Assembly: GCA_002938035.1 (NCBI GenBank)
Contig: PTLH01000009.1
Location: 1 to 34,966, forward strand
DNA length: 34,966 bases
Source: Alphaproteobacteria bacterium MarineAlpha3_Bin6
Lineage (GTDB): Bacteria; Pseudomonadota; Alphaproteobacteria; Rhodospirillales; UBA2165
Reading direction: 5' to 3'
This document shows positions 1 to 34,966 of the stretch, one piece after another; positions within the stretch are counted from its first letter, which is position 1; each line of letters begins with the position of its first letter. Under the pieces are notes generated by a model that was not told where the DNA came from, did no database searches, and worked only from the letters and a program-made list of their open reading frames with translations. The translations under genes and the position numbers were made by a program.

Positions 1-120
1 ATCGAAGTAGAAATTAAAGGTGCTGTTCCTTCTATCGCGGCGGTTTTGGATGTCACCGACCATGCCGGTGGTGACAATCCTTATTACTCCCCTGGAAAAG
101 GTGGTCCCGCGCCATATTAA
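1..120 (+). CDS. NifU/NfuA-like Fe-S cluster protein, C-terminal end (5' truncated)
   Basis: Frame 1 is open from the first base and stops with TAA at 118-120, giving the last 39 residues of a protein that begins upstream of the window. The tail has a run of the form DVTDH-x5-NPYY near the end. It resembles the C-terminus of NfuA/NifU-domain proteins, for example the DLTEH...SYY ending I recall for E. coli NfuA. Those proteins carry or transfer a 4Fe-4S cluster to client apoproteins in the cytoplasm. The CxxC cluster ligands of the family would lie upstream and cannot be checked here. After the NPYY-like motif there is a short Gly/Pro-rich extension. The identification rests on this short tail only. 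The next gene starts 34 bases downstream on the same strand, and radical SAM enzymes need Fe-S clusters, but that link is only suggestive. Confidence 0.65.
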   Translation: MEVEIKGAVPSIAAVLDVTDHAGGDNPYYSPGKGGPAPY

Positions 121-154
121 AACAGTCTAACCGGCCTACAATCTAGACGGTATC

Positions 155-1555
155 ATGAGGGTTCTACTCCTTTCCACGTATGACCTTGGACATCAACCAT
201 TTGCCCTGGCTTCGTTGTCTGCGGCTGTATCTAAAGATGGGGCAGAAGTCATTTGTAATGACTTGGCAGTGGAACCTTTAAAAGAGGAGGCAGTAAAAAA
301 CTCATCACTGATCGCCCTCCACCTTGCCATGCATACCGCCACCCGTTTGGCACTCCAACTCCTTCCTCGATTAAGAATATTAAATCCAAATGCTCATATA
401 TGTTTTTTTGGACTATATGCTCCAATGTTAGGGAATATCTTAGTTGAAGAGAGAAATATGTCGTTTATTGGTGGTGAGTTCGAAACAGCCGTCAAGAAAC
501 TTTGTTATAAGCTAAACGGTTCCCACTTTTTTAACGCGCACGAGCGGAACGTCACAATTATAGGAAAATATCGCTTCCAAGTACCTGATCGTACCAAGCT
601 TCCAACATTAGACAATTATGCTTATCTAGAAGAAGCGAATGGTGATCGAAAGATTACGGGTTACACTGAGGCTAGTCGGGGCTGTAAACATGTCTGCCTT
701 CATTGCCCAGTTGTCCCTGTATACGGTGGTCGATTTTTTATCGTTCCTGTAGATATAGTGATGAAAGATATACGACAGTTAGTTGAAGCAGGCGCGGAAC
801 ATATCAGTTTTGGTGATCCCGACTTTTTTAATGGACCCAAACATGCGTTAGATATAATCGCAAAGTTACACGTTGAGTTTCCGCATCTCGGCTACGACGT
901 GATAATAAAGGTTGAACACCTTCTAAAGCATCAGCAATTGCTTGCCGTTTTAAAGAATACAGGCTGTAGGTTTATCACCACAGCGGTTGAATCTGTTGAC
1001 GACCATGTCCTCTTAAAATTGGAAAAAGGGCATAGCACTGCTGATTTCTCCGAAGTAGTCGAAATCACTAAACGCTTGGATTTACATTTATCTCCAACTT
1101 TTATCCCTTTTACGCCATGGTCTACGGTCCAAAATTATCAGTACCTTCTTAAAACTATTATGAACCTTGGACTAATAGATAATGTTGCTTCCGTGCAACT
1201 AAGCATCCGCCTTTTAATCCCATTGGGATCCCGCTTATTAGAGCTGGAAGAGATCAAAGCACGCGCTCCACAATTTGACCAAGAGGCACTAAGTTATCCT
1301 TGGCAATTCAGTGATCCTCAAATGGAAACTTTGGCAAATAATGTAAGACAAATTGTTGAGGAAGGAGAACAGCGTAGCAAAACAAGACGGGAAATATTTA
1401 TGGAGCTCTGGGAGGCTTCTAACAATGCCCAAGAACCGGCTACCGGGCCATCAAAAACTTTAAACTTGTCGCTAGATTACACAGACATACCAAAAATGAG
1501 TGAGGCATGGTATTGCTGCGCAGAGCCTACGCGTTTTCAGGCCGAACAGATTTAA
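155..1555 (+). CDS. B12-binding-type radical SAM protein with C-terminal CCAEP tail
   Basis: A 466-residue protein. Residues 1-130 look like a cobalamin-binding-type Rossmann domain (hydrophobic first strand, then STYDLGHQP), though the classical DxHxxG cobalamin ligand motif is not evident. Residues 165-400 form the radical SAM core, with the cluster motif CxxxCxxC at Cys177, Cys181 and Cys184. GDPDFF at 220-225 resembles the glycine-rich SAM-binding strand of B12-rSAM proteins. The protein ends in a Cys454-Cys455-Ala-Glu-Pro segment, 9 residues before the final residue. I recall a family annotated as CUAEP/CCAEP-tail radical SAM (seleno)proteins; this is the all-cysteine form, since both codons read TGC. 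The ATG at 155 has only a weak upstream GACGG. The stop is 9 bases before an ATP-grasp gene, so the two are very probably one operon. The substrate is unknown. The enzyme class is certain; family membership is likely. Confidence 0.85.
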   Translation: MRVLLLSTYDLGHQPFALASLSAAVSKDGAEVICNDLAVEPLKEEAVKNSSLIALHLAMHTATRLALQLLPRLRILNPNAHICFFGLYAPMLGNILVEERNMSFIGGEFETAVKKLCYKLNGSHFFNAHERNVTIIGKYRFQVPDRTKLPTLDNYAYLEEANGDRKITGYTEASRGCKHVCLHCPVVPVYGGRFFIVPVDIVMKDIRQLVEAGAEHISFGDPDFFNGPKHALDIIAKLHVEFPHLGYDVIIKVEHLLKHQQLLAVLKNTGCRFITTAVESVDDHVLLKLEKGHSTADFSEVVEITKRLDLHLSPTFIPFTPWSTVQNYQYLLKTIMNLGLIDNVASVQLSIRLLIPLGSRLLELEEIKARAPQFDQEALSYPWQFSDPQMETLANNVRQIVEEGEQRSKTRREIFMELWEASNNAQEPATGPSKTLNLSLDYTDIPKMSEAWYCCAEPTRFQAEQI

Positions 1556-1564
1556 ATACAAATC

Positions 1565-2785
1565 ATGGCGCGCCTACTTCTGTTAATACCCACTACTTCA
1601 TACCGGGTAAAAGACTTTATGAATGCTGCTCATAAATCCAGTGTAAATGTAACGATTGGATCCGATGAAGAAAGTGTATTAAACACTTTCCAATCTAGCG
1701 GGATACTCCAACTGAAATTCGATGACTTAAACGAAAGTATTGAAAAAATTAAAACCTTTCATAAAAGTTACCCTATCAATTCTATCATTGGAGTTGAGGA
1801 GCAGACATGTTTTCTTGCTGTAAAAGCTTTGGAGAAATTAGGTCTGCCACACAACTCAATTGGATCAATAAAAGCCTCTATCAACAAATACCTGTTCCGA
1901 AACACCCTAAAAAAGAACGGCTTACCTAATCCAAATTTTCAGTGTCTAAAACCGAACCACGATATTAGGACACTTGCAAACTCCACTGATTATCCCTGCG
2001 TTTTAAAGCCAGTAAATCGTTCTGCAAGTCAAGGTGTAATACGGGCTAATGATCCTCGAGAATTCGTAGCCGCCTATCAGCGCATCGCCTCTCTGGTTTC
2101 TGGTGAAGATATTATCGTTGAAGATTTTCTCCCGGGTCAGGAAGTGGCATTGGAAGGGCTTCTGACAGATGGAGAACTCAAAACGTTGGCTATTTTCGAC
2201 AAGCCAGAACCCCTGGATGGACCCTATTTTGAGGAAACGATTTACGTCACCCCGTCTCAACATCCCATAGTAATCCAAGATAGACTCCATCAAATTGTAC
2301 AACAAGCGGCGAACGCTCTTGGTCTTACGGAAGGCCCTGTTCATGCTGAATTACGAATACGCGATCAGGAATCCACGGTTAACGAACAAGGGCCTTGGCT
2401 AATCGAATTGGCAGCCCGCTCAATTGGAGGTCTATGTTCGCGCAGCCTAATGTTTGAAGGTGGGCGCTCGCTCGAGGAATTGATCATTTCTCACGCTCTC
2501 AAAGAACCCATCGGTTGCGTAAATCGAGAAAAATTGGCTTCGGGTGTTATGATGATTCCAATCCCAAAAGCTGGGATTTTAAAAAGTGTTGAAGGCGACA
2601 TCGACGCGAGAGCATTAAAACACGTTAAAGATTTGCAGATTTCCATTAAAATCGGACAAAAGTTAACTCCCTTGCCCGAAGGAAAACAATACCTCGGATT
2701 TATTTTCGCTAAGGCTGAAAGCCCACTAGAAGTTCAAGCTTCCCTTAGGGCAGCCCACTCTCGTCTACGATTTAAGATCGATTAA
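1565..2785 (+). CDS. ATP-grasp domain ligase paired with the radical SAM protein
   Basis: A 406-residue protein with an ATP-grasp layout. It has an N-terminal preATP-grasp domain (about 1-115). ATP-binding strands follow, including YPCVLKPVNRSASQGV near 143-158 and DIIVEDFLPGQEVALEG near 182-198. The C-terminal metal site is ELAARSIGG near 280-288, the usual E-x-N/A-x-R-x-G region. ATP-grasp enzymes activate a carboxylate as an acyl phosphate and couple it to an amine, thiol or other nucleophile. The closest general look is of the carnosine synthase or PurK-like amino-acid ligases, but I cannot name a substrate. It starts 9 bases after the radical SAM gene. Its 3' end overlaps the convergent threonine aldolase gene by 4 bases, so no separate terminator fits there. 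Together with its partner it suggests modification and ligation of a small amino-acid-like molecule; this is inference from context. Confidence 0.85.
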   Translation: MARLLLLIPTTSYRVKDFMNAAHKSSVNVTIGSDEESVLNTFQSSGILQLKFDDLNESIEKIKTFHKSYPINSIIGVEEQTCFLAVKALEKLGLPHNSIGSIKASINKYLFRNTLKKNGLPNPNFQCLKPNHDIRTLANSTDYPCVLKPVNRSASQGVIRANDPREFVAAYQRIASLVSGEDIIVEDFLPGQEVALEGLLTDGELKTLAIFDKPEPLDGPYFEETIYVTPSQHPIVIQDRLHQIVQQAANALGLTEGPVHAELRIRDQESTVNEQGPWLIELAARSIGGLCSRSLMFEGGRSLEELIISHALKEPIGCVNREKLASGVMMIPIPKAGILKSVEGDIDARALKHVKDLQISIKIGQKLTPLPEGKQYLGFIFAKAESPLEVQASLRAAHSRLRFKID

Positions 2786-3837
2786 CTGGTATTTCTTACC
2801 AATATTTGACCAATTGCATCAGCCGCTTCGATAACACTTTTCCGATCAACGTCCATATGAGTAACAGCACGGACACTATTCTCTCCCGTTACGTTTATGC
2901 GAATTCCTTGATCTAGAAGAGAAGAGGATAACTGAACAGCATTTATGTTCAACGTGTTGACCGTAAAAAATATTATATTGGTCTCAATATTCTCTGATTT
3001 AAGCTCAATGCCATCAATTTGAGACAGTCGCTCGACAAAAACTTGAGCATTCTCATGGTCTTCAGCTAATCGAGACACGTTGTTTTTAAGAGCAAATATT
3101 CCCGCCGCCGCCATCATACCGGATTGTCGCATAGCGCCTCCAAGACGTTGCTTCCAAAACCACGCTTCTTCAATGAATGCACGCGTTCCAGTTAGTACGC
3201 CACCGATAGGACACCCCAGCCCTTTTGATAAATCAATCCATGCGGTATCCGTGCAAGAGGCATAATCTTTGGCAGAAATACCAGAGGCGACGACCGCATT
3301 CATTAGTCTAGCCCCATCCATATGGACAATTAAATCACTATTACGGGCAATATCTTTAATGGAATTAAGCATTTCCAATGTCCATACGCTGCCTCCACCT
3401 AAATTCGAAGTCTGCTCTACTACTACAACCCTAGACTTTGGTGAATGGCGAAGAGGCGGACGAAGCGCATCCTCTACCTGCGAAGCAGCAAATATTCCAT
3501 TTTTTCCTTCAATAGGCCGTATCATGGCACCGGCTATTGCAGACGCACCTCCCACTTCAAAATTAAAGATATGAGAGGTTTCATCAGCTATTATTTCATC
3601 CCCTGGATTGCAATGAACTGCGAGAGCAATCTGATTACACATTGTACCAGAAGGTAGAAACAGAGCTTTTTCGTGTCCCAACAGATCAGCCACAATTTCA
3701 CATAAGCTGATCGTCGTAGGATCTTCATCAGCTTGCTCATCACCAACCTCCGCGGCACACATGGCTTTGCGCATTTCCATCGAAGGGCGGGTTTTAGTGT
3801 CACTGAACAAATCTATACGTGGCGGATTATGTGCCAT
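2782..3837 (-). CDS. ltaE: Low-specificity L-threonine aldolase
   Basis: A 351-residue fold-type I PLP enzyme that splits L-threonine or allo-threonine into glycine and acetaldehyde. The N-terminus carries the family signature FSDTKTRPS (11-19) and VGDEQADEDPT (31-41). The PLP site includes HMDGARL (172-178), with Asp174 expected to contact the pyridine nitrogen. Lys205 in DLSKGLGCPIGG is the expected Schiff-base lysine. Length is normal for the family (about 340-350). The ATG at 3837 is preceded by GAGGA at a spacing of 6 bases, supporting this start. It runs against the ATP-grasp gene, overlapping its stop by 4 bases. A 13-base tandem repeat lies 78-142 bases upstream of the start, in the place where its promoter or leader should be. 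Very similar beta-eliminating or beta-hydroxyaspartate aldolases cannot be excluded from sequence alone. Confidence 0.9.
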   Translation of the reverse strand: MAHNPPRIDLFSDTKTRPSMEMRKAMCAAEVGDEQADEDPTTISLCEIVADLLGHEKALFLPSGTMCNQIALAVHCNPGDEIIADETSHIFNFEVGGASAIAGAMIRPIEGKNGIFAASQVEDALRPPLRHSPKSRVVVVEQTSNLGGGSVWTLEMLNSIKDIARNSDLIVHMDGARLMNAVVASGISAKDYASCTDTAWIDLSKGLGCPIGGVLTGTRAFIEEAWFWKQRLGGAMRQSGMMAAAGIFALKNNVSRLAEDHENAQVFVERLSQIDGIELKSENIETNIIFFTVNTLNINAVQLSSSLLDQGIRINVTGENSVRAVTHMDVDRKSVIEAADAIGQILVRNTS

Positions 3838-3914
3838 ACATTGTCCTCATTAATATATTGAAATTATGAATATCACCTGAATCCAGATTGTTAACTAGCA
3901 ATTTAGCTTCCTCT

Positions 3915-3983
3915 TTATCAAGTCTTCTTATCAAGTCTTCTTATCAAGTCTTCTTATCAAGTCTTCTTATCAAGTCTTCTTAT
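3915..3983. repeat. 13-bp tandem repeat, five perfect copies plus partial
   Basis: The unit TTATCAAGTCTTC (plus strand) occurs five times head to tail with no mismatch at 3915-3979, followed by a partial sixth copy TTAT at 3980-3983. It sits between the stop of the AlkA-like glycosylase gene (3998) and the start of threonine aldolase (3837), both on the minus strand. The minus-strand unit is GAAGACTTGATAA. Thirteen bases is not a multiple of three and the repeat is outside the coding regions, so copy-number change would alter spacing in the threonine aldolase leader rather than a protein. There are no spacers, so it is not a CRISPR. The repeat is certain; any function is inference. Confidence 0.97.
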
Positions 3984-3997
3984 AGAGCCTGATCTCC

Positions 3998-4624
3998 TCA
4001 GTTGCCTCGAGAAACGTTGGTATAGTGCCACATCATTCTAGCGGCTGCGCTTCGCCAAGGTTTGTATAATTCACCAATCTGTACCAGTTTTTGACGGGAA
4101 GGCCTTGACGTTAAGCCTTTCATACCCATCACCCCTTTTACTATACCCAAATCATCTATTGGCCACAGATCTGGTCGCCGGAGTGCAAATATCAAATAGA
4201 CTTCCGCCGTCCACCTGCCGATGCCCTTAAGAGTCATCATTTCAGCAATGGCCTGCTCATCTCCCATATTGGCAATTTTTCGAAGACTGAATGTTCCATT
4301 TATTATAGCTTCAGCAATACCCCTTCCATAATTTTCTTTTTGGCGACTAAGACCAATTTCACGAACTTTTTTATCTGATAAGCCCATAAAAATTTCAGGG
4401 GTCATCGGTTTTGAAATAGAGTCAAGACGTCCTGTAATGGCACGTGCAGCTGCCGTCGATACTTGCTGAGCGCATATAACCTTGAGTAACGTGCCATAAC
4501 CAGGGGGGCGAGTTCTCAGAAGTGGCAATCCACTCGTCCTATAAAACATATTAAGATCAGGATCTCGTTTGGAGAGAGTTTCGACGGCCTGTTTAAATAT
4601 CTCTTTGGTAATCTTAATTTTCAT
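3998..4624 (-). CDS. AlkA-like DNA-3-methyladenine glycosylase (HhH-GPD)
   Basis: A 208-residue helix-hairpin-helix/GPD base-excision repair enzyme that removes alkylated purines from DNA. The helix-hairpin-helix motif LKGIGRWTAEVY is at 132-143. The catalytic region WPIDDLG is at 154-160, with the expected catalytic aspartate in the pair 157-158. VICAQQVS at 49-56 is the conserved segment preceding the DNA-binding helices. There are no four C-terminal cysteines of an Fe-S loop, so it is not an endonuclease III or MutY type. I chose the ATG at 4624. An in-frame TTG at 4660 would add 12 residues that do not look like family sequence, and that TTG is the first half of a TTGACA hexamer that could instead be a promoter element. 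Length fits the short bacterial AlkA class. The gene diverges from glyoxalase II. Confidence 0.88.
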   Translation of the reverse strand: MKIKITKEIFKQAVETLSKRDPDLNMFYRTSGLPLLRTRPPGYGTLLKVICAQQVSTAAARAITGRLDSISKPMTPEIFMGLSDKKVREIGLSRQKENYGRGIAEAIINGTFSLRKIANMGDEQAIAEMMTLKGIGRWTAEVYLIFALRRPDLWPIDDLGIVKGVMGMKGLTSRPSRQKLVQIGELYKPWRSAAARMMWHYTNVSRGN

Positions 4625-4707
4625 GGGCAACGATTGAGATGTACAACTAATACTTGTCAAGTTTCTATTTTAATCTACCAAGATTCTTTTGATCAAGTTG
4701 CTTTGAA

Positions 4708-4737
4708 TTGATAAAGGATCCCGTGCTAAGCTATATA
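4708..4737 (+). promoter_or_regulatory. Candidate sigma70-type promoter for gloB
   Basis: TTGATA at 4708-4713 (5 of 6 matches to the -35 consensus) lies 18 bases before TATATA at 4732-4737 (4 of 6 matches to -10). The predicted transcript would begin near 4744, leaving room for the AGGAGG ribosome site at 4757-4762. It lies in the divergent interval between the glycosylase gene and gloB. It is a match by eye only. Confidence 0.35.
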
Positions 4738-4756
4738 AACAACCATGTGTAATCTT

Positions 4757-4762
4757 AGGAGG
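4757..4762 (+). promoter_or_regulatory. Perfect Shine-Dalgarno fixing a TTG start for gloB
   Basis: AGGAGG at 4757-4762 is followed after 5 bases by TTG at 4768-4770. No in-frame ATG or GTG occurs near the conserved N-terminus of the encoded protein, so this strong site decides the start and shows that TTG is used as a start codon in this genome. Confidence 0.8.
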
Positions 4763-4767
4763 ATCCA

Positions 4768-5559
4768 TTGTTCGTTGAACAAATCTGGACTGGTAATGAT
4801 TTCCGCAACTTCAACTATTTGATCGCTTGCCCGGATACCGGTGATGCTCTCGCTATTGACCCGCTTGAATACAACCAGTGCCTTTCAATAGCTAAAAACA
4901 AGGGATGGCATATTTCTCAAGTACTTAATACCCATCACCATCATGACCACATTGGGGGTAATCAGGGTGTAGTTGAGGCCACGGGGGCTAAGGTGCTTGC
5001 TCATGCGCAAGCTAAAGATCAAATACCGAATATGGATGAAGGACTCTCGGCTGGTAATATTGTAAAAATCGGCAAAACGGTGGAACTTGAAGTATTGGAC
5101 ACGCCCGGCCATACAATGAGCCACATATGTCTATTTTCCAAGACAGAGATCCCTGCCCTATTTGCTGGTGACACTCTTTTTAACGCCGGTGCAGGACACT
5201 GCAAAGGAGGAGGCCATCCAGATTCTCTATATAACACCTTCGCAAGTCAGCTGGCACAACTCCCAGATGAAACAAGGATATATCCTGGTCACGACTACAT
5301 CATAAATAATCTAAATTTTACTCTGGATAGGGAACCCGATAACGAGAGAGCAAAAGGTTTAAAATCTGAACTAGAGAACCAAGACACAAATAGCGCATTG
5401 ATAACTAACCTTGGTATTGAGAAGGAAATTAATACTTTTTTTCGCCTCCAAAACCCCTCCATCCATGTAGAATTACGGAAGGCCTTCCCCGATTTGCCGG
5501 AAGAACTGGACAACAAAACCGTGTTCTTAAAGCTTAGAGAATTAAGAAATATTTGGTAG
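4768..5559 (+). CDS. gloB: Hydroxyacylglutathione hydrolase (glyoxalase II)
   Basis: A 263-residue metallo-beta-lactamase-fold hydrolase that converts S-D-lactoylglutathione to D-lactate and glutathione, the second step of methylglyoxal detoxification. The di-metal motif THHHHDHIGG is at 55-64 (HxHxDH at 56-61). DTPGHTMSH at 112-120 supplies the next histidine, FAGDTLFNAGAGHCKGG the bridging aspartate, and YPGHDY the last histidine. The C-terminal HAGH domain contains NPSIHVELRKAFP, consistent with the glutathione-binding glyoxalase II rather than a generic lactamase-like enzyme. Length is near the family's 250-260. The start is TTG behind a perfect Shine-Dalgarno at 5-base spacing. It diverges from the AlkA-like gene and converges on the TPR glycosyltransferase gene. 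Confidence 0.95.
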   Translation: MFVEQIWTGNDFRNFNYLIACPDTGDALAIDPLEYNQCLSIAKNKGWHISQVLNTHHHHDHIGGNQGVVEATGAKVLAHAQAKDQIPNMDEGLSAGNIVKIGKTVELEVLDTPGHTMSHICLFSKTEIPALFAGDTLFNAGAGHCKGGGHPDSLYNTFASQLAQLPDETRIYPGHDYIINNLNFTLDREPDNERAKGLKSELENQDTNSALITNLGIEKEINTFFRLQNPSIHVELRKAFPDLPEELDNKTVFLKLRELRNIW

Positions 5560-5606
5560 CCATCAGGCCAAGCGTTATCGATAGCTCTAAAGTAAAAAAT
5601 AAAATC

Positions 5607-5650
5607 ATTAATGAATGAATAGAAACTTAGGGCTGCATTTCTTCATTAAT
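5607..5650. other. Inverted repeat between convergent genes
   Basis: ATTAATGAA at 5607-5615 is matched exactly by its reverse complement TTCATTAAT at 5642-5650, with a 26-base loop. It lies in the 137-base gap between the 3' ends of gloB and the minus-strand TPR glycosyltransferase. An AT-rich 9-bp stem without a clear T tract is a poor intrinsic terminator, but its position between two convergent ends makes a termination or mRNA-end role possible. Confidence 0.3.
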
Positions 5651-5696
5651 TGCTTATGGCCTTTGAGCATTATCTCACTAGGAATATAATGTTAGA

Positions 5697-7658
5697 TTAA
5701 AGAACCGTCGTCGTCACGTAATTGATAAATTCATCTACCACGTCTTTGTGTTCAAATAAACTCGCGTTCGTTTCCATGATTTTATTTTCAATATCTCTTC
5801 GAAAATCGGAATTTGTACCGAGCTTCAGTGTTGTTTGAATATATTCTTCTAACGTAAGGGCAGTACATTCTTCTATACCCATAATACGGTACATCCCCGC
5901 AGAAACACGACCCCGCATAAATGTACTGTCCAGCGTGACTACCGCTTTGCCTAAAGCAAACGATTCATAAGTGGTATTACCGCCACTAAAATACGGGGTA
6001 TCAAGAATGACATCCGAGATAGACTGGAGTGATATAAAGTCTTCTGGGCTTTGGCGGGGCAGGATATCAATTCTTTTTTCTAGATCACCGATAGTTTTTC
6101 TCCATCGGTTTCGGAGCAAACCTGTCCAATCCCTTATTGCACCTTCCAGTAACAAAATCCTGGCCTCTTGATCTCCCTTCAAAATTTGCGCAAAAATATT
6201 ATCCACGTCCGGATGAAATTTAATGGTACTTTGAGGACAGAAATAAATGTGCTGATTTTCGTCAAGACCGAATTCGGCTCGTGATTTCAAACGTTCAGGA
6301 ATATTGGGCCGATAATAAAATGTCGGTAGTGTTGAGAAGCAATAAAGATTTTCAGAATAATGTTCTTTGGCGTCGGCAGGCTCAATCAATGAGCTGGACA
6401 AGAAAGTATCCATATTAGGTATACCAGTAGTGTCTGGATGTCCCCAAGTCAGGCATTGAACCGGTGCTAATCGCGCAAAGGCGAGAAAATAGCTGCGTAC
6501 ATCCATACCAATGTCTGCATAAAACAAGACATCAAGTTTTTGTCGACCAATCTCCTCCTGCATCTCAATCAAATTTTCCGAGAGATAGACGAGATGGTCA
6601 GCTGCACCTTGAATTTTAAGTGCTATAGAATCTTTCTGCCCATTAGTGGTAATAACTACCACTTCGAAAAGGTTCTTGGGTATTTGAGAAATTAATCCAA
6701 CCATCATCCGGCCCACAGAGTGGCGGTAAAAATAGGCTGATAAAAAACCAATTTTTATTTTTCCTCTTTCACGTTTAACACCATTGCAGTGAGGAGCAGT
6801 CCACCCTAAGCGAGAGCAAGAATTCAGATGTATATTTGCAATAATTTTCTGGAGGTCCCGATCATTGTAATTTTGATAAGCTAGAAAAAAATTTGTAGTT
6901 GATGTTTCTAGAGATGGATCTGAAACTTCTAGATCTTCCTCCAACAACTTTTCTAACTTAAGTTCGAGGCTTTCTCGAACCTCTTTAATATGATCTAAAC
7001 TTTTGTAGACGACAGGCAACGTAACAGCGGATCTAATTCGGAGACCATCGTGGGCATGGATACTTAGTACTCTACCATATGTATTTATTGCTTTTTCTGC
7101 TAACCCCATGCGTCTATAGACATTTCCTAAATTAACCAGAGCAAGGGTGTCCTTGGGGTTCAATTCAATGACTTTCTTAAACTGAATAATTGCATCATCC
7201 AGGCGTCCCACATCGACAAGAATGTTACCCAAATTAATAAGTGCATTTAAATGTGATGGTTGGAGAGATAAAACTATCCCGTAGCTAGATAATGCGGCAT
7301 CAGTTAAGCCCAGTTCTTTATACAATTTGGCCAAATTGTAATGTGCGTCTACATTTTTATTATTAAGGTTAATGGCCAGTAGAAAAGAGATCTTAGCCTG
7401 TTCCAGTTTTTTGAGATTGTGTTCAATTACGCCCAGATTGCAGTGGTAAACTGAGTTTTTTGGACTTTCATTTACTGCACGCTCTAAAAATATCAATGCT
7501 TCATCGAGCTTACCTCGTTGACCAAGCAAAGTACCTAAAAGATAAAGTGCCTCTGCATCACAGGCATTAGAGGCTATTACCTGGACATATAACTCTTCAG
7601 CCTCGGTATAACGCCCTCTGCCGTGTAAGCGTTTAGCTTTTTCAAAATTATCCGTCAA
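5697..7658 (-). CDS. TPR protein with OGT/SPINDLY-type (GT41) glycosyltransferase domain
   Basis: A 653-residue protein. Residues 1-230 hold about six tetratricopeptide repeats (clear units include [16 protein letters not shown] and [15 protein letters not shown]). Residues about 300-645 match the O-GlcNAc transferase-like catalytic region. Landmarks are [45 protein letters not shown] and [22 protein letters not shown], the last being the nucleotide-sugar-binding segment. Such enzymes transfer a sugar from a UDP-sugar to protein or to cell-surface polymers; in bacteria the acceptor is usually unknown. The start is a TTG whose first four bases (TTGA) overlap the thiSG stop codon, so the gene is probably translated by coupling to thiSG. 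No signal peptide or membrane segment is seen, suggesting a cytoplasmic enzyme. The acceptor and the reason for linkage to thiamine synthesis are unknown. Confidence 0.85.
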
Positions 7659-8650
7659 ATCAATCCGGACAATGGCGAAGATGGATCAGCATAGAGTTTC
7701 CTTGGCATACGCCCTGCCAGATAAGCATATCGACCTGCCTTTACGGCATGCTTCATTGCGCGCGCCATTCGAACCGGATTTTTGGCTTCAGCAATAGCTG
7801 TATTCATCAGGACACCATCGCACCCAAGTTCCATAGCTTCAGCCGCCTCTGACGCCGTGCCGACGCCCGCATCAACCAAAACCGGGACTTTAGACTGCTC
7901 CACAATTAAACGGATCCCAACCGGATTCTGAATCCCAAGTCCAGAACCAATAGGTGCCCCAAGTGGCATAATAGCATGGCAACCAAGTTCCTCCAGTCGT
8001 TTCGCCATAACTGGGTCATCGTTGCAATACACCATCACCTTGAAGTCGTCTTTGAGAAGTAATTCAGTTGCCTTCAATGTTTCTATCATATTGGGATAAA
8101 GTGTTACATGGTCCCATAGCACTTCCAGCTTAACAAGGTCCCAACCGCCTGCCTCACGTGCCAATCGAAGGGTCCGTACTGCATCCTCAGACGTATAACA
8201 GCCGGCAGTATTTGGCAAATAAGTATATTTATCAGGATCCACGTAGTCCATCAGGACTGGCTCATCCGGATTTGTAACATTAACCCGGCGGACGGCTACT
8301 GTTACAATTTCTGCACCCGATGCATCAATTGCCGCTGCGGTTTCCTCAAAATTTTTATACTTACCAGTTCCAACAAGGAGGCGAGATTGGTATAGGTTGC
8401 CCGCAACGTGAAAAGTATCATTAGCCTCTATTCTATTCCCACCTTCAGGTTCACCCCCTCCAATAAAATGTACAATCTCTAATTTATCCCCCTCTATCAG
8501 TTTAACCCTATCATACGTAGACTTGGGAATAATTTCCAAGTTGCGCTCTACGGCAACCTTTCGTGAGTCCAATCCTAACTGTTCAAGGAGCACCGAAAGG
8601 GTCTCAGGACAAGACATATGATGCGCTTCACCATTAACTGTAATATTCAT
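7655..8650 (-). CDS. thiSG: Fused sulfur carrier protein ThiS and thiazole synthase ThiG
   Basis: A 331-residue fusion from the ATG at 8650. Residues 1-66 are ThiS-like, starting MNITVNGE and ending HFIGGG at 61-66. Residues about 76-331 are ThiG, the TIM-barrel enzyme that builds the thiazole phosphate of thiamine from deoxyxylulose 5-phosphate, dehydroglycine and ThiS thiocarboxylate. Lys174 in [11 protein letters not shown] is the expected Schiff-base lysine, and the phosphate-binding segments [10 protein letters not shown] and [18 protein letters not shown] are present. Fused ThiS-ThiG proteins are known in alphaproteobacteria. The ThiS C-terminal Gly-Gly normally must be free, so the fusion is mechanistically odd. 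An upstream in-frame TTG at 8692 would add 14 residues that are not ThiS-like, so I prefer the ATG. The stop overlaps the TPR glycosyltransferase start. I could not see a TPP riboswitch upstream. Confidence 0.93.
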
Positions 8651-8852
8651 ATTTTCATTATTACCAGTTTTGATAAGTTTTACATATTTCAAGTATGTTC
8701 TTGTTAGCCCTTCCTTGCAATATGTAGGACGTACATCAGTCTTAATGTATGCTGATTAATATCTCTTTCATTTCTGCACCCTAGGGTAAACTTTGCCGGA
8801 GTTAAGGGTCAAAATTTAGTAATATTTATTCTCCTAGAACAAGGAGTGTGAC
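8651..8852. promoter_or_regulatory. Divergent intergenic region thiSG / aroQ
   Basis: These 202 bases separate the divergent starts of thiSG and aroQ and must hold both promoters. Visible structure: ATCAG and CTGAT as inverted 5-mers spaced 12 bases near 8735-8756, the 10-base palindrome ACCCTAGGGT at 8778-8787, and CTCCT (8831-8835) facing AGGAG (8842-8846). I found no convincing TPP riboswitch core on the minus strand. Confidence 0.4.
8841..8846 (+). promoter_or_regulatory. Shine-Dalgarno of aroQ inside a small hairpin
   Basis: AAGGAG at 8841-8846 lies 6 bases before the aroQ ATG at 8853, a strong ribosome site. Its AGGAG part can pair with CTCCT at 8831-8835 across a 6-base loop, which could mask it. 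The stem is only 5 bp, so the effect may be small. Confidence 0.6.
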
Positions 8853-9287
8853 ATGAAAAACGCCGTGATAATCATTAACGGGCCAAATCTTAATATGTTA
8901 GGGGAGCGCGAGCCCGACGTTTATGGCAGTGAAACTTTAGCAGATATTGAACAAACCTGTCTTGCTTGTGCCAAAAGTCTGGGACTAAAACTCGATTTCC
9001 GCCAAAGTAACAGCGAAGGTGAAATTGTTGAATGGGTTCAAGAATCTTCAAAGTTATTTACCGCAATAATTATTAACGCCGGTGCTTACACACACACTTC
9101 CATTGCTATTCATGATGCTTTGAAAGGTAGCGGTCTTCCTATATTTGAAGTTCATTTATCCAATATATTCCAACGGGAAGATTTTCGCCATGTTTCCTAT
9201 ATTGCAAATGTTGCTAAAGGGGTAATATGTGGTTTTGGAAGTCAAGGGTACGAATTTGCTCTGAATGCAACAGCAAAATATTTGTGA
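8853..9287 (+). CDS. aroQ: Type II 3-dehydroquinate dehydratase
   Basis: A 144-residue cytoplasmic shikimate-pathway enzyme that dehydrates 3-dehydroquinate to 3-dehydroshikimate. The family signature runs from NGPNLNMLGEREPDVYG (10-25), with Tyr24 as the expected catalytic base on the mobile loop. RQSNSEGEIVEWVQ, INAGAYTHTS and EVHLSNIFQREDFRH supply the arginine, asparagine and histidine of the active site. Length is typical (about 145-150). The ATG at 8853 follows AAGGAG at a 6-base spacing. In many alphaproteobacteria aroQ is followed by accB and accC; here the next gene is aat, 112 bases downstream, and no acetyl-CoA carboxylase gene is present between them. Confidence 0.96.
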   Translation: MKNAVIIINGPNLNMLGEREPDVYGSETLADIEQTCLACAKSLGLKLDFRQSNSEGEIVEWVQESSKLFTAIIINAGAYTHTSIAIHDALKGSGLPIFEVHLSNIFQREDFRHVSYIANVAKGVICGFGSQGYEFALNATAKYL

Positions 9288-9399
9288 AATTTTCTATCCA
9301 TGCCTCTACCATTAAAATATTATGGTTCCTCAAATTACGTAAAAAACGCCTCTTTGCATATAGGCTATTAATACTTGAAATTTATTTCCTAAGAATAAT

Positions 9400-10056
9400 A
9401 TGCTCACGCCACAAATTGTATTAGATGCTTATTCAAAAGGGCTTTTCCCGATGGCAGAAAACCGAAGGGACAAGCAACTTTTTTGGATTGACCCAGAAGT
9501 GCGTGGTATTTTACCACTGGATAACTTTCACATACCACGTAGTTTGAAGAAAAAAATCCGTAATAACCCGTTTGAAGTACGATTCGATCATAATTTTGCT
9601 GCTGTAATACGCGCATGTGCTCAACAAAAACCGAAAAGGCGGGAGACCTGGATTAATGACGAAATTATAGAGCTATACACAAAACTGTTCTGTATGCGCC
9701 ATGCCCATTCCGTTGAATGTTGGCAGGAAGAAAAATTGGTTGGTGGGCTTTATGGCATATCGATTGGCGGTGCATTTTTTGGCGAGAGCATGTTTTCATC
9801 GGAAAGGGATAGTAGCAAAATTGCTCTTGTACATCTTGTCGCGCGATTAAATTTGGCTGGCTTCACCCTGTTGGACACGCAGTTTATAACCGATCACTTG
9901 AAACAATTTGGCGCGATAGAAATTTCGCGCGTGGAATATCATAAAATACTAAATGGCGCTCTTAACCTAAACGTTGGATTTCATCTTGAAGTGTCATTAG
10001 ATGCTGAAGAAGAGGTTTTAAGGCGCATTCTACAATCTAAAACCCAAACGTCATAA
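9400..10056 (+). CDS. aat: Leucyl/phenylalanyl-tRNA--protein transferase
   Basis: A 218-residue enzyme that adds Leu or Phe from aminoacyl-tRNA to proteins with N-terminal Arg or Lys, making N-degrons for ClpS-ClpAP. Family landmarks: AYSKGLFPMAENR (10-22), FWIDPEVRGILPL (28-40), ETWINDEI (82-89), and the core VGGLYGISIGGAFFGESMFS (114-133) followed by SKIALVHL (139-146). Length is typical. The ATG at 9400 has no obvious Shine-Dalgarno. The 3' end overlaps the convergent DUF2155 gene by 76 bases (9981-10056), so the two mRNAs are complementary there. The cognate adaptor and unfoldase genes clpS and clpA are also in this window, at 19.3-22.1 kb. Confidence 0.94.
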   Translation: MLTPQIVLDAYSKGLFPMAENRRDKQLFWIDPEVRGILPLDNFHIPRSLKKKIRNNPFEVRFDHNFAAVIRACAQQKPKRRETWINDEIIELYTKLFCMRHAHSVECWQEEKLVGGLYGISIGGAFFGESMFSSERDSSKIALVHLVARLNLAGFTLLDTQFITDHLKQFGAIEISRVEYHKILNGALNLNVGFHLEVSLDAEEEVLRRILQSKTQTS

Positions 10057-10406
10057 ACCGGGTGCTCCATGGCCGCAATAGCAGGACTAGAAGCAAACAT
10101 CCAGCCTCGATATACCGTGACTGTCGGTTCGCCAACCCGAATTTCAGAAATATCCAAAAATGCTGCACTCTCGGGTGTTTCTTCTGGTGGTTTTTTTTCG
10201 CATGTCCGAGCAATGATTTTGAGAGTACCAAATTGAACAAATTCGCCAACAGGCGAGACAAAAGTAGATGTCCGAGCTGTAACTTTATCTAGTCCCTGTA
10301 ACACTGCAAAACCATGAGGTTCGGCCTTTAAAACCGTTGTGTTAAGAAACACAATGGTCATCAAACTACCATATAGAATATATTTCCCGATTTTGAAATA
10401 AATCAT
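9981..10406 (-). CDS. DUF2155 exported protein
   Basis: A 141-residue protein with a hydrophobic N-terminal signal (about 7-27) and a likely cleavage after VLKA at 28. The mature part matches DUF2155. Landmarks are LQGLDKVTARTSTF near 36-49, FGTLKIIARTCEKKPPEETPESAAFLDI near 59-86, and the C-terminal core GWMFASSPAIAAMEHPVYDVWVLDC. Two cysteines (in ARTC and VLDC) could form a disulfide in the periplasm. The molecular role is not established as far as I know. Its 15-residue tail after the conserved core extends into the aat gene on the opposite strand, giving a 76-base overlap. It lies 107 bases downstream of the NDUFA12-type gene on the same strand, the arrangement common in alphaproteobacteria. 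Confidence 0.9.
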   Translation of the reverse strand: MIYFKIGKYILYGSLMTIVFLNTTVLKAEPHGFAVLQGLDKVTARTSTFVSPVGEFVQFGTLKIIARTCEKKPPEETPESAAFLDISEIRVGEPTVTVYRGWMFASSPAIAAMEHPVYDVWVLDCRMRLKTSSSASNDTSR

Positions 10407-10513
10407 CTTACTGGTAAGACCGGATTACTTTGACACTGCGTCAACAGAACTAACAAACGCAATAAAACCAACAATGAAAACTCAAGCTTCGTTTCAAATA
10501 TCAGGCATCACTG

Positions 10514-10867
10514 CTAAGGGGTCCAGCTTTCATAATCACCTGTCGCCGGACTTCGCCTGCCACCCTTGAGCTCGTGCCCTTTTGGTCGATACGCGTTTGG
10601 TGTACCGGTTAAATTGGGTTCATGGGTTTTATGCCAGGTTGGGGCTTTTGCTGCTTCCTCGGTAAGTGGCACGTCCACGGTATGATGGAGCCACGCATGC
10701 CATTCTGGAGGCACGCCAGAGGCTTCTGGTTCACCTTTATAAATAACCCAACGTCGCTCACGCCCATTTAATTTACGCCCCTTGCCACGGAAATACCTAT
10801 TCCCAAACTCATCCCTACCGACAAGGGCACCATTTACAAGGGTATAAATCCAAGTTCTTAAACTCAT
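10514..10867 (-). CDS. NADH:ubiquinone oxidoreductase accessory subunit, NDUFA12 type
   Basis: A 117-residue homologue of the mitochondrial complex I 17.2 kDa (B17.2/NDUFA12) subunit. Conserved landmarks: VGRDEFGNRYFRGKG (16-30), RERRWVIYKGEPEASGVPPEWHAWLHH (36-62), and the C-terminal segment with PNLTGTPNAYRPKG. It is an accessory protein on the peripheral arm of complex I. In bacteria it is essentially an alphaproteobacterial gene, which makes it one of the best taxonomic markers in the window. The ATG start at 10867 gives the conserved short N-terminus. It is divergent from the TPR glycosyltransferase gene. The core nuo genes are not in this window. Confidence 0.96.
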   Translation of the reverse strand: MSLRTWIYTLVNGALVGRDEFGNRYFRGKGRKLNGRERRWVIYKGEPEASGVPPEWHAWLHHTVDVPLTEEAAKAPTWHKTHEPNLTGTPNAYRPKGHELKGGRRSPATGDYESWTP

Positions 10868-10964
10868 AAACTATTAGTCACCTAATTGCATGCATGATGT
10901 TGCTATAGCTATTTTTATGATAACTAGCAATGAATTTGGTGTTTACTCCGATAACTGAGCTGTG
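10868..10964. promoter_or_regulatory. Short divergent promoter region
   Basis: These 97 bases separate the NDUFA12-type gene (minus) from the TPR glycosyltransferase gene (plus), so two promoters must fit in a very short space. It contains the 8-base palindrome TGCATGCA at 10887-10894 and a TATGAT hexamer at 10916-10921 (5 of 6 matches to a -10 box, plus strand) with no good -35. Assignment to a regulator is not possible. Confidence 0.3.
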
Positions 10965-12494
10965 ATGAACCCAAACACTTTTTTATTCAAACCTGCAGAA
11001 GACCTTGTTAATGAGGGAAAATTAGCAGAAGCAGTTGACGTTTATCGGTCTGTTATTGTTGATGCCCCCGGCCATCCTTTTGCCCATCATAACCTTGCCA
11101 TATTACTGCGGAAGCTCAATCAAATTGAAGGGGCAATAGAACAATCCCAAAAAGCCTATGAACTATCTCCAGATAATCCCACGATTTTACTCTCGCTAGG
11201 GTTGTCACTCGAAATGGGAGGGTTCTTCGGAAAAGCAGAGAATTTCTACAAAGAGTCTCTGAGATACAATCCCAATTATACCGCCGCACTTAACAACCTT
11301 GGTCACATTTTGGATCACACTGAACGACCTTTGGAAGCGTTACCAATTCTCCAAAAAGCACTCCAACTTAATCCCCATGATAACGACATCAGGCTCAATC
11401 TAGCGAATGTTTATATTTCTCTTGGCAGACCCACGGAAGCAGAGGAACTAATTAAGGAAATTAAAACCGCCGCAGCTTATAATTCGTTAGGAATTGCTAA
11501 ATATGTCCAGCGCGATTGGATAGGTGCCAAGACTCAATTTAAAAAAGCTTTGAGTGTTGAACCTGATTTTGCCGGAGCTCATGAAAATTTAGCGTTGACA
11601 TTATTACACCTAAAAGAGTTCGAAGCAGGATGGATTGAATATGATTGGCGTTGGAAAAATACAGCTAACCGATTAACCAAGCCAATATTCAACAAACCCA
11701 TTTGGAACGGAGGGCAACTTGCAGGAAAGAACCTTCTCCTCCATTGCGAACAGGGGTTTGGTGATGCCATCCAATTTATTCGTTACGCTGGACTGATAGA
11801 GAAAAGTGGAGGAAAAATATTTTTAGCATGTCAACCTGAGCTGCTTGATCTTTTAAGAGATGCCCCCGGTATCGACGAGGCATATATTTTTGGTAGTCAG
11901 ATTCCTTCCTACGATTTTCATGCGCCCCTACTCAGTTTACCTGGTATTACCGAGTCTCTGGTGACCGAGCCAAAAACCATGAAATCATACTTAAAAGTAT
12001 CAGCTAAACGGGTGGAACCTAGGTCACTAAATAAAAACTTAAAAATTGGGATCTTCTGGGCTGGCCGACAGCGGCATATACATGATCCTTACCGAAATCG
12101 CCGTTGCCCGGTAAAATTATTTGAAATCCTAGCTCAATTACCTAACGTTAGTTTTTATAATTTACAATATAATCAACCGATTACAGACGAATTATCAAAT
12201 ATTACATTAATTGAGAGTTTTCCTGCCATTTCAACTTTTCAAGATACTGCAGAAGCAATATCTAAAGTAGATTTAGTAGTCTCCATCGACTCCGCCGTTA
12301 TACACCTTACCGGAGCAATGGGTAAACCCGGAATTGTCTTGCTTAATTATGCTGCTGATTGGAGATGGGGTAACGGTTTTGGAACTGCCCCATGGTACCC
12401 AAGTATTCAAATGTTTAGACAGGTAGTTCCTGGAAATTGGAAAACCGTTTTTGATCAAGTTTCAACGTTTATTAAACACACCTATCTTCCCTGA
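10965..12494 (+). CDS. TPR protein with GT9-like glycosyltransferase domain
   Basis: A 509-residue protein. Residues 1-225 are tetratricopeptide repeats (for example HPFAHHNLAILLRKL and YTAALNNLGHILDHTERPLEAL). Residues about 240-505 resemble the heptosyltransferase-like GT9 fold often fused to TPRs in alphaproteobacteria. Landmarks are GKNLLLHCEQGFGDAIQFIRY, LKIGIFWAGRQRH, DLVVSIDSAVIHLTGAMGKPGIVLL, and a DWRWG...APWYPSIQMFRQ segment near the end. The family probably transfers a sugar to an envelope acceptor or protein; donor and acceptor are not known. GTG and ATG start codons are adjacent at 10962 and 10965; I chose the ATG. There is no signal peptide. It is unlike the minus-strand GT41-type TPR gene at 5697-7658 in its catalytic half, so the two are not duplicates. 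Confidence 0.85.
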   Translation: MNPNTFLFKPAEDLVNEGKLAEAVDVYRSVIVDAPGHPFAHHNLAILLRKLNQIEGAIEQSQKAYELSPDNPTILLSLGLSLEMGGFFGKAENFYKESLRYNPNYTAALNNLGHILDHTERPLEALPILQKALQLNPHDNDIRLNLANVYISLGRPTEAEELIKEIKTAAAYNSLGIAKYVQRDWIGAKTQFKKALSVEPDFAGAHENLALTLLHLKEFEAGWIEYDWRWKNTANRLTKPIFNKPIWNGGQLAGKNLLLHCEQGFGDAIQFIRYAGLIEKSGGKIFLACQPELLDLLRDAPGIDEAYIFGSQIPSYDFHAPLLSLPGITESLVTEPKTMKSYLKVSAKRVEPRSLNKNLKIGIFWAGRQRHIHDPYRNRRCPVKLFEILAQLPNVSFYNLQYNQPITDELSNITLIESFPAISTFQDTAEAISKVDLVVSIDSAVIHLTGAMGKPGIVLLNYAADWRWGNGFGTAPWYPSIQMFRQVVPGNWKTVFDQVSTFIKHTYLP

Positions 12495-12513
12495 ACAAAG
12501 CTATTTCCCTTAG

Positions 12514-12545
12514 CACTCTAGAATTCATGAAATGCGAATCTAGTG
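12514..12545 (+). terminator. Weak candidate terminator after the TPR/GT9-like gene
   Basis: CACTCTAGAATTC at 12514-12526 can fold with GAATCTAGTG at 12536-12545 if three bases bulge, 20 bases after the stop codon, followed by TCAATTTTC. The stem is imperfect and the T tract is short and interrupted, so this is only a candidate. Confidence 0.25.
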
Positions 12546-12673
12546 TCAATTTTCATTATCAGTTTTTTCGTAAAATTCTCCGGTTACCCCTATTAAATTC
12601 CTTTAAGTTTTTGTTATTAATCTAATTTTCTATCCTTAGCCGCTTGTGGCCAAGGTAATATTCCCACAAAAGT

Positions 12674-12702
12674 AAATATAGCCCGCAAATCTCCCTATAT
12701 TT
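12674..12702. promoter_or_regulatory. Inverted repeat, possible NrdR-type operator upstream of nrdJ
   Basis: AAATATAG (12674-12681) and its exact reverse complement CTATATTT (12695-12702) are spaced 21 bases centre to centre, about two helical turns, some 210-240 bases before the nrdJ ATG. NrdR boxes are AT-rich motifs of the form ACACWATATWT that occur in helically phased pairs near ribonucleotide reductase genes. The match to consensus is only partial and the usual pair spacing is larger, so this is a tentative call. Confidence 0.25.
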
Positions 12703-12912
12703 GGTGGCTATTGACCCAAATTCACACTACATTTTGAAAAATTTTTTGACTCTTCAATTCAACTGGTCTACGGATAGTGTAATGGGATGGACCTTCATAC
12801 CCTCAGTAGTGGTCTACAGTTGGAGTTGAAACTAGATTCACCAAGAAACTCTAAAGTCGGATTTCGGGATGCCAAGCTGTCCCAGAATAGCAGGGAATAA
12901 AAAGAGATAAGT

Positions 12913-15900
12913 ATGCAAATTAAACGCAAATTCACTACAAAAGAATCTGGTCCATATGGGGAGATAGAATTCAAGCTGGCAAATAGTGAAATCCGAAATC
13001 CGGACGGATCGGTAGTCTTTTCACACGACGCAATCGAAGTTCCGTCCACTTGGTCGCAGGTTGCCTGCGACGTATTAGCCCAAAAATATTTTCGAAAAGC
13101 CGGTGTCCCGGCAGCAGTAATCAAACAAAAAGAGAATGACGTTCCCCCATGGTTATGGCGAAGTAAAGCTGACCATGAGGCTCTAGCTAAATTACCTGAA
13201 ACCGAAAGATATATTGGTGAGCTGTCAGCGAAACAGGTTTTTCACAGAATAGTTGGATGTTGGACATATTGGGGTTGGAAGGGCGGCTATTTTGATACAG
13301 AGAAAGATGCCGTCGCCTATTATGAAGAGACGTCTTTCATGCTGTGTCGGCAGATGTGTGCGCCTAATTCCCCACAATGGTTTAACACCGGCCTCCATTG
13401 GGCTTATGGGATCGACGGGCCATCACAAGGACATTATTACGTTGACTATCAGACAGGTAAATTGACAGAATCGCAATCTGCCTATGAGCATCCACAACCC
13501 CATGCTTGTTTTATTCAAGGTGTCAGCGATGATCTTGTAAACGATGGCGGCATAATGGATCTATGGCTGCGGGAAGCGCGTTTATTTAAATATGGTTCAG
13601 GTACCGGTACAAATTTTTCAGTATTGCGGGGAAACAAAGAGCCATTGTCTGGTGGCGGAAAGTCATCTGGCGTCATGAGTTTTCTAAAGATAGGTGACAA
13701 AGCAGCAGGCGCGATCAAATCGGGCGGAACGACACGAAGAGCGGCCAAAATGGTAATTCTTGATGCTGATCACCCTGACATTGAGGATTTCGTCACCTGG
13801 AAAGTTGGGGAAGAACAGAAAGTAGCAGCCCTAGTGGCCGGTTCCCAACTTGCAGAAAAGCACCTCAATGAAGTAATTGAAGCATGCAATAACGCGGACG
13901 CCGAAGACCAATTTGATCCGCTAAAAAACAAAGTTCTAAAAATGGCTATCATTAAGGCCAGGGACTCAATGTTACCAGAAAATTATATCCAGCGTTGCAT
14001 AGACTATGCAAAACAAGGATATACGAATATCAAATTTGACACTTATGACACTGATTGGGACTCCGAGGCTTATCTGACAGTCTCAGGGCAAAACTCAAAT
14101 AACACGGTTCGTGTTACGGACCAATTTTTAAAAGCAGTCGAAGATGACAATGAGTGGAACCTAACGCGTCGAACTGATGGTGAAATATGTAAATCCATGA
14201 AAGCTCGTGAATTGTGGGATCTCATTGGCGAAGCGGCATGGTCATGCGCCGATCCAGGGCTTCAGTTTGATACGACAATAAACGAATGGCACACATGCCT
14301 AAATACTGACCGAATTCGTGCCTCTAACCCATGCTCAGAATATATGTTCTTAGATAATACAGCCTGCAATCTAGCATCGTTGAACCTGATCACTTTTCTA
14401 GATAAAGACGGCAAATTTGACGTGGAGGCGTTTACCTATGCCGTAAGGCTCTGGACAATTAGTTTGGAGATTTCGGTATTGATGGCACAGTTTCCATCCG
14501 CAGAAATTGCAAAACTATCCTACCATTATAGAACCTTAGGTTTGGGTTACGCCAATATAGGTGGCTTATTAATGGCCATGGGAATTCCTTACGACTCTGA
14601 GGATGGCCGCAACATCTGTGCGGCTATAACCGCACTCATGACCGGTCATTGTTACAGAACATCCGCAGAGATGTCTGATCTTCTTGGTAGTTTCCCAGGT
14701 TATGAAGAGAATAAAAGCTCGATGCTTAAGGTGATGCGCAACCACCGCAGGGCAGCCCATGGAAAGAAGGAAGGCTATGAACATATTTCAATCATTCCTA
14801 AGCCTTTAGAAAAACTAGATTCGCCAAGTATAACCGACGGGATAATCGACGCCGCTCGTTTGGCTTGGGACGAAGCAATCGAGATTGGCGAAATACATGG
14901 CTATAGAAACGCCCAAACTACCGTGATTGCCCCGACAGGCACCATTGGTTTGATTATGGACTGTGATACTACTGGGATCGAACCAGACTTTGCTTTGGTA
15001 AAATTTAAAAAATTAGCGGGGGGGGGTTACTTCAAAATTATCAACCAAACCATTCCTGCAGCGTTACGGCGACTTGATTATTCAGAGCAACAAATAAAGG
15101 ACATCATTGACTACGCAGTTGGTCATGGGACGCTTTCGGGAGCGCCAGGTATAAATCATGAAACTTTATCAGCAAAAGGTTTTGACCCTCATACTATCGG
15201 TGTCATTGAAGGTGCATTAGGAGACGCTTTCGACGTCAATTTTGCCTTCAACAAATGGACCCTTGGCACGGAGTTTTGCACCGACGTTTTAGGATTTACC
15301 GATGAACAATTAGACAATAATAACTTTGATATGTTGTTGGAATTAGGGTTTTCTAAACAAGAGATCTCACTCGCTAACAATTACGTCTGTGGCGCCATGT
15401 CCTTGGAAGGGGCTCCACACCTTTTAGATAAACATTTGTCTATCTTCGACTGCGCCAATCCTTGCGGTTGGAACGGTAAGCGCTTCCTTTCTGTTGAAAG
15501 CCACATTCACATGCTAGCCGCGGCGCAACCATTTATTTCAGGTTCTATTTCCAAGACCATCAACATGCCAACTTACGCCACGGTAAAGGAATGCAAAGAC
15601 GCCTACATGTTGTCCTGGAAACTCGGACTTAAGGCTAACGCTCTTTATCGGGATGCTTCCAAACTCTCGCAACCATTAAATGGGCCTCTCCTTGAGAATA
15701 GAGAAGAAGACGAACCGCTAATGGCAGCAGTTGCTCCACAACCAGCGGCAATACAGGCCGGAATCGTGGCTGAACGGTTAATAGAAGGTATTATCGCTGA
15801 TCGTTCACGACTACCTCACCGCCGAAAGGGATATACTCAAAAAGCGACAGTGGGTGGCCACAAAGTTTATCTCCGGACTGGTGAATATGAAAACGGCAGT

Positions 15901-16587
15901 GTTGGGGAAATTTTTATCGATATGCACAAAGAAGGGGCCGCTTTCCGCTCCTTGATGAATAATTTCGCTATCGCGATCTCCATCGCTCTGCAATATGGTG
16001 TGCCATTGGAGGAGTTTGTAGAGGCATTTACCTTCACACGCTTTGAACCATCCGGTGTGGTGGAAGGTAACGATTCTATAAAAATGGCAACTTCCATTCT
16101 TGATTATCTATTTCGAGAGTTAGCTGTTTCTTATCTCGGACGTAATGACTTGGCCCACGTGCAGGCAGAGGACCTGGAGCCTGATAGCATTGGTCGAGGG
16201 TCAGAAGAAGACGACCTTGTTGCCAAAGCCTCTCAGGTCGCACTTGATGTAGTCGAACGTTATGCTAGCCAAGGTTATATGCGCAGCAACCTTATGGTAC
16301 TAAATGGTGGAAAAACCTCAGTGATCCAGTCTTCGTCCAAAGATACTGGTTTGCCTTCAGCTAACTTTGGCCAAAGTAATGAAATAACGGCACCTTCTTT
16401 AACTAAAGCCCTCCCCCAAGTTTCAGGTAAATCCAACACAGTAGATAATAAATTAGAAGCAATACGAGAGGCTCGGAAGAAGGGCTACGAAGGAGATGCC
16501 TGCAGAGAGTGTGGCAACTTTACCTTGGTTCGTAACGGCACATGTATGAAATGCCTGACTTGTGGTGCATCGAGCGGTTGCTCATGA
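12913..16587 (+). CDS. nrdJ: Coenzyme B12-dependent (class II) ribonucleotide reductase
   Basis: A 1224-residue enzyme that reduces ribonucleotides to deoxyribonucleotides using an adenosylcobalamin-derived thiyl radical, with no need for oxygen or a second subunit. Motifs: [12 protein letters not shown] with Cys199; [16 protein letters not shown] with Cys474 and Cys485, whose 11-residue spacing equals that of the thiyl-radical and redox cysteines of Thermotoga NrdJ (322 and 333), making Cys199 the likely redox partner; and APTGTIG near 674. A TSCPD domain (about 975-1100) and a C-terminal Cys-rich Zn-ribbon-like tail (ECG ... CMKCLTCG ... C) complete the long alphaproteobacterial form. The ATG at 12913 has a weak AAGAGA upstream. 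A strong intrinsic terminator begins 39 bases after the stop, so the gene is probably monocistronic. Confidence 0.97.
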
Positions 16588-16625
16588 CATCACCAAACGA
16601 AATACAGTTCCTCCCTGGTGAACTA

Positions 16626-16683
16626 GGGGTGCGCCTTGGAAGGCCTGCCAGCCTACAATTATCCAAGCGCACCCCATTTTTTT
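16626..16683 (+). terminator. Strong rho-independent terminator of nrdJ
   Basis: GGGGTGCGCCTTGGA at 16626-16640 pairs with TCCAAGCGCACCCC at 16662-16675 with a single mismatch or bulge (about 14 bp), directly followed by A and seven T at 16677-16683. Inside the loop AGGC (16641-16644) can pair with GCCT (16651-16654), giving a stacked two-tier hairpin. It begins 39 bases after the nrdJ stop. Confidence 0.93.
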
Positions 16684-16830
16684 CACAAGGCTTTATCAAC
16701 GTCAATTACTAGTATACCGGTAGCGAACCCTAATTAATCAAATCCACGGCTTCGAGGAATTACTTACCACTAACGAGATGGAAGTAGGCATCTAGCGTCA
16801 ATCGCTATTTTTTTTGAGCATATTTGTTCT

Positions 16831-17388
16831 ATGGCTGGAAGCATTGAAAACCGTTTATCTGAACTGGGGATTGAGTTACCAAAAGTGGCCAAGCCCTTAG
16901 CTAATTATCTCCCATTTGTTGTAACGGGAAACCTAGTTTTTGTCTCGGGCCAACTACCAATGTGGGATGGTGAACTTATGCTTACAGGAAAACTTGGAGA
17001 TAACATACAATTGACAGATGGGCAGACTGCAGCAAGGTATTGCGGCCTCAATCTATCGCCCAGGTTAAAGAAGCTTGCTATGGTGACCTCCGATAGAGTG
17101 ACGGCGGCAATCAAGTTGGGTGGCTTTGTTAACTCAACGGCTGATTTCACTGAACAGGCGAAAGTGATAAATGGCGCATCAGAACTCATGTTTGAAATCT
17201 TTGAGAATAAAGGTAAACACGCCCGATCTGCCGTAAGCTGCCCGTCCCTTCCCCTCGGCTCTTCTGTGGAAATAGATGGGGTGTTTGAATTTAATAAACG
17301 CCTAGTTATCGGTGAATTCAAAGGCAGTGAACTTATCACCTGTTTTAAATTAGACGGTAATATAATTGAGATTCTAGAAAATATCTAG
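16831..17388 (+). CDS. RidA/YjgF-family protein with C-terminal extension
   Basis: A 185-residue protein. Residues 1-153 match the long alphaproteobacterial RidA-like subfamily: N-terminal SIENRLSELGIELP, VVTGNLVFVSGQLP (30-43), VKLGGFVNST-type segment IKLGGFVNSTADF, VINGASELMFEIF and HARSAVSCPSLPLGSSVEIDGVFEF. RidA proteins hydrolyse reactive enamines or imines from PLP enzymes; for this subfamily the substrate is not established. The usual end is near residue 153-155. Here about 30 residues follow, ending IIEILENI, with no stop in between, so the protein is longer than the family norm. The ATG at 16831 lacks a clear Shine-Dalgarno. The gene follows the nrdJ terminator, so it probably has its own promoter, and may be co-transcribed with the DUF482 gene 62 bases downstream. 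Confidence 0.87.
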   Translation: MAGSIENRLSELGIELPKVAKPLANYLPFVVTGNLVFVSGQLPMWDGELMLTGKLGDNIQLTDGQTAARYCGLNLSPRLKKLAMVTSDRVTAAIKLGGFVNSTADFTEQAKVINGASELMFEIFENKGKHARSAVSCPSLPLGSSVEIDGVFEFNKRLVIGEFKGSELITCFKLDGNIIEILENI

Positions 17389-17450
17389 AAATCCGGTTTA
17401 ATTCATGAATTTACTTGCTCCTGCCTTGAGCCAGTATTATCTCTAACCTC

Positions 17451-18614
17451 ATGCCCGACGGTCGCGAAGAAGTTCTAACGCGTGTTATTTCCTCAATAAA
17501 TGACGTGCCTGCGAAAGACTGGAACGCCTGTGCCGGTAATGCAAACCCATTTGTTCGCCACGAATTTTTACATGCACTAGAATTAAGCGGATCTGTATCC
17601 GCAAAAACCGGTTGGTTGCCTCAACATCTTTTAATTGATGGAGAAGATGGCAACCTAGCAGCTTGCATGCCGATGTACCTTAAGAACCATTCTTATGGCG
17701 AATATATCTTCGACTGGGGATGGGCGGAGGCATATGAAAGAGCTGGAGGAAAATATTATCCAAAACTTCAATCGGCCGTCCCTTTCACTCCAGCTACGGG
17801 AAATCGCATGCTAGTTCGAGACGACCTCTCAAACGATTACTACAGCGCGTTGATAGCTTCGATGTTGCAACTCTCACGTAAACATAATGTTTCATCTCTG
17901 CATGTCACTTTCCCACCAAAAGAACAGTGGGATCTGTTAGGAAAATCTGGTTTTCTACTTCGAACAAGCCAACAGTTCCACTGGAAGAATTGTGGATACG
18001 AAACATTTGATCATTTTCTTTCGGTATTAAGCTCCCGCAAACGGAAAGCTATTAAGAAGGAACGGCAGAAAGTAGCAGATCAAGGAATTACTCTTAAATC
18101 ACTATCGGGTGACGAACTTCACGAAGAGCATTGGGATGCTTTCTATGACTTCTATATTGATACTATCGGACGAAAATATGGTCATCCGTATCTGACCCGG
18201 GAATTTTTCTCAATGATTGGCAAATCTATGCCAGAACTCGCGGTATTGGTGACGGCAGAATTTAAAGGGCGAATGGTCGCTGGAGCTCTCAATCTTAAAG
18301 GAAAGGATACGATATTTGGTCGGAATTGGGGCTGCCTTGAAGATTTTAAATTTTTGCACTTTGAAGCGTGTTATTATCAAGCTATTGACTTCGCAATTGA
18401 GCACAAACTCCAATGGGTAGAAGCGGGCGCCCAGGGACCACATAAGATACAGCGTGGTTATCTGCCTCGGGAAGTCTATAGCGCCCACTGGATCGAAAAC
18501 AGAAATTTCCGAGATGCCGTCGAAAAGTTTGTGGAACAAGAACGACGTGAGGTCGAATTTGAGATTGCGGGTTATATGCAATATTCTCCGTATCGCTCTG
18601 GTGAGAACGGCTAA
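17451..18614 (+). CDS. DUF482 (COG3146) GNAT-fold acyltransferase-like protein
   Basis: A 387-residue protein of the DUF482 family, often labelled GNAT-family N-acetyltransferase or peptidogalycan biosynthesis protein. Landmarks: NPFVRHEFLHALELSGSV (28-45), the GWLPQHLL segment, PMYLKNHSYGEYIFDWGWAEAYERAG (74-99), YYPKLQSAVPFTPATGNRML, SSRKRKAIKKER, and the C-terminal half with GRNWGCLEDFKFLHFEACYYQAIDFAI and VEAGAQGPHKIQRGYLP. The fold is that of tRNA-dependent or acyl-CoA-dependent aminoacyl/acyl transferases such as the FemAB group; the substrate is unknown. No membrane segment or signal is seen. In relatives I recall a glycerophosphodiester phosphodiesterase gene between ridA and this gene; it is absent here. 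Confidence 0.88.
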   Translation: MPDGREEVLTRVISSINDVPAKDWNACAGNANPFVRHEFLHALELSGSVSAKTGWLPQHLLIDGEDGNLAACMPMYLKNHSYGEYIFDWGWAEAYERAGGKYYPKLQSAVPFTPATGNRMLVRDDLSNDYYSALIASMLQLSRKHNVSSLHVTFPPKEQWDLLGKSGFLLRTSQQFHWKNCGYETFDHFLSVLSSRKRKAIKKERQKVADQGITLKSLSGDELHEEHWDAFYDFYIDTIGRKYGHPYLTREFFSMIGKSMPELAVLVTAEFKGRMVAGALNLKGKDTIFGRNWGCLEDFKFLHFEACYYQAIDFAIEHKLQWVEAGAQGPHKIQRGYLPREVYSAHWIENRNFRDAVEKFVEQERREVEFEIAGYMQYSPYRSGENG

Positions 18615-18706
18615 GGTACGAACGTATTTTGGGATTTGTTAAATGTTAATAGGATACTTTGTAAGAAGTTAAGATAGTTGAATAGTTGAAATTACGAAAA
18701 CATTCT

Positions 18707-18712
18707 GGAGGT
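18707..18712 (+). promoter_or_regulatory. Strong Shine-Dalgarno of the four-helix membrane protein gene
   Basis: GGAGGT at 18707-18712 lies 7 bases before the ATG at 18720. It is one of the best ribosome sites in the window and argues that the unrecognised downstream reading frame is a real, well-translated gene. Confidence 0.75.
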
Positions 18713-18719
18713 AACGTCG

Positions 18720-19202
18720 ATGGATATTGAATTTTTTGCTATGTCTGTGTTCGCCGGTATCATGGGAAGTTATGGTCTTGTTTCAATGGCTTTATGGGCA
18801 GACAGTCTAGGTTTGCCTCGTCTGGATTTCTCGCGAGCAATGGCGAACATTACATACAGCAGAACTTTTGAAGAAGAAGCAGAACTAGGTGCAGCGGGAG
18901 GACAAAAATATCCAAACACGCCCTATTGGCCAGGAATGCTTGTTCTTTTTATGAATGGAATATTCTTCGCTCTTTTATATTCGAGCGTAGTGGCTCAATA
19001 TATACCGTTAGAACAAGGTCCACTGAAAGGAGCTACCTGGGGGGTCATCCTTTGGGCAATATCTGGGGTATTTTATGTACCATTTTATTTAAAAGAGGGT
19101 TTTATGCTTCGCCATATTCATCCAATGGCATGGTTGACTAGCCTGATGGTGCACGGGATATATGGTTTGTTTGTGGGCTGGATAGCGCCAATAGCCAACT
19201 AG
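18720..19202 (+). CDS. Unrecognised four-helix inner-membrane protein
   Basis: A 160-residue protein I cannot assign to a named family. Hydropathy by eye gives four membrane segments at about 4-27, 70-93, 103-124 and 137-157. Between the first two is a soluble stretch of about 40 residues with a distinctive acidic, glycine-rich patch: FSRAMANITYSRTFEEEAELGAAGG (37-61). The helices are rich in Gly, Trp and Tyr, and there is a HIHPM segment (132-136) before the last helix. The ATG at 18720 has a near-perfect Shine-Dalgarno at 7-base spacing, so expression is credible. It follows the DUF482 gene by 105 bases on the same strand and converges on clpA. It could be a small structural or transport-related membrane protein; no function can be stated. 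Confidence 0.75.
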   Translation: MDIEFFAMSVFAGIMGSYGLVSMALWADSLGLPRLDFSRAMANITYSRTFEEEAELGAAGGQKYPNTPYWPGMLVLFMNGIFFALLYSSVVAQYIPLEQGPLKGATWGVILWAISGVFYVPFYLKEGFMLRHIHPMAWLTSLMVHGIYGLFVGWIAPIAN

Positions 19203-19341
19203 CGTACTTATTGGTGATAACTTCTATAAAATTGATTCTAGTCATTCATTAAGGATCCATCTTTCAACTAATCTAAGATATCGATGCAATGCGTTGGTGC
19301 CGAACATTAAAGAAACAGTATTCCGATTTATTAAGGAACCT

Positions 19342-21696
19342 TTAATCTACTAATGCCGTCTTTTTACCACCACTACCTTCGGAATCATTTGAAGGGTCGT
19401 GCCTGGAACCAAGTTTTTTCATCTGACCCTTCTTTGGGACTTGGCTCTTAGGATACTTGAATGTCAAAGAATTGTCTTTGACCCCTACCAACACAATTCC
19501 ACCCTTGGTCAATGCACCAAAAAGAAGCTCCTCAGACAACGGCTTCTTAATATGCTCTTGAATTACGCGTGCTAAAGACCTCGCGCCAAATCGTCGACTA
19601 TAACCCTTCTTGGCTAGCCATTTACGTGAGTGATGGGTCAAATTAATGGTAACATCCCTATCGCTTAATTGTGCTTCCAGTTCCATGATGAACTTATCTA
19701 CAACCTTACTCATTACTTTAGGTGGCAGATTGGAAAATGGTATCACTGCATCTAACCGGTTGCGAAATTCCGGGGAGAACATGCGCTCTATCGCTTCCTC
19801 ATCATCCCCTTCCCGTTCGTTTCGTTCAAACCCGATCGCCGCCTTTGCCATCTCAAAAGCACCCGCATTTGTCGTCATGATTATAACCACATTACGAAAA
19901 TCAACACTCTTTCCGGTGTGGTCTGTCAGTCTACCGTGATCCATAACCTGCAACAGAATATTGAACAAATCTGGGTGTGCTTTCTCAATTTCATCCAACA
20001 GCAAGACAGAGTGAGGTTTCTTGTCAATCGCGTCAGTCAGAAGTCCACCCTGATCAAATCCTACATATCCTGGAGGAGCACCAATTAATCGAGAGACGGT
20101 ATGCCTCTCCATATACTCAGACATGTCAAACCTGACCAACTCAATACCCATGCTATGGGCTAACTGGCGTGCAACCTCAGTTTTTCCGACACCAGTTGGA
20201 CCAGAAAAAAGATAGCTACCAATTGGTTTTTCCGGTTCACGTAGTCCAGCCCTTGATAGTTTTATTGCACTCGATAAAGCCTCAATTGCCCGATCTTGGC
20301 CGTATACCAAACGTCTAAGATCAGCCTTGAGGTTAGAAAGCGTTTTCTTATCATTTTGGGAAACAGTCTTTGGTGGGATCCGCGCCATTTTAGCGACTAC
20401 ATTCTCAACGTCCTTCACTGATATAGTTTTTTTTCGTTTACCTTCAGGTAATAGCATACGTGACGCACCCACTTCATCTAATACATCAATAGCTTTATCA
20501 GGCAGCTTTCGATCATTTATATAACGAGCTGACAATTCAACTGACTGACGAATCGCCTCTGCGGTATATCTAACTTTATGATAGTCTTCATAATAAGGTT
20601 TTAAACCACGCAAAATCTTAACCGCATCCTCAACGGACGGTTCATTAACATCTATTTTTTGAAAGCGCCTAACCAAAGCACGATCTTTTTCAAAATAACC
20701 TCGATATTCTTTGTAGGTGGTTGAGCCCATACACCGAAGTGAACCCTTTTGAAGCGATGGTTTAAGTAAATTAGACGCGTCCATGGAACCACCGCTGGTA
20801 GCCCCCGCCCCAATCACGGTATGGATCTCATCGATAAAGAGAATACTATTCTCAGCTCGCTCAAGTTCCGTCAGCACTGCTTTTAAACGCTCTTCAAAAT
20901 CACCTCGATAGCGCGTACCCGCCAACAATGCCCCCATATCTAGCGCATAAATTACATCACCAATTAAAACCTCGGGCACTTCTTCATTTACAATCCGCCT
21001 AGCTAAACCTTCGGCAATGGCTGTCTTACCGACGCCGGGATCACCAACGTAAAGTGGATTATTCTTTGTACGCCGACAAAGGACCTGGATGGTACGGTCA
21101 ATCTCATCATCCCTTCCGATCAAAGGGTCGATTTTACCTTCAATAGCTTTTTGGTTGAGATTAACGCAGTAAGTATCCAAAGCTTCTGTGCCTTTTTTTA
21201 CATCGCTATTCTCTTCTTGAATATCCTCACCATCGCTGGCGTTACGTGCTTCAGAATAACCTGGTACCTTAGCAATTCCATGAGATATATAATTTACGGC
21301 ATCTAGTCGTGTCATTTCATACATTTGCAAAAAGTAAACGGCATGGGCTTCCCGTTCTGAAAAGATCGCCACCAATACATTTGCACCAGTCACTTCTTCC
21401 CGACCAGAAGATTGCACGTGAATGGCTGCTCGCTGCACAACCCGCTGGAAACCTGCTGTAGGCTTTGGTTCACCCAACTTGGAAACAACTAAATCTCCCA
21501 TTTCACCGACAATGAATTCAGTAAGATCAGTCCGTAGTTTTTCCACTTCAACACCACAAGCACGCAAAACCGCTACACCATCTGGATCTTCCGTCAAAGA
21601 TAGTAAAAGGTGCTCCAGCGTGGCATATTCATGACTGTGCTCAGTCGCCAAGGCTAAGGCGCGATGAAGACTTTGTTCTAAATTCCGAGAAAGCAT
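19342..21696 (-). CDS. clpA: ATP-dependent Clp protease unfoldase subunit ClpA
   Basis: A 784-residue two-ring AAA+ unfoldase that works with ClpP. The Clp N-domain is at about 1-145. The first AAA+ module has Walker A GDPGVGKT at 218-225 and Walker B ILFIDE at 285-290. The second has Walker A GPTGVGKT at 499-506 and Walker B LLLDE at 565-569. The ClpP-docking loop tripeptide IGF is at 621-623. A short coiled middle domain as in ClpB is absent, so this is ClpA. After the last AAA+ subdomain the tail is basic and Ser/Gly-rich (about 750-784). It lies 25 bases downstream of clpS on the same strand, the usual pair. clpP is not in this window. Confidence 0.97.
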   Translation of the reverse strand: MLSRNLEQSLHRALALATEHSHEYATLEHLLLSLTEDPDGVAVLRACGVEVEKLRTDLTEFIVGEMGDLVVSKLGEPKPTAGFQRVVQRAAIHVQSSGREEVTGANVLVAIFSEREAHAVYFLQMYEMTRLDAVNYISHGIAKVPGYSEARNASDGEDIQEENSDVKKGTEALDTYCVNLNQKAIEGKIDPLIGRDDEIDRTIQVLCRRTKNNPLYVGDPGVGKTAIAEGLARRIVNEEVPEVLIGDVIYALDMGALLAGTRYRGDFEERLKAVLTELERAENSILFIDEIHTVIGAGATSGGSMDASNLLKPSLQKGSLRCMGSTTYKEYRGYFEKDRALVRRFQKIDVNEPSVEDAVKILRGLKPYYEDYHKVRYTAEAIRQSVELSARYINDRKLPDKAIDVLDEVGASRMLLPEGKRKKTISVKDVENVVAKMARIPPKTVSQNDKKTLSNLKADLRRLVYGQDRAIEALSSAIKLSRAGLREPEKPIGSYLFSGPTGVGKTEVARQLAHSMGIELVRFDMSEYMERHTVSRLIGAPPGYVGFDQGGLLTDAIDKKPHSVLLLDEIEKAHPDLFNILLQVMDHGRLTDHTGKSVDFRNVVIIMTTNAGAFEMAKAAIGFERNEREGDDEEAIERMFSPEFRNRLDAVIPFSNLPPKVMSKVVDKFIMELEAQLSDRDVTINLTHHSRKWLAKKGYSRRFGARSLARVIQEHIKKPLSEELLFGALTKGGIVLVGVKDNSLTFKYPKSQVPKKGQMKKLGSRHDPSNDSEGSGGKKTALVD

Positions 21697-21721
21697 ATTA
21701 AACCGTTTTTGTTACTAATGT

Positions 21722-22054
21722 TTAGACCTTTTCAATGGTACATTGCAGGGGGTGTTCATGTTGTTGAGCCAAGTCCATTGTCTGGTTTACCTTTGTTTCC
21801 GCAATTTCATAGGTATAAACACCACATGTACCAACTCCTTTCTGATGCACATGAAGCATTATTTGGGTAGCTTCCTCATGTGCCTTGTTATAAAAACTTT
21901 CGAGCACATGAATGACAAACTCCATTGGTGTATAATCATCATTTAACATTAACACTTTATACATGGAAGGCTTCTTTGTATTGACCCTGGTTTTGACTGC
22001 AACCCCATGTTCCGGCGCATCCCCTTGTTTAATATTGTCGTCATCCGCGCTCAT
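21722..22054 (-). CDS. clpS: ClpS adaptor for N-degron substrates
   Basis: A 110-residue adaptor that binds proteins with N-terminal Leu, Phe, Tyr or Trp and delivers them to ClpAP. The disordered acidic N-terminus (1-25) is the part that enters the ClpA pore. The core starts at [19 protein letters not shown] (29-47), where the Asn-Asp-Asp segment lines the N-degron pocket. [25 protein letters not shown] supplies the pocket histidine and the following strand. The start ATG at 22054 has a GGAAG upstream. It is the promoter-proximal gene of clpS-clpA. With aat at 9.4-10.1 kb, substrate tagging and recognition of the N-degron pathway are both encoded in this window. Confidence 0.96.
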
Positions 22055-22763
22055 GTTACATTCTTCCCATTAGAGTCACTTTTACTTACCAAATTTTGCC
22101 AGCCTAGCACCTTTCGCAAATACATAGGCCTTTATGTTTGTAGCTCCTGACTAATATATGGGATTCCAGTGGCTATTTAAAAGTCCTAAACATTCAAAAA
22201 CTTTTCTTAGCAGAACGCCTAACAAACTTTAAAACCAGGTTTCTCTCAAATTAAACGATTATTCTGCAACTCACACGTTGAATAAATTTAGATGTTCCTT
22301 TTCATCGTTTGTACCGCACAATGTCAAATAGGCTAACATAATCAAGACAGATTAACGGGAATATCTGTAGAATCCCAGCTGAATAAAAGAGTTGGAAACA
22401 CTTCCATACTAAAAAGGGTGTAAACCATGCCAATAAGCTTTATGCACAAAATTACCCCTCAAGCACGCTATGACAAGCCACTAAAAGTCTGTTGAGACTA
22501 AATCACCGACACAGTATTTGTTATTTAAATTTCTTTTTTTGCAACAAAGCCGGGTTGTATTTACCTTCAGACGTACCAACCACAGCAAAAACGAGAGGAA
22601 CAATCAGTGGAAATAGAAATTTAGTTCTAGTTAATTTCAGAATACTACTTCAAAATTTTATTTTAACACTTTATTCATAGGGTTCGCCTAATTACATTAA
22701 GCATCTATATAGCTTGAAAACCTAACATCGTTTTTAAAACAATGTTTCAGACGAGGACAAAGG
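22055..22763. other. 709-base gene-poor region between clpS and dacA
   Basis: Both flanking genes read away from this AT-rich stretch, so it holds their promoters. I find no tRNA, no known RNA motif and no convincing protein gene; a 62-codon frame at 22492-22680 has no homology I recognise and no ribosome site. Small inverted repeats occur: ACAGAT/ATCTGT at 22347-22368 with a 10-base loop, and AGTCT-GTTG-AGACT at 22486-22499. In some relatives a phasin gene sits near here; none is seen. Confidence 0.55.
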
Positions 22764-24044
22764 GTGAGTCTAATTCGGGTATCAAATCTTTTTATTGGGC
22801 TTCCCACTTTTTTCGACCGCAATTGGAAATTAAAAGGGCAGTTTAATCCACATGACTTTTTGGTTGATAATCGTAAAATAAGCATATTTTTTTGCGGACT
22901 GGTTTTAATAACTTTCACTCTTTTGGCATTTCCGAGTGTTTGTAATGCTAAATATGCATCTTTTGTCATCGATTCAGTTTCTGGACAGGTGCGGCATTCA
23001 GTGAATGCAAATACAAGAAATTTTCCAGCATCCCTAACAAAATTAATGACTCTTTATCTGCTTTTTGAAGCAATTGAGAAAAAGAAATTCAACTTAAATT
23101 CTAAGCTCAAAGTCTCATACCGGGCATCCAACCAACCAGCCTCTCGGCTCGGATTAAAGCCAGGCCAAACCATAACTGTTCGGGAAGCCATTCACGCCCT
23201 AATTATTAAATCCGCTAATGATGTTGCTACGGTTGTTGCTGAAGCACTAGCTGGGAAGGAACGACGTTTCGCGCTTTTAATGACAGCCAAAGCCCGGAAG
23301 CTTGGTATGTCTCGAACGATATTTCGCAATGCATCGGGACTTTCACATCGAGGTCAAATGTCAACTGCCAAAGATATGGCCAAACTCACCCTGCATTTAA
23401 TCAATCAATACCCCAAATACTATCATTATTTCTCAAAAAAAGTTTTTACCTTTAGAGGCAAAAGATATAGGACCCACAACAAGGTGCTGCGACATTTTCC
23501 GGGTGCCGAGGGGATGAAAACCGGATACATACGTGCTTCTGGCTACAATTTGATTACTACTGCAAAACGGAATGGCCACCGGCTGGTTGGGGTGATATTT
23601 GGAGGAAATACGGCTCGAGCACGTGATCGTCATATGAAAAACTTACTTAATAGAGCTTATGCCAAGGTGCAAACTGAAAAATTGTTAGGTATTTCTAATA
23701 AGACGAAACGTGCTAATGAAAATAATAGAGCTTTAGCACCTCGTGGCAAAAAAACAGATACTTCAACAAAGAGTATCTGGGGAATTCAGATTGGTGCATT
23801 TTATACGCGTAAGCCAGCGATGAAGCTGGCTAGAACTCTTTTCCGTAAACATGCTAACCTCTTGAATAATGGACAAATATCAATAATGCCCTTACGAAAA
23901 TCAAGAAATAGAACACTTTACCGAGCCCGGATTCTGGGGATTGGTATGCGGACCGCCTATAGAGCTTGCAGGATATTAAAGCAGCAGCGCCAGGCGTGTA
24001 TGCCACTTCGTCTTCCCAAAACTATTCAAATTGCGTCGCGTTGA
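22764..24044 (+). CDS. D-alanyl-D-alanine carboxypeptidase with SPOR domain
   Basis: A 426-residue periplasmic peptidase of the S11/PBP5 type that trims the terminal D-Ala of peptidoglycan stem peptides. Catalytic motifs: SLTK at 90-93 (Ser90 nucleophile), SAN at 150-152 and KTG at 252-254. A SPOR domain, which binds denuded glycan strands at the division site, covers about 343-422 (WGIQIGAFYTRKPAMKLA onward). The hydrophobic signal segment is at about 41-58, with cleavage likely after VCNA at 62. I chose GTG at 22764 because GAGG precedes it by 7 bases. This leaves an unusual 37-residue leader before the signal; an in-frame TTG at 22860 would give a standard signal peptide but lacks a ribosome site. 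The 3' end overlaps the convergent cyclotransferase-like gene by 19 bases. Confidence 0.92.
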   Translation: MSLIRVSNLFIGLPTFFDRNWKLKGQFNPHDFLVDNRKISIFFCGLVLITFTLLAFPSVCNAKYASFVIDSVSGQVRHSVNANTRNFPASLTKLMTLYLLFEAIEKKKFNLNSKLKVSYRASNQPASRLGLKPGQTITVREAIHALIIKSANDVATVVAEALAGKERRFALLMTAKARKLGMSRTIFRNASGLSHRGQMSTAKDMAKLTLHLINQYPKYYHYFSKKVFTFRGKRYRTHNKVLRHFPGAEGMKTGYIRASGYNLITTAKRNGHRLVGVIFGGNTARARDRHMKNLLNRAYAKVQTEKLLGISNKTKRANENNRALAPRGKKTDTSTKSIWGIQIGAFYTRKPAMKLARTLFRKHANLLNNGQISIMPLRKSRNRTLYRARILGIGMRTAYRACRILKQQRQACMPLRLPKTIQIASR

Positions 24045-24478
24045 CCTTTTTCTATTCGATTCCAAATCGCTAAATTTTCGAGAAACTCTTTACGGTGATT
24101 TTGCTGCCACGTGCTGAAACACCACCCCTCATCGTCAAGAGACATATTTGGACCGGCAACATATGTGGCGGCCTTGGTTTTTTGATCATCGCGTAACAAG
24201 ACAGTCACATTTTTGCGTTGATATTCATCATCCTCAAATTCATCAAGAAGCAATAAAGCATCATTTGCAATTCCATAAACAACTAAGCCTTCAACTTTAT
24301 CTCCTTTAGAATCAACTATAGCCGGGTAATGAGCTTCCTTAACCTTTACCCGTTTAAAGTCTTTCAGGATACCCTGTCTCTTTTGTATACCCTTATCGTA
24401 CCCGCCAATGACTCTTTTCAATACGATGCTATCCATTAGGGTCCCATAGAAAAAACAGGTAAAATTTGAAGAGTTCAT
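24026..24478 (-). CDS. Gamma-glutamylcyclotransferase/AIG2-like protein
   Basis: A 150-residue protein of the GGCT-like fold. The substrate-binding loop FYGTLM is at 10-15, and the acidic segment LLDEFEDDEYQRKNV at about 77-91 carries the conserved glutamate and the E-Y-R motif of the AIG2 group. Members release 5-oxoproline from gamma-glutamyl compounds or act on related amide linkages; many bacterial AIG2-like proteins have no proven activity. The gene starts 6 bases after the mutase stop and is probably the last gene of the galU-ugd-mutase transcript, an unexpected partner for sugar-nucleotide enzymes. Its 3' end overlaps dacA by 19 bases on the other strand. Confidence 0.8.
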   Translation of the reverse strand: MNSSNFTCFFYGTLMDSIVLKRVIGGYDKGIQKRQGILKDFKRVKVKEAHYPAIVDSKGDKVEGLVVYGIANDALLLLDEFEDDEYQRKNVTVLLRDDQKTKAATYVAGPNMSLDDEGWCFSTWQQNHRKEFLENLAIWNRIEKGQRDAI

Positions 24479-24484
24479 ATGGAG

Positions 24485-25879
24485 CTAAAAAAGGTTTACG
24501 GGGTCAATACCGTTCAACATAAGTTGTTCCCCAAGCTCAACCTTTAGTTGCGCAAGACCATCTTCTGAATTTGATTCACAACGGGCCACCAATGCTGGCT
24601 GCGTATTCGAAGCGCGCAAAAGCCACCACCCATATTCCGTTTCCACTCTTACGCCGTCAATTTCACAAATGTCTGCCTTTCCACCAGATTTTAACCTTTG
24701 ACGCACCAAATCCACTATTGCGACTTTTTTTTCGTCAGCGCAAACAAATCTAAGTTCTGGTGTATTAAACATAAAAGGCAACTTATCCTTTAATTCGTCC
24801 AACCGAACCCCACCTCGTGTAAGAATTCTAAGTAAGCGCAGAGCGGCGTACATGGCATCATCAAAACCGTAGTATTCATCTGCAAAAAATATGTGCCCGC
24901 TCATCTCCCCAGCTAAGGGAGCATTCAATTCTGCCATCTTTGACTTAATCAAGGAGTGCCCGGTCTTCCACATAACGGGATTTCCGCCAGCTTTCTTTAC
25001 TTGATCGTAAAATACGGCACTGGTTTTGACATCCGCGATGATAGTACTACCAGGAAGCCGTTCCAGAACATCTCGTGCCCAAATAACCATCAACTGATCA
25101 GCCCATATAACACGCCCCTGCGAATCAATGACACCAATTCGATCACCGTCTCCGTCAAAACCAATTCCAACGTCACAATCCTTCTCCGAAACGAGTTTCT
25201 TTAATTGTAAAAGGTTTTCTTCGACAGTTGGATCGGGATGGTGGTTGGGAAAATTCCCATCGATATTCCCATTGATTAAAAAATGTTCTCCATCTATTTT
25301 TTCTATTATCCTACTTATAATTTCTCCGGCAGCACCATTCCCTGGGTCCCATCCTACTTTAATTTTGCTCTGCCATTGGTTGCCCTCCAACAATCGATCA
25401 ACATATTGATCACGAACATCAATCTCCTCCATAACACCGCGTCCATTCACATATTCACCGTTTTTGACCCTAACACCTAGTGACTGAATATCATTTCCAT
25501 AAAATGGCCTCCCACCAAGTACCATCTTGATTCCATTAAAAGTGGGTGGATTGTGTGAACCGGTGATCATCATTCCTGCATGAGAACTAGTTTGTTGGGT
25601 GGCAAAATAAATCATGGGTGTCGGACCGAGACCGACGTTAATGACTTTGATACCAGACTGTATGAGACCATCTGTAAGTGCTGAGAATAAATCTGGTGAA
25701 CTAAGGCGCCCGTCATAACCAACGGCTACGCTGGCTCCTCGACCAAATTCATTAGCAACTACGGATCCAAATCCTCGGCCTATGGCCAACACGTCGTCAG
25801 AAACTAACGTTGCACCGACAGTTCCTCTGATATCATACTCTCTAAGAATAGAAGAATTTAAAGATCTACCGGCTGTCAC
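24485..25879 (-). CDS. Phosphomannomutase/phosphoglucomutase (AlgC type)
   Basis: A 464-residue alpha-D-phosphohexomutase interconverting hexose 6-phosphates and 1-phosphates. From the GTG at 25879 the numbering matches Pseudomonas AlgC closely. TGSHNPP is at 106-112 with the phosphoserine at Ser108. The Mg2+ loop DGDGDR is at 242-247 with Asp242, Asp244 and Asp246. The sugar-specificity loop GEMSGH is at 324-329, and the phosphate-binding C-terminal segment is LLRASNTQPALVAR. The reading frame is open further upstream to 25978, but that part overlaps the ugd gene and does not look like the family, while the GTG start gives the usual SLNSSILREYDIRG N-terminus 10 bases after the ugd stop. It provides glucose 1-phosphate for GalU or mannose 1-phosphate for GDP-mannose. 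Operon position: third after galU and ugd. Confidence 0.95.
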   Translation of the reverse strand: MTAGRSLNSSILREYDIRGTVGATLVSDDVLAIGRGFGSVVANEFGRGASVAVGYDGRLSSPDLFSALTDGLIQSGIKVINVGLGPTPMIYFATQQTSSHAGMMITGSHNPPTFNGIKMVLGGRPFYGNDIQSLGVRVKNGEYVNGRGVMEEIDVRDQYVDRLLEGNQWQSKIKVGWDPGNGAAGEIISRIIEKIDGEHFLINGNIDGNFPNHHPDPTVEENLLQLKKLVSEKDCDVGIGFDGDGDRIGVIDSQGRVIWADQLMVIWARDVLERLPGSTIIADVKTSAVFYDQVKKAGGNPVMWKTGHSLIKSKMAELNAPLAGEMSGHIFFADEYYGFDDAMYAALRLLRILTRGGVRLDELKDKLPFMFNTPELRFVCADEKKVAIVDLVRQRLKSGGKADICEIDGVRVETEYGWWLLRASNTQPALVARCESNSEDGLAQLKVELGEQLMLNGIDPVNLF

Positions 25880-25889
25880 GGTGATTACT

Positions 25890-27206
25890 TTATACAGTTT
25901 CGGGTGGTCGACCGATGCTGTAGTATTGAAACCCTGCATTAGCCATTTCATTTGGATCGTAAATATTTCGAAGATCAAGCATTATTGGTTTTAGCATTTC
26001 TTTTTTTACGCGCTTCAAATCCAGTGCACGAAACTCATTCCATTCTGTAAGTATAATTACCATTTCACTACCTCGAATGGCATCGTAGATATTTTCCGCC
26101 CAGAGGACGCCGTCCATAAGGGTTTTAGCTTCGTCCATTCCTTTTGGATCAAATGCTCGAACTTCTGCGCCATCAGCTACCAATGAAGGTATAAGCTCCA
26201 GACTCGGTGAGTCACGCATATCATCAGTATTCGGTTTAAATGTTAGACCAAGTATTGCTATTTTTCGGCCCATTAATTTGTCACCAAAAACTTTTTTTAC
26301 TTTATTGACTAAGCTCTTCTTACGTTTGTCATTGACATCAACCACAGTTTCTACAATTCGTAACGGACTACCCGAGGATTGAGCAGTCCGTACAAGGGCG
26401 AGAGTGTCCTTAGGAAAACATGACCCACCATATCCCGGACCCGCATGCAAAAACTTCCCTCCTATTCGACCATCGAGCCCCATACCTTTTGAAACATCTT
26501 GAACATCGGCGCCAATCTTTTCGCAGAGATCGGCAATTTCATTTATAAATGTAATCTTTGTGGCAAGAAATGTGTTTGCAGCGTATTTGATAAGTTCAGC
26601 GGTATTCCGATCTGTGTACAAAATAGGTGTTTCGATTAAAAATAATGGTCGGTAAATTTGTTTCATCACCTCGCGGGCTCTAGCAGTGTGAGCTCCTATC
26701 ACGACTCGATCAGGACGCATAAAGTCATTAATAGCTGAACCTTCACGCAAAAACTCTGGGTTTGACACCACATCAAATTCGCCTCCAGGAGATCCATTAC
26801 CAATAATCTTTTCTACCTCATCACCAGTACCTACAGGTACAGTAGATTTAGTGACTATTACTGTATAACCTCTCATAGCTCGACTAATATCCAGTGCGGC
26901 ATCAAAAACGAACGATAAATCTGCGTGCCCATCACCACGACGACTTGGTGTCCCTACAGCAATGAAAATAGCCTCCACCTCTTTTACCGCATCATCCACA
27001 GTATCAGTGAACGATAGCCTACCGGCCTCGACATTTTTTGCGACTAATGCTTCTAATTCAGGTTCATAGATAGGGATTAAGCCACGTTTTAACGCATCAA
27101 TCTTACCCTTAATTTTATCAACGCATATTACATTATGCCCAAATTCTGAGAAACACGCAGCGGACACGAGGCCAACATATCCAGCTCCAATCATTGCTAT
27201 ATGCAT
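25890..27206 (-). CDS. ugd: UDP-glucose 6-dehydrogenase
   Basis: A 438-residue NAD-dependent enzyme that oxidises UDP-glucose twice to UDP-glucuronate. The N-terminal dinucleotide-binding motif is MHIAMIGAGYVG (1-12). NPEFLREGSAI (149-159) and the lysine in ELIKYAANTFLATKI (204-218, Lys207) are part of the active site. The catalytic cysteine is Cys263 in GPGYGGSCFPKDT. The C-terminal UDP-binding domain contains GLTFKPNTDDMRDSPS. Length is standard. It lies 38 bases after galU and 10 bases before the mutase on the same strand, so the three are surely co-expressed. The product feeds acidic polysaccharides, or aminoarabinose and related sugars. Confidence 0.97.
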   Translation of the reverse strand: MHIAMIGAGYVGLVSAACFSEFGHNVICVDKIKGKIDALKRGLIPIYEPELEALVAKNVEAGRLSFTDTVDDAVKEVEAIFIAVGTPSRRGDGHADLSFVFDAALDISRAMRGYTVIVTKSTVPVGTGDEVEKIIGNGSPGGEFDVVSNPEFLREGSAINDFMRPDRVVIGAHTARAREVMKQIYRPLFLIETPILYTDRNTAELIKYAANTFLATKITFINEIADLCEKIGADVQDVSKGMGLDGRIGGKFLHAGPGYGGSCFPKDTLALVRTAQSSGSPLRIVETVVDVNDKRKKSLVNKVKKVFGDKLMGRKIAILGLTFKPNTDDMRDSPSLELIPSLVADGAEVRAFDPKGMDEAKTLMDGVLWAENIYDAIRGSEMVIILTEWNEFRALDLKRVKKEMLKPIMLDLRNIYDPNEMANAGFQYYSIGRPPETV

Positions 27207-27244
27207 ATTATTATGCTCAACAGAATTAACACAAAAACAACATC

Positions 27245-28114
27245 TTAGCTGTATTTCTTAATAATCTTAACAACATCTTCTTTCATATCTTCCCGGTCCA
27301 ATGCATAGGCAAGATTTGCTTCAATATAGCCTAGCCGGTTTCCACAATCATAACGGGTACCTTCGAATCGAAACCCATGAAGCGGTGTTGCTGAAATCGA
27401 ACGCGCCATCGCATCGGTCAATTGTATTTCATCATCGGTACCACGTTCTTGCTTATTCAATTCTGTAAGAATGCTTGGATGCAAAATATACCGCCCGACA
27501 ATAGAGAGGGTGGATGGCGCCTTTGCAGGCTCTGGTTTTTCGATAAGACCCCCTGCTCGGACGAGTTTCCCTTTTTCATCTAATACGTCAAGAATGCCAT
27601 ACTTACCTGTCTCTTCCTTTGGCACATCCTCAACAGCTACAAGGTTACCTCCAACTTCTCGATAGGCCTCAACCATTTGTTTAAGGCAAGTAGGTCGTGC
27701 TAATATTAAGTCATCAGCCAACAAGACGGCAAAAGGTTCATCCCCTATAGAATATCGGGCGCACCACACGGCGTGACCCAACCCAAGGGGTTGTTGTTGG
27801 CGGGTATAAGAAATTTGACCAGGCTCGGGCACCCACTCCCTAACACCGTCTAGGGATTGGAAATTTCCGCTATCTTCAAGTGAACGCTCTAGTTCGTAAC
27901 TTCGGTCAAAATGATCTTCGATAGCCGTCTTTGCACGGCCCGTTACGAAAATAAATTCTTCAATGCCTGCTTCACGGGCCTCGTCAACAGCGTATTGAAT
28001 TAGCGGCCTATCAACAATGGGCAACATTTCTTTTGGCAAAGCCTTGGTTGCGGGCAGAAAACGTGTGCCGAGACCAGCGACAGGGAATACAGCTTTTCGA
28101 ACAGTTTGGTTCAT
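27245..28114 (-). CDS. galU: UTP--glucose-1-phosphate uridylyltransferase
   Basis: A 289-residue nucleotidyltransferase making UDP-glucose from UTP and glucose 1-phosphate. The signature FPVAGLGTRFLPATKALPKEMLP is near 10-32, followed by VDRPLIQYAVDEA. LGHAVWCARYSIGDEPFAVLLADDL carries the metal-binding aspartates, and GLIEKPEPAKAPS and YDCGNRLGYIEAN complete the family pattern. I chose the ATG at 28114 (MNQTVRKAVFPVAG), which matches relatives; the open frame continues to 28171 but adds 19 unlike residues. It is the first gene of the galU-ugd-mutase-cyclotransferase run and lies 105 bases after the J-protein stop, so it may have its own promoter. Confidence 0.97.
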   Translation of the reverse strand: MNQTVRKAVFPVAGLGTRFLPATKALPKEMLPIVDRPLIQYAVDEAREAGIEEFIFVTGRAKTAIEDHFDRSYELERSLEDSGNFQSLDGVREWVPEPGQISYTRQQQPLGLGHAVWCARYSIGDEPFAVLLADDLILARPTCLKQMVEAYREVGGNLVAVEDVPKEETGKYGILDVLDEKGKLVRAGGLIEKPEPAKAPSTLSIVGRYILHPSILTELNKQERGTDDEIQLTDAMARSISATPLHGFRFEGTRYDCGNRLGYIEANLAYALDREDMKEDVVKIIKKYS

Positions 28115-28219
28115 TCTTTCGGTTTCGTTTTTAGAAGAATTAAAAGCGACAACTTTTTGCCATACGCACACAAGTGCCGCAAGTCACGGGTTTATAGCTA
28201 ATACTAATTTAAAAAATTC

Positions 28220-28936
28220 TCATTGATTTAACAAAAGATCCTTTGCTTCGTTTAATTTAGTTGCGAGATAAGTCGATCCTCCGTGATCTGGATGAAGTTT
28301 ACTCATTAACCTTCTGTGAGATTCTTTGATAGTGTCCAAGTTTGCTCCCTCCTCAAGACCCAACACTTTATAGGCTTCTGAAATTGTCATCGAACCATTA
28401 GCCTTATCCATTTGGGTGTTTACGTCTTCTGTGGCATGCTTCGATTCTCGCCAAGATTCTTCATGGTATCTCTCCATGTAAGCTACAAGAACCTGAATTG
28501 ATTGGTTATCGTCTTTGACTTCACCCAAAAGTATTATCAATTCCTCAAAAGATAAGTTTCTTAACGTTTTCCCTGAAAATTGCCCCAGTATTACATCACC
28601 ATTCATCTCACCGGAGTCATGAGCCAGGTACATCCGCAAATATCTAGTCTCAATTTCAGATGTTTTCCCAGGAGCCATACCTGAAGCGCCTTGGGTTGTA
28701 CTGGCCATCCTTGAGGCCTGGCGAGCACGTAGAAGCCATGGGATCATTGCCGGCAACATAAATGCCGCCCAAGTCAACTGACGCGTCAGTATAATAACGA
28801 CAATGATAGCAAGACATCCAATAATTGCAGTCCATTTGAATACCCGCAATATGGATTGAGGTGAAGCGCTGATATACCAACGCGCAGCCAAAGCGAGCCC
28901 CACTAAAATTGCTATTCCCAAAACAAAATATGGCAT
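28220..28936 (-). CDS. Membrane-anchored J-domain protein (Tim14/DjlA-like layout)
   Basis: A 238-residue protein with two N-terminal membrane segments (about 2-18 and 37-68), a linker of roughly 110 residues, and a C-terminal J domain (about 183-238). The J domain has YKVLGLEEGANLDTIKESHRRLMSKLHPDHGG, with the Hsp70-stimulating HPD tripeptide at 215-217. The order membrane segment then C-terminal J domain is like that of mitochondrial Tim14/Pam18 and its alphaproteobacterial relatives. It would recruit DnaK to the inner-membrane surface; the client is unknown. The middle region (95-160) contains LSFEELIILLGEVKDDNQSIQVLVAYMER, probably helical. It starts 6 bases after the stop of a VWA-protein gene, so the two are almost certainly co-translated and may act together. 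Confidence 0.9.
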   Translation of the reverse strand: MPYFVLGIAILVGLALAARWYISASPQSILRVFKWTAIIGCLAIIVVIILTRQLTWAAFMLPAMIPWLLRARQASRMASTTQGASGMAPGKTSEIETRYLRMYLAHDSGEMNGDVILGQFSGKTLRNLSFEELIILLGEVKDDNQSIQVLVAYMERYHEESWRESKHATEDVNTQMDKANGSMTISEAYKVLGLEEGANLDTIKESHRRLMSKLHPDHGGSTYLATKLNEAKDLLLNQ

Positions 28937-28942
28937 GAATAC

Positions 28943-29650
28943 CTAGCGACCTTTCATTTGGTGGGCAATTTGGAGAACTATGCCTCCATTTTTTTTGGCA
29001 TAATTATCTAAAGCTATTTTTCCCCCGGCGGCAAATACGGCAACAGCGCTAAGGAGTTCCCTCAGTGTCTTCGCGCTAAACTGATCCAACCTGCAATAAG
29101 CACCGTTTGATAGCTTAGTTATTTGCTTAAATGCAAACTCAGCAACTTTGTCGTAACCCTCCTGGAAAACAAATATTGGTACGCCTAAGAGCCCTAATTC
29201 TCCTGAAACCCTGCCTAATTCATCAATGTCTTCTTCAACGCAATCACCAACAAAAACAAGTGCATCCACTACCTGCTTCTTTGTTTCATTAACCGTATGG
29301 CGTAATACCTTTTTGATTTGAGTTTCACCGGCTAAACAGAAAACGCTAGCCATCTGCCGAAGAAGTGTGCTCGATTCCTGCGCCCATGGGGTCACACGAA
29401 ACTCACCAAAACCCCGGAAATATGCCAATTGTATCTCTAAACCTCCAATGTCTGCCGTTTCTTGGAACATTTCACCTTGAAGTTGGCAAGCGTGATCCCA
29501 TGTAGGTTGCCGACTTGCTGTGGCATCCAAGGCAAAAATAAGCCTACCTGGCTTTGTTCCTTTCCTATAATTAGGGGTAACCGCAACTTTTGCCAAAAAG
29601 GATTCGACATCATTGGGTGTCGATTTTTTTGGGAGCTTATCACTACCCAT
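28943..29650 (-). CDS. VWA-domain protein paired with the J-domain protein
   Basis: A 235-residue soluble protein with a von Willebrand factor A domain over about 36-200. The first strand and MIDAS motif read LIFALDATASRQP, with Asp42, Thr44 and Ser46 as DxTxS. VVDALVFVGDCVEEDIDELG supplies the second conserved acidic strand. The last 40 residues are Ala/Gly/Lys-rich. There is no signal peptide, so it should be cytoplasmic, and it probably binds a divalent metal and a protein partner. I chose the ATG at 29650 because GGAG precedes it by 9 bases, whereas the TTG at 29659 directly abuts that GGAG. Six bases separate it from the J-protein gene. It resembles the stand-alone cytosolic VWA proteins seen next to chaperone genes, but its role is unknown. 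Confidence 0.85.
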   Translation of the reverse strand: MGSDKLPKKSTPNDVESFLAKVAVTPNYRKGTKPGRLIFALDATASRQPTWDHACQLQGEMFQETADIGGLEIQLAYFRGFGEFRVTPWAQESSTLLRQMASVFCLAGETQIKKVLRHTVNETKKQVVDALVFVGDCVEEDIDELGRVSGELGLLGVPIFVFQEGYDKVAEFAFKQITKLSNGAYCRLDQFSAKTLRELLSAVAVFAAGGKIALDNYAKKNGGIVLQIAHQMKGR

Positions 29651-29984
29651 ACGAATCAACTCCAGTCCTGGTATAAAACAAACAATGTGTAAAACATATT
29701 TAGTCTAAGTCAAAACAAGAACAACCTCTGAACAAATAATTCAATTTAGCGTTGAAGTGAAAAAGGTAAAAATTTGTATTTATATCTATGTTATTTAAGA
29801 AGTTGTATTTTCTAACTAGTAAACATTTAATACAGCAAATAAATGTAAATAAAAGCGATGATTTTAAACACACGTTTGGATGGCAACGTCATAATGTTAA
29901 ACCTAATTCTACAACTTTTTTAAACATTTATTAATCTTGTTAAATGCCGTAGTTAGGCCTGTTCACTGAATAAAACTAATTTAT
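29651..29984. other. 334-base AT-rich divergent intergenic region
   Basis: This very AT-rich stretch separates the VWA gene (minus) from the FAD oxidoreductase gene (plus) and must contain both promoters. Many TATAAT-like and TTGxxx-like hexamers occur by base composition alone, so I do not single any out. No RNA gene or reading frame of interest is seen. Confidence 0.6.
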
Positions 29985-31094
29985 ATGAGTTCATTTGACA
30001 AAATAGAATGTGCAGTAATAGGCGCTGGCGTGATTGGATTAGCCGTTGCCAGGGAGCTTGCAATCCAGGGCCGGGAAGTGGTCATTTTGGAATCTGAGGG
30101 TGCCATTGGCACCGGCACAAGCTCTCGTAATAGTGAGGTAATACACGCGGGTATTTATTATCCTGAGGGGAGTTTAAAGGCTAGGCTTTGTGTCCGGGGG
30201 AAAGAACTCTTATACTCTTACTGCTCCAAAAATGGAATTGATTTCAGTTGTTGTGGCAAACTAATAGTTGCCACACGCGAAACTCAAATCAAAAAACTTG
30301 AAGAACTACAACAAAAAGCCATTAACAATGGCGTCCAGAATATGCTTCGACTTAATCAAACCCAAGTAAAACAACTGGAGCCACACCTTAATACAGTTGG
30401 AGCCTTACTTTCTCCATCAACAGGGTTGATAGACACACATAGTCTAATGCTCTCATTCCTGGGAGAAGCAGAAGAACAGGGGGCAGTTATTGCCTTCAAC
30501 TCCCCAGTAATTGGGGGAACAATTAATGATGACTGTATTCGGCTTCGTATAGGCGGTAATCAACCAACTGAGATAGGATGCGATTATGTAATTAACACTG
30601 GTGGGCTATATGCACAGGCAATAGTTGCAACTATTGAGGGATTTCCAGAGGCACATATACCTGACATCTACTTTGCAAAGGGTAACTATTTTGTCCTAAA
30701 CAGAAAATCACCTTTTAAACGCCTAATATATCCTGTGCCAGATGAAGCAGGTCTGGGCGTGCATTTAACATTAGACTTAGAGGGGCAAGCGAGATTTGGT
30801 CCAGATGTGGAATGGGTGGATCAGATTGACTATGCAGTTGACCCCTCCAGAATCTATAATTTTTACACGGCTATCAGGGAATATTGGCCAAATCTACCCG
30901 AAGGTTCCCTTTCCGCAGCTTATTCAGGTATCAGACCTAAACTAAATGGCCCAGAAAATCCTCAATCAGATTTTGTTATTTCAGGTCCTGAAACCCATAA
31001 TGTGCAAGGACTAATTAATCTTTTCGGTATAGAATCACCGGGAATTACAGCATCTATGGCCCTCGCAGAGGAAGTATTGACCAAATTGCCATAA
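29985..31094 (+). CDS. FAD-dependent oxidoreductase, L-2-hydroxyglutarate oxidase-like
   Basis: A 369-residue flavoprotein of the D-amino-acid oxidase (DAO) fold. The FAD-binding dinucleotide motif GAGVIG is at 13-18 and the second adenine-contact strand VVILES ends near 37. GTGTSSRNSEVIHAGIYYP (about 42-60) is the conserved stretch of the L2HGDH/LhgO group, which oxidises L-2-hydroxyglutarate to 2-oxoglutarate and passes electrons to quinone or oxygen. Further matches are STGLIDTHSLMLSFL and the C-terminal SGIRPKL ... DFVISGP ... LFGIESPGITASMALAEEV. Length is slightly shorter than E. coli LhgO. The ATG at 29985 has no clear ribosome site. It is followed at 78 bases by a secreted GH114-like gene. 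Other 2-hydroxyacid or glycerol-3-phosphate-like substrates remain possible. Confidence 0.87.
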   Translation: MSSFDKIECAVIGAGVIGLAVARELAIQGREVVILESEGAIGTGTSSRNSEVIHAGIYYPEGSLKARLCVRGKELLYSYCSKNGIDFSCCGKLIVATRETQIKKLEELQQKAINNGVQNMLRLNQTQVKQLEPHLNTVGALLSPSTGLIDTHSLMLSFLGEAEEQGAVIAFNSPVIGGTINDDCIRLRIGGNQPTEIGCDYVINTGGLYAQAIVATIEGFPEAHIPDIYFAKGNYFVLNRKSPFKRLIYPVPDEAGLGVHLTLDLEGQARFGPDVEWVDQIDYAVDPSRIYNFYTAIREYWPNLPEGSLSAAYSGIRPKLNGPENPQSDFVISGPETHNVQGLINLFGIESPGITASMALAEEVLTKLP

Positions 31095-31172
31095 AATTAC
31101 CATCGTTTTGTGGTTCTGATGAACTTTTAATATACCATTTCGTAATTAGTGATAATTTTGAAAATTCTTAGA

Positions 31173-32258
31173 ATGTCTAATATTTATAAAATTATTTTTT
31201 TATGTAGCGTATTTTTATTTTCTGATATTACACTTGTTTTTGCCCAAGCAGGAATACGCGCACAAGGTAGAGATGTAAACTTAGGTCGCCAAGGCCAAAG
31301 GGCGCAAGGACTTGTGGATTCAATGCTTAACATTGACCACCGTCAACAAATGAGAAAGTTTATTCGATCGATAAGTAAATTTTCTCGACGACTTGACCCT
31401 AATTTTATCGTCATGACCCAAGATGGTCTAGAATTGTTAGAAAAAGGGAGCACAGCTGAAGATGGAGGTAATGCACCCTCCTCAACCTATATCCAAGCAA
31501 TCGATGGCGTACTAATTAAAGGTTTAAATTTTCGTCCTCCACTCCCCGGAAAAGATGACATCAAAACGGATGCTAAAGACCGTAAAGAACTATTAAGGCT
31601 GGCAAAATTGGGGAAAAAGAGAGGGTTACAAATTTGGGTTTCCGATTACGCGCCTAACAAACAAATTGCTAAGGATATTATAATTCTCAATAAAGCAAAT
31701 GGCTTTATCCCTTTCGCTACAAGCAGTGACGATAACATTTTTAACTCAATCCCGAGTTTTCCTCCACAACCAATTGATGTGAATCCCAAAAATGTGACTG
31801 GCCTCAAATTTGCGAATAACTTCTTGTATCTAACCGATTCGTCAAACTTTGATAGACAAGAAGATTTTGTATTAGCGCTCAGTAATACAAATTATGATGC
31901 TGTTATTACTGATGTTTTTCACCGTGGAAGAAGACCTTTCACAAAAAATAATATCCGAGGCTTTAAATTTAAAAAGGTTGGGGCAAGGAGATTAGTTTTC
32001 GCAAGGGTCGATATTGGTCATGCAGATAGCTCCCGATACTACTGGAAGCCAGGATGGAAAGAAGGTTCTCCCCCTTATATAGGGGCGCCCACGCCAACTA
32101 ATCCTGACAAATATTACGTTCGTTACTGGTATAAAGCCTGGCAAGATGCCATAACGGGAACACCTAAGGCTTATGTTTATGGAATTTTCAAACAAGGTTT
32201 TGATGGTGTCGTCATTGACGGTATCAACGCGTACAGTTTTTTTCAAGGTGCCCAGTAA
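31173..32258 (+). CDS. Secreted GH114/TM1410-like glycosidase-fold protein
   Basis: A 361-residue exported protein. From the ATG at 31173 it begins with a signal peptide (MSNIYKIIFLCSVFLFSD) with likely cleavage after FAQA near residue 25. The mature protein has the pattern of the TM1410/GH114 TIM-barrel group, which includes endo-alpha-1,4-polygalactosaminidases. Landmarks are the early GVLIKGLNFRPPLP strand, YDAVITDVFHRG, RRLVFARVDIGHADSSRYYWKPGW, and FDGVVIDGINAYSFF at the very end. The aspartates in ITDVF and VIDG are candidates for barrel-end catalytic residues. An upstream GTG at 31149 would add 8 residues in front of the signal. Its substrate is unknown; with sugar-nucleotide genes nearby it might trim an exopolysaccharide. 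It converges on a small minus-strand gene. Confidence 0.75.
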   Translation: MSNIYKIIFLCSVFLFSDITLVFAQAGIRAQGRDVNLGRQGQRAQGLVDSMLNIDHRQQMRKFIRSISKFSRRLDPNFIVMTQDGLELLEKGSTAEDGGNAPSSTYIQAIDGVLIKGLNFRPPLPGKDDIKTDAKDRKELLRLAKLGKKRGLQIWVSDYAPNKQIAKDIIILNKANGFIPFATSSDDNIFNSIPSFPPQPIDVNPKNVTGLKFANNFLYLTDSSNFDRQEDFVLALSNTNYDAVITDVFHRGRRPFTKNNIRGFKFKKVGARRLVFARVDIGHADSSRYYWKPGWKEGSPPYIGAPTPTNPDKYYVRYWYKAWQDAITGTPKAYVYGIFKQGFDGVVIDGINAYSFFQGAQ

Positions 32259-32267
32259 TGGTCTTAT

Positions 32268-32283
32268 AGGAAATATATTTCCT
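32268..32283. other. 16-base perfect palindrome between convergent genes
   Basis: AGGAAATATATTTCCT at 32268-32283 is an exact palindrome in the 44-base gap between the GH114-like gene (plus) and the 77-codon gene (minus). It can form a 6-bp hairpin with a TATA loop on either strand. There is no T tract of note, so it is a weak candidate for a bidirectional transcription end or a protein-binding site. Confidence 0.4.
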
Positions 32284-32302
32284 TACAACTCCTCAACAAG
32301 CA

Positions 32303-32536
32303 TCAACCGAGAGCCGTCAACTCTTCTATAACAAAACCCTGGTCCGGGGGATATCGCCGTGACATTAACTTGCGTGCTTCCGTTTCACTTTGCGCCTGCA
32401 CATCCTGAAATTGTATATCAGCCCAATGATCACCGAACAAAATATGACTTTGATTACCCTTTACAGCCGCACGAACATCTCGGTTATAAATACTAACCTC
32501 ATATGCATTTCTGCCATCAGTCAAAGGTCGGAGCAC
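32303..32536 (-). CDS. Small conserved hypothetical protein (77 aa)
   Basis: A 77-residue soluble protein, not assigned to a named family. It has a compact beta-alpha pattern: YEVSIYNRDVRAAVK (12-26), HILFGDHWADIQFQDVQA (31-48) and SETEARKLMSRRYPPDQGFVIEEL (50-73). I have an impression of similar small proteins in other alphaproteobacteria with the same NRDVR ... WAD ... RYP order, but I cannot verify it. The start is GTG at 32536, supported by AAAGG 8 bases upstream. No cysteines or membrane segments are present. It lies 115 bases downstream of the DUF1489 gene on the same strand. Confidence 0.6.
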   Translation of the reverse strand: MLRPLTDGRNAYEVSIYNRDVRAAVKGNQSHILFGDHWADIQFQDVQAQSETEARKLMSRRYPPDQGFVIEELTALG

Positions 32537-32651
32537 GATTGAAACCTTTCAGTCATTTAAGGACATTATTGCTCATATAATCTTACCAATAGATGAATCT
32601 TGATAATCGAGAATCAAATTTAGCCAATATTTAAATTTTAGGAGAAAATGA

Positions 32652-33086
32652 TCAGATTAACCCCAACTCTCGGAGTTCATCCGCCAATGCTGACGGTAAG
32701 TTTGTTACTTTTGAATGAGAGGGATGCAGATCTGTTGGAATATCCTCTGGTTTCAGATATCGCCAGCCTTGAAAGGCCTTTTGGCGTCGTGCAACGACTT
32801 GCTTTAGCTCCGGGTCAATTTGAATAGCACAATACGCCCTTCCCTCTTCGTTTGTGTGCCTTTCAATACCCAAAATTCTTTGGCGCACCTTGATATACTT
32901 TTTGATAACCCAATAGATAGACCCGTCATCAATTAGCTCGTCCATCCGTTTAGGAATGTTTCTCGTATACGTATATAGTTCACTTTTATTTTCTGCCGCA
33001 CTTTGAATCAGGCGTTCAGCTTGAAGCTGCTTTAGTTTTGCAACACTTTCAACTCGGGCTGCCATGCGTAGGAGATGGATAGTCAT
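32652..33086 (-). CDS. DUF1489 family protein
   Basis: A 144-residue protein matching DUF1489, a family of about 140 residues largely restricted to alphaproteobacteria and without known function. Landmarks: N-terminal MTIHLLRMAARVESVAKL, then TRNIPKRMDELIDDGSIYWVIKKYIKVRQRILGIE (about 42-76), DPELKQVVARRQKAFQGWRYLKPEDIPTDL (about 91-120), and a C-terminal LPSALADELRELGLI. It is basic and soluble, with no signal peptide. The ATG start at 33086 gives the conserved N-terminus. It lies on the same strand as the LiuC-like gene, 97 bases downstream of it, and may share a transcript with the 77-codon gene that follows. Confidence 0.9.
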   Translation of the reverse strand: MTIHLLRMAARVESVAKLKQLQAERLIQSAAENKSELYTYTRNIPKRMDELIDDGSIYWVIKKYIKVRQRILGIERHTNEEGRAYCAIQIDPELKQVVARRQKAFQGWRYLKPEDIPTDLHPSHSKVTNLPSALADELRELGLI

Positions 33087-33183
33087 TTAAAATTGAACGT
33101 GCGGATTAACTTTGAAATTGAACATTTATCAGATTCATATATCATTACTAAATAATGGATTTATCGAGATATATCCTGATTAC

Positions 33184-33981
33184 CTACTCGTCCATCAAAT
33201 ACCAATTAGGGGAACGCTTTTCAAGAAAAGCTTGAAACCCTTCTATTCCCTCGGGAGTACTTCGACCCGCCGCGCTAATTCTAGCCATCTTTTCTATTTC
33301 TTCGTCTGGTAATAGACTATCACCTACCTCTGCAATAAGAGCCTTTGTATCCCTTATTGCCTTTGGTCCGCCGCGAAGCAGTTGATCTATTATAGGTGCT
33401 GCAGCCACATCTAAACTTCCTACTGCACAAATTTCGTGAACTAGCCCAATTGCTTTCGCTTCTCTCACATCAAATGTTTCGGCTGTAAGGGCATATCTTC
33501 GCATTTGACGAACACCAATCGCATTTATTAACTGGATCATAATTGGCGCGGGCGTGATCCCAACCCTGACTTCAGTAATAGCAAATCGCGCATCTTCAGA
33601 AGCTATAACGATATCGCATGCAGCAGCATACCCGGTCCCTCCACCAAAACAGGCGTTATGAATCATACCAATGGTCGGTACTTTACAATTATTCAAGGCC
33701 CTCATGACACCCGTACTCAGTCGGGCCGCAGCTAATTGCACCTCGGGCGTAGATATGGCTAGCTCTTTAAACCAATTCACGTCGGCACCAGCAGAAAAAT
33801 GCTTTCCTGCGCCCCGTAACGTAATCACCCGAACAGAAGTATCCGATTCCAATTCACTAATTGTGCCCTGAAGTTGTATGAGAAACTCTTCATTATAACC
33901 GTTAAAAATATTTGGGCGATTGAGTGTAATCGTAGCAACACCCTGGCTACTTAGTGATTTCAAAATCAATTGTTCTGACAT
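33184..33981 (-). CDS. Enoyl-CoA hydratase family, LiuC-like methylglutaconyl-CoA hydratase
   Basis: A 265-residue crotonase-fold enzyme. The CoA and oxyanion-hole segment HFSAGADVNW is at 61-70, and the second oxyanion glycine lies in CFGGGTGYAAACD (111-123). The acidic residue corresponding to rat hydratase Glu144 is replaced (GGGTGY), while the one matching Glu164 is kept as Glu137 in AITEVRVGITPAP. The same pattern (GG-x-x-G then SEVR-G-x-AP) is typical, as I recall, of Pseudomonas LiuC, the 3-methylglutaconyl-CoA hydratase of leucine breakdown, so loss of the first glutamate is a subfamily trait. Other short-chain enoyl-CoA substrates are possible. It lies 120 bases downstream of a thiolase gene on the same strand. 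Confidence 0.86.
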   Translation of the reverse strand: MSEQLILKSLSSQGVATITLNRPNIFNGYNEEFLIQLQGTISELESDTSVRVITLRGAGKHFSAGADVNWFKELAISTPEVQLAAARLSTGVMRALNNCKVPTIGMIHNACFGGGTGYAAACDIVIASEDARFAITEVRVGITPAPIMIQLINAIGVRQMRRYALTAETFDVREAKAIGLVHEICAVGSLDVAAAPIIDQLLRGGPKAIRDTKALIAEVGDSLLPDEEIEKMARISAAGRSTPEGIEGFQAFLEKRSPNWYLMDE

Positions 33982-34101
33982 ATTACTTTACACTTTCTGG
34001 GCACTGCATGAATTTAATATCCTAATTTTTGGGTTTTAATAAACCAGTAGAAGAACCAGACAATGAAACAACCGTCATCTAGTTAAAAACCATCAGAACG
34101 A

Positions 34102-34966
34102 CTAGTTTAACCTCTCAATGGCGATTGCAGTAGCTTCTCCACCTCCAATACAGAGAGATGCAACACCCTTTTTAAGATCATATCTACTGAGCGCATGTAA
34201 TAAGGTTACAATAATCCTTGCACCAGTTGCACCCACAGGATGCCCAAGAGCGCAGGCACCACCGTGTACATTTACTTTATCATGCGACAAACCGAGATCC
34301 TTCATCGCTGCCATAGTGACAACCGCAAAAGCCTCGTTAATTTCGAAAAGATCAACTTCATCTTTATTCCAAGAGGCTTTTTCCAGCACCTTATTAATAG
34401 CTTCAATAGGAGCTGTCGTGAACCATTCCGGATCTTGGGCATGAGTGGCATGCCCAAGTATAGCAGCTAGAGGAGTTAAACCTTGTTTCTCAGCTTCAGA
34501 ACGCCGCACTAATATCAAGGCTGCAGCGCCATCCGAAATGGAACTAGAATTTGCTGCTGTAACGGTTCCATGCTCTCTAAATGCGGGTTTAAGTTCCGGA
34601 ATTTTTTCAGGTCTTGCATTTCTCGGTTGTTCATCGCTTTTTATTACAGTTTCTGCTTTTCGAGATTGAACAGTAATCGGCACTATTTCATCAGAAAAAT
34701 ATCCATTCTCTGCCGCCAGTAAGGCACGTTTCAACGAGGTAATAGCAAACTCGTCTTGCGCATCACGAGTAAACTGATAGGCCTCAGCGGTATTTTCTGC
34801 GTAAACACCCATTAAAGTTCCTTTGTCATAAGCGTCTTCAAGGCCATCTATAAACATGTGATCCTTTAGTTGGCCATGCCCCATCCGCATTCCTGACCGA
34901 GCATCCGGTAGCAAGTACGGGGCATTGCTCATGCTCTCCATTCCACCAGCCACCATAATTTCGTGG
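34102..34966 (-). CDS. Acetyl-CoA acetyltransferase (thiolase), N-terminus beyond window
   Basis: The gene runs off the end of the window, which holds the C-terminal 288 codons or so; the frame is open across 34966, reading HEIMVAGGMESMSNAP. This is a degradative or biosynthetic thiolase that condenses two acyl-CoAs or cleaves 3-ketoacyl-CoA. Motifs present: NSSSISDGAAALILV, FEINEAFAVV with the conserved NEAF, GGACALGHPVGATGAR with the catalytic histidine, and the C-terminal LCIGGGEATA with the second active-site cysteine. The first active-site cysteine (near residue 90 in relatives) lies outside. A methionine at 34956 is internal, not the start. Together with the LiuC-like hydratase it suggests acyl-CoA or branched-chain amino acid metabolism. 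Confidence 0.95.
   Translation of the reverse strand, partial: HEIMVAGGMESMSNAPYLLPDARSGMRMGHGQLKDHMFIDGLEDAYDKGTLMGVYAENTAEAYQFTRDAQDEFAITSLKRALLAAENGYFSDEIVPITVQSRKAETVIKSDEQPRNARPEKIPELKPAFREHGTVTAANSSSISDGAAALILVRRSEAEKQGLTPLAAILGHATHAQDPEWFTTAPIEAINKVLEKASWNKDEVDLFEINEAFAVVTMAAMKDLGLSHDKVNVHGGACALGHPVGATGARIIVTLLHALSRYDLKKGVASLCIGGGEATAIAIERLN

What the first reader, a model, noticed from the sequence alone, without database searches (positions are those of the whole stretch)
155..2785. Radical SAM (CCAEP tail) plus ATP-grasp two-gene cassette of unknown product
Seen: a B12-binding-type radical SAM protein with CxxxCxxC at 177-184 and a Cys-Cys-Ala-Glu-Pro tail, followed after 9 bases by an ATP-grasp ligase. 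Known: B12-type radical SAM enzymes do methylations and C-C or C-P/As chemistry, and ATP-grasp enzymes join a carboxylate to a nucleophile. Inference: the pair makes and then conjugates a small modified amino acid or peptide. Nothing next to it (threonine aldolase, NifU-like) gives the substrate, so it may be a compact undescribed pathway. This is the best candidate in the window for a new system.
Basis: partly seen in the sequence, partly recalled or inferred. Interest (0 to 1): 0.75.

Follow-up and report, generated by a model that had tools for sequence, protein, structure and literature searches.

The report
Radical-SAM–ligase pair tied to iron-sulfur genes
Two neighbouring genes encode a relative of the enzyme that builds the arsenic antibiotic arsinothricin and a dipeptide-forming ligase; across many phyla they are inherited together and the ligase sits beside genes that move iron and iron-sulfur clusters, so they probably make an undescribed small molecule used in iron-sulfur housekeeping.

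Summary
Window 155-1555 is a member of the named but uncharacterised family NF040546 (CUAEP/CCAEP-tail radical SAM). Its closest family of known function is ArsL of arsinothricin synthesis. Window 1565-2785 is an ATP-grasp L-amino acid ligase, and window 1-117 is the end of an Nfu iron-sulfur carrier.
The pair is not accidental: 9 of 9 alphaproteobacterial genomes with the radical SAM have the ligase (1 of 280 without it does). In 80 relatives from several phyla the ligase is adjacent in 46 and unlinked but present in 24 of 31 others.
Where the ligase stands alone it often lies next to Nfu, A-type carriers or the Fe(II)-trafficking protein YggX: 52 of 69 ligase loci, against 3 of 31 radical-SAM loci without it.
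Both tail cysteines are replaced by selenocysteine in relatives (CU, UC, UU; 15 of 15 stops are TGA, each gene with a SECIS-like hairpin).
A side branch without the ligase lies next to MerB-like or HgcAB-like organometal genes.
Best reading: the radical SAM makes an unusual SAM-derived amino acid on a soft element held by the Cys/Sec pair, and the ligase turns it into a small peptide used in iron/Fe-S handling. Linkage is shown; chemistry and product are inferred.

The parts
1..117 (+). C-terminal end of the Nfu/NifU-type Fe-S carrier (287 aa, whole on contig C127), cut by the contig edge
   Evidence: translation; C127 overlap 291 bp, 96%; Nfu_N + two NifU domains; conserved upstream partner in alphaproteobacteria
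155..1555 (+). CCAEP-tail radical SAM protein (NF040546), ArsL-related
   Evidence: 583.5 bits, cut-off 500; second best ArsL 275 bits; AF2 model pLDDT 89.9
683..706 (+). CxxxCxxC [4Fe-4S]/SAM motif, residues 177-184
   Evidence: invariant in 48 of 48 sequences and aligned with the ArsL motif
1427..1492 (+). hypervariable, low-confidence linker (residues 425-446) that tethers the tail
   Evidence: pLDDT below 50 at 429-432 and blocks of 53-77 across it, then 84-87 in the tail; gapped and variable in the alignment
1514..1528 (+). CCAEP tail (residues 454-458); both Cys replaced by Sec in relatives
1565..2785 (+). ATP-grasp L-amino acid ligase (ATP-grasp_4 + LAL_C2)
   Evidence: nearest solved structure BL00235 (3vot), E 5e-33
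2435..2437 (+). Cys291 in the RxIGGxC loop of the ligase, invariant among radical-SAM-linked ligases
   Evidence: 47 of 47; Val in BL00235 and Ile in ArsL-linked ligases L100 and L102; but distant unlinked ATP-grasps have a similar Cys

Best explanation
The two genes are the core of a dedicated two-step pathway. [quoted passage not shown] The ATP-grasp enzyme then activates this amino acid and couples it to another amino acid or amine, giving a small peptide-like metabolite. The metabolite acts in iron / iron-sulfur cluster handling together with Nfu, A-type carriers and YggX, much as glutathione or bacillithiol do elsewhere. Shown: family membership, invariant motifs, Cys/Sec interchange, co-inheritance of the pair, and conserved linkage of the ligase to Fe-S/iron-trafficking genes. 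Inferred: ACP chemistry, the element X, peptide formation, and a role in Fe-S trafficking.
For: Homology to ArsL over residues 1-404 at 30-33% identity; ArsL forms the ACP-arsenic bond (PMC8552651; PMC12159101). Tail: Cys454/455 invariant; 15 of 15 in-frame stops at these two positions are TGA, as CU, UC or UU, with a hairpin beyond the TGA in all 13 genes compared (p 6e-6) and selB in 13 of 13 genomes (9 of 14 Cys-tail genomes). Pairing: 9 of 9 radical-SAM genomes have the ligase against 1 of 280 without it (p 3e-16); adjacent in 46 of 80 loci; unlinked but present in 24 of 31 others; Mantel r 0.84. Ligase: LAL architecture, nearest BL00235, which makes Met-Gly and Met-Met, and methionine resembles 2-amino-4-X-butanoate. 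Iron-sulfur link: an Nfu, A-type or YggX gene within 2.5 kb in 52 of 69 ligase loci against 3 of 31 radical-SAM loci without the ligase (p 5e-10), in Alpha- and Gammaproteobacteria, Acidobacteriota and Chloroflexota; in G016, G187, G281 and G007 the ligase is next to Nfu while the radical SAM lies elsewhere or is not found. Low-molecular-weight thiols, Nfu, A-type carriers and YggX are functionally connected in Fe-S metabolism (PMC8593673). ArsL loci of Priestia, Alicyclobacillus, Pantoea and Klebsiella also carry an ATP-grasp gene.
Against: No activity is tested, and ACP transfer is inferred from ArsL at about 30% identity. The RCCLKC tail of ArsL is not present. Nfu is the only NifU protein of most of these alphaproteobacteria, so there it may simply be housekeeping synteny, and many acidobacterial loci are close kin, not independent. 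Seventeen of 69 ligase loci have no such iron gene nearby. ArsL-linked ATP-grasps are not the closest relatives of this one. A side group has organometal genes instead.
Confidence: 0.4

Rival explanations
1. The pair makes an organometal(loid) peptide (arsenic or mercury): the tail Cys/Sec pair holds As(III) or Hg(II), the radical SAM attaches ACP to it, and the ligase makes an arsinothricin-like dipeptide for detoxification or as a weapon.
For: ArsL is the nearest characterised relative. Arsinothricin loci also carry ATP-grasp ligases. In relatives the radical SAM lies near MerB-like lyases (L052, L057, L079, L080, L087; 6 of 10 MerB copies within 10 kb, expected 0.04) and HgcAB-like fusions (L051, L062).
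Against: No arsM, arsB, arsQ or mer gene is next to window-type loci. The MerB/HgcAB group lacks the ligase in 6 of 7 cases, so that context belongs to a divergent subgroup. The ligase follows Fe-S genes instead. No MerB was found in the window's genome (weak control).
Confidence: 0.27
2. The pair makes an ordinary (non-ACP) radical product: the enzyme forms a 5'-deoxyadenosyl radical or acts as a cobalamin-type methylase on an amino acid, and the Cys/Sec tail is a redox or cluster-repair arm rather than a substrate holder.
For: Fold class shared with AprD4, OxsB and TsrM. Vicinal Cys/Sec arms are also redox or metal hand-off centres in known enzymes (own knowledge: thioredoxin reductase, MerA). 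Fe-S repair genes nearby would suit a self-damaging radical SAM enzyme.
Against: No B12-binding domain. Much closer to ArsL (275 bits) than to any methylase or dehydratase family (41 bits at most). Fe-S genes follow the ligase, not the radical SAM, when the two are separated.
Confidence: 0.2
3. A RiPP or graspetide-type maturation pair acting on a ribosomal precursor peptide.
For: Both enzyme superfamilies occur in RiPP pathways; weak similarity to rSAM_ocin_1 (19 bits).
Against: The ligase has the free-amino-acid ligase architecture (LAL_C2) and not the graspetide type. No recurrent small ORF appears beside the pair among clustered neighbours. The two genes are often unlinked.
Confidence: 0.04
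4. Chance neighbours with unrelated functions.
For: In many relatives the genes are not adjacent.
Against: Co-occurrence p 3e-16 in 289 alphaproteobacterial genomes, and 24 of 31 genomes with unlinked genes still hold both.
Confidence: 0.01

Closest known systems
NF040546 CUAEP/CCAEP-tail radical SAM (seleno)protein (NCBIfam)
   Same: Same family by score, tail and motif; this is what the gene is.
   Different: A family name without a known function. The name covers CU and CC; UC and UU tails also exist. Its ligase and Fe-S gene partners are not part of the name.
ArsL (NF040542), arsinothricin radical SAM
   Same: Related sequence, about 30-33% identity over residues 1-404, RGCxHxCxxC motif, Cys pair at the C-terminus; some ArsL loci also have an ATP-grasp gene.
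   Different: Below the ArsL cut-off (275 vs 450 bits), no RCCLKC tail, no ars operon, long linker before the tail, Sec variants, and co-inheritance with a different ligase subfamily.
L-amino acid ligases (BL00235, BacD, DdaF)
   Same: ATP-grasp_4 plus LAL_C2; nearest structure BL00235, which makes Met-Gly and Met-Met.
   Different: Invariant Cys291 in the RxIGGxC loop; tied to the radical SAM and to Fe-S genes; substrates unknown.
Selenocysteine-assisted organometallic (SAO) / MerB / HgcAB-like contexts
   Same: A minority of CCAEP/CUAEP radical SAMs sit beside MerB-like, SaoD-like or HgcAB-like genes.
   Different: None of these is at the window locus, and the genomes concerned nearly all lack the ligase.
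Low-molecular-weight thiol systems (glutathione, bacillithiol)
   Same: Small metabolites linked genetically to Nfu, A-type carriers and YggX in Fe-S metabolism (PMC8593673); glutathione synthetase is also ATP-grasp (own knowledge).
   Different: No homologous biosynthetic enzyme was found here; the analogy is functional only.

Membership tests
NF040546 CUAEP/CCAEP-tail radical SAM | score above curated cut-off | tested here: met
   583.5 bits, cut-off 500
NF040546 CUAEP/CCAEP-tail radical SAM | CxxxCxxC and C-terminal C[CU]AEP | tested here: met
   residues 177-184 and 454-458
ArsL (arsinothricin synthase) | score above NF040542 cut-off | tested here: not met
   275 bits, cut-off 450
ArsL (arsinothricin synthase) | RCCLKC tail | tested here: not met
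   tail is WYCCAEP
ArsL (arsinothricin synthase) | arsQ/arsM or other ars genes alongside | tested here: not met
   no hit to ArsM, ArsB, ArsQ, ArsN or ArsH near any of 80 relatives; ArsC 2.9 kb away in L055 only
ArsL (arsinothricin synthase) | ACP transfer from SAM | not testable with these tools
   needs an anaerobic in vitro assay
Cobalamin-dependent radical SAM | B12-binding domain | tested here: not met
   no Pfam B12-binding match at E<=5; overall architecture as in AprD4
L-amino acid ligase (ATP-grasp) | ATP-grasp_4 core and LAL_C2 domain | tested here: met
   99.5 bits and 56.6 bits, both over cut-off
L-amino acid ligase (ATP-grasp) | dipeptide formation from free amino acids | not testable with these tools
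   needs an enzyme assay
Selenoprotein (family level) | in-frame UGA at a conserved Cys, SECIS-like hairpin, SelB in genome | tested here: met
   in 13 of 80 relatives, not in the window
SAO / organometal system | MerB- or SaoL-like lyase in the locus | tested here: not met
   absent at window-type loci and not found in own genome; present in a sister group
RiPP / graspetide | adjacent precursor peptide | tested here: inconclusive
   no recurrent neighbour of 70 aa or more; shorter ORFs not surveyed

The most novel reading that the evidence does not exclude
The pair makes a previously unknown, widely distributed low-molecular-weight metabolite, an ACP-derived amino acid in peptide linkage whose side chain is formed on a Cys/Sec-bound soft element, that serves iron / iron-sulfur cluster trafficking with Nfu, A-type carriers and YggX.
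Probability: 0.3. Interest if true: 0.92.

Novelty: new variant of a known kind. Interest (0 to 1): 0.72.

Why it matters
If right, a whole biosynthetic step of bacterial iron-sulfur housekeeping, found in marine alphaproteobacteria, soil Acidobacteriota, Gammaproteobacteria and Chloroflexota, has been overlooked. It would also extend the rare ACP-radical chemistry of ArsL beyond arsenic, and give a testable role to a family known only by its tail. The Cys/Sec interchange at both tail positions makes the catalytic role of that tail directly testable.

Tried and rejected
Cobalamin methylase (no B12 domain). Arsinothricin pathway proper (below ArsL cut-off, no ars genes). Organometal chemistry as the main reading: first favoured because of MerB/HgcAB neighbours, then demoted when those genomes proved to lack the ligase. 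Cys291 of the ligase as a mark of a metal(loid) substrate: rejected as diagnostic because distant unlinked ATP-grasps have a similar Cys. Nfu as a dedicated paralogue: in most of the alphaproteobacteria it is the sole NifU protein. ArsL-linked ATP-grasps as closest kin of this ligase: not so. Geometry of the tail relative to the cluster could not be measured because model coordinates are not readable in the script box. Literature searches for CUAEP/CCAEP found nothing, and the two Haft papers on selenoprotein neighbourhoods are not held, so novelty is not proven. The Nitrospira (L041) and Dehalococcoidia (L033) assignments look like misbinned alphaproteobacterial contigs.

Full report
WHAT IS THERE. 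The window starts at the edge of contig C169 of a 2.2-Mb, 89%-complete genome; its nearest relative is a Rhodospirillales isolate (L018, 88% identical radical SAM). Bases 1-117 are the end of an Nfu gene. Contig C127 overlaps the window start over 291 bases at 96% identity and carries the complete 287-aa Nfu (Nfu_N plus two NifU domains), so the gene order is nfu - radical SAM - ATP-grasp. Both are under purifying selection against L018 (dN/dS 0.25 and 0.16).

THE RADICAL SAM. It is over the cut-off of NF040546, 'CUAEP/CCAEP-tail radical SAM (seleno)protein' (583.5 vs 500 bits). The next family is ArsL (275 bits); all other radical SAM families score 41 bits or less. Against ArsL proteins on plasmids it aligns over residues 1-404 at 30-33% identity. 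In the alignment the SAM motif (RGCxHxCxxC) coincides and the Cys-Cys of the CCAEP tail is placed over the Cys-Cys of RCCLKC. ArsL makes hydroxyarsinothricin from arsenite when expressed in E. coli, and the ACP group is taken to come from SAM (PMC8552651; restated in PMC12159101). No B12-binding domain is detectable. The AlphaFold model (pLDDT 89.9) matches AprD4 best (TM 0.67-0.69), then OxsB, TsrM and MgmA. The model has a low-confidence linker near residues 425-446 followed by a confident tail (84-87). The linker is hypervariable, while E450, W452, C454, C455, A456, E457 and P458 are invariant in 48 of 48 sequences. That is the anatomy of a tethered arm; whether it reaches the cluster could not be measured.

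CYSTEINE AND SELENOCYSTEINE. Among 80 relatives read, 13 have in-frame stops in the tail. All 15 stop codons are TGA (p 7e-8 if stops were random). They occupy the second position (7 loci, plus the annotated Thermomicrobium gene), the first (4 loci) or both (2 loci). A stem-loop with a small loop starts about 16 bases beyond the TGA in the 13 genes compared (12 of these loci plus Thermomicrobium); folding energies differ from Cys-tail genes (p 6e-6). SelB is over its cut-off in 13 of 13 of these genomes and in 9 of 14 Cys-tail genomes. Both tail residues are therefore very probably functional thiols/selenols.

THE LIGASE. ATP-grasp_4 and LAL_C2 domains; nearest solved structure L-amino acid ligase BL00235, which makes Met-Gly and Met-Met (PMC6920838). 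An amino acid of the type 2-amino-4-X-butanoate would be a methionine look-alike; this is inference. Cys291 in the RxIGGxC loop is invariant in 47 of 47 linked ligases, but a similar Cys occurs in distant unlinked ATP-grasps, so I do not lean on it.

THE PAIR IS A UNIT. The radical SAM occurs in 9 of 289 alphaproteobacterial genomes and close ligase homologues in 10; nine genomes have both (p 3e-16). In G016, G187 and G281 the two are not neighbours. In the 80 relatives the ligase lies within 2 kb in 46, and is truncated at contig ends in two more. Of 31 genomes without an adjacent ligase, 24 carry one close homologue (240-413 bits) elsewhere. The two proteins' distance matrices correlate at r 0.84 (best of 2000 permutations 0.15).

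THE LIGASE FOLLOWS IRON-SULFUR GENES. When unlinked from the radical SAM, the ligase of alphaproteobacteria stays next to Nfu (G016, G187, G281, G007). In gammaproteobacteria it lies next to an A-type carrier, usually with YggX (L167, L169, L171, L179, L091), in Acidobacteriota tail-to-tail with YggX, and in Chloroflexota next to YggX (L168) or an A-type/NifU fusion (L181) (families confirmed by Pfam). In all, 52 of 69 ligase loci have such a gene within 2.5 kb against 3 of 31 radical-SAM loci without the ligase (p 5e-10). Neighbouring acidobacterial loci are close kin, so the independent contexts are a handful (my estimate six to eight) rather than 52. Nfu is the only NifU protein in most of the alphaproteobacteria, so for that lineage alone synteny could explain it; the recurrence with different carriers in other phyla is the stronger argument. 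Low-molecular-weight thiols are known to overlap in function with these proteins: bacillithiol with Nfu and SufA, and yggX with gshA in the labile iron pool (PMC8593673). This suggests, but does not show, that the product is a small ligand for iron or Fe-S clusters.

THE SIDE BRANCH. Seven genomes lack the ligase: L051, L052, L057, L062, L079, L080, L096. Six of them have organometal-type neighbours: MerB-like proteins in L052, L057, L079 and L080 (also in L087, which has a divergent ligase), and HgcAB-like fusions over cut-off in L051 and L062, the only ones in 47 genomes searched. Six of ten MerB copies lie within 10 kb of the radical SAM where 0.04 would be expected. This subgroup probably uses the same Cys/Sec tail for metal-carbon chemistry. 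It supports a soft element at the tail, but since it excludes the ligase it cannot be transferred directly to the window's pair.

ARSL LOCI WITH LIGASES. Arsinothricin-type loci of Priestia, Alicyclobacillus, two Pantoea species and Klebsiella also carry an ATP-grasp gene together with arsM or ars regulators. Those ligases are not the nearest kin of this one, so ArsL-type enzymes seem to have been paired with amino-acid ligases more than once. This favours 'unusual amino acid, then peptide'.

VERDICT. Observation confirmed; interpretation partly supported. The system is real, widespread and, in the papers I could search, undescribed. Its enzymes belong to known superfamilies, so I rate it a new variant of a known kind. 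Confidence is high that the two genes are one pathway, good that it is tied to iron-sulfur or iron handling, moderate for ArsL-like ACP chemistry, and low for the identity of the product.

LIMITS. The 80 relatives are the best-scoring of at least 549, which favours the window's type. Gene calls in unannotated contigs were made by a simple script. Many sources are metagenome bins, and at least two look misbinned. No enzyme activity has been tested.

Noticed in passing
L100:635-1858, L101:436-1668, L102:5461-6777, L141:6709-7773, L142:6572-7777: ArsL/arsinothricin-type plasmid loci carry an ATP-grasp ligase gene, suggesting arsinothricin may be made as a peptide in these strains.
   Followed up: partly
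L051:9643-13903 and L062:8761-13042: CUAEP radical SAM - DUF169 - methyltransferase - HgcAB-like fusion operon, in L062 beside NRPS genes; L051 also has a MerTP-like gene.
   Followed up: partly
L052:15727-16656, L057:162-947, L079:9562-9918, L080:15884-17089, L087:1334-2521: MerB-like (organomercurial lyase family) proteins near CCAEP radical SAM genes; the MerB-like copy in L079 and a second one in L052 look degenerate at the catalytic motif.
   Followed up: partly
L056 and L095, tail of the radical SAM: Two adjacent TGA codons (UUAEP): a double-selenocysteine tail in Chloroflexi, beyond the CU form in the family name.
   Followed up: yes
window 1-291 / G000:C127:15178-15468: Contig ends overlap with 96% identity, probably an assembly break between strain variants; the window continues upstream on C127.
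   Followed up: yes
window 2782-3837 (-): The 'threonine aldolase' is a GntG-family PLP aldolase (347 bits) converging on, and overlapping by 4 bp, the ligase gene; it recurs only in close Rhodospirillales relatives.
   Followed up: partly
L040:8968-9957, L063, L085, L088: A CDF cation-efflux gene lies directly upstream of the UCAEP radical SAM in Anaerolineae.
   Followed up: no
L033 and L041: Contigs binned as Dehalococcoidia and Nitrospira carry alphaproteobacterial versions of the cassette; probably misbinned.
   Followed up: partly
G041, G104, G120, G168, G184, G210, G265 and others: The double-domain Nfu also occurs in alphaproteobacterial genomes where neither the radical SAM nor the ligase was found; its role there is open.
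   Followed up: no
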